From a virus: a stretch of 48,423 bases of DNA. Both the position numbers and the translations under genes were made by a program. Below are positions 1-48,423 of the stretch, piece after piece. A model generated the notes under the pieces. That model was not told the DNA's origin. It did not search any database and was given only the letters and a program-made list of their open reading frames with translations. The stretch is taken from IMG/VR virus record IMGVR_UViG_3300034190_002406, positions 1 through 48,423 of that record, one strand, 5' to 3'. Position 1 is the first letter of the stretch, and each line of letters starts with the position of its first letter.

Positions 1-58
1 TATTACACTAACTAAGTGCTAAACTTTTACACAGTATTACCAATTAGTTTAGGCACCT

Positions 59-514
59 ATGACAGATGAAACCCCTAAGTTTCGTACTGTCCTGCTAACT
101 CCCCCGGAAGTTTTACATGTATGGCCCTCAATAGAGGCAGGGATAGCTAATGCGCTTTCCCACGGCGTCGAAGAGATGTCGGCATTTGACATCTTCAAGG
201 CGGCTATTAACGGCACAGTATTTATCTGGGTCGCTTTGGATCGGGATAGCAGGATAGTCCACACAGCTACACTAAGATTTCTGGTTCAAGGTTCTATTAA
301 GACCTGCCAGATCATTACACTGCACGAAGACGGTGTTTCACTCAAGCAGGTCGAAGAAGATCATAGATTGTTTGAGGACTTTGCCAAAAAGAACGGCTGT
401 TCGCATCTTCAGGTATGGGGGCGCAAGGGCTGGTTAAGACGCCTTCAGACGTTCAGTTCTAGGCAAGGCAACAAATACAAAACACAATATTATGTATTCG
501 ACATGGAGATTTAG
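59..514 (+). CDS. Probable internal virion protein (T7 gp13 position), 151 aa
   Basis: A 151-residue soluble protein with no signal peptide or membrane segment. An AGG ribosome site lies 6 bases before the ATG, and the stop codon directly abuts the next ATG. Its mixed alpha/beta pattern and its place at the head of the internal-protein genes resemble the small acyltransferase-fold protein at the gp13 position of T7-like phages. I see no certain acetyl-CoA motif, so the acyltransferase idea is inference. It could also be a tail-fibre accessory protein, since the fibre gene probably lies just upstream once the genome is circularised. Confidence 0.55.
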   Translation: MTDETPKFRTVLLTPPEVLHVWPSIEAGIANALSHGVEEMSAFDIFKAAINGTVFIWVALDRDSRIVHTATLRFLVQGSIKTCQIITLHEDGVSLKQVEEDHRLFEDFAKKNGCSHLQVWGRKGWLRRLQTFSSRQGNKYKTQYYVFDMEI

Positions 515-1978
515 ATGCAACTGTATAACCCTTTTTTGCCCTATCGGTATCTGCACCCACGGGCTTCTGGCCTGATTGCCTATAAGGGCGGCGGCGGCGG
601 CGGCGGCGCTTCTGCGGAACAAGTGGACGAAAGTGTTCAGGGCGGTGTGACCGCTGTTAACGAGAACACTAATGCCGGTTTTGCAGAAACTGCGGCTGTG
701 GGTGAGACAATCACTGACAACCAAGCCGCGATGGCGGGCAATCAAAATACGATGATGGGCAATCAGGATACTATGTTGTCTAATCAAAACAACCTATCCA
801 CGGGTCAAAGCAACCTTAGTACTCAGATCGCTTCTATCCCGCAGACACGGGTTGTAAACCAAACAGTAGACACCTCTGGCATCGAAAACCGTATTGGTAG
901 CCTCGAAGGTGTGACTGACACTGGATTTGCTTCTGTGAATGACAGCTTATCCGGTGTACGAGGTTCTGTAAATTCAGGATTTTCTGGCGTTAATAATAGC
1001 CTAAACGATATCGATGGGAATATCACGGCTACCGGTAACAAGGTAAGTGATCTGTCTGATAATGTTAACTTACAGTTTGGTGCTGCGAATGAGGCTATTA
1101 CCAATCTCGGATCCGCTACTGGTGCTGGGTTCTCTGGGCTGAATCAAAATGTAAACACTGGATTTGCAAATCAGGCAGATACACTTGGGACAATGTCTAC
1201 TGACATCCTTAGCGGTCAGAATAACATTAATAGCCTTTTGGACACTATTGGAAACAACCAGAACACCTACTACGGTGGATTGGCGCAGGGCCAGCAAGAA
1301 ATCTTAGGTGGTGTTGGTGGTATTCAAGATACCTTTAGCCAATTCCAGAACCAATACACTGACGATACAGCCCTGGCCAACCAATCCCGTGCAAGGATGG
1401 AAGATACGGTTGAAGGAGGCTTTAACCTGGTTCGTGATGACATGGCCAATACAGCGGACGCTGCAAGCCGCGAACGTATAGACATCAGGGGTGCGGTCGC
1501 TCAAGGTACAGCGGATATCCAAGATCAGCAACAGTATATACAAAACGACTTTGGACGTACTCTTAAAGGTATAGCAGCCGGTATTCCTGCACAAACACAA
1601 CGGGATGCTGCAGGCCGGGCCGACATCATTAACCGTCTAGATACTGTACGTAACGTACTGGCCTCACAAGGAAATAACATAGATGGATCAATTCGCGAGC
1701 AGTACACGAAGCTCGCCAACTCGTTTGATCAAAACGGGAAGCTAATCCAAGAAAGCGTTGACCAAGCAGGTAATACAACGCGCCGACAAATGGATGCACA
1801 AAACAATCTACTGATGGCCACATTTAACAATACTGGGCAGGTCCTTGATCAATCTGCACTTAATGTGAACCAGCTTTTGGGAGCAATGGACAACTTAGGG
1901 TACACGGCTAATCAACCTTCCGCAGTCCCCAGTGGACTTATGGCGCGGGAAGATCCGTTTTTCTCAACATCTGGATAA
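515..1978 (+). CDS. Glycine/asparagine-rich virion protein with coiled-coil-like repeats, 487 aa
   Basis: The start is chosen from a GGAG site 6 bases upstream, directly after the previous stop. The N-terminus carries seven consecutive Gly residues. Residues about 70-95 contain repeated GNQ-x-TM units. Residues about 125-230 repeat degenerate units of the form GFxxVNxSLxxVxGxV, with regular hydrophobic spacing typical of a trimeric fibre or coiled coil. The C-terminal half is rich in Gln, Asn and Asp and has no enzymatic motif. Position and composition suggest an ejected internal protein or tail-spike-like fibre component. Identity is inferred from context only. Confidence 0.6.
   Translation: MQLYNPFLPYRYLHPRASGLIAYKGGGGGGGASAEQVDESVQGGVTAVNENTNAGFAETAAVGETITDNQAAMAGNQNTMMGNQDTMLSNQNNLSTGQSNLSTQIASIPQTRVVNQTVDTSGIENRIGSLEGVTDTGFASVNDSLSGVRGSVNSGFSGVNNSLNDIDGNITATGNKVSDLSDNVNLQFGAANEAITNLGSATGAGFSGLNQNVNTGFANQADTLGTMSTDILSGQNNINSLLDTIGNNQNTYYGGLAQGQQEILGGVGGIQDTFSQFQNQYTDDTALANQSRARMEDTVEGGFNLVRDDMANTADAASRERIDIRGAVAQGTADIQDQQQYIQNDFGRTLKGIAAGIPAQTQRDAAGRADIINRLDTVRNVLASQGNNIDGSIREQYTKLANSFDQNGKLIQESVDQAGNTTRRQMDAQNNLLMATFNNTGQVLDQSALNVNQLLGAMDNLGYTANQPSAVPSGLMAREDPFFSTSG
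587..607 (+). repeat. (GGC)7 trinucleotide tract
   Basis: Seven perfect GGC units sit in frame in the virion protein gene and encode seven glycines. The length is a multiple of three, so slippage would change linker length without breaking the frame. Confidence 0.9.
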
Positions 1979-1981
1979 ATA

Positions 1982-2713
1982 ATGCACCCACAATCAATCT
2001 CTGAAGAAGGTATCGAACTCATTAAGCGGTTCGAAGGCCTACACCGCGTAGGTAAAGATGGTAAGGTACGAGCGTACCGTTGCCCGGCAAATAAGTGGAC
2101 TTGTGGCTGGGGTTCGACTAAGGGCGTCCGGTCTAATACAATATGGACAACCTCTGAAGCTGAAGAACGCCTACGTTTGGACGTAGCTGAGCATGAAAGC
2201 ATCGTTAAGCAGCATGTTTCTGTACCCCTCACTCAAGGCCAGTATGACGCAATAGTAAGTTTCGTCTACAATCTCGGTGGCGGTAACTTCCGTAGCAGCA
2301 CACTTTTAAAGAAACTTAACAAGGGCTTATACGATGATGTCCCTGAACAGCTTATGCGATGGAACAAAGCTCGAGTAGAGGGCAAGCTCACAGCCTTGAA
2401 AGGCTTAACACGCCGCCGTGCAGCTGAGGCTGCTATCTTTTCGGCTGATGCTAAGCTTCCCTCCGACGAGGGTGGGCCTATTGGGCCTCAGAAAGTAACA
2501 GCCGCGGCGGCTAAACCATTAACTAAAAGTAAGACGATTGCTGGTGCGGGTATTGCTGGTGCAGCTACTGCGCTGGGCGAGATCACACCTCAAATTCAAG
2601 CGCTGGTTCCCTACTCGTCTAGCATGAAGACTATCTTCTTGTTGTGCGCAATCGGAGGTATCGCGTTAGCTGCCTACGCTAGGTTTAAGGATCATAAAGA
2701 AGGCGTCCACTGA
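1982..2713 (+). CDS. Endolysin, glycoside hydrolase family 24 lysozyme with C-terminal membrane segment
   Basis: Cleaves the peptidoglycan sugar backbone at the end of infection. The N-terminal half is a phage lysozyme domain: ELIKRFEG with catalytic Glu18, then AYRC (Cys34 in place of the usual Asp) and Thr40 in WTCGWGST. The family spacing is Glu-8-Asp/Cys-5-Thr; here about seven extra residues lie between Glu18 and Cys34. A second conserved block is YDAIVSFVYNLGGGNFRSSTLL. Residues about 165-240 form a tail not found in T4 lysozyme, ending in a hydrophobic helix (TIFLLCAIGGIALAAYARF) and a short charged end. I see no separate holin, so this tail may control release. The gene overlaps the i-spanin start by one base (TGATG). 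Confidence 0.9.
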   Translation: MHPQSISEEGIELIKRFEGLHRVGKDGKVRAYRCPANKWTCGWGSTKGVRSNTIWTTSEAEERLRLDVAEHESIVKQHVSVPLTQGQYDAIVSFVYNLGGGNFRSSTLLKKLNKGLYDDVPEQLMRWNKARVEGKLTALKGLTRRRAAEAAIFSADAKLPSDEGGPIGPQKVTAAAAKPLTKSKTIAGAGIAGAATALGEITPQIQALVPYSSSMKTIFLLCAIGGIALAAYARFKDHKEGVH

Positions 2714-2955
2714 TGTTTATCTTCAGTAAGATCAAACTCTACATAATTGCAGCTTTGGGCCTTCTGCTTCCAATTCTCTACGTCCTGGGACGCAAGGATG
2801 GAAAGACCTTGGAGAAAGGTAAAGTGATTGCCGACGAACTCCAGGCTCAAAAGAAAGCCGCAGATTTTTACAAAGCGATGTCTGAACATGATAAAACTCA
2901 TATTCCCACTAATAGTGGTGAGCTTGCTGACAGGTTGCGCAAGCACGGTCTATAG
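2713..2955 (+). CDS. Rz: i-spanin (Rz-like), 80 aa
   Basis: An N-terminal transmembrane helix (KLYIIAALGLLLPILYVLG) is followed by a charged, heptad-like region, the layout of an inner-membrane spanin subunit. It is short for an Rz protein (lambda Rz is about 150 aa). It follows the endolysin with a one-base overlap, and its 3' half contains the start of the outer-membrane partner in another frame. Together the pair would fuse inner and outer membranes after the wall is cut. The assignment rests on topology and nesting. Confidence 0.75.
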   Translation: MFIFSKIKLYIIAALGLLLPILYVLGRKDGKTLEKGKVIADELQAQKKAADFYKAMSEHDKTHIPTNSGELADRLRKHGL

Positions 2956-3139
2956 GACCAAGCTCGAAGTCTACTGTCCTTCCATAATACCATACCCTCA
3001 GGATCTAACAAACGTCTTATCAGACGAGATCGAGGGCCTGAAGGACACCTCAGTAATCCCTATCTTCATAGCCGATTACACCGAACTACGAGACGAAATA
3101 CGTACATGCGAAAGTGAGAGGGCTAAACTAAATGGCTAA
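2888..3139 (+). CDS. Rz1: o-spanin (Rz1-like lipoprotein), 83 aa
   Basis: Starting at the internal ATG at 2888 gives MIKLIFPLIVVSLLTGCAS, a classic lipoprotein signal with lipobox LTGC. A longer reading from 2828 would put 20 basic residues before the signal and is unlikely. The mature part contains a Pro-Tyr-Pro segment and two further cysteines. The first 68 bases overlap the i-spanin gene in a different frame, and the end overlaps the next gene by 8 bases. Most Rz1 proteins are strongly proline-rich; this one is only mildly so. Confidence 0.78.
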   Translation: MIKLIFPLIVVSLLTGCASTVYRTKLEVYCPSIIPYPQDLTNVLSDEIEGLKDTSVIPIFIADYTELRDEIRTCESERAKLNG

Positions 3140-5519
3140 TAAAAATATGCAGGGTAAGCAGTCCGCTCCTCGTTACGCATCTATCATGGGTCAGCCGCAC
3201 ATGCTGGCCTACATCAACCGAGATGAAGAGAAGATGATCCGTAAGGCTGGGGGTGCGGGTACGCCTGGTCCTGGGGGTGTTCCTGCATACTGGACGCTAA
3301 CAGAGCCTAGTACCTGGGCAGGCGGATCTAACTATGAGGAAGGTGCAGGCTTTCAGGGCGTGGGAAATTTCAATGCCTCTGACAACAACACTAACCCCAC
3401 CAGTAATGATGATGACAACAACTCACCAGCATCCACTAACACCACAAACACTGATACCGAGTGGAAGACAACCACTATGCATGGTCAGACGGTGCAGTAT
3501 ACCGGAACACCTGGCCAGGGTGATTTCTACCTGAAAGATCCTGGCTACATGGACCCATACGAATACATGGACCTCATTGGAGCTGATTACGATAAGGACG
3601 GCAAATGGAGCTACGACAACAAAGATGGATCTACAGTTTACTCTGATAATGCGGCCTTTGACATGTCGCACTATACTAAAGATGAAGATCATGCTGCAGA
3701 CGTAGCCTTCTATACTGCAAACCCAGACGCAACCATCACCACTGAACAGTATGGTAAAGCTATAGCTGTCTCTAAGGCGCTTAATGTTGCCACGGGTGTA
3801 CTTGGCCTAGGTTATAAAGCTATTGCTGAGCTTCAGCGCCGGGGGTTGTTGCCCGGAAACACGGCTACAAGCTATTTTACAGAGAACAATATACCCGAAA
3901 CAACCCAAACCGATACAGACAACACTATTATCGAGATGGCTGAAGCCGGAGCTACTAATGAGGAAATCGAGTCAGAGCTAAAAAGAATTACAGCTCAAGA
4001 GTCGATTGAAAATAAAAAGCTTGGCCTCGACGCGATGTCGGATGCAGCCTATGGCGATAGTAATGTGGCGGACGTTACTGCAAACCCGTCTTCCTATTTC
4101 TCAGATACGTATATGGGGGATCGTGTACCCGACATTGATCCTAATGCTGCCGGTACTTCTATAGACAAAGCGGACTATCAGATGTCTGGGCAGGCTCCTG
4201 TGCCTATTGAGACAGTAGGATCTACAGCTACTACTGATAACATTGCCGCCCAGAGTGCGGAGGGGTACAACGTACAGACGGTAGACAATACGCTTACTGG
4301 AGAGGCCTATAAGGCAAATGCACAGACGGGCGAGATTACCAGTAATTCTACTGTAGATGCCGCCGCTAACACTATCAACATTGAAGAGACTGCCACAGGC
4401 TTAAACGCGGTTGGTAAGGCCCTGGATAATTTTGCTAGCGTGGATACTTCCCGTATCATTGATACAAGTACGGTGCAGGGTAAGCTGCTAGCGGATAGTC
4501 TAGGTAAAAACAACTATGTGAACAGTAACGCTACCATCAAAGGCCAGCTAAAGATCATCTCGGAAGAATTCACCGATAGCCAGGGTAATCCCCGCATTCC
4601 TGCATGGGCACAATCTACTGCACGAAATGTAAGCAGAACTATCTCGTTTAAAGGCATGACAGGTACAGCCGCCATTGCCACACTGTCTAACGCTTTGATG
4701 GAGAGCACATTAGGTATTGCCGAAAAGGAAGCCCAATTCTTCCAGACACTTTCCTTGGAAAATCTAAGCAACGAACAAGAGTCAGTTATTCAGAAGGCAT
4801 CTGTTCTTTCAAATATGGAGCTTGCTAACCTGGATGCTAGAATGGCAGCGGCTGTACAGAACGCCAAGTCGTTTCTTCAGATGGATTTGTCTAACTTAGA
4901 TAACCGGCAACAGGCGGAGATACTTAATACTCAGACCCGTGTAGATGGCATCTTTGAAGACGCTAAATCTATAAACGCTGAGCGGTTCTTTTCCGCGGAT
5001 GCAGCCAATGATTTTAAGAAATTTTATGATGAACTAAAGTACCAGGCCGATAAACACCGGGCCGACTCTGTGAACGAAATGAACCGCTTTAACACAGGTG
5101 AAACCAACACAGGTAGGCAGCTTCAGGCTGATCGAGATCTTAACCGAGAAAAATTCTACACGGACCTTCAGTATAACATAGATTTAAGCAATGCGGATTG
5201 GCGGCAAAAAGTTACGCTAGCTGAGTATGATGTAGAGTGGGATGCGGCACGCCTGGACGCAGAAAATATGTTCTCACTTAAATCCGAAAGCCTTAACCAG
5301 ACTTGGGATCGAGAAGACGCATACTTTGATAGCATTTGGAAGAGCTCTGAGACTGAGCTGAAGCGGCTTGTTGACTTATATCAGATCGACAAAACGTATG
5401 AGACCGAAATGCGTAAGATCAATAACGACGAAGCTATAGCCCAGGGCGGGGCAGATTACGAACTATTTAAGATGGTTGATGATGTCCTGGATAGCGATAT
5501 CTGGGATGCGTTTGCCTAA
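3132..5519 (+). CDS. Large internal/structural virion protein, 795 aa
   Basis: Soluble, Asn/Thr/Asp-rich N-terminal third (a run of NTN and DDD residues near 80-110), then a long Ala/Glu/Gln-rich helical region from about residue 500 to 780 with strong coiled-coil character. It contains no catalytic motif that I recognise. Its position after the lysis genes and before three other long helical proteins suggests an internal core or ejected protein, comparable to T7 gp14-gp16. Homology to a named family cannot be claimed. The start overlaps the o-spanin gene by 8 bases. Confidence 0.6.
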   Translation: MANKNMQGKQSAPRYASIMGQPHMLAYINRDEEKMIRKAGGAGTPGPGGVPAYWTLTEPSTWAGGSNYEEGAGFQGVGNFNASDNNTNPTSNDDDNNSPASTNTTNTDTEWKTTTMHGQTVQYTGTPGQGDFYLKDPGYMDPYEYMDLIGADYDKDGKWSYDNKDGSTVYSDNAAFDMSHYTKDEDHAADVAFYTANPDATITTEQYGKAIAVSKALNVATGVLGLGYKAIAELQRRGLLPGNTATSYFTENNIPETTQTDTDNTIIEMAEAGATNEEIESELKRITAQESIENKKLGLDAMSDAAYGDSNVADVTANPSSYFSDTYMGDRVPDIDPNAAGTSIDKADYQMSGQAPVPIETVGSTATTDNIAAQSAEGYNVQTVDNTLTGEAYKANAQTGEITSNSTVDAAANTINIEETATGLNAVGKALDNFASVDTSRIIDTSTVQGKLLADSLGKNNYVNSNATIKGQLKIISEEFTDSQGNPRIPAWAQSTARNVSRTISFKGMTGTAAIATLSNALMESTLGIAEKEAQFFQTLSLENLSNEQESVIQKASVLSNMELANLDARMAAAVQNAKSFLQMDLSNLDNRQQAEILNTQTRVDGIFEDAKSINAERFFSADAANDFKKFYDELKYQADKHRADSVNEMNRFNTGETNTGRQLQADRDLNREKFYTDLQYNIDLSNADWRQKVTLAEYDVEWDAARLDAENMFSLKSESLNQTWDREDAYFDSIWKSSETELKRLVDLYQIDKTYETEMRKINNDEAIAQGGADYELFKMVDDVLDSDIWDAFA

Positions 5520-5539
5520 TCGTAAGCATAGGATCTACC

Positions 5540-5710
5540 ATGAAACTTAAAAAAATTATCACTAAGTCTATACGGTCTTACTACAATGGTGAGCTACCCA
5601 TGCAGACAATAGAGGCCTCTGGAAAGCCTTTTATCTACACGATGGAATTCTTTGACATGTTGGCAGAACAAGATCTTGAAGTAGGGGAAACTGATGCTGA
5701 GCAAGAATAA
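5540..5710 (+). CDS. Small hypothetical protein, 56 aa
   Basis: Starts MKLKKIITKSIRSYYNGELP and ends in an acidic stretch (EQDLEVGETDAEQE). It fills the gap between two structural genes and overlaps the next gene by 17 bases in another frame, suggesting translational coupling. A GGA lies about 6 bases before the ATG. Basic N-terminus and acidic C-terminus; function unknown. Confidence 0.6.
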   Translation: MKLKKIITKSIRSYYNGELPMQTIEASGKPFIYTMEFFDMLAEQDLEVGETDAEQE

Positions 5711-6251
5711 CCGAAAAAAATTCGATGATCCTATCCCTGGTGAAAACTTCACTTCTGACACTAAGAATTATCCCTGGCACCGACCCCCAACTCACAACAG
5801 CTTAGATGAAGTCGTAGGGTCTATGGTTAAAAACCTTAATAAGCCTGAAAAGACTGCGCTTGTTATTGCTTTGCTTGAGACTAACGAGACTATCCTGGAT
5901 GTCGTAACAGGCCTAATCCGTATTGGAGTGGCTAGCGGTCGTATGTCTATAGACATGGGCATACTAGCCGCAGGCCCTATGGCACGTATGGTCGAGGTTA
6001 TCGCTGACAAAGCTGAGATTGAGTACGATAGGGGCTGGAGCCAAAAGCCACGCCTGGTCACCTCCGAACTGTTACGGGCTATGGGCGGCAGGGTTGATCC
6101 TAACGAAGTGGACGAGGACGAACTGGACGCCGTTGAACAGGATGAACCAGATACGGAAGGCCTAATGACCCTGTCAGATGACGCCGCCTCGCAAGAGCAG
6201 CAACTAGAAATGCTAGGCTCAGAAATTTCAGAAGATGAGGATCTAGTATAA
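5694..6251 (+). CDS. Hypothetical virion-cluster protein, 185 aa
   Basis: The N-terminal 50 residues are polar and basic. Residues about 45-120 form alternating helices (KTALVIALLETNETILDVVTG and following), and the last 55 residues are extremely acidic (NEVDEDELDAVEQDEPD and similar). It lies between long structural genes with one-base overlaps, so it is co-translated with them. The acidic tail could mark a chaperone or assembly factor; that is inference. Confidence 0.6.
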   Translation: MLSKNNRKKFDDPIPGENFTSDTKNYPWHRPPTHNSLDEVVGSMVKNLNKPEKTALVIALLETNETILDVVTGLIRIGVASGRMSIDMGILAAGPMARMVEVIADKAEIEYDRGWSQKPRLVTSELLRAMGGRVDPNEVDEDELDAVEQDEPDTEGLMTLSDDAASQEQQLEMLGSEISEDEDLV

Positions 6252-8278
6252 TGGGTATGCGACGAGCAGGCTTTATGGCCGCTAGAAAAGAAGACAGGCT
6301 TGCCCAAGAGGCGCGTGACGAGGCTAAAAGTTTACGCGATGATACATATCAAAGGCAGCTTGAACGAGATGATATGGCACACCAGCGCCAACTTGATCTT
6401 CTAGACGTTAGACAGAATAACGCCCTGAAGCTAAGCGGCATTGCGGAATCTAAAGCACAGAAAAAAGCAGATGCAAAAATGCGTAGGAAAGTAGACGCAT
6501 TTATTAGGGTTAGAGGCCTAGCAGATACTCCTGCGGTAAGATCTGAGATTACTTCGGGTTTTGAATTATACGGAACTGAAAAATTTCTAGAAGGCGTAAA
6601 ATCAGGAAGATTTAGATTAGAAAGCCCAGGAGGTAATCCACCTCCCCCTCCTGTAACCGACCCCAACAACATAGGAGTGGAAGTAGACGCTACTGATGAT
6701 ACTTCAGAACTATCAGTAGCACCTGATGCGTTGTCTGTAGGTGTTCCCGCGGTGGAGCCTAATCCTGTAAGCGTACAGTCTGAACTAAGCTTATCAGATA
6801 CTGATGCTCAGATGGCAGCTATCACCGAGGAGCCTTCTAGTGGTGAGGGTCTGAATGCATCTGAGGGGCCTGTAGAGGGCGCTGAGGACGTTCCAGTAGC
6901 CCCGCCCGGCTCACCTCTAGATAATACGGTAGAAGCTGCTCCAGACGGCCCTCTGATCTCGTATGACAACAACCCATATATTAAGCTCGAAGATTACGCA
7001 GGCCAGGACTCAAAAACCTTGGCGCAAAGCATTAGGATGCTGGAGCAAAAAGGCTACAGTGCTGAAGAGTTAGCTCCCCTAAAGGCAGAGCTCGATTTTG
7101 TTAAGAAAGCTGAAGTAGATCCAGTAGATGGGTTTGCCTCTATGCTACTTGAGGCTGATAGCTTCGGTAAACTGGCATCACTCCAGGGTAACCTAAACAC
7201 TCAGTTGGCTGAAGAAACCATCACGTTGGCAGAGCACACTAGCCGTAGCGCTGAAGTAACCAATACCATGAATACCTTGGTAGATATTAACCGTAAGAAC
7301 GCCGAGAAAGACGGTGATCCCTTAATGTTCGCCTCATTCACTCCTACCGGATCTATAGGTGCGGCAGGGCAGATGGTTTATCCAAGAGACGGTAAATACT
7401 ACGATGCAGCAAACAACGAAGTAGATATTTCTACGGGCCGAGTTTTACCTGCCGATGGTTATGAGACCTTTGTGCGTAACTACAACAACGCGGCACAGAA
7501 AATTGCTACAGATGTTGATCAGGGTGTAGGAGCTGTCCAAGCACTGTCTGACTATCGTACCTTGGTTATCACCGCGCCTCAGGGACTTAACCCATATCTC
7601 AGCGTTGCAGGTAAGCTTGTAGCGGAGGCTAACTCTATTAAGAGTGCCTTTGAAGGCGTTGTTAGTGGTGAGTATGGCTACTCTACTTTTGAGAATAGTG
7701 TCATGAGCACTATCCGGGATCTATCTGCAGAAGATAAGAAGATTGCTAGAGCACAGCTCAGAGCTGCCTACGCAATGGCGGCGTTTGCAGGATCGTCGGG
7801 GCAGGCTTTGTCTGACCGCGAGTTGATGATGAACTTGGAGAATATTGGTAAAGGAATTACAGATCCGAGAAAGGTCGTGGGGCTACTCAATACTTCGATG
7901 CAGGAAATTGTTACTCGCACCGAGCAGACACGGTCCACCAAGTTTAACAGCTTCATCGCTTCTGAAGAGCTTAAAGGAACTATGTCTACAACCCCAATCG
8001 GTATGAATTTTACGGATTATCTACCAAACGTCTTGGATTACGACACACAGGTGTCTTTGAAAGATGCGCTGGCAAATGAGACCGAGTATGCTTACAAATC
8101 AGCTGGAGCTACGGCGTCTTCAATTGATTTTTCAGACATACCAAACATCACCTTTGGCCAGTTCGTAGAATTCCTGAAAACTAAGCCTATGGCAGACCCT
8201 TCACAAGGTACTTTTTACGACAACTTTACAGAAGACGAACTTCGTAAGTTCTTCAAAGACAACGGAGGTAAACTATAA
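6251..8278 (+). CDS. Internal/structural virion protein, 675 aa
   Basis: The first 80 residues are a highly charged helix (repeated RDEAKSLRDD / RQLERDD patterns). A Pro/Ser/Glu-rich low-complexity linker follows at about 130-230, then a mixed helical domain to the end. No enzymatic motif is visible. Start and stop overlap the neighbours by one base (TAATG). Probably an ejected core protein in the same assembly as the genes on either side. Confidence 0.55.
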   Translation: MGMRRAGFMAARKEDRLAQEARDEAKSLRDDTYQRQLERDDMAHQRQLDLLDVRQNNALKLSGIAESKAQKKADAKMRRKVDAFIRVRGLADTPAVRSEITSGFELYGTEKFLEGVKSGRFRLESPGGNPPPPPVTDPNNIGVEVDATDDTSELSVAPDALSVGVPAVEPNPVSVQSELSLSDTDAQMAAITEEPSSGEGLNASEGPVEGAEDVPVAPPGSPLDNTVEAAPDGPLISYDNNPYIKLEDYAGQDSKTLAQSIRMLEQKGYSAEELAPLKAELDFVKKAEVDPVDGFASMLLEADSFGKLASLQGNLNTQLAEETITLAEHTSRSAEVTNTMNTLVDINRKNAEKDGDPLMFASFTPTGSIGAAGQMVYPRDGKYYDAANNEVDISTGRVLPADGYETFVRNYNNAAQKIATDVDQGVGAVQALSDYRTLVITAPQGLNPYLSVAGKLVAEANSIKSAFEGVVSGEYGYSTFENSVMSTIRDLSAEDKKIARAQLRAAYAMAAFAGSSGQALSDRELMMNLENIGKGITDPRKVVGLLNTSMQEIVTRTEQTRSTKFNSFIASEELKGTMSTTPIGMNFTDYLPNVLDYDTQVSLKDALANETEYAYKSAGATASSIDFSDIPNITFGQFVEFLKTKPMADPSQGTFYDNFTEDELRKFFKDNGGKL

Positions 8279-11200
8279 TGGCTGACGATAAGTTTCAGGC
8301 ACTCGAAGATCTCCTTTCTGCCGACAAAAATGACCCCTTAAACGATCAGTATAGTGCCGGGGGTGCTCCTGTTGAGCTACCGGAACCTAAGCCGATTGAT
8401 AAACTTGCAGATGAGCTTGGCTCACAATACTGGCAAGGTATGTCTTTCCGGGAAGCTATGGATGAGTATGATCGTATAGCAGGCCTCCCTAATGCTGAGA
8501 AAACCTTAACTGGAAACCTGAGATATACAGATACAATCACAGGCCAGGTAGAAGATGTTCCGCGGCCTTCTCCAAAAATGTGGAAGGCTACGCTTACAGC
8601 GGCAGGCCAGGCTATCGCGGCACCGTTCTCTGAGAATGTCTCTCTCGGTGACGCCTACGAAACCTTCACTAACCCAGAAGCTGGTGTAGATGCAGATAGA
8701 TTACTTCTCATGGGAGCTCGGGAAAGTGCTGGAGACTTACAGGAGCTAGGTGCTGCCGTTATGGGTAATGACGAGCGAGCTGAAGAGATTGCTTTAAACA
8801 GCCCTCAAGTTGATACAGAAGATAGCTTTGTAGACAGTATGGTTGCGGATGGCGGTCCTGCCATTGCAGCTGCTATTCTCGGGGATAAAGGCCTTAGCAA
8901 AATTGGCCCTGCTTTATCAGCACTTACAAAATATGTACCTCAGTTTGTAAAAAATGCTGGCCGTGTGCTTGCCGGGGAAACTGCGGCGGTAGCTACGATT
9001 GGGACAGAGGAAGGAAATGTTGTTTTAGGCGAAGATGCAGCCATACCCTTATTTGATGGACTAGATCTTGGCGATTCTAAATCTGACCAGATTGTAGAGC
9101 AGCGAGTAAATGCCCTGATTGAGGGTATTGGTGTATCTAGTCTTGCTGCAGGAGCCCTTCGTACAGCTGCAGACACTGCAGGCTTGGTATACGACATGTT
9201 GGTACGACCTGTAATGGGGGTGATAGGTCCGAAAAGTAATAAAGAAAGGGTTATATTTGATGATATAGCCAACCGCTTAGCTGGCATTACGGAGGCAACT
9301 ACCGAGGAAGAGCGGTTTCAGATCATTCAGTCTATGGCAGAAACTATAAATGCTAATCAAGAAGTATTCATATCCCGGCTAGCCGCTAACCAGGAAGAGA
9401 TGCCGATTAAGCTTGATACCCTCAACGCACTTATACGGGGTATTGAGGATCCCCAGATGGCTGCAGAGGCTCGTAAGGTTATCGCTGGTATGAACACCAA
9501 GGCGATGCCAGGCTTCACAGCCAAACTGGATGCACCTAAAGCTCGCATGGATGCAGAAATACAGTCGTATTTAGATTCAATCGATGCCCCAAATCCTGAA
9601 GCTCAAACCGCCGCTATGCAAGGTGCTGCAGATGACTTTGCTGGCCAGGCTAATCAGTATCTTAATGAAGCTACGGCACCAGCTGCAAAATTTGATGCAG
9701 ACTACAACCAGGCTCTAGAGAGTATTGGTTCAGGTATTTCAGATGATCTAGAGTTTGCTGGGCGGCTAAAGCAATTAGAGACCGTTACAGGTACTGACAT
9801 AGCGGAAGCAAAGAGTGGTAAGCTCAATGAAATTATGGAAGGTGTACGGCTAGGTTACGAGGATCTCTCTAACCAGAAGAACACGCTGTATAATGAGATC
9901 AAGGGTGGGGAGATTGATCCTGATGCCTTGTTTGAAAAGTTATTCGATCTGAATGACGATCAGCTGTCAGCTGCTTTGAGCCAGGTGCGCAGATCTAGCC
10001 CGATTAAAAATATGCTGGATATCATTAACACAAAGAATGTGCCTGATGTCGATCCAGATACCGGCAAAGAAATTATGCGTCCACCTACAGACGAGGAGCG
10101 GCTTGCGTTATTCAGAGATGCTCTAACCGGCCAGAATGCAGACTTCGGGTATATCTATACCACGATTAGACCCGAACTCAGCGCATTAGCTTCCGATCTG
10201 TACTCTTCTAACCAGGGCGGTGCCGGTAAAGTTGTACGTGATCTTGTACGTTTCATTGATGAAGACATGGTTACTTTTGTTGAGAACAGTGACCCTGATT
10301 TGGCTGAGGCTGCACGGGCAGCTAAGTCCTTCTACAAGGATACATTTGCACCTATCTTCAGTGGCGAAGGTGTGATGGCTGACTATGCAGATCTCTACAA
10401 CCGAACTGTTGGACGTACAGACAGTACAGACCTTACAGCCGGAGTTACTGGACCTGAGTTTGATGCAAGCGGCTATAACCAGGGAGTAGAGAACCTATCT
10501 AAGGGCATACTATCTGGGGGAAATGTAGCCTCTGCCGATCAGATGATGCAGGCCCTAAAGGTAGCATCAGATCCTAACGCTATGGCAGACTACATGGTAC
10601 TTGATGTGCTGGATAAGTATGCCTCAGATATCAGGATTAACGGACTAGACGGCGCAAAACTTACAGGGATGTCCACAGACCTTCAGAGGTATGCCGACCA
10701 GCTAAACGAACTGTTTCCAGAGAAGGCGGCACAGATCACTACATTTGTGTCACAGATTGAAGAGGCTGCAAGATCACGTGGTAACCTAGATGGTGTTATG
10801 GAGCGCCTAGATGGTGCCGTTAAATCTGCTAAGGAAGATATTGCAGAGACAGAGCTCATGGGATTTCTTCGTACTGAGTTAGGTAACGATGAATTCTTGG
10901 CGACAACAAATCCACAGGCCGCGTTTTCTAAGCTGTTTAATAAAGACGAAGTATTAGCGAGTATTGAAAATATAAATCTATCTATGGCCTCTTTACCTCC
11001 AGAACGCCGTGCCATTATTAAGAAGGGCTTAGAGGTTGCCTATCTACGGCATTTTAAGCTCAAGACTTCTGATTTCCGGGCAGAGCTTGGTGGAACAACT
11101 CCTATCAAAGAGGTTCCTATGGCTAAGGCCCAGCAAGGCTTTGATAGCTTACTGCAAGTTGGTCGAGAAGTATTTGCTGATAAGCCTGAGGTTGCGGAAG

Positions 11201-11700
11201 CAATTGAAGCCTACTCAGAGGTTGCTGGGTTTGTGCAGGCTAACAAAAACGCACGTACAAGCATAGGTCTATCACCCACTGCCTTCTTACAAGAAGCTAC
11301 CACAGCCACTAATCGTCTAATCTTTACCTTGATCGGCCCTCTTAGTAGAGCCGGTACTCGAGCACGGGCGTTGTCAGGAGCAGTATTCCAGAAGCTAGAC
11401 CCTGAGCAAAAAGCTATGCAGATCTACGATGAAATACTTTCAAACCCAGACAAGTTTGTAGAGCTTGCTAAACGGTACAACCAAAAGCCCACAGACGCAG
11501 CTACAAAAGACATGCTATCCAGGTTTGTAATGGGAGCAGGCCTCAAGACAACTGCCGCAGTGGATGAGGAAGATCGGCCAGAACTTGTCGATGCAGGTAT
11601 GGATCAGATGGAAAGTTTTCTTACACCAATAGATGATGCTGCCGATTCAATACTGAACTATTTGACCCCTGAACAACAGACAGAGGAAGCCTTTAAGTAA
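8278..11700 (+). CDS. Very large internal virion/ejection protein, 1140 aa
   Basis: The longest gene in the window and the last of the plus-strand late run. It is almost entirely Ala/Glu/Asp-rich helix, with mildly hydrophobic segments near residues 195-245 (including AAAILGDKGLSKIGPALSAL). Size, position and composition match the gp16 role of T7-like phages, the large ejected protein that spans the periplasm. I see no lytic transglycosylase signature, which T7 gp16 does carry. It is followed by a two-way transcription stop at 11702-11823. Confidence 0.6.
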   Translation: MADDKFQALEDLLSADKNDPLNDQYSAGGAPVELPEPKPIDKLADELGSQYWQGMSFREAMDEYDRIAGLPNAEKTLTGNLRYTDTITGQVEDVPRPSPKMWKATLTAAGQAIAAPFSENVSLGDAYETFTNPEAGVDADRLLLMGARESAGDLQELGAAVMGNDERAEEIALNSPQVDTEDSFVDSMVADGGPAIAAAILGDKGLSKIGPALSALTKYVPQFVKNAGRVLAGETAAVATIGTEEGNVVLGEDAAIPLFDGLDLGDSKSDQIVEQRVNALIEGIGVSSLAAGALRTAADTAGLVYDMLVRPVMGVIGPKSNKERVIFDDIANRLAGITEATTEEERFQIIQSMAETINANQEVFISRLAANQEEMPIKLDTLNALIRGIEDPQMAAEARKVIAGMNTKAMPGFTAKLDAPKARMDAEIQSYLDSIDAPNPEAQTAAMQGAADDFAGQANQYLNEATAPAAKFDADYNQALESIGSGISDDLEFAGRLKQLETVTGTDIAEAKSGKLNEIMEGVRLGYEDLSNQKNTLYNEIKGGEIDPDALFEKLFDLNDDQLSAALSQVRRSSPIKNMLDIINTKNVPDVDPDTGKEIMRPPTDEERLALFRDALTGQNADFGYIYTTIRPELSALASDLYSSNQGGAGKVVRDLVRFIDEDMVTFVENSDPDLAEAARAAKSFYKDTFAPIFSGEGVMADYADLYNRTVGRTDSTDLTAGVTGPEFDASGYNQGVENLSKGILSGGNVASADQMMQALKVASDPNAMADYMVLDVLDKYASDIRINGLDGAKLTGMSTDLQRYADQLNELFPEKAAQITTFVSQIEEAARSRGNLDGVMERLDGAVKSAKEDIAETELMGFLRTELGNDEFLATTNPQAAFSKLFNKDEVLASIENINLSMASLPPERRAIIKKGLEVAYLRHFKLKTSDFRAELGGTTPIKEVPMAKAQQGFDSLLQVGREVFADKPEVAEAIEAYSEVAGFVQANKNARTSIGLSPTAFLQEATTATNRLIFTLIGPLSRAGTRARALSGAVFQKLDPEQKAMQIYDEILSNPDKFVELAKRYNQKPTDAATKDMLSRFVMGAGLKTTAAVDEEDRPELVDAGMDQMESFLTPIDDAADSILNYLTPEQQTEEAFK

Positions 11701-11701
11701 A

Positions 11702-11730
11702 AAACCCTCCCGCACGAAGCAGAAGGGTTT
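11702..11730 (-). terminator. Terminator for leftward transcripts
   Basis: Inverted repeat AAACCCT / AGGGTTT with a 15-base loop. Read leftward, the stem is followed by six Ts (the complement of the A-run at 11699-11704), so it would end transcripts of the PhoH operon just inside the opposing gene. Confidence 0.7.
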
Positions 11731-11791
11731 AACTCAACTTAACAAAGATGGCGACCAAGCTGTCTTTGCCCAATCTATATACTAATCAGAG

Positions 11792-11823
11792 CCCTGGCCG
11801 TCAATAGATGGCTGGGGTTTTTT
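11792..11823 (+). terminator. Terminator for the rightward late transcript
   Basis: Stem CCCTGGCC / GGCTGGGG (two G-T pairs) followed by TTTTTT, placed after the 1140-aa gene. The T-run overlaps the stop codon of the convergent small gene. Confidence 0.75.
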
Positions 11824-12001
11824 AGTCTTCTTCGTGCGTAAATCCTAACAAATCTGACAGGACATTCCAGATGGTTAGTAGGGGCCAGAGGAATACAAGA
11901 AGGATGTAATCTTTTCCGCTTGCATCTTCTGTGGGAGCAAAATTCATCACCATGAACAAGCAACCTATCATGTAGACTATAGCAGCCAACCAGTACTCCA
12001 T
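11822..12001 (-). CDS. Small two-helix membrane protein, 59 aa
   Basis: Reads MEYWLAAIVYMIGCLFMVMN, then a polar loop (APTEDASGKDY), then a second hydrophobic helix (ILLVFLWPLLTIWNVLSDLL) and an acidic end. An AAAGGAAG site, overlapping the end of phoH, precedes the ATG, and only one base separates it from the phoH stop, so it is probably translated by coupling. Two membrane helices with a short loop would suit a holin or a membrane modulator, but it sits in the early/middle operon, far from the endolysin. Function unknown. Confidence 0.7.
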   Translation of the reverse strand: MEYWLAAIVYMIGCLFMVMNFAPTEDASGKDYILLVFLWPLLTIWNVLSDLLGFTHEED

Positions 12002-12002
12002 A

Positions 12003-12719
12003 CTACTTCCTTTCGTGTTCTATAAACGCTTTGATCCAGGTCGCACATATGTCTGATCGGACGATATCATCCGTGGTCATTTCTACGATGGGAAATGGTA
12101 GCATTTGAGATTTTATGATATGGATTATCTGCTTAAGCCCGGACTTGTCGTGTAGATCTGACTGAGCCATATCACCGTTTACAACTGCCCGTGTGCCTTC
12201 TCCTAGCCTACTGAGGAACATCTTTAGCTCGGGATATGATGTGTTCTGAGCCTCGTCTAAGATAATGAAAGCATCCTCGAAGCTCTTGCCGCGCATAACA
12301 CTAAACGGCTCAACTGAGATTGCCTGGTCAGCCAGCATGGCCTCTACCTTTACCTTACCAAGGTGTTTCTTAAAAACGTCTATTAAGGGGCTTACCCAGG
12401 GTACCATTTTCTCATGCATATCACCCTTGAAATAGCCAATATCTTTACCGCCTGCAGCTACATTGGGTCGGGTAATCACGATCTTATCTATCGCACCCTC
12501 GTAGTACAATTTTGCTGCCATTGTAGCAGCCATATACGTCTTACCTGTACCTGCGCATCCAACCACAAATACGAGAGGATCCTCCTGCAGGGCTTTTGAG
12601 TATAACCTTTGATTGTATGTCTTTGGGCAAAGCTCAATTGTCTTAAGGGTCTTGGGTGTGGGAATGATACCGTCTTCACGTTTCTTGCGGCGGGTGTATC
12701 GCCGGGCATTTTTGCTCAT
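12003..12719 (-). CDS. phoH: PhoH-like P-loop ATPase, 238 aa
   Basis: Walker A is GCAGTGKT (Gly54-Thr61) and Walker B is FIILDEAQN (Asp155, Glu156), both in the order and spacing of the PhoH family. The basic N-terminus (RRYTRRKKRE) is a possible nucleic-acid contact. PhoH-like genes are common in marine phages; the biochemical role is unsettled, with RNA-related ATPase or helicase activity proposed. It has its own -10 element upstream (12763-12768, leftward) and is separated from the reductase gene by a terminator. Confidence 0.93.
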   Translation of the reverse strand: MSKNARRYTRRKKREDGIIPTPKTLKTIELCPKTYNQRLYSKALQEDPLVFVVGCAGTGKTYMAATMAAKLYYEGAIDKIVITRPNVAAGGKDIGYFKGDMHEKMVPWVSPLIDVFKKHLGKVKVEAMLADQAISVEPFSVMRGKSFEDAFIILDEAQNTSYPELKMFLSRLGEGTRAVVNGDMAQSDLHDKSGLKQIIHIIKSQMLPFPIVEMTTDDIVRSDICATWIKAFIEHERK

Positions 12720-12762
12720 AGCTACTCATAAGTTAAGGAAATGGCGGTATTGCACTAAGTTT

Positions 12763-12768
12763 ATTATA
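12763..12768 (-). promoter_or_regulatory. -10 element upstream of phoH
   Basis: Leftward TATAAT inside GGTATAATAAAC, 44 bases before the phoH ATG. No good -35 is visible 17 bases further upstream, because that position lies in the terminator stem. A weak or activator-dependent promoter is possible. Confidence 0.4.
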
Positions 12769-12771
12769 CCA

Positions 12772-12799
12772 AAAAGGGCCACCATTCGGTAGCCCTTTT
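12772..12799 (-). terminator. Terminator after the ribonucleotide reductase gene
   Basis: AAAAGGGC / GCCCTTTT stem with a 12-base loop, with T-rich sequence on both sides. It would stop leftward transcription just after the reductase and may work in both directions. Confidence 0.75.
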
Positions 12800-12826
12800 C
12801 TTATTTTATGTATAATAATTATTAGT

Positions 12827-14818
12827 TTATCTGATTGGACAGGCACCTGTAGCACAGTCTGCATCTTCTAGTTCGAGGAGACTGTTACCAGCATCAAGAT
12901 CTACGGGAAGCAAGGATCCAGCATACTCAGAGTATATCTCCTCGGTAACAACTTCCTGGGGCAGATATGCGTAGCCTAAATCAGCTGCAGTCTTTGTTGC
13001 ATCGGTCCGATAGATGAATGATACGCCTACATATGTATCCCAGTTTTCTAAGATCCATTCGATTATCAGAGGTACTTCCCCGACATCGTAAGAGATTGTA
13101 ACCGAGCAATTGTGATCAACATAGTTTTCCATCATCAACTTATAGCGGTTCAGCTGTTCTACCGCAGTCTCGCTATTGACGAACTTACCATCAATCTCTG
13201 TGAACTTTACGTCCTCATAGGCTACCGGAAAGGTAACTAGAACGCTGTCAGACTCAGATGGCTTCTTAATCACTTTATACTTTGCCTCGCGCAGCATAGG
13301 TACAAGAGGATCATGCTTTGAGAAAGTGATGTTGTTAAACAGGTATTTACCTAGCGGTCGGTGCACCCCCTCAGTAGTATCCATAATTTTGCTTAGGCTT
13401 CCACTTGGTTTAATTGTGGTTACAGCTTTGGGTCGTGGTAGAGAGAGACTGTCTGCCATATGGAATGCACCTCTACGTGCCCACATACGGAGAGATTTAA
13501 GGAATTCTGCGGAATCATCCCCATAGTAGTCTAGGAACTTAACGATACCAGTAAGGCCTACGCCGCAGAGACGTAGAAACTGATTAAGTTCGTGCCAGGA
13601 TCTCTGCAGAACACCATCGTCTAGATCCACACATGTCTGACGGTAGTTTGCCCGACTAACAATCCAGATTGCACGTTCAAGTTCTTCAGTGTCCCCTAAG
13701 AATTTACCAAGGTCAATTTCGACTAGGTTACAGAAGCTCTTGTTTCCTAACAATATTTCCGCGCATGGGTTGCAACCTTTGAACCAGGGAGCACGGCGTT
13801 TTGCCGCTTCTGCGTTAACAAATCCTGGCTCAGAACCACCCGCCTCGACCATACGGTCAAAGATGTAACTTAACTCCCACTTGGTGGGCTTACTGTGAAA
13901 CATGATACTGTTATTAGACTGTTGTCGGTGATCGTTGCCGTGCAGCCAGAAGTCTTTCTTAGCGGATATAAATTCATCCACCTCAGGATCATCGATAGGC
14001 ATGAGCGCTATCTCAGCGGATCGTCGGGAAGACAGTGTTGTACCTAGCAAGTTTAGTAGGTCTAGAACGTCGATACGAGATAGCAGCTGACCCGCACGTT
14101 TATTCATAAGATCACAGATCTTCGAGAAGGCCTTGGAGATAGTTTCATCACCAGATGAAATCCAACCATACCCTTTCAAGCGCTCACCCGCTGGCCGTAT
14201 TTCTGTAAAGTCTAGAACCAGACGATCAATAGGTGACTTCAATGCTAAGATCTTACCGATGGATTTAGCCCAGGCTTCCGCACTATCTCCAACCTTAATG
14301 TGTGTAACCTTCTCGCCCTCGTCATTAACGAATGTACGCTCTTGGTTATCTGGAAATCCCTTATCTGTGCGAGTGGATCGTATCAACTCAACCTCTAGAG
14401 GCTTAGCAAAACCATTAAGCGTACCGCGCACAGGCTCGAAGCCAACTCCGCATCCCTGTAATAGCAGCCAGAACTGATCCACAATGTCGTGCACGGTTTC
14501 AGATTTACCAAAGCTGCAGTTGAACTGAGAAGCTTCACGTGTCTTAGCAACGTCTGTACCACCAAGCCATAGTGTGCGGCCTGAGGTTGTTGCCTTACGG
14601 TCTACCATCAATTCCCAGAGCTCCTGAAGCTCCGCTAGTTCCTCGATGTCAAGCTTTTCACCTTTAGCACGTTCCCACAGCCACTCCTGGTGATCAATTA
14701 CCCGAGAAACTGTCTGTTCCCAAGTTTCAAATACCGTTCCCTCGTCATTCAGTGGGCGGTTGTACGTCCGCCTAGTGACCATATTAGCCCGTGTAGAGAA
14801 CTGTCGTTTATTATTCAT
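12827..14818 (-). CDS. nrdJ: Class II (adenosylcobalamin-dependent) ribonucleotide reductase, 663 aa
   Basis: Makes deoxyribonucleotides from ribonucleotides using coenzyme B12, with no oxygen requirement. Visible signatures: QFNCSFG (one of the redox cysteines), QGCGVGFEP, the NPCAEI radical-cysteine motif followed by FCNLVEI, and a C-terminal CATGAC pair that re-reduces the active site. Length fits the monomeric triphosphate reductase type (Lactobacillus enzyme about 740 aa). I chose the start at 14818 because a GGAAGG site lies 5 bases upstream and the ATG overlaps the previous stop; a longer start at 14833 is possible. Host or environmental B12 would be needed. Confidence 0.92.
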   Translation of the reverse strand: MNNKRQFSTRANMVTRRTYNRPLNDEGTVFETWEQTVSRVIDHQEWLWERAKGEKLDIEELAELQELWELMVDRKATTSGRTLWLGGTDVAKTREASQFNCSFGKSETVHDIVDQFWLLLQGCGVGFEPVRGTLNGFAKPLEVELIRSTRTDKGFPDNQERTFVNDEGEKVTHIKVGDSAEAWAKSIGKILALKSPIDRLVLDFTEIRPAGERLKGYGWISSGDETISKAFSKICDLMNKRAGQLLSRIDVLDLLNLLGTTLSSRRSAEIALMPIDDPEVDEFISAKKDFWLHGNDHRQQSNNSIMFHSKPTKWELSYIFDRMVEAGGSEPGFVNAEAAKRRAPWFKGCNPCAEILLGNKSFCNLVEIDLGKFLGDTEELERAIWIVSRANYRQTCVDLDDGVLQRSWHELNQFLRLCGVGLTGIVKFLDYYGDDSAEFLKSLRMWARRGAFHMADSLSLPRPKAVTTIKPSGSLSKIMDTTEGVHRPLGKYLFNNITFSKHDPLVPMLREAKYKVIKKPSESDSVLVTFPVAYEDVKFTEIDGKFVNSETAVEQLNRYKLMMENYVDHNCSVTISYDVGEVPLIIEWILENWDTYVGVSFIYRTDATKTAADLGYAYLPQEVVTEEIYSEYAGSLLPVDLDAGNSLLELEDADCATGACPIR

Positions 14819-15155
14819 CGCTGCCTTCCTCATCTAAGAAATTCATGCACTGTTTTGTGAAGGCCTCTGACGCAGCCTGCATTTTCAATACGTGTGTAAG
14901 TGTTGTGTGATATGCATCCGCAAAATGATCTCGGTGCTCGGTATAATCTGAGAGTGCGTCCTTTACGGCCTCGTCAAAATGATCATCCCAATCGTCAGCC
15001 AGAGCCTGGGCATCCTCAAGATCTTCTTTCAGCTCTTCGATGCGTTGTACGGCTTTCTTCAGGAGTAAGGCTTCGACTGTCTTAGCAGTGTCCACTATCC
15101 AGACCCCATCTTCAGCTTCAAACCAACGGATGATTTCTTGTTCAATACTCTTCAT
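14811..15155 (-). CDS. Hypothetical acidic helical protein, 114 aa
   Basis: Glu/Asp/Ala-rich, with a long predicted coiled coil from about residue 25 to 65 (KKAVQRIEELKEDLEDAQAL). It overlaps the MazG-like gene by 4 bases and the reductase by 8, so it belongs to the nucleotide-metabolism operon. No family recognised. Confidence 0.65.
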   Translation of the reverse strand: MKSIEQEIIRWFEAEDGVWIVDTAKTVEALLLKKAVQRIEELKEDLEDAQALADDWDDHFDEAVKDALSDYTEHRDHFADAYHTTLTHVLKMQAASEAFTKQCMNFLDEEGSDE

Positions 15156-15580
15156 GCTACTAAGTCCTCTAGGTTAGGTGGTTCGTAATTTGGCCCCTTT
15201 AAAACCTTCCCGTCTTCGCGATATATTGGTTGTCCATCATCCCCTAATTTAGACATGTTAGATGCGTGAACTCGGCGCACAGCCTCGTCCAAGTCCCAGC
15301 CAAACGTGGCTGCAAATCCGTACACAACGTAAACTAGATCTGCTAATTCCTTAAGGATTTCATCAGCTTCTGTGGCTTCAAGAACCTCTGCATACTCTTC
15401 TTTAATCAACACGGTACGCAGACAATCTTTCAGACTACCCTTCGACCAGGGATGTCCCATTGACTGTTGATATGTTCTGGAGAAATGCCGAACCATGTCC
15501 AAAGGGCTTTTTCCAAGGTACGTATTAGGATCTCGTAAAGCTTCAGATCCTTCATCAAAATACTCATAACCAGGGGTCAT
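15152..15580 (-). CDS. MazG-like nucleotide pyrophosphohydrolase, 142 aa
   Basis: Contains the all-alpha NTP pyrophosphohydrolase signature: KEEYAEVLEA followed by ILKELADLVYVVYG, the EExxE ... ExxD metal-binding pattern. The C-terminal part (ASNMSKLG, then REDGKVLKGPNYEPP) is typical of the phosphoribosyl-ATP pyrophosphatase-like branch seen in phages. Expected to hydrolyse nucleoside triphosphates to monophosphates, cleaning up or recycling nucleotides. It lies between the reductase and a DUF3310-like gene, which supports a nucleotide-supply role. Confidence 0.82.
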   Translation of the reverse strand: MTPGYEYFDEGSEALRDPNTYLGKSPLDMVRHFSRTYQQSMGHPWSKGSLKDCLRTVLIKEEYAEVLEATEADEILKELADLVYVVYGFAATFGWDLDEAVRRVHASNMSKLGDDGQPIYREDGKVLKGPNYEPPNLEDLVA

Positions 15581-15846
15581 AGGTGTTCCCCCCGTTTATG
15601 CATTTCAATTAGATCTTCTATGAAAAACTTCATCTTGTTGAGATCGTACAGGGTGTCAGTCCCGTCTTTCTCACCCAAGCGATAACATGCCTTAAAGATA
15701 TCTCCACGGCTCTTAGACATTGCCTTATGACTAATCAGATGGCGTAGTTCAGTGGCGTGGGAAGGTATCTTGTAATACGATGTAGACAGGCCATCAGATG
15801 AAATTTTTATCCTATCTGACGCAGAAATATTAACAGCGGCGCTCAT
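15577..15846 (-). CDS. DUF3310-like protein, 89 aa
   Basis: The segment YYKIPSHATELRHLISH, followed by GDIFKACYRLGEKDG and LYDLNKMKFFIEDLIE, matches the pattern of small phage DUF3310 (SaV-like) proteins, which have an H-Y start, a Gly-x2-x-Lys/Ala-Tyr-x-x-Arg/Leu-G core and a Leu-x-K-x-x-x-(F/Y)-(L/I) helix. The family has been linked to nucleotide kinase annotation without firm proof. Four-base overlaps join it to both neighbours. Confidence 0.65.
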   Translation of the reverse strand: MSAAVNISASDRIKISSDGLSTSYYKIPSHATELRHLISHKAMSKSRGDIFKACYRLGEKDGTDTLYDLNKMKFFIEDLIEMHKRGEHL

Positions 15847-16148
15847 TGTATACGCCCCTTAAAATCTACAACGGAAAGATTGGGTTTATCAGAGTTACTT
15901 ACAGATCTTTCGGACATTTGCCTTTCTACATCCGCACCGAATTCTGCATACATAGAAGCTCGTAGGAAAATCTCCGGCTCCACATCCAGAGCTGCCATCA
16001 AGCCATGCAATAGCGTCAGGTTTGCACCTCGCGTATCGTCCGGCATATCTTCGTTAAAATTATATCCTGTAGATATCTTGAGCCCACCATCGTGATCGCA
16101 GTAAAACTTCACAATCATGGTGTCTTCGTCAATTTCGTCTTCTTTCAT
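15843..16148 (-). CDS. Hypothetical protein, 101 aa
   Basis: Acidic N-terminus, then a beta-rich stretch (MIVKFYCDHDGGLKISTGYN) and a helical C-terminal half. Overlaps both neighbours by 4 bases inside the replication/recombination operon. No motif recognised. Confidence 0.6.
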   Translation of the reverse strand: MKEDEIDEDTMIVKFYCDHDGGLKISTGYNFNEDMPDDTRGANLTLLHGLMAALDVEPEIFLRASMYAEFGADVERQMSERSVSNSDKPNLSVVDFKGRIQ

Positions 16149-16492
16149 TTGCCTGTAACTTTCTTTAGTAAGAATTCAGCATCGACCAGGGCCAAGGGCT
16201 TTTTTCTGTCTGCTTTAAGGATAACAACGGGCTCCATTCCGGCAGGCGCATTCTCAATCGCCTGGTCATAGAAGCCATAGACAGCAATACCCTTACGGGC
16301 CTTACATTCTATCGTGAGTGGAACACTCTTACGGGCCGCTGGGCTGAGCTGCACATCTTCTCCTCCAGCTCCCATACTTGTACTCTTCACATCGTCAGGT
16401 TCGAGTGTAGGAACAAGCTCCAAGATCCGATCCCGGGTCCACTGCTGGAGCTTGCGTCCTTTGTTCTTCGCGCTGGAAGTTTTGATAGGCAT
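16145..16492 (-). CDS. Holliday-junction-resolvase-like PD-(D/E)xK nuclease, 115 aa
   Basis: Short nuclease with NKGRKLQQWTRDRIL, then STSMGAGGEDVQLSPAARK and TIECKARKG. The GGEDV acid and ECK pair form the PD-(D/E)xK metal site. Very similar small proteins in marine podoviruses are annotated as Holliday junction resolvases. It would resolve recombination or replication intermediates before packaging. Overlaps the upstream-lying hypothetical by 4 bases and is 1 base from the exonuclease gene. Confidence 0.75.
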   Translation of the reverse strand: MPIKTSSAKNKGRKLQQWTRDRILELVPTLEPDDVKSTSMGAGGEDVQLSPAARKSVPLTIECKARKGIAVYGFYDQAIENAPAGMEPVVILKADRKKPLALVDAEFLLKKVTGK

Positions 16493-16493
16493 C

Positions 16494-17351
16494 CTAGTCT
16501 ACGAACCACTTAAAGGTTGGGCTCTTAGCCTCTGGATTAGACATCTTAGATGGGCGGCGTGTGACTGTAGGCCAGCAAGACTTCTTAAAGTTACAGAAGC
16601 CGCAGTTCTTATGTAGAACCTTGTCTCCGGTAGCCTTGCGACGAAAGTATTCGTCCTGAAGCTCAAAACCTCGGCGGAAGGGCTGATCGGTATCGATAGC
16701 CTCCACCTTGTACTTACGGTCTTGCCTTACATCTTCTGCCTCAGCTGGGTTATCCTCAACTTCAACCACAGAGATTTCACCAGATGATTTATCGACAACG
16801 ATCCATCCTCCCGGCTCTTTCTTCTGAGCATCTGCATACAGATACATTTGTCCAACATATCCAAAGCTATCGTCTTCCTTTAAGCCTGCGTAGCCTAACG
16901 ACCATTTGTTCTTAAAGGCAAACGGACTGCAGCTCTTGATGTCATAGACTTTGCCATCGATGTCTATGTCAGACTCGCCTTTTATAGACACACCAGAAAC
17001 GTCTAGTTCTACCTTGTCTCCATCACTGGTTACCTGGACGCTCGTCATATCCAAAAGCAGCCGTACAATAGCCTCTACGCAGTCTCCAATGAGCATCCGT
17101 ACAACATGGTTGTAAGGCATTGGCTCAGCTTCAGCGCCTTCCTTCTGTTTCTGTAATACACAGAGATTTCTACCAACATTAGAAGCCCGGACCCGAAACT
17201 CTGGATCTCTCGGTGTAAGCTGTTTGCGTACAGATTGTTTAACCTGTTCACCTAGCCCTTCGATCATCTGATCTGTGAAGCTCACAGGCTTACCGTTGGA
17301 TATGTTATCCAGTAAGCTTTTGAGCTCGGCTTCTATTACGGACAATTCCAT
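16494..17351 (-). CDS. Cas4/RecB-family exonuclease, 285 aa
   Basis: PD-(D/E)xK nuclease with the acid-rich core GESDIDIDGKVYDIKSCSP (D...D-x-K) and a Q/Y helix (GYVGQMYLYADAQ) typical of RecB-like nucleases. The C-terminus carries CGFCNFKKSC, which with an upstream Cys could ligate an iron-sulfur cluster or zinc as in Cas4/AddB-type proteins. Likely replaces T7 gp6 as the replication-linked exonuclease. I chose the ATG at 17351 (TAGG upstream) over a TTG at 17366. Confidence 0.78.
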   Translation of the reverse strand: MELSVIEAELKSLLDNISNGKPVSFTDQMIEGLGEQVKQSVRKQLTPRDPEFRVRASNVGRNLCVLQKQKEGAEAEPMPYNHVVRMLIGDCVEAIVRLLLDMTSVQVTSDGDKVELDVSGVSIKGESDIDIDGKVYDIKSCSPFAFKNKWSLGYAGLKEDDSFGYVGQMYLYADAQKKEPGGWIVVDKSSGEISVVEVEDNPAEAEDVRQDRKYKVEAIDTDQPFRRGFELQDEYFRRKATGDKVLHKNCGFCNFKKSCWPTVTRRPSKMSNPEAKSPTFKWFVD

Positions 17352-17358
17352 AACCGAC

Positions 17359-18174
17359 CTACTCAAAGTCGGCTTCTAGGTTGTCATGCTTTGCAACAGT
17401 GTATTCTCCCGCAGATCTTTCAGAGATGGCAGTCTTGTGTGCTGACAAGATCTTAGAGTTTTCTGATTCTACCATGTCAGCAAAGGTGCGTACCGTCTCA
17501 GCTGTCTTAATATCAAAGGGAGCTACTGAAGACGTATCAAAATCGTAATGCATGACATAGTACGTCACAGAACCATTCTTCTTACGCTCAAGCGTGACGT
17601 TGATCCAGAAGTCCCATACGGATGCTCCGTTAGGAAGTTTCTTAACCACCTCGTCTTCAAAAGGCATAAAGTTAGAACCTTTAAGAAGCATGATAGCAGG
17701 CTGGTTATCAATTTTAACGGTTTTGCCTAATGCATCTACCCCTTCATAGGATGTAAGGACCCGCAGTTGGCGGAAGCAGGTTACGTTCTTAAACCGCTCC
17801 TTTTCGTACTGCTCCATCTTACTCTTAGGCTTAGTCATTCCACACTTAGATGTACCGCGAGTGTCTAAAAACTCTTGGCGGAAGCTTTTGTTAAGATAGG
17901 TTTTACAAACTGTCTTATTCAGCTCTGGGTCATACTCAATATACTGATAGTGTTGACCGAGTACGCGGATCTTGATGTTTTTAGCATACGCTATCTCAGA
18001 ATGATCCCGGAGATACATTGTACCTCGAGGTAACTGATTGCCTGCCTCGTCCTCGTCATCGAGGTTTATCTTAACCAATGGAACACGGTCATTAGACTGT
18101 GCCTCTGGAACAACGCCCATCATTTCTTTTAGGCGTTGCTCTTCGTGTGGGTCTACTACTGCTAGATCGTTCAT
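17359..18174 (-). CDS. Probable ssDNA-binding protein (gp2.5-like role), 271 aa
   Basis: Beta-rich middle region (residues about 55-215) with basic and aromatic residues, and a short acidic C-terminal tail (NLEADFE), the arrangement of T7 gp2.5-type ssDNA-binding proteins where the tail recruits polymerase and primase. It sits next to the polymerase and exonuclease. The fold is inferred; sequence alone does not prove an OB-fold. A GAGGAG site precedes the ATG, and a promoter-like element lies at 18208-18236. Confidence 0.55.
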   Translation of the reverse strand: MNDLAVVDPHEEQRLKEMMGVVPEAQSNDRVPLVKINLDDEDEAGNQLPRGTMYLRDHSEIAYAKNIKIRVLGQHYQYIEYDPELNKTVCKTYLNKSFRQEFLDTRGTSKCGMTKPKSKMEQYEKERFKNVTCFRQLRVLTSYEGVDALGKTVKIDNQPAIMLLKGSNFMPFEDEVVKKLPNGASVWDFWINVTLERKKNGSVTYYVMHYDFDTSSVAPFDIKTAETVRTFADMVESENSKILSAHKTAISERSAGEYTVAKHDNLEADFE

Positions 18175-18197
18175 GGACCTATTAACTCCTCATATGT

Positions 18198-18218
18198 TAG
18201 GGTTACGTAGTTACCCTA
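18198..18218. promoter_or_regulatory. Inverted repeat at the SSB-gene promoter
   Basis: Arms TAGGGTTAC and GTTACCCTA with a 3-base centre (GTA), one mismatch. It overlaps the -10 of the leftward promoter, a position typical of a repressor operator. TAGGGT/GTTAC elements recur at other promoters in the window. Confidence 0.5.
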
Positions 18219-18236
18219 GTACATACACTAAGTCAA
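18208..18236 (-). promoter_or_regulatory. Leftward sigma70-type promoter for the SSB/exonuclease operon
   Basis: TTGACT (18236-18231), 17-base spacer, TAACTA (18213-18208), leftward. The -35 lies in the last codons of the polymerase gene. An inverted repeat covers the -10. Confidence 0.55.
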
Positions 18237-20381
18237 TTCAGTTTCTTCCATTTCCATCCAGTTTTTTCCAATTTCCATCTCGACATCGAGCGGCAAAACA
18301 AAGTCATAATTGAAGCGCTCCTTGATCTCCTCCTGTACACCAGACAGCGCCCACACCATTGCCTCCTTGACCTGGCTGATTTCCCCAGGAAAAACGTCTG
18401 CTACCAAGCTATCGTGCACAGTGAGTATGATCTTTGATTTTAGGTTGCGCTGCTTAAAAGCTCTCAAAGCACGAACACAGGCCAGCTGCATAATTATCCC
18501 GGCAAAGCCTTGTACAGGGTAATTTACGACTGCAGTGGCATTGGTGATACGCCCGTTGCCTAATCTCCTAGCATCCTCGAACATATACCGCTTGCCAGAC
18601 GGTATGCGAACTAGGCCATCCTGCAGTACACCGTCCATCAGACGTTTGTGCCAAGTGGCTAGGCCTTTGTAGAGCCCAAAATAGGCTTGAAAGTATGCTT
18701 GTATATGCTCAGGCTCAGTCATACCCATTCCGCCATATAAAGGAGAAAATGTATAAGATTTCGCGGCTTGGCGCATATCTTTTGTAACAGAAGATACCTC
18801 ACATTGGTTTATGATAGCCGCAGTTTGTTTATGTACGTCCTTCCCTGTGAGAATGTCTTCTATAATCTGGCTATCTTTGCTCAACTCTCCCGCAACGCGA
18901 AATTCAACTCCCGAGTAGTCGATCTCGCAAATTTTTCCGCCTTCAAACCTACTGATTATGCACTTACGTACCGGGAACTTAGATCCTTTGGGTAAATTTT
19001 GGAAATTTGGCTTGCTAGAGCTTAAACGACCTGTCCTGGCTATAGTTTGGTTGAAGTTAGGGTGTAGCAGGCCATCAAATCGAGTCCACTTACGTATCGC
19101 CCCGACAAAAGAAGACAGATAGGTACTGATAGCGTTGTAGCGCATGAATTTTGTAATGTATTCTACGGCTACATCGTTCTTCTTTGCCTGTGCCTGGACA
19201 ATCAAGCGTTTCAGGGTAACCTTGTCGGTCTTGAAGCCGTGAATAGAGGCATCTCTAGGCCCCTCTGGTACAAGCTTTAATCCTGCTCTCTCTCCAGTTG
19301 GTACGTAGAACACACCTAGGCCTTTGCACTCCGGGCAGGGGGATAAGTTCTTATAGGGCTCACCTTGTACTCTGTACTGTACCTTATTCTTAGTCCGGTA
19401 CTTCGTTTTGTACTTCTGGATGTTACCACTACCGTCACATGCACCACAGCACTGTATATGTGTCTTATCGACCAAGACAGTAGTAGTACGCACAGCGGTA
19501 TTGAACTGGGTTTTCTTTGGCATCCTAGCTGGAGGAAGTGGTTTTCCGTTTGGCCCTACCCCTATGTTAAAGATCCGGCGATGTAAGTCCCTATCAGTAA
19601 CCACTCGACCGTAGAAAACCTTGTTCATACAGATACCCGAATTCAAATTTATAGGGGTGTCTCCCATAAGTTTCTCGTTGGTAGCCTTGAGGTATCTACC
19701 TATTTCCTCTTGCTCAGCGATAAATTCCCGCTCTACGTCCTCCAGAACATCTAGATCAATCTTGCAGCCATTGTTCTCCATATGTGTGAGAAACTCTAGG
19801 TTAAGCCGCCCTAACTCGAAGCACGGCTTCATGTCCTCATATTCCGGTGAGTTAAGATCTTCTTCTTGCTGTAGGTATATTTCAGCACAGCTAATCACAT
19901 CAGCTTCTGCGTACTCTAAGACTGTATCAATGGGCATAGCCTCGAAGCCAGTGCCGCTCTTGAACATCTCGTCTACCAAATCAGATTTCTTACGAGTTAC
20001 GTCTCTTCGCTCAGCTGTAGCTTTGAGCGACAATAACCACGGCCTTGCCTGGGCAAACATAAACTCCCGAACCATAGTGCATTCAACAGGAGGTAGATCA
20101 AATTCCATATCGATAAGCCAAGAGGCATCGAATTTGGCATTGTGAAATACAGCCTTAGTGCAGCTGTCCAATGCGTCTTGTAAAGGTTTTCGGCCATCTG
20201 CTTTTGGCACATCATTGTGGTTCCACACCAGGTGATTGATAGGGGATATAACTCCATCCTCTATAATCACCCAATGAGCTGACACAGCATAGTTGTCTGG
20301 GTTCTTTGGACTGTTATCGATGTCACCTTCAATGATTGATACTTTTACCTCTAGGTCTCCCACAAACACCCTATTCGACAT
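18228..20381 (-). CDS. polA: Family A DNA polymerase with exonuclease and inserted DnaJ-like zinc module, 717 aa
   Basis: Replicative polymerase. Proofreading exonuclease motifs: Asp9-x-Glu11, HNAKFD (80-85), Tyr157-x3-Asp161. Residues 310-358 carry CCGAC-x-GSG and CPECKGLG, two CxxCxGxG knuckles of the DnaJ zinc-finger type, placed between exonuclease and palm; this arrangement is characteristic of HMO-2011-type phages. Polymerase motif A is EIDYSGVEFR (Asp488), motif B RQAAKSYTFSPLYG (Arg537, Lys541, Phe545, Tyr549), motif C VHDS (Asp657). Phe545 is the equivalent of E. coli Phe762. I chose the ATG at 20381, overlapping the helicase end by 11 bases with a GAGG site; a 36-residue N-terminal extension from 20489 looks unrelated to the fold. 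Confidence 0.95.
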   Translation of the reverse strand: MSNRVFVGDLEVKVSIIEGDIDNSPKNPDNYAVSAHWVIIEDGVISPINHLVWNHNDVPKADGRKPLQDALDSCTKAVFHNAKFDASWLIDMEFDLPPVECTMVREFMFAQARPWLLSLKATAERRDVTRKKSDLVDEMFKSGTGFEAMPIDTVLEYAEADVISCAEIYLQQEEDLNSPEYEDMKPCFELGRLNLEFLTHMENNGCKIDLDVLEDVEREFIAEQEEIGRYLKATNEKLMGDTPINLNSGICMNKVFYGRVVTDRDLHRRIFNIGVGPNGKPLPPARMPKKTQFNTAVRTTTVLVDKTHIQCCGACDGSGNIQKYKTKYRTKNKVQYRVQGEPYKNLSPCPECKGLGVFYVPTGERAGLKLVPEGPRDASIHGFKTDKVTLKRLIVQAQAKKNDVAVEYITKFMRYNAISTYLSSFVGAIRKWTRFDGLLHPNFNQTIARTGRLSSSKPNFQNLPKGSKFPVRKCIISRFEGGKICEIDYSGVEFRVAGELSKDSQIIEDILTGKDVHKQTAAIINQCEVSSVTKDMRQAAKSYTFSPLYGGMGMTEPEHIQAYFQAYFGLYKGLATWHKRLMDGVLQDGLVRIPSGKRYMFEDARRLGNGRITNATAVVNYPVQGFAGIIMQLACVRALRAFKQRNLKSKIILTVHDSLVADVFPGEISQVKEAMVWALSGVQEEIKERFNYDFVLPLDVEMEIGKNWMEMEETELT

Positions 20382-21597
20382 AGCGAGATACCTCGCCGTG
20401 TAGATTGCAGATGATCGTGTTGTGCCATCCGTTAATCTTGTTCTTAGATACTGTGATGAAACGTGTAGGATCTTCCTCTGCATCATCACTAGAGCCTGAG
20501 TGCTTGCCGAGACCGATAATGATATCAGCTTCAGCCGCTTTAGAGATCTTACTCCCTGCCATCATGTCGTAGGTAACACGGGTCTTACCTGTAGCATCGT
20601 TAGAAGCCTGGCTTACGCCCCAGATTACACAGTTATGACGCTTAGCACTTTCACGGGCTCTGCGGTATATCTCCCCTAGACGCTCATGGGTGGCGTTGTA
20701 GGAGCCTCTGACACTAATCTTATCGAGCTGGTCAATAAACACCGCTGCAGGTTTATGCTTAGCTAGTGCCGCCTCTACTTTCTCGATGTCCCAATCTTGA
20801 GCATCATATATGACCAGGCTACCCTGCATCTTGGCATTGAATATCAGCTCAGCTTGCTCACGTTCCTCGGCTACTCTTTCCTTTGTGTAACCCAGGGCAG
20901 TACCGTAAGCCCGTTTGATAGTGTCCTTGGTGCTTTCTTCGTTACCGATTATTAGAACCTTGTGACCCTGGTCTATATAACCTCCAGGCCCAAGAGCTAG
21001 GCTAAGCACAAACGCAGTTTTACCCGTTTCAGGAGTAGCAAAGATGATCCCGAACTTACGGCGGGTGATACCTGGTATCTTCCTGTGTAAAGAAGACAAG
21101 TTAAACTCAAGTAGACCCTCCTCTTCTTCCTCAGCTAAGATTTCTGTAATGTTGAGTGTCGTAGGCTCACCAAGATCATCTGGCATGTATCCTTCGCTGT
21201 TACGCTCAATCAATTCCAAAGCCTGTCTAAAGGCATCGTCGTTACCTTCTGAAATCTCCAGACCGTAGGAGGCTAACCTTTTACCTACGCTGCGCCTCCA
21301 CAGATGTTCGATGCTATCTTTTGCAATGTCAGGGCTGATCACAGAAGCTTCTTCGATGTCTTCCACAAGATCTTTCATATTATGACGGTCAGCCTTGGTA
21401 GCCACCGGATTGTTCAGCTTCCAAAGAGAAAGTAGCTCTTCGCAGGATAGGTTGTGCTGATATTTTTCATGGGCTTCTGTAATAACCTCATACAATTCTC
21501 GAATATCATCTTCAAATAACTGCTTCGATAGTTTTTCTTTGTTTTGTTCATAAAAGTCGTAAGATAACAGACTTTTTAGAAAGTTAGTGTCCAACAT
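20371..21597 (-). CDS. DnaB-like replicative helicase (gp4 helicase domain), 408 aa
   Basis: RecA-type motor: Walker A ATPETGKT (187-194), Walker B AAVFIDQLDKI near residue 295, the GVSQAS sensor and the late SKISKAAEADIIIGLGK segment common to T7 gp4/DnaB helicases. The first 150 residues are a helical domain with no zinc finger, so this is helicase only; the primase is a separate gene upstream. It drives fork unwinding with the polymerase encoded directly after it. Confidence 0.9.
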   Translation of the reverse strand: MLDTNFLKSLLSYDFYEQNKEKLSKQLFEDDIRELYEVITEAHEKYQHNLSCEELLSLWKLNNPVATKADRHNMKDLVEDIEEASVISPDIAKDSIEHLWRRSVGKRLASYGLEISEGNDDAFRQALELIERNSEGYMPDDLGEPTTLNITEILAEEEEEGLLEFNLSSLHRKIPGITRRKFGIIFATPETGKTAFVLSLALGPGGYIDQGHKVLIIGNEESTKDTIKRAYGTALGYTKERVAEEREQAELIFNAKMQGSLVIYDAQDWDIEKVEAALAKHKPAAVFIDQLDKISVRGSYNATHERLGEIYRRARESAKRHNCVIWGVSQASNDATGKTRVTYDMMAGSKISKAAEADIIIGLGKHSGSSDDAEEDPTRFITVSKNKINGWHNTIICNLHGEVSRYVE

Positions 21598-21625
21598 GTC
21601 TCACCCCTATGGTATGTATTAGGGT

Positions 21626-21637
21626 TGTAATATTACA
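21626..21637. promoter_or_regulatory. 12-bp perfect palindrome upstream of the helicase
   Basis: TGTAATATTACA, 29 bases before the helicase ATG and next to a TAGGGTT element. TATTACA also occurs at the left end of the window (1-7), at 26122 and at 27091, always in non-coding DNA. Possible operator. Confidence 0.4.
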
Positions 21638-21655
21638 TTAGTTAGAACAAAAATA

Positions 21656-21687
21656 AAGCCCCTCAAATCAATGAAGGGCTTATTTTT
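21656..21687. terminator. Bidirectional terminator before the helicase gene
   Basis: AAGCCC / GGGCTT stem with T-rich tracts on both sides (TTATTTTTTA rightward, TTTATTTTTG leftward). It separates the primase transcript from the helicase-polymerase transcript. Confidence 0.75.
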
Positions 21688-21710
21688 TAGTTTTGTGTGT
21701 GGTTAATTAG

Positions 21711-21914
21711 CTAAGACGTTCTTATCTTTAGCTTTGTTATGTCTGGGTGAGCATCCCCCCGGCGCTCCTTAATATCACATTGCTGATAGACTACTCTAGG
21801 ATTGCCGCGCGTTAGTTCTTTCATTGCGGCTTCTAATCTAGCTTGTTCTTCAGCGGCTTCCTTAAAACCCCCAGGCAATTCATAATCAACCAAAATGAGC
21901 CCTCTTGCTTTCAA
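21711..21914 (-). CDS. Small protein with AT-hook-like basic patch just upstream, 67 aa
   Basis: The only usable start in frame is a TTG at 21914, with an AAGGGGAAG site nearby. The protein is a charged helix (GGFKEAAEEQARLEAAMKEL) with a basic C-terminus. Reading the same frame upstream of the TTG continues as coding-like sequence through RKRGRPLKARG, an AT-hook core (RGRP), before a stop; this suggests the annotated start may be downstream of a lost or unusual one. Function unknown, possibly DNA-binding. Confidence 0.5.
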   Translation of the reverse strand: MKARGLILVDYELPGGFKEAAEEQARLEAAMKELTRGNPRVVYQQCDIKERRGDAHPDITKLKIRTS

Positions 21915-22155
21915 TGGTCTTCCCCTTTTCCTTGTGTTTAACGTCGGTACTAGGTCAGCTTCGACGGTTTATTATTTGCAGCTACACGGAAAAGGTGGGG
22001 GGCCAAGGTGTGGGTGCGACAAATATATAGAAAAAATGACGGGCATGAAGCCGCCTGTAGTTGATAAATTACTAGGGCCAGATTTACCGCACTTATGGGA
22101 AAAGTGTCTAGAGTTTAGCCAAGTATACTTGGATCTTTTTGTCGTGAAATTAGGA
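21915..22155. other. Interval between primase and the 67-aa gene, coding status unclear
   Basis: Two overlapping possibilities exist. The leftward ORF 21972-22169 (65 aa, Cys/His/Pro-rich) starts inside the primase end. The rightward ORF 21895-22188 (97 aa) has a more protein-like stretch (GCDKYIEKMTG, then GPDLPHLWEKCLEFSQVYLDL) but no ribosome site and would be antisense to the operon. I cannot decide; one may be a relic. Confidence 0.3.
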
Positions 22156-22953
22156 TCAACTACCCTCATAGATGGCGTCCTCCCCTAAAACAGTCTGTAT
22201 TTGATCCGTGTTGAGCCATTTCAAATCATCTTCCAGAAACACAACTTTAGTGTTTACTCGTCCTTCCAGTTTGCTTTTAAGCTTTATTGCTTTCTTACTC
22301 GCGTCTTTATCTAAGGCTACTATCACCTTTGTAAAGTGTAACAGTTGTGACCTTTGTTGAGAGCTTATATTGGTCCCAAGTAATGCGCAACCCGAACAAA
22401 AAGAGAACCTACTTACACTAGCAGCTGATGCCGCATCTTCTACCACAACTGCAACCTTACCGGAACCTATCTGAAGTAAGTCTGATGTGTTTCCGTAATT
22501 CTTCCATTTAGGTTTTTCATTGCGGAGAGATCTACCTACACCCGCTGTACCGCAGGGGAACATGAATATAACCCTACGAAGCGCTGGGCTGTACCTTACA
22601 TCTATCAGACCATCCTCATATGCCTGCAGAGAGTTAACACCCTTTAGGTAGTGTACGGCTTCCGGGTGATTCCTAGCTGGAGAAAGATTGGGAGGTAGTG
22701 GTGCTGCAAAAGGTTCTTCCGGTTTGGTTACAGCACTGAGACGATCCTTTAATCCATTTAGGGTATACCCGACTTTCTTAGCTCCTCGGATACCACAACT
22801 TGCCTTAAAGCAATTCCATACCCGGGCACCTTCAGAATACTTAATACCGAATGTCTTATTACCACCACAGAAAGGGCAGTCGATACGGCGACTTTCACCC
22901 TCTTTCAGTCGGATGTTATCCAACATCTCCAGCTGTTCTTTGTAGTTAAACAA
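22156..22953 (-). CDS. DNA primase (T7 gp4 primase half), 265 aa
   Basis: N-terminal zinc ribbon with Cys26, Cys29, Cys48 and Cys53 (CPFCGG ... WNCFKASC), then a TOPRIM domain with KVAVVVEDAASA (Glu172) and IVALDKDAS (Asp215, Asp217). Synthesises RNA primers at the fork. No helicase domain follows; T7 gp4 carries both activities in one chain, whereas here they are two genes about 560 bases apart. Confidence 0.9.
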   Translation of the reverse strand: MFNYKEQLEMLDNIRLKEGESRRIDCPFCGGNKTFGIKYSEGARVWNCFKASCGIRGAKKVGYTLNGLKDRLSAVTKPEEPFAAPLPPNLSPARNHPEAVHYLKGVNSLQAYEDGLIDVRYSPALRRVIFMFPCGTAGVGRSLRNEKPKWKNYGNTSDLLQIGSGKVAVVVEDAASAASVSRFSFCSGCALLGTNISSQQRSQLLHFTKVIVALDKDASKKAIKLKSKLEGRVNTKVVFLEDDLKWLNTDQIQTVLGEDAIYEGS

Positions 22954-23012
22954 GGTATTAGGTTTCCATTTCTTACGTGTTGTAAGTGATTGATAAATTA
23001 AAAGCGGCTTTT

Positions 23013-23052
23013 ACCCTGAAGGTCGTAGGTTCAAATCCTACTCCCGCAACCA
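23013..23052 (+). other. Probable attP: 3' end of an initiator tRNA (fMet)
   Basis: Forty bases contain the end of an anticodon arm, the T arm (GTAGG, TTCAAAT, CCTAC), a 7-base acceptor half (TCCCGCA), discriminator A and CCA. From memory of the family this is the 3' end of alphaproteobacterial tRNA-fMet. The upstream sequence has no D arm or 5' acceptor strand, so it is not a working tRNA. Together with the integrase 1.9 kb away it is best read as the core of an attachment site that would restore the host tRNA gene on integration. Confidence 0.8.
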
Positions 23053-23145
23053 AGTGACTGATATCATTGCATAATTTTGCCCTTTGATATGCTGTGATGC
23101 CATTTGCTGTCGTCACCCTAGTAGCTACACTTTTTATTACCTTAA

Positions 23146-23391
23146 TTATCGCCATCTAGTCGCACGTGATTCTAGGTAATATGCTCCCTCGGTTGAACGT
23201 AGGGAACACGTAATATCTAGCAGTTGTTGATAGGACATATAGATAAACTGTGGGTTGTCTCCATTGTCTGGAAACTGTGTCATAAGAACACTGCCATCAT
23301 CAGAGATCACCATCTCAACCTCAAAGAACATATCCTGTTCATCGATGGTAGTAACCAGGCTGGCGTCAGGCTCAAATTCTACGGTAAACAT
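23146..23391 (-). CDS. Hypothetical protein, 81 aa
   Basis: Beta-rich acidic N-terminal part (FEVEMVISDDGSVLMTQF), then YMSYQQLLDITCSL. It is the last coding sequence before the attP interval and starts directly after the preceding gene's stop. No family recognised. Confidence 0.6.
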   Translation of the reverse strand: MFTVEFEPDASLVTTIDEQDMFFEVEMVISDDGSVLMTQFPDNGDNPQFIYMSYQQLLDITCSLRSTEGAYYLESRATRWR

Positions 23392-23613
23392 TTACTTCGC
23401 TAGTCCCTTTAATACTTGCTCGTACTTAAAGAACAGCTGCTCAAACTTCCATTGGTACACTTGCTGCAGGCCCATCAATGCGTTCATCATTTCATCATGT
23501 GTAGGATCACGCTCACCGTCACCTATCTGTCTGAACACAGCCTGCAGGTCATCACACACATGCCAGCAATCCATAATCATAGGCTCTAAATCATATAGTT
23601 TAGGCATCATCAT
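23392..23613 (-). CDS. Hypothetical protein, 73 aa
   Basis: Helical, with paired cysteines near the N-terminus ([10 protein letters not shown]) and aromatic-rich second half ([15 protein letters not shown]). Overlaps the thyX end by 14 bases. MPKLY two codons in is an alternative start. Function unknown. Confidence 0.6.
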
Positions 23614-24250
23614 CCTCCGTCAGTGCATCCCATGATACAGGGAATAGCTCGATCATCTTACGATCAATCTGCTGTGATACCTGCCGTGTCTCTGCCTGTG
23701 TGTCAGACTTGCAGCGCAGGTTACACATATCAGCAAAGGCATCTAGGCTACCTGACCAGTACCATTCGGTCATTGTGGACAGTGGTAGTTCCATACGGGC
23801 TTGCTCTGGTGCTACACCATGCTCAAGCAGATCTTTGTAGGCTTTAAGTGCTGCCCAACCTGAGCTACCCCAATCACCTACATTTACTACACCATCAGAG
23901 CCTTGCTTCTTGTCGGCACTTCGTCCACGCCATGCGTAAGGAGTGTATAACTCAGGCTCATCATCGACATACCTACGGCTGATCTCATTCCATCGTAGAA
24001 ACTTATGCTTGACTAGCTGTCGTGCTACAAAGATGGGAGCCTTGATGTGGAAGGATGCAAAGCAATGGCCAAAGGGGCTGATGTGCTTGTGCTTGGCTAG
24101 GTATCGGATCAGCTTATCGTCCTTTGCCTTGAGTTTAGGTGGACCCCAAGGATTGTCTTCCATCTCACTGGTCTTACCAAAGGATACACGGGCGGCGTTG
24201 GCTACCGTTAAGTCACTGCCCATGTGATCGATGTAAGTTGCTTTAATCAT
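23600..24250 (-). CDS. thyX: Flavin-dependent thymidylate synthase ThyX, 216 aa
   Basis: Makes dTMP from dUMP using FAD, NADPH and methylenetetrahydrofolate. The family signature RHR-x7-S is present in variant form: [11 protein letters not shown] (Lys81-His82-Lys83 ... Ser91) followed by [11 protein letters not shown]. Other family segments are ISPFGH (FAD contact) and [16 protein letters not shown], which closes the dUMP site. Lys for Arg in the signature is seen in other phage-type ThyX proteins as I recall, so it is likely active. Overlaps the preceding small ORF by 8 bases. Confidence 0.93.
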
Positions 24251-24422
24251 TTATCTGTACTCCAATACACTCGATTGTTTCTTGTTTGTTATTCACCAGG
24301 ACGGAAGCAATCCGACGTTGTGCCTGGCAAATTGTTTCATTGTCGAATGTACCTAGGTGATGATACCTGACGCCCTGTTCTGGGATTGAGTTGAACCAGA
24401 TAAGTAAAAATATTGACTTCAT
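24243..24422 (-). CDS. Small secreted or membrane-associated protein, 59 aa
   Basis: Reads MKSIFLLIWFNSIPEQGVRY and on to a charged C-terminus; the first 12 residues are hydrophobic and may be a short signal or membrane anchor. Two Cys residues. Overlaps both neighbours (3 bases upstream, 8 downstream), so it is part of the coupled int-thyX set. Function unknown. Confidence 0.6.
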   Translation of the reverse strand: MKSIFLLIWFNSIPEQGVRYHHLGTFDNETICQAQRRIASVLVNNKQETIECIGVQIND

Positions 24423-24574
24423 TAGAACGGGGGTTCTCCGTTTTTATCCAACTCAGGAAGGTTATATTCAAACGTGCGGATTGGCGTAGGCTCTTCTGGG
24501 TCCGTATCAGTAGCAGTGATTACGCCCATGTCTGATAGGTAGTTAGCCAGCTCTACCGGTATCTGGTTATCCAT
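24422..24574 (-). CDS. Small hypothetical protein, 50 aa
   Basis: Reads MDNQIPVELANYLSDMGVIT and ends LPELDKNGEPPF. Joined to both neighbours by TAATG overlaps. Acidic, soluble; no family recognised. Confidence 0.6.
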   Translation of the reverse strand: MDNQIPVELANYLSDMGVITATDTDPEEPTPIRTFEYNLPELDKNGEPPF

Positions 24575-24819
24575 TAGGTATCCTCCAGATGTGCTTTTAG
24601 TTCTTCGTAGCCACCAATGTGTTCACCTCGATAGTCGAAGACTTGAGGCACAGTTGTTAGACCAGCCATCTTTACCAGGGTCTTGAGCCAAGCAGATGTA
24701 GTGCTATCTAAATTATGTGTGGTGAAGTTGATCTTATGCTGTCTAAGCAGGTCGATACATTTCTCACAGTACGCACAGCCTGGCTGCTTCAGTACTAAGT
24801 AACAGGTTAAGCTAGTCAT
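24574..24819 (-). CDS. grx: Glutaredoxin, 81 aa
   Basis: Thioredoxin-fold redox protein with active site CAYC preceded by KQPG, the cis-proline segment TVPQVF and the GGYEEL glutathione-binding end. Size matches classic glutaredoxins. A likely electron donor for the phage class II ribonucleotide reductase, although the two genes are in different transcription units. Overlaps both neighbours by 4 bases or less. Confidence 0.9.
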   Translation of the reverse strand: MTSLTCYLVLKQPGCAYCEKCIDLLRQHKINFTTHNLDSTTSAWLKTLVKMAGLTTVPQVFDYRGEHIGGYEELKAHLEDT

Positions 24820-24962
24820 TTACTGTCTCTCCTTCTAAGTTCATCTCGCACTTCCCGGATCAAGTCTATCAAACGCTCGGTCACTAATTGTGCAGGCTTG
24901 TTTGTTAGCCTCTGCATCTCTCTCTCAAATTCAACACGGGCTGCGTTAACGTCTTTAGTCAT
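24816..24962 (-). CDS. Small charged helical protein, 48 aa
   Basis: Reads MTKDVNAARVEFEREMQRLT and ends IREVRDELRRRDSK, a single amphipathic helix. ATGA overlaps tie it to the integrase upstream and the glutaredoxin downstream. Function unknown. Confidence 0.6.
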   Translation of the reverse strand: MTKDVNAARVEFEREMQRLTNKPAQLVTERLIDLIREVRDELRRRDSK

Positions 24963-26023
24963 CCAAACCTCTTCTTCATTCCATTTTTGGCTAATCCACG
25001 TGTGGGCCGTACATAGATGTTTAAGACATCCCTGCTTTGGTGGCCGGTTACTGCCCGTATTTCATCCGCTGAAGCACCGCTTTCAGCCATCTCAGTGGCT
25101 CCCGTGCGGCGTAGGTCCGCCATCCGTAGTTCATCTGGTAAACCAGCTTGCTGGCAAATGTTCCTAGCCTGCTTATAGTAGCTCCAGCGTGTGTGAGGGT
25201 GTCCAGTAAGGTCGTTAAGGACAATCGTGCCTGTAGAACGGTTACATGCTTCGATACGATCTAAGATTGGCTGCGTTAGATCTACGTCTACGTGAGTGCC
25301 TGTCTTCTCTTGCTTGAACCGCATCTCTGTGCCGTATAGCTGATCAAAGGTGACCTGACGCATATCACCTGGCCTCTGGCATAGGTGGTAACACATCAAA
25401 GCCATCAGACCCAGGTTTGGCATATTGTTTTCATCGCACGCAGACACAAACTGAGTAACCTGCTTTGTATCCCACATCACAGTACGGGACTTAGGAGCTT
25501 TTAGGCGCATCTTCTCAAAAGGATTATGCTGAACTCGGTTAGCTCGCTTAGCTACGTTCCATATCAGGCGCATAACCTTCATACAGTGTACCGCACGATG
25601 GTGGCTGAAGTTCTCTCTGATAGTATTCTTCAGTTTAACGCTATGTTCATTACTGACATTCTTAGCAAGCATGTCCCCGAACCGTACATTCGAGCTTTCT
25701 AGTCTGCTTTCGCTGACGTTTCTCATAAGCATACGAAAGCTGGTCTTAGTGTTCTTAGCGGTGTCTATGAACTCGTCTTGCCCCAGGTAATATGCAAACA
25801 CACCGTTGACTGTAGTGTCCTTGACTATGAAATCACGTGTGTTACGGCGCTTAAAGTCTATGTATTCATCATCGATTTTAGCACTGTATTTCCTAGCCTC
25901 GTCTATAGTGTCGAAGGGAAAGTACCTTACGCCTAGGGCATCCCGCAGGTATTTCGGAGGGTTAAAGGCCCAGTAAACTTTACCGTCAGCATGTTTGCGT
26001 TCATTCACATATTTGATATTCAT
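24959..26023 (-). CDS. int: Tyrosine recombinase (integrase), 354 aa
   Basis: Three parts: N-terminal arm-binding-like region (1-60), core-binding SAM-like domain (about 70-165), catalytic domain (about 180-354). Catalytic residues visible: Arg217 in CQRPGD, Lys240 in QEKTG, Arg305 in DLRRTGAT, His328 in TGHQS and nucleophile Tyr337 in NIYVRP. The usual His of the HxxR motif is Ala302 (ADLR). AGGAG lies before the ATG. With the tRNA-like attP at 23013 this supports site-specific integration. Confidence 0.92.
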   Translation of the reverse strand: MNIKYVNERKHADGKVYWAFNPPKYLRDALGVRYFPFDTIDEARKYSAKIDDEYIDFKRRNTRDFIVKDTTVNGVFAYYLGQDEFIDTAKNTKTSFRMLMRNVSESRLESSNVRFGDMLAKNVSNEHSVKLKNTIRENFSHHRAVHCMKVMRLIWNVAKRANRVQHNPFEKMRLKAPKSRTVMWDTKQVTQFVSACDENNMPNLGLMALMCYHLCQRPGDMRQVTFDQLYGTEMRFKQEKTGTHVDVDLTQPILDRIEACNRSTGTIVLNDLTGHPHTRWSYYKQARNICQQAGLPDELRMADLRRTGATEMAESGASADEIRAVTGHQSRDVLNIYVRPTRGLAKNGMKKRFG

Positions 26024-26045
26024 GTCCGTCTCCTAATGTATCCCT

Positions 26046-26060
26046 GTTACCTTAGTAAAC
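26046..26060. promoter_or_regulatory. Operator-like inverted repeat upstream of int
   Basis: GTTACC-TTA-GTAAAC, a 6-3-6 imperfect palindrome 23 bases before the int ATG. Its right half matches the half-site of the perfect repeat upstream of the regulator gene at 27036-27050. Confidence 0.5.
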
Positions 26061-26200
26061 GCTTCCGATAGGTATTAGCAAGCACAAAGTGATCTACTAA
26101 TGTAATTTTAGGGGTAGACATATTACACTATCGTATGTATCCTGCGGAGGCCTTTAGCCGGAGCAAACCCAAATAATCTATTATATATGCCTTACTACTA

Positions 26201-26215
26201 AGCGCCGGAGGCGCT
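26201..26215. repeat. Perfect inverted repeat in the int leader region
   Basis: AGCGCC-GGA-GGCGCT, 6-bp arms with a 3-base loop, no T-run on either side. GC-rich against AT-rich surroundings. May be an RNA hairpin or an integrase/regulator site. Confidence 0.5.
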
Positions 26216-26258
26216 GTATTCACATAGCCTTAAACAAATTACCTCCGCGTTAGGCATA

Positions 26259-26286
26259 AAAAAACCCAGCTTAGGCCGGGTTTTTT
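26259..26286. terminator. Bidirectional terminator between the 51-aa gene and int
   Basis: AAAAAACCC / GGGTTTTTT arms with a 10-base loop; each direction ends in a T-run. It insulates integrase expression from the regulator transcript. Confidence 0.85.
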
Positions 26287-26307
26287 CAGTCTATATTGAT
26301 TGAGTTG

Positions 26308-26463
26308 TTATATGATCTCTAAGTGCAAATCATAGTTCTCTAAGTGCAGCTTTGTCTTTTTATCTTTCAGTAAAGTATATAAGGCATCCGATAGATCCAT
26401 ACTATGAGCAAAGTTACCCAAAATTTCTGCCAGCTTAATTACTTCGTCCTTTTTTATCTTCAT
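26308..26463 (-). CDS. Small hypothetical protein downstream of the regulator, 51 aa
   Basis: Reads MKIKKDEVIKLAEILGNFAH and ends with a short repeat (KLHLENYDLHLEII) encoded by a direct repeat of about 12 bases. A GAGGTAG site precedes the ATG. It follows the winged-helix regulator and ends just before a terminator, so the two may form one operon. Function unknown; a regulator partner is conceivable. Confidence 0.6.
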   Translation of the reverse strand: MKIKKDEVIKLAEILGNFAHSMDLSDALYTLLKDKKTKLHLENYDLHLEII

Positions 26464-26536
26464 AGTATCTACCTCAGTTTGAAAATGTAGAGAGATACAT
26501 AAGGTAATATTGGTCTCAATTCGATACCAAGCAGCT

Positions 26537-27004
26537 TTACAATGAATTCGACCTACTACTGTTTTCTTCTAGGTCTATAACTTTCTCTAAATTATCTAAC
26601 AGGCGCAACGCAGTTAGGTGACCTGTTTCCTCAGAGGTTTTTCTATATATATCAAACCAATCTTCAGCCATGTCTAACAATATCTGTTTACCTCGACAAA
26701 GCCGGGTCTTTCGAGCACCAGGTCTTGTAATTATCCAATCCTCAGCCTCTGTATCATCAACCATCTGAATAACGGTAACTCTGGAAACACCCAGTAGCTT
26801 CGATATTTTTGATACACTGTAGTCTTGGTCAGTTAAGGTCGCGTGTACCATTAATTTAGCAAACGACTCCCGTGTTCCCGAGCTGTTGAAGTACCTTAGC
26901 TGCTTACTACTCTGCCGTGTGTTATATGCTTGTAGCAGAGATATCTCATGAGAGATGACGGCGGCTATAGCTTTCTCGCGTACATGCTTTTGATATCGTC
27001 GCAT
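26537..27004 (-). CDS. Winged-helix (MarR/HTH type) transcription regulator, 155 aa
   Basis: Residues 62-93 (YSVSKISKLLGVSRVTVIQM and following) form a clear helix-turn-helix with a wing-like RPGARKTRL after it. The flanking N-terminal and C-terminal helices (about 5-55 and 105-150) probably dimerise. AGGAGA lies 7 bases before the ATG. A perfect 15-bp palindrome stands 32 bases upstream, consistent with autoregulation. Its place next to int suggests a lysogeny or integration regulator. No CI-like fold or peptidase domain is present. Confidence 0.75.
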   Translation of the reverse strand: MRRYQKHVREKAIAAVISHEISLLQAYNTRQSSKQLRYFNSSGTRESFAKLMVHATLTDQDYSVSKISKLLGVSRVTVIQMVDDTEAEDWIITRPGARKTRLCRGKQILLDMAEDWFDIYRKTSEETGHLTALRLLDNLEKVIDLEENSSRSNSL

Positions 27005-27035
27005 GTAATCTTCTCCTACCTGTGTGATCTTATAC

Positions 27036-27050
27036 GTAAACCTAGTTTAC
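27036..27050. promoter_or_regulatory. Perfect palindromic operator upstream of the regulator gene
   Basis: GTAAAC-CTA-GTTTAC, 6-bp arms with a 3-base centre. The spacing equals about one helical turn between half-sites, typical of a dimeric helix-turn-helix protein. Related repeats occur at 18198, 26046 and 31254. Confidence 0.6.
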
Positions 27051-27094
27051 AAAGCTACAGGTTGCAATAGGGTAAGTATAGAGGTATCAATATT

Positions 27095-27113
27095 ACACCA
27101 CACCCTGTGGTGT
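27095..27113. repeat. Perfect inverted repeat between regulator and accessory cassette
   Basis: ACACCACA-CCC-TGTGGTGT, 8-bp arms with a 3-base loop, not followed by Ts. Could be a second operator or a hairpin at the 5' end of the regulator message. Confidence 0.6.
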
Positions 27114-27126
27114 CCCTCCCTCCCTG

Positions 27127-27162
27127 AAGGCCTGGCATTAATTTGCTGGGCCTTTTTTTTTT
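27127..27162 (+). terminator. Rightward terminator at the left edge of the accessory cassette
   Basis: AAGGCCTGGC / GCTGGGCCTT stem (8 of 10 pairs) followed by ten Ts. No rightward gene lies just before it, so it may block read-through into the cassette or be a relic of insertion. Bases 27163-27373 after it are non-coding and AT-rich, with no convincing promoter. Confidence 0.75.
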
Positions 27163-27373
27163 GTTAAAAATTCCCGCGCGTTAACTCACATAAATCCCTA
27201 CTGTAATGTGCCTGTACGCAAGGTATGTAAGGCATGCTTGTGTTTCATTAAGGTAATTTCAAAATGATTTACTGATGTGATTTTTAATGTTGCAAAGTGT
27301 TTTGATCTATGTATTTTGATTTCTACCAGCTGATTTGTGGCTGGCTAACTTAACCAACGGAGGCGACCAATCA

Positions 27374-28081
27374 ATGCCGTTATTAGTAACGAACAACGGG
27401 AACACAAAGATCCGCAAGAGTGCCGAGCAATCTGGCATGCGGATCGCGTCCCTAAGCTTATGGCCAGATCATAAGATATGCCCAGGCTCGAAAGCAGCCG
27501 GATGCATGGATCTGTGCTTAAAAAGTGAAGGCCGGGGAAAGATGCAATCTGTGCAGCTGGCTCGATCTAACAAAACCGAGCTCTGGCATAATGACCGGGC
27601 AAGGTTTCTAGAGATGTTATTCGAGGAGATTTTTGTTTGGATCCGGCGATGCAAAAAAAGCGGAGACAAGGCAGCAATTCGCCTTAATACAATCAGCGAT
27701 ATAGCCTGGGAGCAATATGGGATCTTCGAAGAATTTCCCGACCTGTTTGGCTACGATTACACTAAACGAGTGCAGCGCCTGGGACGTACCCCAGATAATT
27801 ACAAGCTGATATTTTCCTACAGTGCCGAGCCAGCTTACCAGGGATCGGTTAACCGAGCTTTAAACACAAGTCACCCGATTGCGGTAGTTTTCCGGGGTGG
27901 CCTGCCTGGGGAATACCTGGGGCGATCCGTCATCGATGGCGATAAAAGCGATATCATTAACGTGATGGCTGGCCCGGTTGTGATCGGGCTGAAGGCAAAA
28001 GGCACCAGCGGCAAGCGCAGCCTGGCCAGTAATTCAAATTTTATTGTCGATAATCCTGAAAGCTTGGAGGTAGCAGCATGA
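27374..28081 (+). CDS. Gp88-family-like protein, 235 aa
   Basis: The N-terminal SLSLWPDHKICPGSKAAGC followed by MDLCLKSEGRGKM is the cysteine-rich block that I associate with phage Gp88-type proteins; later segments AIRLNTISDIAWE and YDYTKR, and YSAEPAY fit the same family. Function unknown; the Cys residues could bind metal. The ATG at 27374 is chosen because GGAGG lies upstream and the family block starts close to it; the longer reading from 27335 adds 13 residues. It opens the accessory cassette. Confidence 0.7.
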   Translation: MPLLVTNNGNTKIRKSAEQSGMRIASLSLWPDHKICPGSKAAGCMDLCLKSEGRGKMQSVQLARSNKTELWHNDRARFLEMLFEEIFVWIRRCKKSGDKAAIRLNTISDIAWEQYGIFEEFPDLFGYDYTKRVQRLGRTPDNYKLIFSYSAEPAYQGSVNRALNTSHPIAVVFRGGLPGEYLGRSVIDGDKSDIINVMAGPVVIGLKAKGTSGKRSLASNSNFIVDNPESLEVAA

Positions 28082-28410
28082 GCAAGCACATTCACCTATA
28101 TCAGTTACTGTCTGATGATGAAAAGCAGATGCTACAGGATACACCTGACGGGGAAGAATATTCCGAAGCATATAAAAAGCTTCGCCGTAAACACTTCCCC
28201 AAAATGAACAAAGAATTTTCCAAGCTTCATGTCGATAACCAGCGCCGCCTGCGGGAGCTTTTCACAATTGTGGAGCGGGTAGTCAAGAGCATTCACGACT
28301 GCGGAGATGTTTGGACTAGCGACTACAGAAAACTGGCGGACAGCCTGAGCTGCCTCGATGATTTTATCACCGGAGATATCGGTTACATCGAGGAAGGGAA
28401 GCCCGAATGA
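28078..28410 (+). CDS. Hypothetical cassette protein, 110 aa
   Basis: Helical and charged (KAYKKLRRKHFPKMNKEFSK-like basic patch, then a long helix). ATGA overlap with the Gp88-like gene and a 4-base overlap with the next. No family recognised. Confidence 0.6.
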   Translation: MSKHIHLYQLLSDDEKQMLQDTPDGEEYSEAYKKLRRKHFPKMNKEFSKLHVDNQRRLRELFTIVERVVKSIHDCGDVWTSDYRKLADSLSCLDDFITGDIGYIEEGKPE

Positions 28411-28631
28411 AAACCATAATTCACGTTAACCAACACATCATCAGATCCAACACGAAGGGAGGTGAAAGCAAGCCGCCGCTGACCGTAAAGACATACAAGG
28501 AAAACAGAAAGGCATTTACGGCTGAATTCGAGGGCAAGGGCAGGGTGATCTATTCCCCGGAAAAGCCCCTGCCTTGCGGCGCTAAGGTTTGGATAGAGAC
28601 CGAAAGCGAGGTGTATATAGATGCTCGCTAA
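28407..28631 (+). CDS. Hypothetical cassette protein, 74 aa
   Basis: Small beta-rich protein (PPLTVKTYKENRKAFTAEFE, then GRVIYSPEKPLPCGAKVWIE). Overlaps both neighbours. Looks like a small barrel; function unknown. Confidence 0.6.
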   Translation: MKTIIHVNQHIIRSNTKGGESKPPLTVKTYKENRKAFTAEFEGKGRVIYSPEKPLPCGAKVWIETESEVYIDAR

Positions 28632-28704
28632 ATTCTACCAGGTGATCGGCTTTATCATATGCTGGACCTGGCTTCTACAAATTCTAAAAAACTCAAACAA
28701 CTAA
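28621..28704 (+). CDS. Tiny membrane peptide, 27 aa
   Basis: MLAKFYQVIGFIICWTWLLQ followed by ILKNSNN: one hydrophobic helix. It overlaps the preceding gene by 11 bases and ends 17 bases before the DUF932-like start. Small size lowers confidence. Confidence 0.4.
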   Translation: MLAKFYQVIGFIICWTWLLQILKNSNN

Positions 28705-28721
28705 GAAAGCGACCAAAAAAA

Positions 28722-29585
28722 ATGACACAAGATCTTATCTTTTCACGTAATACATCTAATGCAACCTTGTCCCTGGTGGACATCATGGAACGCGCACCAG
28801 CTGCCTTATGGAATGTTAAAGGCGAGCAGCGAGGCGAAAATTACGCGCATATCCAAACCCGGCAAGCGATCGATATCCTGGCCGATCATGGATACCAGGT
28901 AACACAAGCCGCCCAGGTTAAATCCAGAAAGCATTCTGATGCTCTATATGCTCGGCACCTCTTGGCGCTTAGCAATCCAGACCTCGAAACAGAAGAAGGG
29001 ACGCCCGAGATTATCCTGTATAATTCCGGAGATGGTAAATCGGCGCTGCGCATGTTCGCAGGTTTCTATCGGTTCATTTGCTCAAATGGTCTCGTGGCGG
29101 GATCCGGCTTCGAGGTTAAGGCCCGGCACAGTAAAGCCACGGCCAGCAACTTCGAGGGCATGATCAAACAAACCGCGGAAAATTTCCCCTGGATGTTAGC
29201 CCAGATTAAACAAATGAAAGCGACCACAATCACAGCGAACCGAGAGCTAGCGTTAGCAGAAAATGCGGTAAAATTACGCTGGGATAAATTTAGCCGGGAT
29301 CATTTGGATGACGAGGGTAATTTTAAGCACGGCATATATTCCACACCGATGACAGTTCGAGGCCTGATCAATCCGACCAGGGCAGAGGATCAACCACGCA
29401 ATTTGTGGACCTCGTTTAATAAGATCCAGGAGGGATTGATCCGGGGAGGTGTAAAGACTTTGAGCGTAACCAAACGCAATCCAGGCGGCACCACCCGGAA
29501 GTCCCGGCCAATGGGGAACGTGAAAGCGAGCCTCGATGTTAACCGACAGTTGTGGGATCTGGTGGCTAACCAGGTGGCCGCATGA
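28722..29585 (+). CDS. DUF932-like phage/plasmid protein, 287 aa
   Basis: Segments EIILYNSGDGKSALRMFAGF, YRFICSNGLVAG and NRELALAENAVKLRWD, followed by NLWTSFNKIQEGLIRGG, match the DUF932 (phage/plasmid-like TIGR03299) pattern. These proteins occur on plasmids and phages; no activity is established. I chose the ATG at 28722; the 28659 reading adds 21 basic residues that overlap the tiny upstream peptide. The leader has GCGACCA before the start, as in other cassette genes. Confidence 0.8.
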   Translation: MTQDLIFSRNTSNATLSLVDIMERAPAALWNVKGEQRGENYAHIQTRQAIDILADHGYQVTQAAQVKSRKHSDALYARHLLALSNPDLETEEGTPEIILYNSGDGKSALRMFAGFYRFICSNGLVAGSGFEVKARHSKATASNFEGMIKQTAENFPWMLAQIKQMKATTITANRELALAENAVKLRWDKFSRDHLDDEGNFKHGIYSTPMTVRGLINPTRAEDQPRNLWTSFNKIQEGLIRGGVKTLSVTKRNPGGTTRKSRPMGNVKASLDVNRQLWDLVANQVAA

Positions 29586-29671
29586 AGGATTGGCTTGGCG
29601 ATCTTCTGGGCGCTCTGTGCCTGTTTGGTGGTGCCTGGCTCTGGCTTATTATTGCCTGGGCGATCAGCTAA
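29582..29671 (+). CDS. Tiny membrane peptide, 29 aa
   Basis: MKDWLGDLLGALCLFGGAWL then WLIIAWAIS: a single very hydrophobic, Trp-rich helix. Joined to the DUF932-like gene by an ATGA overlap and followed by a terminator at 29701. The second such peptide in the cassette. Confidence 0.5.
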   Translation: MKDWLGDLLGALCLFGGAWLWLIIAWAIS

Positions 29672-29700
29672 AAAATTGATGTAACTGTTAGGGTGAGAAA

Positions 29701-29724
29701 GGGGCTTTAATTAGTCCCTTTTTT
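29701..29724 (+). terminator. Terminator after the DUF932-like operon
   Basis: GGGGCT / AGTCCC stem (one G-T pair), 6-base loop, then TTTTTT. Ends the first cassette operon. Confidence 0.75.
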
Positions 29725-29780
29725 ATTTTAATAATGGGGCACCGGATTAGCCGGGATTTAACAGAAAAGGCGACCAGCTT

Positions 29781-29942
29781 ATGATTACTAATGAATGGAA
29801 CAGAGATTTACCTGCACTCGAAAAGCAGAAGGAAAAAGCTTTCGATGATATGATCGATACCAGGCTCGAGGGTATGATCACTCGCATTGATACCCTACTG
29901 GAAAAACTAAAAGCCCCCAGCTCGACAGATCGTGAGGTGTGA
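29781..29942 (+). CDS. Small coiled-coil cassette protein, 53 aa
   Basis: MITNEWNRDLPALEKQKEKA followed by FDDMIDTRLEGMITRIDTLL and a polar end: one long amphipathic helix. AAGGCGACCAGCTT precedes the ATG, the leader motif shared by cassette genes. Two bases separate its stop from the next ATG. Function unknown. Confidence 0.6.
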   Translation: MITNEWNRDLPALEKQKEKAFDDMIDTRLEGMITRIDTLLEKLKAPSSTDREV

Positions 29943-29944
29943 TC

Positions 29945-30556
29945 ATGAAATTCAACATAACAGTTTTGAAGCTAAAGCTTTCACGCGAGCAATCGGCAGA
30001 GGTTAACGAAAAGGGATCCTGGTCAAACACTATTTGGGGCACCTCTTATCTGAATTTAAATCATCTCGGCATAGATGATGCAGATAAACACATCATCACA
30101 AGCGATCTTTATCTCCTGGCTGATAGCGGGATGTATCACACCGCGGCTCGATACCAGATCGAAAGAAACCAGAGATACCAGGAGATGAGCGGGGAGCATC
30201 CGGGCGATCGGGAATATGATTGGTTTGCCGACCAGGTGTTTGACGCGGATAACCTGGGGATCAAAAAAGATCTGATCTGGTCTAAGCCCCGCATGCCTTC
30301 GATGTCAGTGGGAGATATTGCAATCATCGAGCGGCCAGGCTTGCCGGATCCTTCCGAGGCTCGTTACCTGGTGGCCGCTAGCTTTGGCTGGGTGGCACTA
30401 AAGGAACCGCAGAAGCAACTACTCGATCAACTAACCTGGTCCGATCGCATGGAAAGCTTTAGCAGCCAGGAACTACAGCAGAGCGAGAAAGAACATTACA
30501 GACGCTGGGCGGATGTTAACCTGCCTTTAAGCGCCGAACCATTGCAGGAGGCTTGA
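29945..30556 (+). CDS. Hypothetical cassette protein, 203 aa
   Basis: Mixed alpha/beta soluble protein; segments TSYLNLNHLGIDDADKHIIT, MSVGDIAIIERPGLP and ARYLVAASFGWVAL are notable. The middle section (VGDIAII ... YLVAASFGW) resembles a small beta-barrel. The ATG at 29945 with GAGGTG upstream is preferred to a GTG two codons earlier. Last gene of the cassette, followed by a strong terminator. No family recognised. Confidence 0.6.
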   Translation: MKFNITVLKLKLSREQSAEVNEKGSWSNTIWGTSYLNLNHLGIDDADKHIITSDLYLLADSGMYHTAARYQIERNQRYQEMSGEHPGDREYDWFADQVFDADNLGIKKDLIWSKPRMPSMSVGDIAIIERPGLPDPSEARYLVAASFGWVALKEPQKQLLDQLTWSDRMESFSSQELQQSEKEHYRRWADVNLPLSAEPLQEA

Positions 30557-30599
30557 TCATATCCATTCAATAGCTCAGCTCACCAGGAAAGCTTTAAGG

Positions 30600-30625
30600 C
30601 CCCGGCATTGCGTCCGGGGTTTTTT
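30600..30625 (+). terminator. Strong terminator at the right edge of the cassette
   Basis: CCCCGG / CCGGGG perfect stem, 8-base loop, then TTTTTT. Confidence 0.85.
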
Positions 30626-31232
30626 ATTGCCTGCCCGGCGATCCTATCCAGATCATCAAGAAACCTGACATCGATGACAGCTCCGGCGCTATGCTGTTCG
30701 GCTAGCCTGCTCCTGATTGCCTGGCCTGGATCCTGGTTTAGCCTGGTGGATGTTCTCCCGGCTTTCCCTGGGGATTGTCTGAGGGCCTGGCCGATCGGTT
30801 ACCCGGCGACATCGAGCAAGGTCATATGCATACATAACAAGGCACCCCTCGCCTGGTTATTTTTTACGTCACGCATATGAAATAATTGCGCAGCTGGTGG
30901 ATCCTTTGCAGCTATTTCCCTTCGCTTTGACCAATTAGGTAGTAGGTTTATTAGAGATTATTATTCATTCCCTGAGGCTTAGCTTTTACCCGTGCTGCCG
31001 ATCGGATCCTGGTGCCTGCTAATCATAAGAATAAGGCAGATCCAGGCTAAACTTTTACCCCGGCGAGTGCCACCCCCCCTCCCCCCGGTATCGTATACAA
31101 CACCCTCCCAATTTTAGGAAAATACGGACTGTAAAGTGGGCCGAGTATAGACCCAAAGCTAGCCGAGGTATTTGTACTGTCACCTATATTCGTTAATACG
31201 TAATGATATCATAGGATTAGGTTACATTTCAG
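30626..31232. other. Non-coding interval between cassette and early promoter
   Basis: No convincing gene: the rightward ORF at 30608-30880 begins in a terminator and has no ribosome site. It contains two similar elements, GCTTAGCTTTTACCC (30977-30991) and GCTAAACTTTTACCCC (31046-31061); the first 13 bases of the second also occur at 18-30. A C-rich run lies at 31073-31087. Several AT-rich stretches follow from 31170. A replication origin or a regulatory hub is possible; nothing proves it. Confidence 0.4.
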
Positions 31233-31261
31233 TTGACTAGGGTATTAGTTTAGGTTACTAT
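31233..31261 (+). promoter_or_regulatory. Strong sigma70-type promoter for the early right operon
   Basis: TTGACT (31233-31238), 17-base spacer, TACTAT (31256-31261), 30 bases before the first gene. Read by host RNA polymerase; no phage polymerase gene is seen in the window. Confidence 0.8.
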
Positions 31262-31270
31262 TAGGGTAAC
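31254..31270. promoter_or_regulatory. Operator-like inverted repeat over the -10
   Basis: GTTAC-(7 bases)-GTAAC, covering the -10 and the likely start point. TAGGTTAC-like copies lie just upstream (31218-31225, 31251-31258). Related to repeats near int, the regulator and the SSB gene. Confidence 0.45.
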
Positions 31271-31290
31271 TTGTTAGTAGTGAGTACGGT

Positions 31291-31608
31291 ATGGACGAAG
31301 TTAGCGTAGGTTTTACCCTTCAATACGAGCATTATCTAGACTTTGATGAGTCTGATGGGCTGGTGCTTCAGTTATTCGCTGGAGAGGCTCATGCTAATGA
31401 CCCTGTAGAACTAACCATACCCTTCGAGGAACTATTCGAGGAGATGATGGTAGAGGGTAAGCAGGATTTAGACTATCAGTTTCTGTATAACATGGCCCAT
31501 GAGTTTAATCGGTATTCGGAGCTAGCCAGAGAGGCTGCTAGGATGATTGAGGATAGCTCATCTTCGCTAGAGGATATGTATGGGTTGGATATCGGGGATC
31601 TCGATTGA
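31291..31608 (+). CDS. Very acidic early protein, 105 aa (DNA-mimic candidate)
   Basis: I count 27 Asp/Glu against 4 Lys/Arg, net charge about -23, with acids spread through the chain and no membrane segment. It is the first gene behind a strong host-type promoter. T7 Ocr (gp0.3, about 117 aa, first early gene) has the same profile and mimics DNA to block restriction enzymes. There is no sequence match to Ocr that I can see; the role is inference. Confidence 0.65.
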   Translation: MDEVSVGFTLQYEHYLDFDESDGLVLQLFAGEAHANDPVELTIPFEELFEEMMVEGKQDLDYQFLYNMAHEFNRYSELAREAARMIEDSSSSLEDMYGLDIGDLD

Positions 31609-32051
31609 GCTTATTCCCTCCACAAGACACGATAGATAAAATATCTAACCAACAGACCGGTCGGATTGGTGAACTATTGGCCGCGTATTACCTGGAAATG
31701 TACGGTATTGGTACAGAGATCATTAGAGGTATTGGCAGTGATCTTTGGTGCCGGAGATCTGATGGTCTGATGTTTACGTGTGAAGTTAAGACTTGCCACA
31801 TTCCTTACGTTCAGAGTTCTACTTGTACCATGCCTTCATACAGGTTCTCCATTGTTTCTGATGTCCAGCGGTCAGCTGATATCCATGCTTTGGTAGCGTT
31901 AGATATTGGAGGTGTTCATTTTATGGCTACCTCTGAGCTACCTGCAGGCGGTAAGAAGACACTGAAGGCTCAGCGTTTCAATGAGAGCTGGATATTTCCG
32001 AGCTTAGAGACTGCCTTAAAGAGTGTAGTAGGAAATAAGAAAGCAGCCTAG
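31605..32051 (+). CDS. PD-(D/E)xK-like nuclease, 148 aa
   Basis: TGRIGELLAAYYLEMYGI, then IGSDLW and FTCEVKT: the E ... D ... E-x-K spacing of the PD-(D/E)xK nuclease fold, as in Holliday junction resolvase and homing-type enzymes. It starts at a TTG (31605) that overlaps the stop of the acidic protein, so it is coupled to it. Acting early, it might degrade host DNA or serve recombination. Distinct from the resolvase-like protein at 16145. Confidence 0.65.
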   Translation: MSLFPPQDTIDKISNQQTGRIGELLAAYYLEMYGIGTEIIRGIGSDLWCRRSDGLMFTCEVKTCHIPYVQSSTCTMPSYRFSIVSDVQRSADIHALVALDIGGVHFMATSELPAGGKKTLKAQRFNESWIFPSLETALKSVVGNKKAA

Positions 32052-32070
32052 CGGTTAAGCCAGACTGCTT
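32041..32070 (+). other. Hairpin at the end of the early nuclease gene
   Basis: AAGCAGCCT / AGACTGCTT arms (8 of 9 pairs) with a 12-base loop, overlapping the stop codon. No T-run follows, so it is a processing or stability hairpin rather than a clear terminator. Confidence 0.45.
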
Positions 32071-32180
32071 GATTGAATACAGGATTAGTAGGGTGGTTAT
32101 ATATATACCGGCCCGAACAACTAAGTTCGATTATATCATGGATTACCCATTTTGTAAATCCCCAAAAATCAGTTAAGTGA

Positions 32181-32209
32181 TTGACTTTGATTGCTTAATT
32201 TGAGATAAT
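32181..32209 (+). promoter_or_regulatory. Sigma70-type promoter upstream of the small-gene run
   Basis: TTGACT (32181-32186), 17-base spacer, GATAAT (32204-32209), followed 17 bases later by the next gene. Start of transcription is expected almost at the ATG, so a short leader or leaderless message is possible. Confidence 0.8.
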
Positions 32210-32225
32210 GTACTTATAGGCCCTA

Positions 32226-32459
32226 ATGATCAACTTATACTATATCCGTGCAGCCATCGAGGCTAACACTGGTATCCGCCTTAGTCTCTCCGAAGTTCGT
32301 ACATACCTTGTTGAAGAAGGTTTGATAACGCAGCGCCAAGCTGACGAGGAAGCTAAGACGTTTACTGGCTACAGTGATATGTTCACGTTTGATGATGCAT
32401 CTCGAGTGACTGAAGACTTTGATCACAACATGGGGCTCCCAGATAGTTACGTGTCCTAG
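32226..32459 (+). CDS. Hypothetical protein, 77 aa
   Basis: Helical N-terminal half with a helix-turn-helix-like run (LSEVRTYLVEEGLITQRQAD), acidic C-terminal half. Its ATG lies 17 bases after a good -10 and there is no clear ribosome site. Possibly regulatory; family not recognised. Confidence 0.55.
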   Translation: MINLYYIRAAIEANTGIRLSLSEVRTYLVEEGLITQRQADEEAKTFTGYSDMFTFDDASRVTEDFDHNMGLPDSYVS

Positions 32460-32468
32460 GAGAGACTA

Positions 32469-32606
32469 ATGAACAAAGCAAAGTGCGGCGCATCTAACCC
32501 AGCGTCTAAAGCTAAGCCTAAAATGAACATGGGCGGTTACATGAAGATTGATAAGAAGAAGACAATGGGTGCAGCCAAGGGCGGCTACATGAAGAATAAG
32601 AAGTAA
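32469..32606 (+). CDS. Small Lys/Gly/Met-rich protein, 45 aa
   Basis: Reads MNKAKCGASNPASKAKPKMN with two GGYMK units (MGGYMKIDKKK and GGYMKNKK). Very basic. A GAG site precedes the ATG. Overlaps the next gene by one base (TAATG). Similar lysine-rich short ORFs recur near the terminase (see 33834). Function unknown. Confidence 0.6.
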   Translation: MNKAKCGASNPASKAKPKMNMGGYMKIDKKKTMGAAKGGYMKNKK

Positions 32607-32803
32607 TGTTTGTTGGGGTGTTACTTCTCTGTGCGTCTGTAACGGATGTATCGACATGTGATGTCCAAATGAACCCTAAGACCGTTTACCTTACTAGAAA
32701 AGAATGCGCAGCAGAGATGCTCGGTATCGCTAAATACGCAGCGAATAGACTGCAAATGGTGACTAAGCCGTACTGCTTTCCAGTAAAGGGATATAAAATC
32801 TAG
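32606..32803 (+). CDS. Small exported Cys-containing protein, 65 aa
   Basis: N-terminal hydrophobic segment (MFVGVLLLCASVTDVSTC) resembling a signal or anchor, then a short domain with further cysteines in RKECAAEM and KPYCFPVK. Four Cys in 65 residues suggest disulfides in the periplasm. No family recognised. Confidence 0.55.
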   Translation: MFVGVLLLCASVTDVSTCDVQMNPKTVYLTRKECAAEMLGIAKYAANRLQMVTKPYCFPVKGYKI

Positions 32804-32822
32804 CATACTTTCGGGGGGAGTG

Positions 32823-33278
32823 ATGCTTGCAGAAATTGCAATGGCGAACGCCGCGTTTTCGGTAATCAAAACGGCGGTGCAAAATGGCCGGGAATTAGCT
32901 CAATGCGGTAAATCAATCAGTGATTTTTTAAGCGCAGAAGACAGCCTAAAAGACAAAGCTGAAAGCGATAAGAAGTCTATATTTAAGAAGGTGATGGGCA
33001 AAGACACTGCCGACTTTGAAAGCTTCCTAGCCTTAGATCAGATCAAGGAACAACGCCGCCAGCTCGAGAGCCATATGAGGCTATATGGACGCCCTGGATT
33101 ATACGATAGCTGGGTTGAATACCAGGGACAGGCTCGTAAGGCACGCAAAGCGTCTGAGAAGCAGCGACAGAAGGAAAGAGAAGAGCTCATAGAAGCTATA
33201 TCTATTTTCGCCGGGGTCATCCTTATTTTTGGTTTAGCAATAGGCGGTGCCTTCCTTTTCTACAAATACAAGATGTGA
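32823..33278 (+). CDS. Helical protein with C-terminal membrane segment, 151 aa
   Basis: Amphipathic helices, a strongly charged coiled coil (KARKASEKQRQKEREELIEA) and a C-terminal transmembrane helix (FAGVILIFGLAIGGAFLFYK). GGGGGAG lies just before the ATG; the GTG one codon earlier is less likely. Common next to packaging genes of marine podoviruses as an unknown. A holin-like or membrane-recruiting role is possible. Confidence 0.65.
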   Translation: MLAEIAMANAAFSVIKTAVQNGRELAQCGKSISDFLSAEDSLKDKAESDKKSIFKKVMGKDTADFESFLALDQIKEQRRQLESHMRLYGRPGLYDSWVEYQGQARKARKASEKQRQKEREELIEAISIFAGVILIFGLAIGGAFLFYKYKM

Positions 33279-33334
33279 GGTTCTGCATAGCGGGTATGCC
33301 ACTAAAGGTAGAACTAAACCTTTGTTAATCATGT

Positions 33335-33340
33335 TATAAT
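33335..33340 (+). promoter_or_regulatory. -10-like TATAAT before the DUF1127-like gene
   Basis: TATAAT 28 bases before the ATG, followed by CTTAGTTCAACTAAGGAG, whose CTTAGTT and AACTAAG arms form a small hairpin next to the ribosome site. No convincing -35. Confidence 0.4.
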
Positions 33341-33367
33341 TACCTTAGTTCAACTAAGGAGACTAAC

Positions 33368-33523
33368 ATGAACTTCATTAAATCTATATTCACCAGCATC
33401 GCCCGAGCACAACAAGCCCGTGTTCATTATTGGCAGCTACAAAACCTCACAGACAAAGAGCTCCGGGATATTGGAATTACCCGCGGTCAGATCCGAGGGA
33501 TATTATCGGGGGAGTCAAAATAA
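33368..33523 (+). CDS. DUF1127-like small protein, 51 aa
   Basis: Reads MNFIKSIFTSIARAQQARVH, then LQNLTDKELRDIGITRGQI: the LxxLxDxxLxDIGIxRxxI core of DUF1127 (YjiS-like) proteins, common in alphaproteobacteria where small Arg-rich versions affect phosphate and RNA physiology. A GGAG site sits upstream, with a TATAAT at 33335. Probably captured from a host. Confidence 0.85.
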   Translation: MNFIKSIFTSIARAQQARVHYWQLQNLTDKELRDIGITRGQIRGILSGESK

Positions 33524-33544
33524 TAACCACTGGATGGAAGCTTT

Positions 33545-33829
33545 ATGCCTACGACTAAGAATGTTGAGAGATTACCCAGTGGCCGTTTGAAATACAGCGG
33601 GGAGACGTTCTCGGGATATAACAAACCGAAACGTACCCCCGGTGCTTCTAAGAAGTTTGCTGTCCTGGCTAAGAAAGATGACCAGGTAAAAATTATCCGT
33701 TTTGGCGACCAGAACATGGAAATCAAAGCAGATAGTCCTGAGCGTCGAAAATCTTTCCGAGCCCGTCACAAATGCGACACAGCAAAAGATAAGTTCTCAG
33801 CTCGTTATTGGTCCTGCAAAAAGTGGTAA
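33545..33829 (+). CDS. DUF5872-like protein, 94 aa
   Basis: KKFAVLAKKDDQVKIIRFGD, then SPERRKSFRARHKCDTAKDK and ARYWSCKKW. The FxARHxCxxxxDKxxARYWSC block, with two Cys, is the hallmark I associate with DUF5872, often found beside phage head genes. Basic, possibly metal-binding; unknown role in the particle or packaging. Confidence 0.75.
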   Translation: MPTTKNVERLPSGRLKYSGETFSGYNKPKRTPGASKKFAVLAKKDDQVKIIRFGDQNMEIKADSPERRKSFRARHKCDTAKDKFSARYWSCKKW

Positions 33830-33833
33830 TCTA

Positions 33834-33986
33834 ATGTCTCTTCTCAAAAATATGAACGCCCGTAAAAAGGCTGGTACTGCACGTTCCAAAGATAAAAGCA
33901 CGATCAGCGGTAAGACCTATAAAGATCTGAAAGCTGGTAAGATGAACAAGGGCGGTATGGCTACCAAGAAAGCCAAACGCAAATGA
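33834..33986 (+). CDS. Small basic protein, 50 aa
   Basis: Reads MSLLKNMNARKKAGTARSKD and ends NKGGMATKKAKRK; about a third is Lys or Arg. A longer reading from 33702 overlaps the DUF5872-like gene and is unlikely. Overlaps the next gene by 4 bases (ATGA). May bind DNA. Confidence 0.6.
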   Translation: MSLLKNMNARKKAGTARSKDKSTISGKTYKDLKAGKMNKGGMATKKAKRK

Positions 33987-34255
33987 CCGATGCTCGGTTA
34001 GAACGTATCGAAAAGAAGCTAGATGAGATGGGCGAGGCGATAGTAGCTTTGGCCCGCATGGAAGAGCGCATGGTGTCTTTGTTTAAGAAAATGGACGCCT
34101 ATGATGATAACCAGGTACGCACTAATGAGCGCATCGAGCGCCTTGAAAAGGTACAAGGCGTTAACGGGCAGACACTTAGGTTTGCCGAGCGCGTGTTCTG
34201 GATCGTAATTTCCGCCGCAGTCGGCTTCATGTTCTTCAAGATGCGAAACCCCTGA
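33983..34255 (+). CDS. Coiled-coil protein with C-terminal membrane helix, 90 aa
   Basis: Residues 1-65 are a charged coiled coil (RLERIEKKLDEMGEAIVALA); residues about 68-85 (VFWIVISAAVGFMFFKM) form a membrane helix. The architecture resembles XhlA-type membrane proteins next to phage lysis genes. Its position before the terminase fits a holin-accessory role in some phages; not proven here. Confidence 0.65.
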   Translation: MTDARLERIEKKLDEMGEAIVALARMEERMVSLFKKMDAYDDNQVRTNERIERLEKVQGVNGQTLRFAERVFWIVISAAVGFMFFKMRNP

Positions 34256-34278
34256 TCCTTAATAAAGGCTACAAGACA

Positions 34279-34650
34279 ATGACCGAAAAGAAGCTCTCAG
34301 AACGCCAAGAGAAGTTCATCGAAGCTCTACTAGGCGAGGCCAAAGGTAATGTACGCCAGGCTATGCGTATTGCTGGCTACAGCGATACCACAGCTATCCG
34401 AGAGGCTATGGCACCGGTTGCTGAGGAAGTTGCCGAGGCGGCTCAGATGTTACTGGCCCTAAACGCTCCTAAAGCTGCGCTGGGCATGGTTGGCGTACTG
34501 GATGATCCTTCATCGCTTGGCGCACGAAATGTTGTAGCAGCGGCGAAAGAGCTTCTAGACCGTGCCGGTGTAGTTAAGAAAGAAAAAGTAGAGGTAAGCG
34601 GACCTGCCGGTTCCATGTTTATCCTACCTCCAAAACAAAGTTCTGAATGA
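34279..34650 (+). CDS. terS: Terminase small subunit, 123 aa
   Basis: Recognises phage DNA and hands it to the large subunit. LSERQEKFIEALLGE, then NVRQAMRIAGYSD is the helix-turn-helix signature of small terminases. It overlaps the large subunit by 4 bases. A C-terminal Pro-rich end (FILPPKQSSE) may contact the large subunit. Confidence 0.82.
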   Translation: MTEKKLSERQEKFIEALLGEAKGNVRQAMRIAGYSDTTAIREAMAPVAEEVAEAAQMLLALNAPKAALGMVGVLDDPSSLGARNVVAAAKELLDRAGVVKKEKVEVSGPAGSMFILPPKQSSE

Positions 34651-36545
34651 CAGACGATCCTGATTTTCCGATCAAGCGCCGAGCTAATGCTAGCTCAAAG
34701 ATAGCTTACGGATATATTCCTACCAAAGAAGATCCTCGAGTATGTGTACCGGACCCGGCTTTTATGCCGTTTGTACGCGAAGCTCTAGATCACATTGACC
34801 AGGGCGGAAGTCTTAGGGAGACAGCTGCCTGGCTTACCGAGAAGACCGGCGTATCTATCAGCCACCAGGGTATTAACCGCATATGGAAAGAGCGTAGAGG
34901 ATCTCTACCCGAAAACCAGCGCGAGAAGCAGCAAAAGAAACAACGCAAGAAGCTAGCGCCAAAAACTGGACCCGCAAAAGCTAAGGCCAAGATCAAGCGA
35001 AAAGCATCTGACGCGAAACGTGTTCTAGTGATGCAACAAAAGAAGCTTGAAGCCTGGGTTGATAAGGATAATCCCGAAGACAATATCAAGTCTGTTCCCC
35101 TTTCAGAAAGCCTGGATTTTGACTCTATCGAAAAGAACCAGGAAGATCGTACCGTTGTATTTGCTCCAAATCCTGGGCCACAAACAGACTTCCTAGCATC
35201 ATCAGAAAACGAAGTACTTTATGGTGGAGCCGCCGGTGGTGGAAAAACTATGGCCCTTATCGCAGACCCTATGCGGTACTTCGATAACGGTAACTTTAAC
35301 GGCATCATCTTACGTCGAAGCACCGACGAACTACGTGAAATTGTTTGGAAAACTCAAGAGCTTTATCCTCAAGCTTTTCCTGGTGCAAAGTGGGGCGAGA
35401 AGAAGAGCCAGTGGACGTTTCCGAGTGGTGCAAGGATCTGGCTAACCTACCTTGATCGTCCTGAAGATGTTCTACGTTATCAAGGGCAAGCTTTTAGCTA
35501 CATTGCATTCGATGAGTTGACGCAACACCCCACGCCCTTCGCGTATCTGTATATGAAATCTCGATTGAGAACTACAGATCCTATGCTTCCTACCTTTATC
35601 CGCGCAACAACAAACCCAGGTGGCCCCGGTCATAGCTGGGTCCGCAAGATGTACATTGATCCTGCGCCTGCAAACAAAGCATTTCCGGCAACGGACATCG
35701 AAACAGGTAAAACCCTGGTGTACCCGGAAAGCCATGAGAAAGCAGGACAACCGTTATTTACCCGGCGGTTTATACCAGCCAGCCTCTACGACAACCCGTA
35801 CCTAACTGCAGACGCGAGTTACGAGGCTAACCTTCTATCTCTCCCTGAAATGCAGCGCCGACAGCTCCTAGAGGGCGATTGGGATGTAGCTGACGGGGCA
35901 GCATTCCCCGAATTCAAGAAGGCCGATCATGTGATTGAGCCGTTTGATATTCCCAATGAGTGGCGACGATTTCGCAGCTGCGATTACGGCTACAGTAGCT
36001 ACTCAGCGGTCCACTGGTTCGCAATCGATCCATCTTACGAAACATTATATTGTTATAGGGAACTCTATGTCTCAAAACACACAGGAAAAGATCTTGGCGC
36101 AGCTGTTCTCGAAGCAGAGAGAGGTGAACCAATTAGTTACGGAGTATTGGATAGCTCTTGCTGGCACAATCGCGGCCAACTTGGACCGAGTATTGCCGAA
36201 GAAATGATATCAATGGGGTGTCGCTGGCGTCCAAGTGATCGGACAGCTGGCGCACGGGTGGCAGGTAAAAATCAATTTCATCAACGCCTTAAAGTAAACG
36301 AAGAAACTAGCCTTGCTGGCATCATTTTTTTCAATACCTGCCGCCAGATTATATCGGATCTACCAGTTATTCCTTCAGATCCAAAAGGATCAGACGATAT
36401 CGACCCAAGATACGCAACCGATCATGCCTACGATAGCGTGAGGTACGGCATAATGAGCCGTCCTAGATCAGCTTCCCCGTTTGATATGGGTAAAGGCGTT
36501 CCAATTCAGAACTATCGCCCAGCTGACGCCTCGTTTGGCTACTAG
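34647..36545 (+). CDS. terL: Terminase large subunit with recombinase-like N-terminal domain, 632 aa
   Basis: Packaging motor and headful or site-specific nuclease. Walker A is GGAAGGGKT (193-201), Walker B IAFDEL (Asp289, Glu290), coupling motif TTNPGG near 321-326, and an RNase H-like nuclease with CDYGYSSYSAVHW near 445. Residues about 18-86 (SKIAYGYIPTKEDPRVCVPD, then LRETAAWLTEKTGVSISHQG) look like the DNA-binding recombinase domain of large serine recombinases, followed by a very basic linker (90-135). Large terminases normally start close to the ATPase, so this fusion is unusual; it may bind DNA. Confidence 0.92.
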   Translation: MTDDPDFPIKRRANASSKIAYGYIPTKEDPRVCVPDPAFMPFVREALDHIDQGGSLRETAAWLTEKTGVSISHQGINRIWKERRGSLPENQREKQQKKQRKKLAPKTGPAKAKAKIKRKASDAKRVLVMQQKKLEAWVDKDNPEDNIKSVPLSESLDFDSIEKNQEDRTVVFAPNPGPQTDFLASSENEVLYGGAAGGGKTMALIADPMRYFDNGNFNGIILRRSTDELREIVWKTQELYPQAFPGAKWGEKKSQWTFPSGARIWLTYLDRPEDVLRYQGQAFSYIAFDELTQHPTPFAYLYMKSRLRTTDPMLPTFIRATTNPGGPGHSWVRKMYIDPAPANKAFPATDIETGKTLVYPESHEKAGQPLFTRRFIPASLYDNPYLTADASYEANLLSLPEMQRRQLLEGDWDVADGAAFPEFKKADHVIEPFDIPNEWRRFRSCDYGYSSYSAVHWFAIDPSYETLYCYRELYVSKHTGKDLGAAVLEAERGEPISYGVLDSSCWHNRGQLGPSIAEEMISMGCRWRPSDRTAGARVAGKNQFHQRLKVNEETSLAGIIFFNTCRQIISDLPVIPSDPKGSDDIDPRYATDHAYDSVRYGIMSRPRSASPFDMGKGVPIQNYRPADASFGY

Positions 36546-36576
36546 AAATACCTTATATAGCTAAAAGGAAGCCCGA

Positions 36577-38736
36577 ATGGCCTTCATGAACCCCCCAGAA
36601 GACGTAGTAAACTCCGAAGATCTAACAGAACTTGCTGATGTAGCTGTTTTGGAAGAGGACGGGGATGTAGAAGGTGAAAATACCGAGTACGGTGGGGTAG
36701 TTGCGATGGTCGAGTCGGCTTTCCGGCGCTCAAAAGACCACCGTTTGTCGGATGAAACCCGTTGGTTGATGTCTTATCGCAATTATCGAGGGATTTACGG
36801 CCCAGAGGTGCAGTTTACGTCTACTGAGAAGTCCCAGGCCTTCGTTAAGATCACAAAAACCAAGGTTTTGGCCGCATATGCGCAGATCGTGGACGTTTTG
36901 TTTGCAGGTAACAAGTTTCCGGTAGGGATTGAGCCCCGAAACACCCCCAACAACGTGGCCGGGGAAGTAAATTACGACCCAGAACAGATTACCACTGAAA
37001 AGGTTAAAGAACGGGCCAATATAGACTTCAAAGTAGCCCGTAAGTACACAAGACCTGAAATTGAGCGGGATCTCGGTGTTTATAAAGACGTTTTGGCCCC
37101 GGTACATGAAGAGTTGAACACGGGTGCGGGATCATCACCCACCTCCATTACATTTGAGCCTGCTAAAAAGGCAGCATCAATGATGGAAAAGGTGATGCAT
37201 GATCAGCTTGATGAAAGTCAGGCCTTTAAGCACCTTCGAACTATGGCTTTTGAATGCTCTCTGTTTGGTACAGGCATTATCAAAGGCCCATTCGCCTACG
37301 ACAAAGAGTATCCGAGATGGAATGAAGAAGGCGTATATTCCCCTGAATTCAAGACTATTCCTAAGATTGAGTCAGTAAGCCTGTGGGATTTCTATCCAGA
37401 TCCCGATGCTCGTAGCATGAATGAGGCTGAATTTACGATCCAACGCCATCGTATGAGCCGTACTAACATTCGTAGCCTTAAAAACCGCCCACACTTTCGT
37501 GAAGAAAGTATTGAGCTGGCTATCGGCTATGGATCTAACTACGTCCGGGAATATTGGGAAGATGCCCTAGAAGACAGCTCAAACTCTGACGATATAGACC
37601 GTTACGAGATACTTGAGTATTGGGGCATGCTAGACACTGAGATTGCCGAAGAGGCGGGTCTAGAGCTCCCAGAGGATATGCAAGATCGTACAGAAGTCCA
37701 GGTCAATATCTGGATCTGCAACGGCCAAATCTTGCGTCTAGTAATCAACCCATTTACTCCGAGCCATATCCCATATCACAGCGTACCCTTCGAGATGAAC
37801 CCATACTCATTTTTTGGTGTAGGTGTTGCTGAAAATATGGAGGATACGCAGCTCATAATGAACGGAACGCTACGTCTCGCAATAGACAATGCCGCTCTAT
37901 CCGGGAACCTTTTGGTAGAGGTAGATGAGACTAATCTCGTTCCAGGCCAGGACATGGATATTTACCCTGGCAAAGTGTTTCGGAGACAGGCGGGTGCCCC
38001 TGGTCAAGCGATTTTTGGGACCAAGTTCCCGAACGTCAGCCAAGAGCTTATTATGATGTTTGATAAGGCCCGGCAGCTTGCCGATGAAGCCACAGGCATC
38101 CCATCTTTCTCCCACGGCTCTACTGGAGTTACCGGGGTAGGTCGTACAGCTTCTGGTATGTCGATGCTTATGGGGGCCGCTGCTATGAGCATCAAGGCTG
38201 TGGTCAGCAATGTAGATGACTACCTACTAGCTCCCCTGGGTAAGGCTCTGTTCGCCTTCAATATGCAATTCGCGTTTGACGAAGAGTACACAAAGGGTGA
38301 TCTAGAAGTAATTGCAAAGGGTACTGAAAGCCTGATGCGAAATGAGATCCGTAGCCAGCGCTTACTGCAATTTATGCAGATGTCTGCAAACCCAACTATG
38401 CAGCCCTTTGTAAAATATGACTATATCTTACGCGAGCTGGCAGCTTCTATGGACCTGGATGAAGATAAGATCCTAAACGATCCACGTGAAGCCGCAATTC
38501 AACAGAAAATGATGGCTGAAATACAGGCCATGATGCCACAGCAACCCCCACAGGCCCCACAGGCTCAAGGAGCGGTCCCTGGAGTGGGTGATCCCACTGG
38601 AACGGGTGGAGGCAATATAGCACCTGGTAACTCCCCTGAACCGGGCTCTCAGGGCTTCACAGGGGCCGGAGGCGGAGCCAATGGGGGTAATGCACCTCAA
38701 CAGCCTCCTGCAGCTCCACAAGGCCCCGTACAGTAA
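36577..38736 (+). CDS. Portal protein, 719 aa
   Basis: Twelve-fold ring through which DNA enters and leaves. It follows the terminase and precedes scaffold and capsid genes. The body shows the clip/wing pattern of podovirus portals, with blocks KTKVLAAYAQIVDVLFAGN, IESVSLWDFYPDPDARSMNE and DEATGIPSFSHGSTGVTG. Length is near P22 portal (725 aa) and longer than T7 gp8 (536 aa). The last 80 residues are Gly/Pro/Gln-rich and probably flexible. Confidence 0.88.
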   Translation: MAFMNPPEDVVNSEDLTELADVAVLEEDGDVEGENTEYGGVVAMVESAFRRSKDHRLSDETRWLMSYRNYRGIYGPEVQFTSTEKSQAFVKITKTKVLAAYAQIVDVLFAGNKFPVGIEPRNTPNNVAGEVNYDPEQITTEKVKERANIDFKVARKYTRPEIERDLGVYKDVLAPVHEELNTGAGSSPTSITFEPAKKAASMMEKVMHDQLDESQAFKHLRTMAFECSLFGTGIIKGPFAYDKEYPRWNEEGVYSPEFKTIPKIESVSLWDFYPDPDARSMNEAEFTIQRHRMSRTNIRSLKNRPHFREESIELAIGYGSNYVREYWEDALEDSSNSDDIDRYEILEYWGMLDTEIAEEAGLELPEDMQDRTEVQVNIWICNGQILRLVINPFTPSHIPYHSVPFEMNPYSFFGVGVAENMEDTQLIMNGTLRLAIDNAALSGNLLVEVDETNLVPGQDMDIYPGKVFRRQAGAPGQAIFGTKFPNVSQELIMMFDKARQLADEATGIPSFSHGSTGVTGVGRTASGMSMLMGAAAMSIKAVVSNVDDYLLAPLGKALFAFNMQFAFDEEYTKGDLEVIAKGTESLMRNEIRSQRLLQFMQMSANPTMQPFVKYDYILRELAASMDLDEDKILNDPREAAIQQKMMAEIQAMMPQQPPQAPQAQGAVPGVGDPTGTGGGNIAPGNSPEPGSQGFTGAGGGANGGNAPQQPPAAPQGPVQ

Positions 38737-38951
38737 TGAGTAAGGACTTATATCGCTCCCTACTTCCGCTTGTTAACGAACATGAGCAAATGAAGCGCCT
38801 ACAGACATACGTTGATTACCGTATCGAAGGCCTACGTGACCAGCTCGAGACCTTAAGCGATGCTGATCAGGTTAAGGCATATCAAGGCGCTATCCGAGAA
38901 CTACGGCGATTCAAGACCTTAAGAGACGAAGTACGCAAAGGGGCTGAATGA
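38736..38951 (+). CDS. Small helical protein between portal and peptidase, 71 aa
   Basis: Two charged helices (MKRLQTYVDYRIEGLRDQLE; AYQGAIRELRRFKTLRDEV). One-base overlap with portal, 4-base overlap with the next gene. Possibly an assembly factor; unknown. Confidence 0.65.
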   Translation: MSKDLYRSLLPLVNEHEQMKRLQTYVDYRIEGLRDQLETLSDADQVKAYQGAIRELRRFKTLRDEVRKGAE

Positions 38952-40675
38952 TGGCAGATGATCTAGAAGCCTCCCAGACATACTTTTCTCCTCAGACGCA
39001 GGAAGAGCTAGATGAGATGCTGGCTAGTATGGGTAACGACCGACCTATGCGTACTATTGGTGCAACCCTGAGCCCTACACTTCGTGATGAGCTAGGGAAC
39101 CCCGTACCCGTAGATCAGTTTGGTGAACCTATCTACTTTGAATCTAATCCTAACTATGACCCTAACGCTAAGCCTAGTTTCGCTAATGCTAAGAAAAATA
39201 TAGCGGCTGCAGCGGATAGCGTATCAGAATTTGTATCTGACCCCGTAGGCGGGATTGCGGATTTCGGTAGGGGTGTTGTAGATGCGGGGGTAGACTTTGT
39301 AGATCGAGCTCGTACAGGTAATTCAACTCTTGGTGATGTCTTTGGTACGTTAGGTACTATGATGGGGTTTGGCCCTGCAACAAGTATCGCAACTAGGGGC
39401 TTATCTAATACGATCACGGATTTTTCTGATCCTGCTACGTCTAGGATTTTTCTTACCCCAAAGACGCCTAACCTTACCCCCGAGCAGTCTGCTAACTATG
39501 TGACTGCGCTGGACCTAGCCGACCAGGGCGCAAACCCTCTAACCATCAAACAACAAACTGGATGGGAGAACCTGGCAGGTAAGGAATGGGTATACGAAAT
39601 AGACGATAGCTCAGCTCAAACCCGTGCAACTGCCCTTGAAACAGGTGCCACTATTGATAGAGAATTTACCGTCCCCGGTGGCAGTATTACTGGACAAGAG
39701 CGCAAAGGGTTACTGTTAGCAGCGCAGCGAGACATGATTAATCTCAAAAAGCAGTTTAAAGCAAACGAGATAGATGAGCAGACGTATATTGATTTAGCGG
39801 AAGCGAGACAAAGAGCCTTAGACACAGAGCTATCTTCTAAGTCAGATGATAGAGTTGTGAGCCGTTCTGTGCCGCTTGCTCCAACCATGAAAGACCGAGG
39901 CAGGTTAGACCAGGTTTTCTATCACCCTGAGCTTTCCAACTACGTAGATACTTCAGGGTACACAGCGACATCTGGGGCTCTTAAAGGCCGCAAGGACGGC
40001 GTAATGGGAGACCACGACCCGTATGCAAAACACATAAACGTGTTTACTCGCCAAGATCCCGCGCAACGACTTCCAACAATGCTACATGAAGTTCAACACC
40101 TTACGGATGCTGGTTCTAAGTCTCCGGGTAAGGGGTTTAACACAGACAGATCCCCTAGAGTTAGGGCAGCGGCACAATCTATATTCGATAACAAGTTACG
40201 GTCCTTTGTAGAAAACAAGATGCAAGACACCCTAGCTAATATGAACATCTACACTTTTGGCGCGGAGATGGATGATATTGGGCTAACAAACTTGCTCTCT
40301 AATTCATTAGTCTATGACAAGCCTTCAGGATCAAGAATTTTAGACAAAAATCTTTTGAAAGAAAACATGGAAGCTAACGGTTTCACCGATACCGATCTTA
40401 CATTTAGGTACATGGAAGAAACCAATCCTCAAGTTCTAAAATCCCTAGAAGATTATGCCGCCATCCTTGGTAGCCGGGAAAATACTCTATCCCAGATGTC
40501 TGACTTTAAGATCTATGAAATGGAGTTGGGTGAAGTCAAAGCTCGATTAGCCGCTGATCGTTCAAAGCTAACCGCTGAGCAGCGCCGGAATTCACTAGCC
40601 ACAGAAGACATAGCCACAACTAGCAAAGAAATACCGCTAGATTTGTCAGCAATATTCACCCCGGATGAATTCTAA
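38948..40675 (+). CDS. HExxH metallopeptidase-like polyvalent protein, 575 aa
   Basis: Contains LPTMLHEVQHLTD (His380-Glu-x-x-His384), a zinc-peptidase motif, and the segment TGWENLAGKEWVYEIDDSS, which resembles the GW-x-GKW-x-YEIDDS motif of phage polyvalent proteins. The middle (about 230-300) is a helical region, and the N-terminus is Asp/Asn-rich. Located between portal and scaffold, it could process head proteins or be ejected. It is not one of the classic prohead proteases, and the zinc third ligand is not obvious. Confidence 0.65.
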   Translation: MMADDLEASQTYFSPQTQEELDEMLASMGNDRPMRTIGATLSPTLRDELGNPVPVDQFGEPIYFESNPNYDPNAKPSFANAKKNIAAAADSVSEFVSDPVGGIADFGRGVVDAGVDFVDRARTGNSTLGDVFGTLGTMMGFGPATSIATRGLSNTITDFSDPATSRIFLTPKTPNLTPEQSANYVTALDLADQGANPLTIKQQTGWENLAGKEWVYEIDDSSAQTRATALETGATIDREFTVPGGSITGQERKGLLLAAQRDMINLKKQFKANEIDEQTYIDLAEARQRALDTELSSKSDDRVVSRSVPLAPTMKDRGRLDQVFYHPELSNYVDTSGYTATSGALKGRKDGVMGDHDPYAKHINVFTRQDPAQRLPTMLHEVQHLTDAGSKSPGKGFNTDRSPRVRAAAQSIFDNKLRSFVENKMQDTLANMNIYTFGAEMDDIGLTNLLSNSLVYDKPSGSRILDKNLLKENMEANGFTDTDLTFRYMEETNPQVLKSLEDYAAILGSRENTLSQMSDFKIYEMELGEVKARLAADRSKLTAEQRRNSLATEDIATTSKEIPLDLSAIFTPDEF

Positions 40676-41891
40676 TACAGGTAACCAGCACATGGAAAAA
40701 TCACTTCGTCCCAAGGCCCGGCCTAAAACAGTATTATCCTATGAAGACACTGATAAGATAGAGCGCCTGGTATGGGCAGAGGCCCGTGGAGAAGGCGTAG
40801 AAGGCCGTAATGCAGTGCGTGGGGTGATACTAAACCGTTTAGCGTCCTCCCGCTTCCCAAACGACATAGATGGGGTTCTAGATCCTAAAGAGTTTGAACC
40901 TCTAGATGATCATGGTGACGTTTATAGCATCCCGATACCTGAAGAAGATCTACAGCGGGGTCACAACGAATTTGCGGATTATTACCAGCTTGGCAAAGAC
41001 GCCGTTGATGGACGTACATTTTTCCAAAACACTAAAACTACCAAGGCCCGTGGCACAAACTTTTCTGGCCCAGACCCAATTACCATTGGTAATCACACTT
41101 TTACCCGTGGGTACGAAGGCCAAGAGCCGGTGTACGACACAAATTTCTCACACAACATTACGATTACTTACCCAGAGTACGCAGAGGCCAACCCAGAAGG
41201 CATGGCCCTTGGTGGTTTAGCGGTAGCTCGTAAAGGCATTATGACCCCGGAAGGCGAAGACATGGCAGATAATAAATTTCAATTAGACGAAAACAAAGCA
41301 GATCTGGACAATGACGGGTCTCTCTCTTCTTACGAAAAAACCCGTGCAGAAGCTGTACAGAAAGCCGTAGATGACCCCGACCAGGATGAAAAGTACTCTA
41401 TGTACCACGGCGGTATGATGGAGCCTGTAGATCCTGTTTCAGGCAATCCTATTCCACCAGGCTCTACTGCAGAGAACGTGCGAGATGATATCGACGTTAA
41501 CCTGTCTGAAGGGGAGTATGTATTACCAGCCGATGTAGTTCGCTGGCACGGTCTGAAACACATCATGGACATGCAGGATGAAGCCAAATCAGGTTTAATG
41601 ATGATGGACAGTATGGGCCTACTCGTAGGTGATACACCGGCATATGAAGAATGCTCACAATGTTCCGGCGAAGGCTGTGAATACTGTGAAGGAGAAGCCT
41701 CTGAAGAGGACAAAATGGAGACACCTGAGGGAAATGAAATTGAACTTCCAACAGTAGAAACTGTTGAGAGTGAGATCATCGAAGGTGATGAAACTGAAGA
41801 ACTTGCTGAAGATGAAATGTACGGCAAGGAAGATAGTATGCCTTCGATGTTTGGCATGGTGAAGAAACCAAAGATTTCTTTCATCATTTAA
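40665..41891 (+). CDS. SleB-type cell-wall hydrolase fused to EF-hand and CxxC regions, 408 aa
   Basis: Residues about 25-160 match the SleB/CwlJ hydrolase family: IERLVWAEARGEGVEGRNAV, then GVILNRLASSRFP, FEP and RGYEGQEP. Residues about 208-222 (DENKADLDNDGSLSSYE) form an EF-hand calcium loop. Residues about 325-343 have ECSQCSGEGCEYCEG, a CxxCxGxGCxxC knuckle. The C-terminal end is acidic. Probably a virion-associated wall hydrolase used at entry. The start at 40665 overlaps the previous gene; an ATG at 40692 is an alternative. Confidence 0.72.
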   Translation: MNSNTGNQHMEKSLRPKARPKTVLSYEDTDKIERLVWAEARGEGVEGRNAVRGVILNRLASSRFPNDIDGVLDPKEFEPLDDHGDVYSIPIPEEDLQRGHNEFADYYQLGKDAVDGRTFFQNTKTTKARGTNFSGPDPITIGNHTFTRGYEGQEPVYDTNFSHNITITYPEYAEANPEGMALGGLAVARKGIMTPEGEDMADNKFQLDENKADLDNDGSLSSYEKTRAEAVQKAVDDPDQDEKYSMYHGGMMEPVDPVSGNPIPPGSTAENVRDDIDVNLSEGEYVLPADVVRWHGLKHIMDMQDEAKSGLMMMDSMGLLVGDTPAYEECSQCSGEGCEYCEGEASEEDKMETPEGNEIELPTVETVESEIIEGDETEELAEDEMYGKEDSMPSMFGMVKKPKISFII

Positions 41892-41937
41892 CATCACTGG
41901 GCCACCCGCAAAGCGGCCCCCACCCCCAGAGGAAAAT

Positions 41938-42729
41938 ATGGCTAAGTATAAGAACGCAATCCGCGAAGAGGCGGATGATATGAGCTATTCACAAGAGCTT
42001 GCTGCAACACAGGCAGAAAACCAGCCACAAGAGGTAGTTAGCACTGATAGTGAAGATGCCAGCTTCCGTAAACGGTACGGAGATCTTCGCCGCCACATGC
42101 AGCAAACCTTGGCGCAGAAAGACCAGGAACTTACTGAGGTTAAGCGTCAATTAGACAGTGCGGCTAAAGGGCAGATCAAGTTCCCTAAATCCGATGAAGA
42201 CATTGAAAAATGGTCTAAGAAATACCCAGACGTTGCGCAGATCGTAGATACCATTGCACGTAAACGCGCTAATGAAGCCTTAGAAGAAGGTGAGCGGCGT
42301 CTAGAAGGTCTTAAGCAACTAGAGAATAAGATGACCCGCAAAGAAGCTGAAGGTCAGCTACTCTCGTTACATCCAGATTTCCCTAAGATCCGTAGTGATA
42401 CTGGGTTCCATGAGTGGGTAGCGGAGCAACCGCAGTATATCAAGGATGCCCTCTATAAGAATAACTCAGACGCAAAAGCAGCTGCTCGAGCGATTGATCT
42501 TTACAAAGCAGATAAGGGAATTCGACGTAAGTCTTCCACCTCTGCAGATGCCGCAAAAGCGGTAGGTAAAACCTCCAGAAGCGCCCCAACCACAACCGGG
42601 CAGGCAACATTCTCTGAATCACAGGTCCAACAAATGTCGGACAAAGAATATGATAAAAATGAAGATGCTATTCTGGAGTCCATGCGTAAAGGTAGCTTCT
42701 CATATGATGTTACCGGAGCAGCACGTTAG
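41938..42729 (+). CDS. Scaffolding protein, 263 aa
   Basis: Guides capsid assembly and leaves before DNA fills the head. Predicted long coiled coil (residues about 45-80 and 100-125: KRYGDLRRHMQQTLAQKDQE, VDTIARKRANEALEEGERRL), charged, no Cys, and directly before the major capsid gene. A polar Ser/Thr-rich linker (195-225) leads to a C-terminal helix that could bind capsid protein. GGAAAAT upstream. Hairpin GGGCC ... GGCCC at 41899-41919 lies in the leader. Confidence 0.85.
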   Translation: MAKYKNAIREEADDMSYSQELAATQAENQPQEVVSTDSEDASFRKRYGDLRRHMQQTLAQKDQELTEVKRQLDSAAKGQIKFPKSDEDIEKWSKKYPDVAQIVDTIARKRANEALEEGERRLEGLKQLENKMTRKEAEGQLLSLHPDFPKIRSDTGFHEWVAEQPQYIKDALYKNNSDAKAAARAIDLYKADKGIRRKSSTSADAAKAVGKTSRSAPTTTGQATFSESQVQQMSDKEYDKNEDAILESMRKGSFSYDVTGAAR

Positions 42730-42732
42730 TAC

Positions 42733-42762
42733 TTGATATAAAAGAACTTTTCGTGTTATAAT
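42733..42762 (+). promoter_or_regulatory. Sigma70-type promoter for the capsid gene
   Basis: TTGATA (42733-42738), 18-base spacer, TATAAT (42757-42762). The -10 is perfect. It would give a 245-base untranslated leader before the capsid ATG. A second TATAAT lies at 42895, without a good -35. Confidence 0.75.
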
Positions 42763-42769
42763 GTAGTTG

Positions 42770-43013
42770 TCAATAAGAGGCTAACTAGCCCTTAATTACT
42801 ACATGAGGCCACCCCACAAGGTCTACCCTCAACCATTCCCAAATTCAGAAGATCAAAGACGTTCTAGTCTACCAGCAATGGAGAGGCCCGGAGCTATAAT
42901 ATCACGGCCTGGTATGTAGCTGCGCACCCTCAAACCCATGCTGCCACTGTTTGTCCCCTTCTGTGTTCTGTCCAGAGCCTTTTCGGCTCCGCCATTTCAC
43001 AAGGAGAAACAAA
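42770..43013 (+). promoter_or_regulatory. Long structured 5' leader of the major capsid gene
   Basis: No gene fits here. Short inverted repeats are visible: GGCTA/TAGCC at about 42779-42790 and GAGCC TTTTC GGCTC at 42975-42989, with the ribosome site AAGGAG about 8 bases before the ATG. A role in message stability or translation control is plausible but unproven. Confidence 0.45.
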
Positions 43014-44051
43014 ATGGCTTTCCCATCAGCAGGTGGTTACGGAAATTTACCAAACGGTAACTTTAGTCCTGTAATCTATTCTAAAAAAGTACAGAAGGCT
43101 TTCCGCAACAGTTCCGTTGTAGAAGATATTACAAATACTGACTATGCGGGCGAGATCGCCAACATGGGTGACTCAGTTAAAATCATCAAAGAGCCTGAAA
43201 TTACTATCAATTCTTATGCACGTGGTACAACACTCGCGACACAAAGTATCACCGATGCCGATTTCACAATGATCGTCGATCAAGCCAACTACTTTCAGTT
43301 CGCACTCGACGATATAGAAGAGGCACATAGCCATATTAATTTCATTGATTTGGCAACAGACCGTGCTGGTTTCAAACTGCGTGATGCATTTGACCAAGAC
43401 GTTCTGGGCTACATGTCCGGTTACTCCTGGAATGGCTCTGCATGGGCTGCACGGACTGCCGCTGCAGGTACTAAAGCAGTAGCAGGTGCAGGCGCAGACG
43501 AATTGCTTGCAGCCAACAAGCTGACACAAGGTGCTTTCGGCGGTGCTACAGCAGCTAACTCCATTCCTGTAACTGCAGGTGGCGGCGCTGGTGCTTTGAC
43601 TTCACCTTTGGCCGTTATGAACCGCATGGCTCGTCTCATGGACGCAGCTAACGTGGACACAGATAGTCGTTGGATCGTCGTTGACCCGGTGTTCAAAGAG
43701 ATCTTGCTCGATGAAGACGCGAAGCTGATTAATTCTGACTACGGTGGAGAAGGCGAAGTGCGTAACGGTCGTATGCCCGGCACCATTCGTGGCTTCCGCG
43801 TCTACACAAGCAACAACCTTCCTTACAAGGGAACTGGGGCTGGAGCGTCAGCGGCGAGTGGCTCAGCGAGTAACTTTGGTGTTCTGGTTGCTGGCCATGA
43901 CTCCTCTGTAGCAGTAGCTGACCAAATTGCGAAAACTGAGAGCTTCCGCTCACCAGAAACATTCGCGGACATCGTCCGCGGGATGCAGCTCTATGGTCGA
44001 AAAATCCTTCGTCCAGAAGGACTTATCACTGCAAACTACAACTTAGCCTAA
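43014..44051 (+). CDS. Major capsid protein, 345 aa
   Basis: Forms the icosahedral shell. It has its own promoter and a strong AAGGAG site, and lies between scaffold and tail adaptor. The body fits an HK97-type capsid fold: NFSPVIYSKKVQKAFRNSSV at the N-arm, VKIIKEPEITINSY near the E-loop and LMDAANVDTDSRWIVVDPVF in the P/A domain. Start chosen at 43014; a 21-residue extension from 42951 lies in the leader and lacks a ribosome site. Confidence 0.9.
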   Translation: MAFPSAGGYGNLPNGNFSPVIYSKKVQKAFRNSSVVEDITNTDYAGEIANMGDSVKIIKEPEITINSYARGTTLATQSITDADFTMIVDQANYFQFALDDIEEAHSHINFIDLATDRAGFKLRDAFDQDVLGYMSGYSWNGSAWAARTAAAGTKAVAGAGADELLAANKLTQGAFGGATAANSIPVTAGGGAGALTSPLAVMNRMARLMDAANVDTDSRWIVVDPVFKEILLDEDAKLINSDYGGEGEVRNGRMPGTIRGFRVYTSNNLPYKGTGAGASAASGSASNFGVLVAGHDSSVAVADQIAKTESFRSPETFADIVRGMQLYGRKILRPEGLITANYNLA

Positions 44052-44060
44052 TAGCTAAGC

Positions 44061-44082
44061 GGGGGCAGGGCAACTTGCCCCC
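44061..44082 (+). terminator. Hairpin after the capsid gene
   Basis: GGGGGCA / TGCCCCC stem, 8-base loop, followed only by a weak ACCCTTTT. It may cause partial termination or stabilise the capsid message 3' end. Confidence 0.5.
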
Positions 44083-44106
44083 AACACCCTTTTCTGAGGA
44101 ATATCC

Positions 44107-44796
44107 ATGCCAACTACATACATTGATTTATGTAATCAGGTTCTTCGACGCTTAAACGAAGTTGAAATCGTTGCAGGTGATTTTCCATCAGTACGAGGCG
44201 TACACGCCCTTGTTAAGGATGCAGTGCAGTCATCTGTAGCTAGGCTTAACCAGGCAGAGTATAGCTGGCCGTTTAATGCCGCTGAACACACAAACTCATT
44301 AGTTGCGGGTCAGACTGAATATACGTGGCCTTCGAACTATAAAATAGCTGATTGGAATAGCTTTCAGATCCAAAAAAACGATAGCCTGGGCGTAGGATAT
44401 AAGACCCTTCAACCTATTGAGCGTGATGAATGGTATAGTCGTTATCGGGATGCAGATTATAACGCAGGATCACAGGGACGGGATGTTCCTGATTTTGTTT
44501 TTGCCAGCCACGGTACTGGTTTTGGCGTAACGCCTGCGCCCAATAAAGCTTACACAATTCGTTTCCGATACTACCAAAATTTTACCGATCTAACTGACTA
44601 TGATGATGAATGTCGCATTCCCAAAGAATTCGATACCGTCTTAGTCGATGGGGCAATGTATTTTCTCTATATGTTCAAGGACAACATTCAAGCGTCTCAG
44701 TCTGCATATGTGTCCTTTGAGTCGGGTCTAAAGAACCTGCAGTCCATCTACATTAACAACTACACTTCGGTACGAGATACTAGGACGCAGTTCTAA
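44107..44796 (+). CDS. Tail adaptor / tail tubular protein A-like, 229 aa
   Basis: Connects the portal to the tail nozzle. MPTTYIDLCNQVLRRLNEVE, with SVARLNQAEYSWPFNAAEHT is typical of podovirus gp11-like adaptors, including the early W-P-F pattern and beta-rich second half (TIRFRYYQNFTDLTDYDDEC). Next gene overlaps by one base. Size fits (T7 gp11 is 196 aa). Confidence 0.82.
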   Translation: MPTTYIDLCNQVLRRLNEVEIVAGDFPSVRGVHALVKDAVQSSVARLNQAEYSWPFNAAEHTNSLVAGQTEYTWPSNYKIADWNSFQIQKNDSLGVGYKTLQPIERDEWYSRYRDADYNAGSQGRDVPDFVFASHGTGFGVTPAPNKAYTIRFRYYQNFTDLTDYDDECRIPKEFDTVLVDGAMYFLYMFKDNIQASQSAYVSFESGLKNLQSIYINNYTSVRDTRTQF

Positions 44797-46439
44797 TGCC
44801 TGATGAAATTCAAAGCTTTAAGGTTGTCTGTTCCGGCGGTCTAAACTCAAATGAAAATCATCTATTTCTTGCTGAATCTGCGCCGGGTGCAGCTACTCGG
44901 CTGGTGAACTTTGAGCCGTCACTTTATGGCGGCTATCGTCGTATTGAGGGGTACTCTTTACTAGGTGGTTTGGACCAAGAGGTTGGAGTAGGTCTGGCTG
45001 AAGGCCCAATCCTTGGGCTTGCGATTTATAAAAATGAACATTTAGGCAACCCATACATTATTGCCGCTCGAAAAGACGTAGGCTCCAACAGCTACTCCTT
45101 ATACAGGTTCGTAGAATTATCAGGCTGGCAGAAGATCCTGCTACCTCCGACTGTTACTCTTAGTTACACAGCCAATGGCCGAACAGTTACGAAGCTACGC
45201 CACACACAGTTCGACTTAGGCTCTGGATCGCAGATATGTTTTGTGGACGGGGTAAATCCTGCCAAACTATTTGACGGTACAAACTGGTATGAGTTGACCA
45301 ACACAAACACAGGAGGTTCCTCTAGTCCGGGTGGTGATCAAGCTGTCAACGCCCCTGCTATTGTAGAGGTTTTTGAGAACCACCTTTTCTTAGGTGGAGA
45401 CTTAACCTCTAGGGCTGTAATTTGTCACTCGGCACCTAGCGATCCATTAGATTTTACAGTTGCCAGTGGTGCTGGTCAGATCACCCCAGGTTTCAATGTA
45501 GTTCAGTTCAAGCCTTTTCGTGATGATCTTTTCATATTCGGCATAAATGCAATCAAGAAAGTAAGTCCAGACTTAAGTGTCGGTTTCACTTTAGATCAAG
45601 TGACGACAAACGTAGGTTGTGTAGCCCGTGATAGCGTTCTTGAAATTGGTGGGGATCTAATTTTTCTTTCCCCAGAAGGTTTTAGACCAGTTGCCGGTAC
45701 TTCCCGAATTGGTGATATTGAGCTAACCACACTTTCCAAATCTATTCAGGTAACTTTGGTCAATATGATCAAAAATTACGACATGGACACGATGAACGGT
45801 GTTGTAATCCGAGGTAAGTCTCAGGTCCGTTTTTTTGTTGGCGACGGTACAGAAGATCTGGAAGAAAGCTACGGCATTATTGGGGGTCTATCGGATCAAA
45901 ACGGTCAGGTTGGCTGGGAGTTTGGGGAGCTTGTAGGCATCCGCACCTCCTGTGTAACATCTGATTATATTGGCTTGGAAGAATACGTCTTGCACGGCGA
46001 CTCTGATGGTAAAGTATACCGCCAGGAAGAGGGATCGTCTTTTAATGCTAGAGATATACTTGGGGTATATTCCACACCGTACTTAGATTTTGGCGACACA
46101 GAGACCCGCAAGGTTCTTCGCAAGGTAAACACCTTCATACGGGCAGAAGGTCCTGTCGAGCTTTTCCTCTCAATGGCTTACGATTGGGGAACACCCAATA
46201 CGCCTCGCCCTCTTAATTACCTAAACGAGAGCGAGGGCGGTCCAGTTGCCTACGGCGGTCAGGATCTAGACTATGCAGGTGTAAACGTCATTTATGGCGG
46301 AAACTCCAAACCGATTATGACATCAGATATACAGGGGTCCGGTTTTTCAGCACGGGCCACTTTTACAACCATTGGGCAATCTAAACCATATACAATTCAG
46401 GGTTTAGTAATTGAATTTAGCATTTCAGGAAGGCGTTAA
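44796..46439 (+). CDS. Tail nozzle / tail tubular protein B-like, 547 aa
   Basis: Beta-propeller-like protein following the adaptor, in the gp12 position of T7-like phages. Repeated strand-turn units (DGTNWYELTNTNTGGSSSPG, then FENHLFLGGDL, LIFLSPEGFRPV) are consistent with a propeller. Shorter than T7 gp12 (794 aa). It may instead match the P22 gp10-type stabiliser. Confidence 0.75.
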   Translation: MPDEIQSFKVVCSGGLNSNENHLFLAESAPGAATRLVNFEPSLYGGYRRIEGYSLLGGLDQEVGVGLAEGPILGLAIYKNEHLGNPYIIAARKDVGSNSYSLYRFVELSGWQKILLPPTVTLSYTANGRTVTKLRHTQFDLGSGSQICFVDGVNPAKLFDGTNWYELTNTNTGGSSSPGGDQAVNAPAIVEVFENHLFLGGDLTSRAVICHSAPSDPLDFTVASGAGQITPGFNVVQFKPFRDDLFIFGINAIKKVSPDLSVGFTLDQVTTNVGCVARDSVLEIGGDLIFLSPEGFRPVAGTSRIGDIELTTLSKSIQVTLVNMIKNYDMDTMNGVVIRGKSQVRFFVGDGTEDLEESYGIIGGLSDQNGQVGWEFGELVGIRTSCVTSDYIGLEEYVLHGDSDGKVYRQEEGSSFNARDILGVYSTPYLDFGDTETRKVLRKVNTFIRAEGPVELFLSMAYDWGTPNTPRPLNYLNESEGGPVAYGGQDLDYAGVNVIYGGNSKPIMTSDIQGSGFSARATFTTIGQSKPYTIQGLVIEFSISGRR

Positions 46440-46441
46440 TC

Positions 46442-48423
46442 ATGGCTGGTTACACTCGGCAATCGAGACCCGACATTACCAATGGGGCAGATATTACGGC
46501 TCCACCTCTTAACGCTGAGTTCGACCAGATCGAAACAGCTTTTGGCATTGCCGGGCACACGCACGATGGTACTACAGGTAATGCCCCTAAGATCAATCTA
46601 GCAACATCAGTCTCTGGTTACCTAAAGCAGGTAAACGGCGGGGTAGGTGGTGCCAATAACACTACAGCTACGACTAATCCAACGATTACAGATGATACGG
46701 TTGCAGGCTATGCAAAAGGCTCTCTCTGGCTGAACACTACAACGAACCGTATATACGTTTGTGTATCCGATACATCGTCTGCAGCGGCATGGTATGAAAT
46801 AGCTGCCACAAACAGTGCAAATAATATCCTACCATCAGGTGACGGTGTCGTTGATCTCGGTGCTGTAGGAAATCGTTTCGCTGGTTTGCTTATGGCAGGG
46901 GATGCCACAATTGGTGGATCCATAACCGTTACTGCAGCGAGTTCGTTCCAGAACAACGTAGACGTTACAGGTGATCTAGACGTAGATGGTAGCTTAACTG
47001 TAGAAACCAACGCAACGATCACGGGTGATGCAACGCTTAACGGCAATACCATAATCGGTAATGCAAACACCGATACGGTTGCGGTTAATGCGCAGGTTTC
47101 TACAAACATCGTTCCTAACTCCGACGATGCCAGAGATCTCGGTGAGGCGGCAAAAGAGTTTCGCAACCTGTTCCTAGATGGAACAGCGCACATCGACACA
47201 TTGGATGTGGATGAGAGTGCTGCAGTAGCTGTTGATCTAACAGTAGGCGGCAACGCCCAGATCGATACAAACCTAGATGTCGATGGCGTTACAACTCTAA
47301 ATGGCAACACCACTATCGGTGACGCAGGTACAGATGTTCTTTACGTCAATTCTGAAATTGCAACATCCTTGGTTCCATCTGCCACAAACCTTCGGGACTT
47401 GGGTACAGCAACCAAAGAGTTTCGGGATTTATACCTAGATGGCACTGCGCACATTGATACGCTCGACGTAGATGAAAATGCGACAGTTGCAGGTACACTA
47501 GGCGTCACAGGCAACACCACACTTACAGGTACACTAACCACAGGCGGCATCACGGGTACGTCTGCTAACTTCTTAAGCAACGTAGGTGTTTCAGGTACTG
47601 CTACGATTGCGACAGTAGACATCAACGGCGGCAACATCGATGCAACACAGATCGGTGTATCAAACCCTGATACAGCCCGGTTTACTACAGTTGAAACATC
47701 AGGTTTGGCGTCATTAGCTACTGTTAATATCGACGGTGGTAACATCGACGGTACGATTATCGGTGCGACAACACCTGATGCAGCGACCTTTACTACAGCC
47801 ACTGCGAACAGCGGTTTCACAGGCGACCTAGCAGGTAACGTCAGCGCACCCACCGGCACATCGACTTTCGATAACGTCACTGCATCAGGTACTATTACAG
47901 GTGCTGTCACAGGCGACATTACGGGTAACGTAAATGCAAGCACAGGCTCGTCCACATTCAACAATGTGACCATCAACGGTACATTGAACATGGATGCAGG
48001 CACGACTGCTACTATTACTAACCTTTCTGCACCAACAAACGACAATGATGCGGCACGAAAAGTAGATGTTGATAATGCTGTAGCTGGATTAGTTGATAGT
48101 TCTCCTGGTGCATTGGACACACTAAATGAACTAGCGGCTGCGCTGGGCGATGATGCAGACTTCTCTACTACAATTACAAATAGTATTGCTACTAAATTAC
48201 CTCTCGCTGGTGGTACAATGTCTGGTGCCATCGACATGGGCTCGAATAAGGTCACTAACGCAACCGATCCGACTGCAGCACAAGACCTTTCGACTAAAGC
48301 GTATACTGATCAGCAAGACGCTCTGCAGGTTACCAAAGGCGGCGATACCATGTCTGGTAACCTTGATATGGGTTCCAACAACATCACAGGTCTGGCTACT
48401 CCGACTTCCAATGACCATGCTTC
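46442..48423 (+). CDS. Tail fibre/receptor-binding protein, partial (runs off the right end)
   Basis: At least 660 codons with no stop. N-terminus MAGYTRQSRPDITNGADITA and a HTHDG motif suit tail attachment. The middle contains a duplicated unit of about 64 residues (from residues 200 and 287), each ending DGTAHIDTLDVDE. Further on are repeats of the form GGNIDGTxIG-x-x-TPDAAxFTT and, near the end, LAGGTMSGAIDMGSNKVTN units common in phage fibres. Decides host binding. The missing C-terminus must lie outside the window. Confidence 0.85.
   Translation, partial: MAGYTRQSRPDITNGADITAPPLNAEFDQIETAFGIAGHTHDGTTGNAPKINLATSVSGYLKQVNGGVGGANNTTATTNPTITDDTVAGYAKGSLWLNTTTNRIYVCVSDTSSAAAWYEIAATNSANNILPSGDGVVDLGAVGNRFAGLLMAGDATIGGSITVTAASSFQNNVDVTGDLDVDGSLTVETNATITGDATLNGNTIIGNANTDTVAVNAQVSTNIVPNSDDARDLGEAAKEFRNLFLDGTAHIDTLDVDESAAVAVDLTVGGNAQIDTNLDVDGVTTLNGNTTIGDAGTDVLYVNSEIATSLVPSATNLRDLGTATKEFRDLYLDGTAHIDTLDVDENATVAGTLGVTGNTTLTGTLTTGGITGTSANFLSNVGVSGTATIATVDINGGNIDATQIGVSNPDTARFTTVETSGLASLATVNIDGGNIDGTIIGATTPDAATFTTATANSGFTGDLAGNVSAPTGTSTFDNVTASGTITGAVTGDITGNVNASTGSSTFNNVTINGTLNMDAGTTATITNLSAPTNDNDAARKVDVDNAVAGLVDSSPGALDTLNELAAALGDDADFSTTITNSIATKLPLAGGTMSGAIDMGSNKVTNATDPTAAQDLSTKAYTDQQDALQVTKGGDTMSGNLDMGSNNITGLATPTSNDHA
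47039..47491 (+). repeat. Internal duplication in the tail fibre gene
   Basis: Two copies of a unit of about 192 bases start at 47039 and 47300, a 261-base period. The proteins share NGNT-x-IG, DLG-x-A-x-KEFR-x-L-LDGTAHIDTLDVDE. A weaker third copy lies before (ILPSGDGVVDLGAVGNRF). Confidence 0.75.

Follow-up and report, generated by a model that had tools for sequence, protein, structure and literature searches.

Gene neighborhood of the tRNA-like segment

We analyzed a stretch of 48,423 nucleotides, a virus record of IMG/VR referred to below as the window, in which a short tRNA-like segment occupies the intergenic gap immediately before the start of a DNA primase gene. The features that bear on its interpretation are the following.

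18228..20489, minus strand: DNA polymerase of family A; its two CXXCXGXG motifs are a hallmark of the HMO-2011 type
22156..22953, minus strand: DNA primase
23015..23052, plus strand: predicted attP core of 38 nt, the same sequence as the 3' portion of tRNA-fMet
23025..23041, plus strand: T arm GTAGG-TTCAAAT-CCTAC, within the core
23600..24250, minus strand: ThyX thymidylate synthase, between attP and the integrase gene
24959..26023, minus strand: tyrosine recombinase/integrase, 354 amino acids (PF00589, E 7.8e-14; phrog_1, E 5.9e-27)
34647..36545, plus strand: terminase large subunit

Gene content places the phage in the HMO-2011 type, near CRP-3, CRP-235 and CRP-212 (subgroup III). The best relatives of its terminase are those of CRP-3, CRP-212, CRP-235 and CRP-738 (67-69% amino acid identity), the packaging genes are shared, and the integrase gene lies upstream of the replication module. 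The polymerase has a partial DnaJ domain with the motifs CGACDGSG at residue 348 and CPECKGLG at 385; polymerases of the HMO-2011 type are described with two CXXCXGXG motifs in the account of CRP-3 (PMC6918029). The order integrase, ThyX, primase, helicase and polymerase is that of CRP-3 and CRP-235, and a tRNA 3' end occupies the gap before the primase gene in CRP-3, CRP-235, CRP-212 and CRP-738 as well. The region around thyX (23419-24429) has 84-86% DNA identity to the cobavirus-type phages CRP-4 and CRP-5, to which the rest of a 6.1-kb query has no match; a recent gene exchange between phage groups is the likely cause.

The integrase gene lies 1.9 kb from the tRNA-like segment, as the initial annotation had it. 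Its catalytic residues R217, K240, R305, H328 and Y337 are invariant in 20 relatives. The histidine that we take to be usual in box II, before L-R-R, is absent and an aspartate stands in its place.

A 38-nt match to the 3' part of the initiator tRNA

According to the initial proposal, the 40 nt at 23013-23052 (ACCCTGAAGGTCGTAGGTTCAAATCCTACTCCCGCAACCA) form an attP core that corresponds to the tail of tRNA-fMet and has an integrase gene nearby. They agree at 39 of 40 bases with the tRNA-fMet reference, cellular and viral (CGCGGGATGGAGCAGCCCGGTAGCTCGTCAGGCTCATAACCTGAAGGTCGTAGGTTCAAATCCTACTCCCGCAACCA), which has 100% matches on roseobacter plasmids. Position 23013 corresponds to A37 and 23014 is C where the reference has A38; identity then runs unbroken over 38 nt (23015-23052), through the anticodon stem (3' strand), the variable loop, the T arm, the 3' acceptor strand and CCA. 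The proposal thus holds over 38 exact nucleotides, and only its 40-bp length falls short, by the mismatch at 23014. ARAGORN calls no complete tRNA anywhere in the window and Rfam, at its gathering threshold, reports none; the tail therefore lacks a tRNA 5' half, again as proposed, and we found no second copy of it in the window. Unbroken identity through CCA combined with a missing 5' half is the configuration of an attP site at a tRNA 3' end. The exact 38-mer is also present in CRP-3 and CRP-235. We rejected a chance origin, since reversed-sequence controls over 80 loci reach at most 22 of 38 matches.

Full-length tRNAs that end in exactly the core sequence are classified by ARAGORN as tRNA-Met with anticodon CAT, and in these position 1 is a C facing an A at position 72. 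The C1:A72 opposition is a hallmark of initiator tRNAs. From the anticodon and this mismatch together, we assign the matched tRNA to the initiator (tRNA-fMet) and not the elongator, in agreement with the target first suggested. Identical 77-nt tRNA-fMet genes are found on roseobacter and sphingomonad plasmids and, among the matches listed, matching 3' parts in many alphaproteobacterial genomes. A degenerate tail pattern is matched in 89 of 149 Rhodobacteraceae genomes, with at least two copies in 33 of those 89 (counted from the table). In the two genomes checked, those of Tritonibacter horizontis and Shimia marina, an rRNA operon closes with the target gene, placed after the 5S rRNA. The lack of a matching host tRNA, or a match to a different tRNA with many mismatches, was to count against the proposal; neither was encountered, exact matches being present in many Rhodobacteraceae.

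Proposed integration and restoration of the tRNA

We therefore favor, at a probability of about 0.94, the reading that 23015-23052 is the attP core of a phage of the HMO-2011 type, a predicted roseobacter podophage, at which the integrase would recombine with a host tRNA-fMet gene and rebuild the initiator tRNA. In the proposed mechanism, the tyrosine integrase (24959-26023, minus strand) would recombine the core with its identical counterpart in the 3' part of the host gene, which would serve as attB. The host 5' half would be joined to the phage-borne 3' half to give an exact initiator tRNA, and the host's own 3' end, now displaced, would mark the opposite end of the prophage. The direct repeats flanking the core would bind the integrase as arm-type sites, and strands would be exchanged in the T loop. 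Recombination by this phage itself is our inference from the sequence, as are the point of crossover and the function of the repeats.

In silico, four joined stretches of a few hundred nucleotides were given to ARAGORN, which recognized the hybrid of host 5' and phage 3' halves as tRNA-Met and found no tRNA at attP or at the opposite junction. The view that an essential target gene would need restoration by the phage copy is hence correct in form. It is less dramatic than suggested, since fMet genes are often multicopy (members of rRNA operons in the two cases checked) and integration of CRP-3 has already been shown (PMC6918029). A separate locus, L024, carries a tRNA-Met at 10-86 and a tail at 10465-10499, and looks like an integrated element with the rebuilt tRNA-Met at one end and the displaced 3' end at the other.

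Stable lysogeny or transient insertion

Relatives of the window's integrase as prophages were sought in several ways. A scan of genome contigs with integrase profile A1 gave none (three short peptide patterns, of limited sensitivity). Across 394 Rhodobacteraceae genomes, an integrase profile that recovered 6 of 6 phage records as positive control retrieved only distant integrases, in nine genomes (best score 106 bits; close members score above 500). In a different order, 162 genomes yielded no match at E 1e-40. One exact pattern for hybrid junctions was found in no viral contig. No member of a repressor family was recognized among 40 window proteins (PHROGs) or 30 (Pfam).

Terminators differ as well. 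Within 130 nt of the tail, an intrinsic terminator is present in 3 of 31 window-type attP sites, the window not among them, compared with 13 of 21 other viral fMet-tail loci, defined by a longer tRNA identity; among cellular fMet genes the figure is 27 of 64. All sets were reduced at 65% flank identity. In the other element types (L083, L100, L062, L027 and others), a terminator often stands within about 30 nt of the tail, as in cellular fMet genes, as if it replaced the displaced terminator of the rRNA operon.

These observations raise a possibility that we consider real, if on balance not the probable one: attP and integrase work, and the phage inserts briefly during lytic infection with no repressor-maintained lysogeny, as described for the cyanophage S-TIP37, which integrates without forming stable lysogens (PMC8776855). 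The lack of a repressor match, the lack of a prophage of this integrase type in the genomes searched and the scarcity of terminators all favor it, as does the fact that the CRP-3 evidence comes from infected cells (PMC6918029). However, a conserved attP that tracks its target implies lasting selection for integration, marine phage repressors may escape profile recognition, and the genomes of pelagic roseobacters have been sparsely sampled, which makes absent prophages weak evidence. Moreover, the authors of CRP-3 describe both lytic and lysogenic cycles for that phage (PMC6918029).

Flanking repeats and probable crossover point

Two direct repeats, 68 nt apart, border the core.

22983..22994, plus strand: left flanking repeat TAAGTGATTGAT, a probable integrase arm-type site
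23051..23062, plus strand: right flanking repeat CAAGTGACTGAT, a probable arm-type site

To compare them among relatives, 70 attP rows (flanks of at least 80 and 70 nt) were aligned and reduced to 28 non-redundant sites at 65% flank identity. Across the 28 sites, the left motif reads TAAGYCATTGATTTCATT and the right motif CTGATWTCATT, both at fixed positions. On the left, TTGA occurs at -25 in 17 of 28 relatives and A at -30 in 27; on the right, TGAW occurs at one offset in 21 of 28 and in at most two at any other offset from 0 to 59. Taken alone, with two mismatches allowed, the left motif is no rarer than chance (9 occurrences in the window versus 8.8 expected), so support for the left repeat lies in its fixed position across relatives. 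An arrangement as inverted repeats was dropped, as the alignment of the 28 sites shows direct repeats. Arm-type binding sites of the integrase are their most likely function. The T stem probably provides the core-type binding sites, with the 7-nt T loop as overlap.

Strand exchange is most likely placed in the T loop (class II): the T loop is identical in window and host, while the anticodon loop (CTTTTAC in the window, CTCATAA in the host) is mismatched at three of seven positions, and a T-loop exchange has been proposed for mycobacteriophage Ms6 (PMC1762012). A class I crossover in the anticodon loop, with the anticodon stem as core-type sites, seems improbable to us. The 5' edge of identity at the anticodon stem would suit it, as would the retention of each base of CAT and of A38 in 14 to 19 of the 28 relatives, but the window's loop has three mismatches, and an overlap must normally match for recombination.

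Tails in related viral loci

An exact 35-mer of the tail is found in at least 120 viral contigs, and a complete tRNA covers the tail in 6 of 80 tail-bearing viral contigs (ARAGORN). An integrase-family frame is present in the retrieved stretch of 68 of 126 tail-bearing sequences, a set that includes duplicates; in 60 of the 68 this frame is located on the 3' side of the tail and is directed towards it (counted by eye).

We also selected loci by integrase profile, independently of the tail. The best 80 of 198 loci comprise 68 with an fMet-like 3' end, 8 with another tRNA 3' end and 4 with none. The fMet tail was first searched on one strand; a search on both strands in 7 of the 13 loci missed raised the fMet-like count from 67 to 68 and the other-tRNA count from 6 to 8, the remaining six misses being already assigned to another tRNA. 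In 67 of the 68, the tail lies 76-2022 nt beyond the integrase stop on the opposite strand; in the exception, L275, it lies 1.1 kb upstream of the gene in the same orientation. Three loci with close integrase relatives (L269, L272, L287) and at least 4.3 kb of DNA after the gene have no detected tRNA 3' end; the fourth tail-less locus stops 45 nt after the integrase gene.

The eight loci with another tail (L273, L277, L279, L309, L328, L329, L338 and L341) end in ..GGGCCTACCA, a sequence present in none of 100 Rhodobacteraceae genomes and none of 60 genomes of another order. A similar end occurs at a locus of a metagenome-assembled genome (L138:5683-5759) in a tRNA with a CAT anticodon, which may be tRNA-Ile(CAT) or elongator tRNA-Met; the tail of the eight loci possibly derives from a CAT-anticodon tRNA.

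T-stem covariation and target switching

Six versions of the T stem are seen across the 70 attP rows (GTAGG/CCTAC, GCAGG/CCTGC, GTGGG/CCCAC, GTCAG/CTGAC, AGAGG/CCTCT and GCCAG/CTGGC), all paired at five of five positions; the alignment pattern required TTCAAAT, so that constancy of the T loop in these rows carries no weight. The covariation of T-stem pairs indicates that the segment tracks real host tRNAs, and the GTAGG and GCAGG versions are both present in host genes of Rhodobacteraceae. CRP-212 (L257; tail at 2811-2848, minus strand) has the compensatory GCAGG/CCTGC version, which is found in other host genomes. CRP-212 and CRP-3 share a host strain, which may carry both versions of fMet; alternatively, CRP-212 may have a wider history.

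CRP-738 (L258; about 2934-2971, minus strand) carries in the same slot a different tRNA 3' end, which from its sequence we take to be tRNA-Asn-like. Its integrase is 28% identical to that of the window, and similar flanking repeats are kept around the different core (read by eye). We interpret this, from the sequences compared, as target switching of the attP cassette. In HMO-2011, CRP-1, CRP-207, CRP-345, CRP-4 and CRP-5 (12-14 kb each), no fMet tail scored above shuffles; the first four have distant integrases, and CRP-4 and CRP-5 have no integrase gene among the annotated features of that stretch.

We rejected, as having hardly any chance of being right, the idea that the tail is a remnant of a once complete phage tRNA-fMet gene: phages do carry tRNA-Met genes, and a few contigs of the tail search have complete ones (L015). 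However, identity in the viral matches repeatedly starts in the anticodon loop or at the 3' strand of its stem and extends as far as CCA, in most cases without a 5' half; compensatory changes keep a T-stem pairing that a decaying gene would not. The tail also has a constant position with respect to the integrase and the repeats, and it is absent from the six relatives without the window's type of integrase.

Relation to known systems

An attachment site at the initiator tRNA remains our preferred reading, and integration of this kind is known already from CRP-3, which integrates at tRNA-Met(CAT) of strain FZCC0040 with a core overlapping the 3' end of the gene, as documented by hybrid reads and PCR (Zhang 2019, PMC6918029). 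CRP-3 shares with the window the identical 38-mer, the gene order int-thyX-attP-primase-helicase-polymerase, a terminase 69% identical and an integrase 40% identical; its flanks and the anticodon-loop bases just 5' of the core differ. The passages of that report concerning the site name tRNA-Met(CAT), without initiator label or host location, and in the literature searched it was not evident that the initiator had been named as target for the HMO-2011-type group. Sequence comparison here identifies the CRP-3-type target as the initiator tRNA.

Other systems resemble the window in part. In Ms6, too, the attP core includes the T loop and corresponds to the 3' end of a tRNA gene, at which the phage integrates, but the target is tRNA-Ala and the 26-bp core stops short of the variable region, versus 38 bp in tRNA-fMet here (PMC1762012). 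S-TIP37, a T7-like phage for which transient integration has been shown, is a marine podophage, as predicted for the window's phage, and shares with it integrase, attachment site, a lytic habit and the lack of a recognized repressor; phage group and host are different (PMC8776855). Tyrosine integrase and a tRNA gene as attB are also shared with tRNA-dependent lysogeny, in which, as reported, a core of about 10 bp leads to loss of the host tRNA and a phage tRNA complements it (Guerrero-Bustamante and Hatfull 2024, PMC10865867). The window, in contrast, has a 38-bp core predicted to restore the tRNA and no phage tRNA gene; neither a short, non-rebuilding core nor a phage tRNA of the same isotype was found in it. 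CAT-anticodon tRNA genes, including fMet, are reported to be carried by or near Sinorhizobium prophages (PMC11476347, PMC12429752).

A broader and tentative proposal, which we rate as rather unlikely, would make the int-attP cassette of these oceanic podophages a retargetable module that serves transient insertion and not lysogeny: repeats and slot would be kept constant, and the 38-nt core would be exchanged so as to follow the host tRNA (T-stem variants of fMet, another tRNA whose end is CAT-anticodon-like, tRNA-Asn). Insertion at rRNA-operon-linked fMet 3' ends would be brief and confined to infection, with neither repressor nor replacement terminator.

The attP core links an ocean virus to alphaproteobacteria bearing this tRNA-fMet, most likely roseobacters, and core and direct repeats together provide a clear attP anatomy over dozens of uncultured phages. 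As the junction sequences to be sought in metagenomes are now defined, the temperateness of the abundant HMO-2011-type phages becomes directly testable.

Follow-up and report, generated by a model that had tools for sequence, protein, structure and literature searches.

Promoter-linked elements with lineage-specific spelling in an HMO-2011-type podovirus and its relatives: a candidate operator set

Short repeated sequences at the integrase (int), regulator and early promoters of a viral genome raise the question of whether they form one operator set, and of which protein would read it. The DNA analysed here as a whole (the window) is a single viral record of 48,423 bases. Judged from polymerase, terminase and integrase similarity (50-53%, about 68% and 28-42% identity, respectively, with the Roseobacter phages CRP-3, CRP-212, CRP-235 and CRP-738), it is the genome of an HMO-2011-type podovirus near these four phages. 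Family-A DNA polymerase, helicase, primase and terminase are found in the order common to HMO-2011-type phages, and the gene order agrees with that of the CRP phages, int lying upstream of the replication module in both. According to the available part of PMC9038755, this is a dominant and widespread marine group; the part of PMC6918029 at hand reports integration of CRP-3 into a host tRNA-Met gene, and in these portions of both papers int-bearing members are taken as temperate. Scanning the window for tRNA genes and Rfam families gave no match, so that the attachment site could not be placed there. A DNA-level search of the phage collection with window positions 24500-32400 found nothing. The genome scan for related integrases gave no relative among 51 pattern matches and that with the regulator described below a single match (33%), in a flavobacterial metagenome-assembled genome; consequently, a host or prophage of the window lineage was not found.

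The original prediction listed four sequences, all of which are present where it placed them, and described them as GTTAC/GTAAAC inverted repeats. The repeats do exist, but just one, the 15-bp GTAAACCTAGTTTAC (27036-27050, minus strand; core CCTAGT), is perfectly palindromic; it is located 32-46 bases upstream of the start of a gene for a 155-aa MarR/ArsR-type winged-helix protein (26537-27004, minus strand). Upstream of the tyrosine integrase gene (24959-26023, minus strand), the element at 26046-26060 (minus strand) reads GTTACCTTAGTAAAC, or GTTTACTAAGGTAAC on the int strand; it is imperfect and overlaps a probable -10, TACTAA. A 51-aa ORF lies between regulator and int (26308-26463, minus strand), immediately upstream of the latter; small ORFs occupy this place in L026, CRP-3, CRP-212 and CRP-235, but only three records showed sequence similarity.

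Two facing elements, TAGGGTTAC-GTA-GTTACCCTA (TAGGGTAAC-TAC-GTAACCCTA on the gene strand), occupy 18198-18218 (minus strand) at the promoter of the 271-aa gene that follows the DNA polymerase (17359-18174, minus strand). This gene had been labelled as SSB, and it has no Pfam or PHROG match. The promoter has a good -35, TTGACT, and synteny with relatives supports its place, but the -10 is poor in the window phage. The early promoter carries TTAGGTTAC (31217), TTGACTAGGGTATTAG (31233, at the -35) and TTAGGTTACTATTAGGGTAAC (31250, over the -10 TACTAT) within 31217-31270 (plus strand), and the predicted GTTAC-7-GTAAC (31254-31270) does sit on a good promoter, TTGACT-17-TACTAT. The first early-operon gene behind it (105 aa, 31291-31608, plus strand) has homologues in all four CRP phages. 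Two further sites were absent from the original prediction. One, TATAATTACCTTAGTTCAACTAAGG (33335-33359, plus strand), lies at the promoter of a 51-aa DUF1127 protein (33368-33523, plus strand; PF06568, E 1.1e-9) with similar proteins in all four CRP phages, DUF1127 being a small family common in alphaproteobacteria. The other is a decayed element (21619-21636, minus strand) at the promoter of the helicase gene (20371-21597, minus strand), the helicase annotation being taken from the CRP phages.

A single asymmetric element, ACTARGGTAAC, describes the repeats better than GTTAC palindromes do. Aligned on the gene strand, the copies read TACTAAGGTAAC (int), TACTAGGGTAAC (post-polymerase gene), AACTAGGTTTAC (regulator) and GACTAGGGTATT (early, at the -35), with AACTAAGGTAAT for DUF1127 on the opposite strand. 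With the intergenic set being our own selection from the open reading frame list, ACTARGGTA occurs four times in 48.4 kb and each time between genes, at the int, post-polymerase, early and DUF1127 promoters, which bears out the proposal of a promoter-linked set. Looser patterns behave similarly in the window: ACTARGKTW is intergenic in 6/8 cases, TARGGTAA in 7/10 and YTARGKTWAC in 5/5, dinucleotide shuffles giving 1.7 of the latter per whole window. Bare GTTAC shows no intergenic excess, with 8 of 111 copies between genes against 8.3% of the window; nor are inverted repeats with six-base arms and a spacer of at most 3 in excess (52 vs 50.5 in shuffles). As the sites themselves served to derive these patterns, enrichment within the window is partly circular, and independent support therefore comes from relatives.

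In the close relatives L002 and L003, the regulator palindrome (27036-27050) is identical and the int element intact; the latter is altered in L025 and in L026, the imperfect form of L026 reading GTTACTAAGGTGAT. The double element at the post-polymerase promoter is kept in L003 and L007-L012, and in L010, L011 and L012 it is retained down to about 70-75% DNA identity. At the early promoter, the right-hand element is kept in L004 and in the diverged L006 and altered in L005, and the DUF1127-promoter site is the same in L004 and L005. The helicase promoters of L010 and L025, which were not used in drawing the pattern, carry GTTACCCTAA intact, immediately behind a TATAGT -10; L026 has an imperfect GTAACCCTATAA there. 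L003 and L006 each have one more match, which by synteny falls inside a gene.

Outside this lineage, CRP-3 and CRP-212 do not carry the element of the window. Their promoters of int, the post-polymerase gene, the early operon and DUF1127, as well as other intergenic places, bear GCACYTAACTARGTGC / ACACYTAACTARGTGT, complete or as a half. With at most 3 mismatches, this CRP element is intergenic in 3/3 cases in CRP-3 and 4/5 in CRP-212, column-shuffled controls averaging 0.1 intergenic matches. The DUF1127 promoter has palindromes of its own in both phages, and the candidate operator sequence of CRP-3 is GCACTTAACTAGGTGC. CRP-738 and CRP-235 fit less well, with two intergenic places each at two mismatches. 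L215, a 53,147-bp record, has TAAGGTAG three times in the 20.7 kb analysed, and all three are at the post-polymerase, helicase and early promoters; its helicase promoter bears the palindrome-like GCTACCTTAGTAGC. Two TAAGGTAA words in L215 (6375 and 18101) fall at none of the four promoters examined.

An identical 16-bp palindrome, ACACCTAACTAAGTGT, is present in CRP-212 (L017) at 348-363 and 25972-25987, one copy being upstream of int and the other far off, between two structural-region genes. TTGACGTGCCAGTC in CRP-3 (L015/L019) and CTGACGTGCGAGTA in CRP-235 (L016/L020) are found near the record end and upstream of int; these end and int motifs are possibly integrase arm sites.

Do the promoters of one phage resemble each other more than those of different phages? 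From all loci with the relevant genes, windows upstream of the int, helicase, post-polymerase and early genes were taken, near-identical windows were grouped as lineages, and the longest word common to two promoters was compared between same-phage and different-phage pairs over 20,000 permutations. Word sharing was greater within than between phages for five of six promoter pairs, with p values from 0.00005 to 0.005: post-polymerase/helicase (8.16 vs 7.24, 32 lineages, p 0.0001), helicase/int (8.00 vs 7.18, 45 lineages, p 0.00005), helicase/early (8.31 vs 7.20, 16 lineages, p 0.0003), post-polymerase/early (9.17 vs 7.82, 12 lineages, p 0.0035) and post-polymerase/int (7.90 vs 7.30, 29 lineages, p 0.0047; p 0.003 with 33 lineages). 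For int/early it was not significant (p 0.068). Gene-internal controls of equal length gave p 0.06-0.24, except int/early (p 0.035), and upstream-shifted windows p 0.10-0.68, except helicase/int (p 0.014). When words were required to hold at least 3 G/C, post-polymerase/int gave p 0.04 vs 0.053 in the coding control. Examples of lineage words are CTAGTGACACTAA (L038), TGCCACTTAGT (L084) and TAGGGTAACT (window).

A short core, CYTAGT, is shared by many of them. It is present in 16/34 post-polymerase, 15/55 helicase, 19/55 int and 10/19 early promoter windows, against 1/34, 2/55, 4/55 and 1/18 coding windows and 4/34, 3/55, 2/55 and 4/19 upstream-shifted windows, in the same order. Both the core counts and the comparisons with early genes are noisy, since for some early genes, those of L215 and L092 among them, the start was called further downstream than is probable. 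Taken together, an element is found at several promoters, enriched over coding DNA and kept in relatives.

Several of the copies share bases with -10 hexamers (TACTAT and TACTAA, for example), and one could imagine that the words are nothing but sigma-factor promoter sequence, i.e. variants of -35, spacer and -10, with no regulator involved. We regard this as quite improbable: the conserved part is adjacent to the hexamers, as TARGGTAAC past the -10 or CACYTAACTA within the spacer, CRP-3 and CRP-212 have it in palindromic form, and equivalent promoters carry different words in different lineages. The word-sharing test would also pick up host-specific preferences in promoters or regulators, as phages that infect different hosts differ in these. 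A host transcription factor could thus read the sites, lineages differing because hosts differ, and a factor of this kind would largely give the pattern seen, including a core common to lineages that differ in spelling; moreover, no conserved phage-encoded reader was found. Weakly against it, CRP-3, CRP-212 and CRP-235 share one host strain and yet differ in spelling, and we consider a host reader unlikely.

The 155-aa winged-helix protein encoded next to the palindrome was the reader put forward originally. Its class is supported by model and fold searches. The AlphaFold2 model (26 sequences; mean pLDDT 91.1) displays the MarR helix arrangement around a winged helix, the winged-helix domain being flanked by N-terminal and C-terminal helices. 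MarR-type regulators come first in Foldseek (best 2a61, E 9.7e-5; the ST1710-DNA complex 3gfi is among them), and a second aligner returns ArsR- and MarR-type repressors at Z 10-11. The fold resembles that of the solved regulators Tm0710, ST1710, MepR, CadC and CzrA, but, unlike members of the MarR/ArsR families, the sequence is below every Pfam cut-off: the curated MarR model is not matched at cut-off, and only sub-threshold HTH models appear. MarR dimers bind short palindromes.

Relatives of this protein are often neighbors of recombinases. Full-length homologues, 27% identical, are gp4 of CRP-403 and gp3 of CRP-118, two Autographiviridae roseophages; that of CRP-403 matches MarR_2 at E 2.7e-4, below cut-off. 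Each is separated by two genes from an integrase. These phages differ from the window in belonging to another family and having their own RNA polymerase, and no window-like palindrome was noticed in the 150 bases upstream of either gene. Another 35 viral loci hold relatives. In 40 records with a relative, a serine recombinase is directly upstream in 20, a tyrosine recombinase nearby in six clear and two weak cases, a primase match is present in five and an HMO-type integrase in L002, L003 and L079; four have none of these types. L133, L135 and L136 have the relative upstream of a tyrosine integrase, with a LuxR-type (GerE) protein in between in L133.

This company of recombinases of two unrelated kinds would suit a recombination directionality factor, the int-side sites binding either the 155-aa protein or the integrase, and winged-helix directionality factors exist (PMC11963761, in the part available). 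Such a role would leave the early, DUF1127 and post-polymerase sites unexplained, and the attachment site was not located in the window; we find it very improbable.

In a further reading, the protein would be a lysogeny repressor that reads all sites, its own promoter included. The MarR/ArsR fold with a mean pLDDT of 91, the 15-bp palindrome that precedes its gene and is preserved in L002 and L003, the relatives adjoining serine or tyrosine recombinases, and the alteration of the int site in L026, which is without the gene, would all agree with it. The distribution of the gene argues otherwise. Searched with a profile of the protein, 22 records that hold a related integrase or polymerase, L026 and the complete records of L215 and the four CRP phages included, gave no match, while 5/6 positive-control records did; in the sixth, L079, the match to the regulator had been weak already (E 1.6e-4) and did not recur with the profile. 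In the syntenic stretch of L026 the gene is absent and only a small ORF is present. Equivalent elements at the same promoters occur in L215 and the four CRP phages, whose records are without the gene from end to end; they are most evident in CRP-3 and CRP-212, and the L026 helicase promoter still has its imperfect element. The early and post-polymerase sites, in addition, are without the palindrome form of the site before the 155-aa gene. The gene is therefore not present wherever the operators are, the elements at these promoters are independent of it, and the notion that it tracks them was dropped. That this protein reads the whole set, as originally proposed, is not upheld; as a repressor of all sites we consider it doubtful, and as a general reader of the element unlikely. 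The gene may be another target of the regulon, or the protein may read its own palindrome.

Another candidate reader was the conserved 77-aa protein at 32226-32459, which has a sub-threshold winged-helix match; its model was poor (mean pLDDT 65.7). Separately, L005 has, behind its early promoter and ahead of its homologue of the 31291 gene, a 58-codon gene (L005:1679-1855) with a helix-turn-helix look, the early element reading TTAAGGTAGTTTG there; its product could be a DNA-binding protein under the early promoter. Opposite the early operon of the window, a near-consensus promoter, TTTACA-17-TATAAT (11/12), lies in the stretch 32158-32041 on the minus strand, with a terminator-like hairpin (32070-32041) about 60 bases past it; promoter and hairpin are a candidate for a short antisense or small RNA.

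For the elements themselves, operators of one regulon, read by a phage-encoded DNA-binding protein whose specificity differs between lineages, appear to us an evenly balanced proposition. The element lies on or next to the promoters of int, the DUF1127 gene and the post-polymerase and early operons, and in relatives that of helicase; in the window's lineage the operator would be spelled ACTARGGTAAC. A protein presumably binds these sites and would mostly block host RNA polymerase, since the sites extend over the -10 or spacer of promoters resembling those of host sigma-70, and this binding may time replication and lysogeny. The general reader would be a factor other than the 155-aa protein. 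The latter looks like an addition in the window's lineage, where it probably acts on its own promoter via the perfect palindrome and may use the int site jointly with that factor. Operators that change together at several promoters while the core is kept are what one would expect of a repressor whose specificity shifts between immunity groups. Extended to HMO-2011-type phages at large, the proposal is that int, helicase, replication and early operators are replaced as a set between lineages, with CYTAGT retained and a fast-changing phage reader, as an immunity-group system; this we put forward tentatively, as somewhat short of an even case.

As to precedents within the group, the words 'repressor' and 'promoter' are absent from the main text of PMC6918029 and PMC9038755, and 'repressor' from PMC11092137. 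Among the literature matches listed for HMO-2011 with promoter, operator or repressor, only one mentions HMO-2011, in the accessible part of a work on a Psychrobacter phage. We found no description of a regulator or operator of HMO-2011-type phages in the portions of the literature examined, nor is their lysis-lysogeny choice described in the available parts of PMC9038755 and PMC6918029. A lineage-specific operator set would predict which phages share immunity and would supply bait DNA for pulling out the regulator.

The nearest known relatives of the arrangement are the CRP phages themselves. CRP-3, CRP-212, CRP-235 and CRP-738 resemble the window in that the promoters of int, the post-polymerase gene, the early operon and DUF1127 have an element, most distinctly so in CRP-3 and CRP-212; they differ in its spelling, CACYTAACTARGTG, and in lacking a homologue of the 155-aa protein. 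Further afield, the stoperators of cluster A mycobacteriophages and the immunity groups of lambdoid phages consist of operator copies at several promoters with group-specific sequence. By this analogy, the set described here appears to be of an already known kind; in cluster A mycobacteriophages and lambdoid phages, unlike in the group of the window phage, the repressor is known.

Follow-up and report, generated by a model that had tools for sequence, protein, structure and literature searches.

The segment from 27.1 to 31.09 kb of the window, the whole stretch of 48,423 nucleotides of viral DNA that was analysed, seems on balance to be a phage leading region, the early operon that comes first in the rightward direction in a podovirus of the HMO-2011 type (subgroup III). 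Judged by its genes, the window is a member of this subgroup, with replication genes in common, an integrase upstream of the replication arm and the gene order TerS/TerL/portal. The operon lies in a slot with the integrase and replication arm on one side and a conserved junction element, followed by the terminase arm, on the other side. The segment probably lies at the end that leads when the genome enters, where it would carry genes for host takeover or anti-defence. In the mechanism proposed, the junction would hold or adjoin a packaging end (cos-like), so that the segment, to go by gene order, would be packaged last and enter first; transcription of the segment by host RNA polymerase would start immediately in the divergent region, and Gp88, the DUF932 protein and two membrane micropeptides might weaken host defence or divert host metabolism ahead of expression of the replication and terminase arms.

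The gene content reported in the earlier note on this DNA was confirmed throughout. Unit 1, all on the plus strand, includes the genes for a GP88-family protein of 235 aa (27374..28081; PF17338, E 1e-33), an unknown protein of 110 aa (28078..28410; an ORF with a match to phrog_8412, E 2e-4), an unknown protein of 74 aa belonging to the phage-wide family phrog_8676 (28407..28631; E 1.4e-20; 65% identity in L002, family present in 28 phage records), the micropeptide mp1 (28621..28704), the DUF932 protein of 287 aa (28722..29585; PF06067, E 2.3e-25) and the micropeptide mp2 (29582..29671), the start of which overlaps the DUF932 stop. The two tiny membrane peptides are both kept in relatives: mp1, a single helix of 27 aa with the motif Y..iGFivfWlW, in CRP-235, L073, L029, L080, L115, L172 and L185, and mp2, 29 aa with WlGDllGAlClF, after DUF932 in L073, L085, L010 and L080. 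Unit 2, also on the plus strand, carries two unknowns, an ORF of 53 aa (29781..29942) and a 205-aa protein (29939..30556), for which one relative was found (87% identical). A DNA-level search of phage records gave no match, the tRNA and Rfam searches were empty, and NCBIfam matches were at chance level only.

Upstream of gp88, position and terminator scan define a divergent control region (27005..27324), flanked on the minus strand by the gene for a 155-aa protein (26537..27004) with weak helix-turn-helix matches (Pfam HTH_23, E 0.0037, below the cut-off). This protein, without a homologue in the loci searched, is a candidate repressor or regulator of the control region. Two strong terminators had been described as the borders of the block. 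The left one, an intrinsic terminator or attenuator in rightward orientation (27126-27155; −19.5 kcal/mol, z −4.0), is indeed strong; it faces right before gp88, indicating that it insulates or attenuates rather than closes a cassette. The right one, a terminator-like hairpin closing unit 2 at about 30596..30626 (plus strand), is weaker by folding (z −1.35). A third, previously missed, at 29690..29729 on the plus strand (−19.5 kcal/mol, z −5.1), divides the block into two units. Start-associated leaders are located on the plus strand at 27325..27376, with a possible CCAGC/GCTGG hairpin, TTAAC, GGAGGCGACCA and ATG, and at 29742..29783, with a CCGG hairpin, TTTAAC, AAAAGGCGACCA and ATG. The hairpin of the first copy is not significant and appears only in the centroid fold. 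The motif GG..CGACCA..ATG occurs almost exclusively at early genes (2/3 in the window, 3/3 in L073, 4/4 in L009, all in L172).

The junction element (31028..31172, plus strand) consists of a G/C tract followed by CGTATACAAC at 31092. With an nhmmer seed of 15 sequences, the window among them, it was detected in the window at E 2.6e-20 and at 24 loci at E < 1e-19. In the marine genomes it faces the terminase operon. In the window the genes that come first after the element, for proteins of 105 aa and 148 aa (31291..32051, plus strand), form the conserved start of the terminase arm; both proteins are without a Pfam match, and by eye the 148-aa protein is PD-(D/E)XK-like. The word-biased segment stops 4 bases before the CGTATACAAC core in the window, and in 6 genomes its right edge lies 4-32 bases 5' of this core. 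By its position the element looks cos-like. Contig ends were rejected as proof of a cos site: among 28 contigs carrying the element, the ends within 2 kb, counted by hand, fell mostly on the early side (16, against 1 on the terminase side) and were scattered over 2 kb rather than placed at a single base, and one contig only (L038) ends inside the element.

The strongest alternative, to which we assign a somewhat less than even chance, is that the element serves as an origin of replication, or as a promoter or regulatory site for the terminase arm, instead of a packaging end, which would make the segment an internal domain. The G/C tract, a conserved GTAAA-like block, the terminase operon faced at a distance of about 3 kb and the many contigs that read through the element are in agreement with such a role, while the compositional break within a few bases of the element in 6 genomes and the contig that stops inside it are not.

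Family membership of the two main proteins is clear, with 117.6 bits for GP88 over residues 21-231 (cut-off 24.4) and 90.1 bits for DUF932 (cut-off 23). The structure predicted for GP88 is of an alpha/beta, TIM-like type and has a cluster of three cysteines: the AF2 model (pLDDT 88, pTM 0.86) matched BFVD Gp88 models (E 1e-19, TM 0.83), and Cys 36, 44 and 48 are invariant in an alignment of 61 sequences. The TIM-like order of strands and helices, with the three invariant cysteines after strand 1, resembles that of Gp37/Gp68 and radical SAM proteins, and some GP88 relatives are annotated as Gp37/Gp68-like. The cysteine spacing over the 61 sequences, however, is CX7CX3C and departs from the radical SAM cluster motif, CX3CX2C; against PDB the model gave no match with E < 0.06 (TM about 0.3), and the fold matches to radical SAM were not significant (E about 1). 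The DUF932 model (pLDDT 83) has no PDB match, and for both proteins the solved structures gave no significant match by sequence or by fold, so that the comparison of structures yielded no function for either.

Another possible role is that the operon, when expressed from the prophage, brings about lysogenic conversion or superinfection immunity, with the micropeptides blocking DNA entry of related phages. The integrase adjoins the operon, the relative CRP-3 integrates at tRNA-Met (PMC6918029), the divergent gene gives a weak HTH match and membrane micropeptides are present. We nevertheless consider this role unlikely, because Gp88 heads T7-like genomes, some of them without integrase, in which its gene is among the leftmost (CRP-143 gp2 at 261-932), and because a search of 84,980 genomes for a prophage or host link detected no prophage loci, the 2 hits both being MAG contigs. 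The suggestion that the block is the best place to look for a new system is retained in part. A search for counter-defence is still reasonable. Anti-defence genes of known type (ardA, psiB, ssb, acr) were not found in the segment. Nothing points to a defence system, PADLOC models giving chance-level matches only. The question now centres on one small, conserved operon, with Gp88, DUF932 and the two membrane micropeptides, which lends itself to expression and testing.

The difference in composition is real, and is an effect of DNA words more than of codon usage. With an order-3 word model for which the interior of the segment served as training set, the maximum-scoring stretch extends from about 27090 to 31088, beyond the limits of 27127 and 30625 proposed before. 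The segment is, jointly with 46-48 kb, the strongest tetranucleotide outlier of the window, with fewer distinct 6-mers. GATC (42 against 20.8 per 3.5 kb elsewhere) and CCGG (22 against 9.1) are enriched as the earlier note had stated, as are CCWGG (32 against 9.5) and CGATCG (5, against 0 in the other 44 kb). The segment thus differs from its flanks in words, not in GC, which is ordinary (0.486 against 0.466). Of the codon preferences noted by eye, Leu CTG was confirmed (0.33 against 0.17), Arg CGC/CGG hardly (0.40 against 0.35) and Ala GCC not at all (0.20 against 0.22). Codon usage is insufficient as the cause: coding sequences contain 37 GATC against 23.5 expected (sd 3.0; maximum 32 in 300 synonymous-codon shuffles), 13 CCAGG against 5.1 and 13 CCTGG against 5.3, and the non-coding part of the segment shows the same bias. 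All subgroup III relatives examined have an aberrant segment in the same place, with words that differ by lineage, and the early segments of CRP-3, CRP-212 and CRP-235, three phages of one host strain (FZCC0040), have different words.

These properties had been taken to indicate a transferred unit. That a foreign module was recently inserted between terminators as an accessory cassette agrees with the aberrant words, with early signatures that differ more between phages (0.05-0.29) than the rest of the genomes (0.03-0.09), with the 16 of 28 contigs that end on the early side against 1 on the terminase side, suggesting a hypervariable segment, and with the varying content of the slot: in CRP-3, CRP-212 and CRP-738 gp88 is missing while a relative of DUF932 is retained (marginal in CRP-738), and two of the three have DUF2958 in the slot. 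Yet gp88 followed by DUF932, divergent to the integrase, was found in all 11 relatives that bear an integrase and offer enough sequence, as well as in CRP-235, genes, order and place being the same in all testable relatives, so the block is largely core. The pairwise identities of gp88 and DUF932 track those of core genes (r 0.45-0.79; other genes among themselves, 0.45-0.89), indicating a vertically kept early operon. In addition, the signatures that come nearest to those of the aberrant segments belong mostly to other early segments from the same phage clade (to chromosomes for CRP-3 and CRP-212), and a Gp88 relative occurs on one plasmid only. A recent transfer is thus improbable. Mimicry of the host chromosome is an improbable source of the vocabulary and was rejected as a general rule. 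In the window, CRP-3, CRP-212 and CRP-738 the early dinucleotide signature lies closer to alphaproteobacterial chromosomes (35-40 of the 40 compared) than a typical rest window does, but in CRP-235, L073 and L029 it shifts away from them (4, 3 and 2 of 40), and the words differ among the three phages of strain FZCC0040.

A further, rather unlikely possibility is that in some temperate marine phages a leading-end segment of 3-5 kb is under a process acting on the DNA itself, with restricted words of each lineage in coding and non-coding parts, a sharp edge at the packaging junction and a common signature elsewhere. Such words might serve as sites of a phage DNA-binding protein that co-evolves with them, or be left by selection during DNA entry. 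Palindromes are clearly less avoided in the early segment than in the rest in 4 of 8 genomes, which counts against first entry, for which the strongest avoidance is predicted. A general loss of palindrome avoidance was rejected: it holds in the window, CRP-235, G002 and L073, partly in CRP-3 and CRP-738, and not in L029 or CRP-212. In freshwater Gp88/DUF932 phages, in which the block is inverted, the signature difference is small, again counting against a leading region. The compositional domain is reproducible, and its edge coincides with a conserved junction element.

Among known systems, the subgroup III isolates CRP-235, CRP-3, CRP-212 and CRP-738 (PMC9038755, PMC6918029) share with the window the replication arm, terminase arm, slot and junction element, and the window integrase is 38-43% identical to those of CRP-235, CRP-3 and CRP-212; they differ in that gp88 is present in CRP-235 only and that each isolate has its own words. 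The left end of the T7 genome enters first, and the place of gp88 among the leftmost genes of T7-like relatives speaks for a leading region. The early genes of this end and the first-step-transfer DNA of T5 likewise form an early block of a few kb at a genome end that is thought to enter first; here, signs of a two-step injection and a T7-type RNA polymerase were not seen, and palindrome content is higher, not lower. The leaders resemble the start-associated sequences of cluster K mycobacteriophages (PMC3203893), short repeated motifs just 5' of the start codons of a non-structural gene set, the motif here being TTAAC..AGGnnCGACCA..ATG and restricted to the early segment. Leading regions of conjugative plasmids such as F, rich in anti-defence genes (PMC11541004), also have DUF932 in the first-entering segment, with small genes and a position suited to establishment. 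The window segment differs from them in having no psiB, ssb, ardA or methyltransferase and in being double-stranded phage DNA, not single-stranded. In F the DUF932 gene (273 aa, 64438-65259) belongs to a leading region that also has psiB and ssb; it lies on the oriT side, at a distance of two genes from traM. DUF932 is found on at least 5000 plasmids; of the 5000 that were counted, 4463 are conjugative. A very common plasmid gene of unassigned function, beside the oriT of F, is thereby tied to the early operon of phages.

The window (48,423 bases) is a single virus record from IMG/VR, with recognisable genes for TerL, portal, DnaB-like helicase, family A DNA polymerase and RNR. Its integrase most resembles the integrases encoded by Roseobacter phages CRP-235, CRP-3 and CRP-212 (38-43% identity), which places the phage, by sequence comparison, in subgroup III of the HMO-2011-type phages (PMC9038755; PMC6918029). 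One of these relatives, CRP-3, has a tRNA-Met gene as its integration site (PMC6918029). The left arm (integrase, primase, helicase, polymerase) is transcribed leftward. The block first noted (27127-30625) forms the first rightward operon and is followed by a non-coding stretch, a conserved junction element (31028..31172, +) and the terminase arm. An 81-aa glutaredoxin-like protein (24574-24819, minus strand; CAYC), assigned by eye, shares its arm with the B12-type ribonucleotide reductase at 12.8-14.8 kb. Past the junction, a 148-aa protein (31605-32051) kept in L002, L089 and other related loci resembles PD-(D/E)XK nucleases by eye (GELLAAYYLE..DLWCR..CEVKT); Pfam gave no match to it.

ORF calls and profile searches agreed with the gene content first described for the early operon, and recurrence in relatives bore out both tiny membrane peptides: seven relatives also have the 27-aa peptide (at 28621; Y..iGFivfWlW), and in four the peptide of 29 aa (at 29582) comes after DUF932. 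The terminators are real, though they number three (27126, 29690 and 30596) rather than two, and that at 27126 lies upstream of gp88, facing right. In many of these phages a start-associated leader, GG..CGACCA..ATG, is common to the early genes and almost missing from the remaining genome.

The earlier note had read this block as a transferred accessory cassette; the observation underlying it was largely right, the reading mostly wrong. In 11 of 11 integrase-bearing loci with sufficient sequence, gp88 precedes DUF932 and the pair points away from the integrase as a divergent unit; CRP-235 keeps the pair adjoining its integrase, and four further loci (L114, L115, L157 and L172) agree. Across pairs of relatives, the identity of gp88 and of DUF932 is correlated with that of the integrase, primase, helicase, TerS and post-junction genes; the early operon is therefore inherited together with the genome. 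Despite this, the gene slot is variable: CRP-3, CRP-212 and CRP-738 are without gp88 and carry a DUF932 relative in the same slot (E-values 1.5e-8 and 1.7e-9 for the first two; 3.5e-4, under the cut-off, for CRP-738), with DUF2958 in two of the three. In L109, L110, L181 and similar freshwater loci the early block has the opposite orientation with respect to the junction and the integrase, giving the order element, gp88, DUF932 and integrase, all in one direction; its compositional bias is slight. A 27.8-kb Maricaulis MAG contig (L106, NZMJ01000079), either prophage or phage contamination, carries a Gp88 gene with 50% identity; its assembly holds a second, distant Gp88.

The compositional difference of the block is strong at the level of DNA words, while its GC is ordinary. 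What had been called a codon style exists as a difference and is a by-product of word preference, because GATC and CCWGG in the coding sequences exceed shuffles preserving protein and codon usage; the bias is also present in 500 non-coding bases of the segment. The words enriched in this segment of the window are CCWGG, GATC and CCGG. A second outlier in word usage (46001-48423, z 5.5), within the structural arm, covers two genes that run leftward (products of 201 and 304 aa) and to which Pfam gave no match; it is possibly a moron.

Segment limits were taken as the maximal-scoring stretch under an order-3 word model trained on interior versus rest, giving 27090-31088 in the window. In six genomes (the window, CRP-235, CRP-212 and the relatives L029, L073 and L002) the segment ends on its right side 4 to 32 bases upstream of the CGTATACAAC core of the junction element; L012 shows an overshoot of about 115 bases. 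The element, ordered as a G/C-tract block, CGTATACAAC and a GTAAA block, was detected in 24 loci at nhmmer E < 1e-19, the window's own E-value not being independent because the 15-sequence seed contains it. Freshwater relatives with the inverted block gave weaker matches, again oriented away from gp88. Among 28 contigs with the element, 16 stop no more than 2 kb from it on its early side and one on its terminase side, which suggests either a strongly varying population or a physical end. We infer that the element may be a packaging end.

The same segment is aberrant in all subgroup III genomes examined, and the words differ by genome: GCCCC, AAAGC and TGCAA in CRP-235, L073 and L085, CCCGG and AGCGC in L002, CGGC and GGCC in L029, CCCGG and CGGCC in CRP-3, and CGGCC and ATCGG in CRP-212. 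Host mimicry is ruled out as a sufficient cause, since CRP-3, CRP-212 and CRP-235 infect one strain. The segments have in common that AC/GT and AG/CT steps are depleted; most are enriched in AA. Signature distances between genomes are 0.03-0.09 for the rest, indicating one common signature, versus 0.05-0.29 for early segments. Where tested, distinct 6-mers are fewer than in any equal-length stretch of the rest (window, 0.553 versus 0.595, sd 0.009; L073, 0.395 versus 0.535, sd 0.024). Outside the early segment, six-base palindromes are avoided; inside it, the window, CRP-235, G002 and L073 show no such avoidance, and in other genomes this relaxation is weaker or absent. An early gene of L073 (9768-10517, +; 249 aa), without a Pfam match, is reminiscent by eye of cytosine-5 methyltransferases (PPC- and ENP-like motifs). 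The lasting interest lies in a conserved, testable early operon and in a compositional domain that is reproducible and whose sharp edge is conserved.

The predicted Gp88 model is confident (pLDDT 88, pTM 0.86). Its alternating strands and helices, with three invariant cysteines immediately past the first strand, recall radical SAM proteins; the cysteine spacing differs and matches to radical SAM folds were not significant, so that this possible kinship is a lead only. For DUF932, structure comparisons gave no solved counterpart or function. In T7 the left end is injected first, and in T7-like relatives gp88 stands at the left genome end (CRP-143). At least 5000 plasmids carry DUF932, most of them conjugative, and in the F plasmid its gene neighbours oriT within the leading region, where psiB and ssb are also found. 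Plasmid leading regions are enriched in anti-defence genes (PMC11541004). The plasmid position of DUF932, the left-end gp88 and the shared early leader together support a role of the early operon as a leading region, which would enter first and be expressed at once upon entry, serving host takeover or protection.
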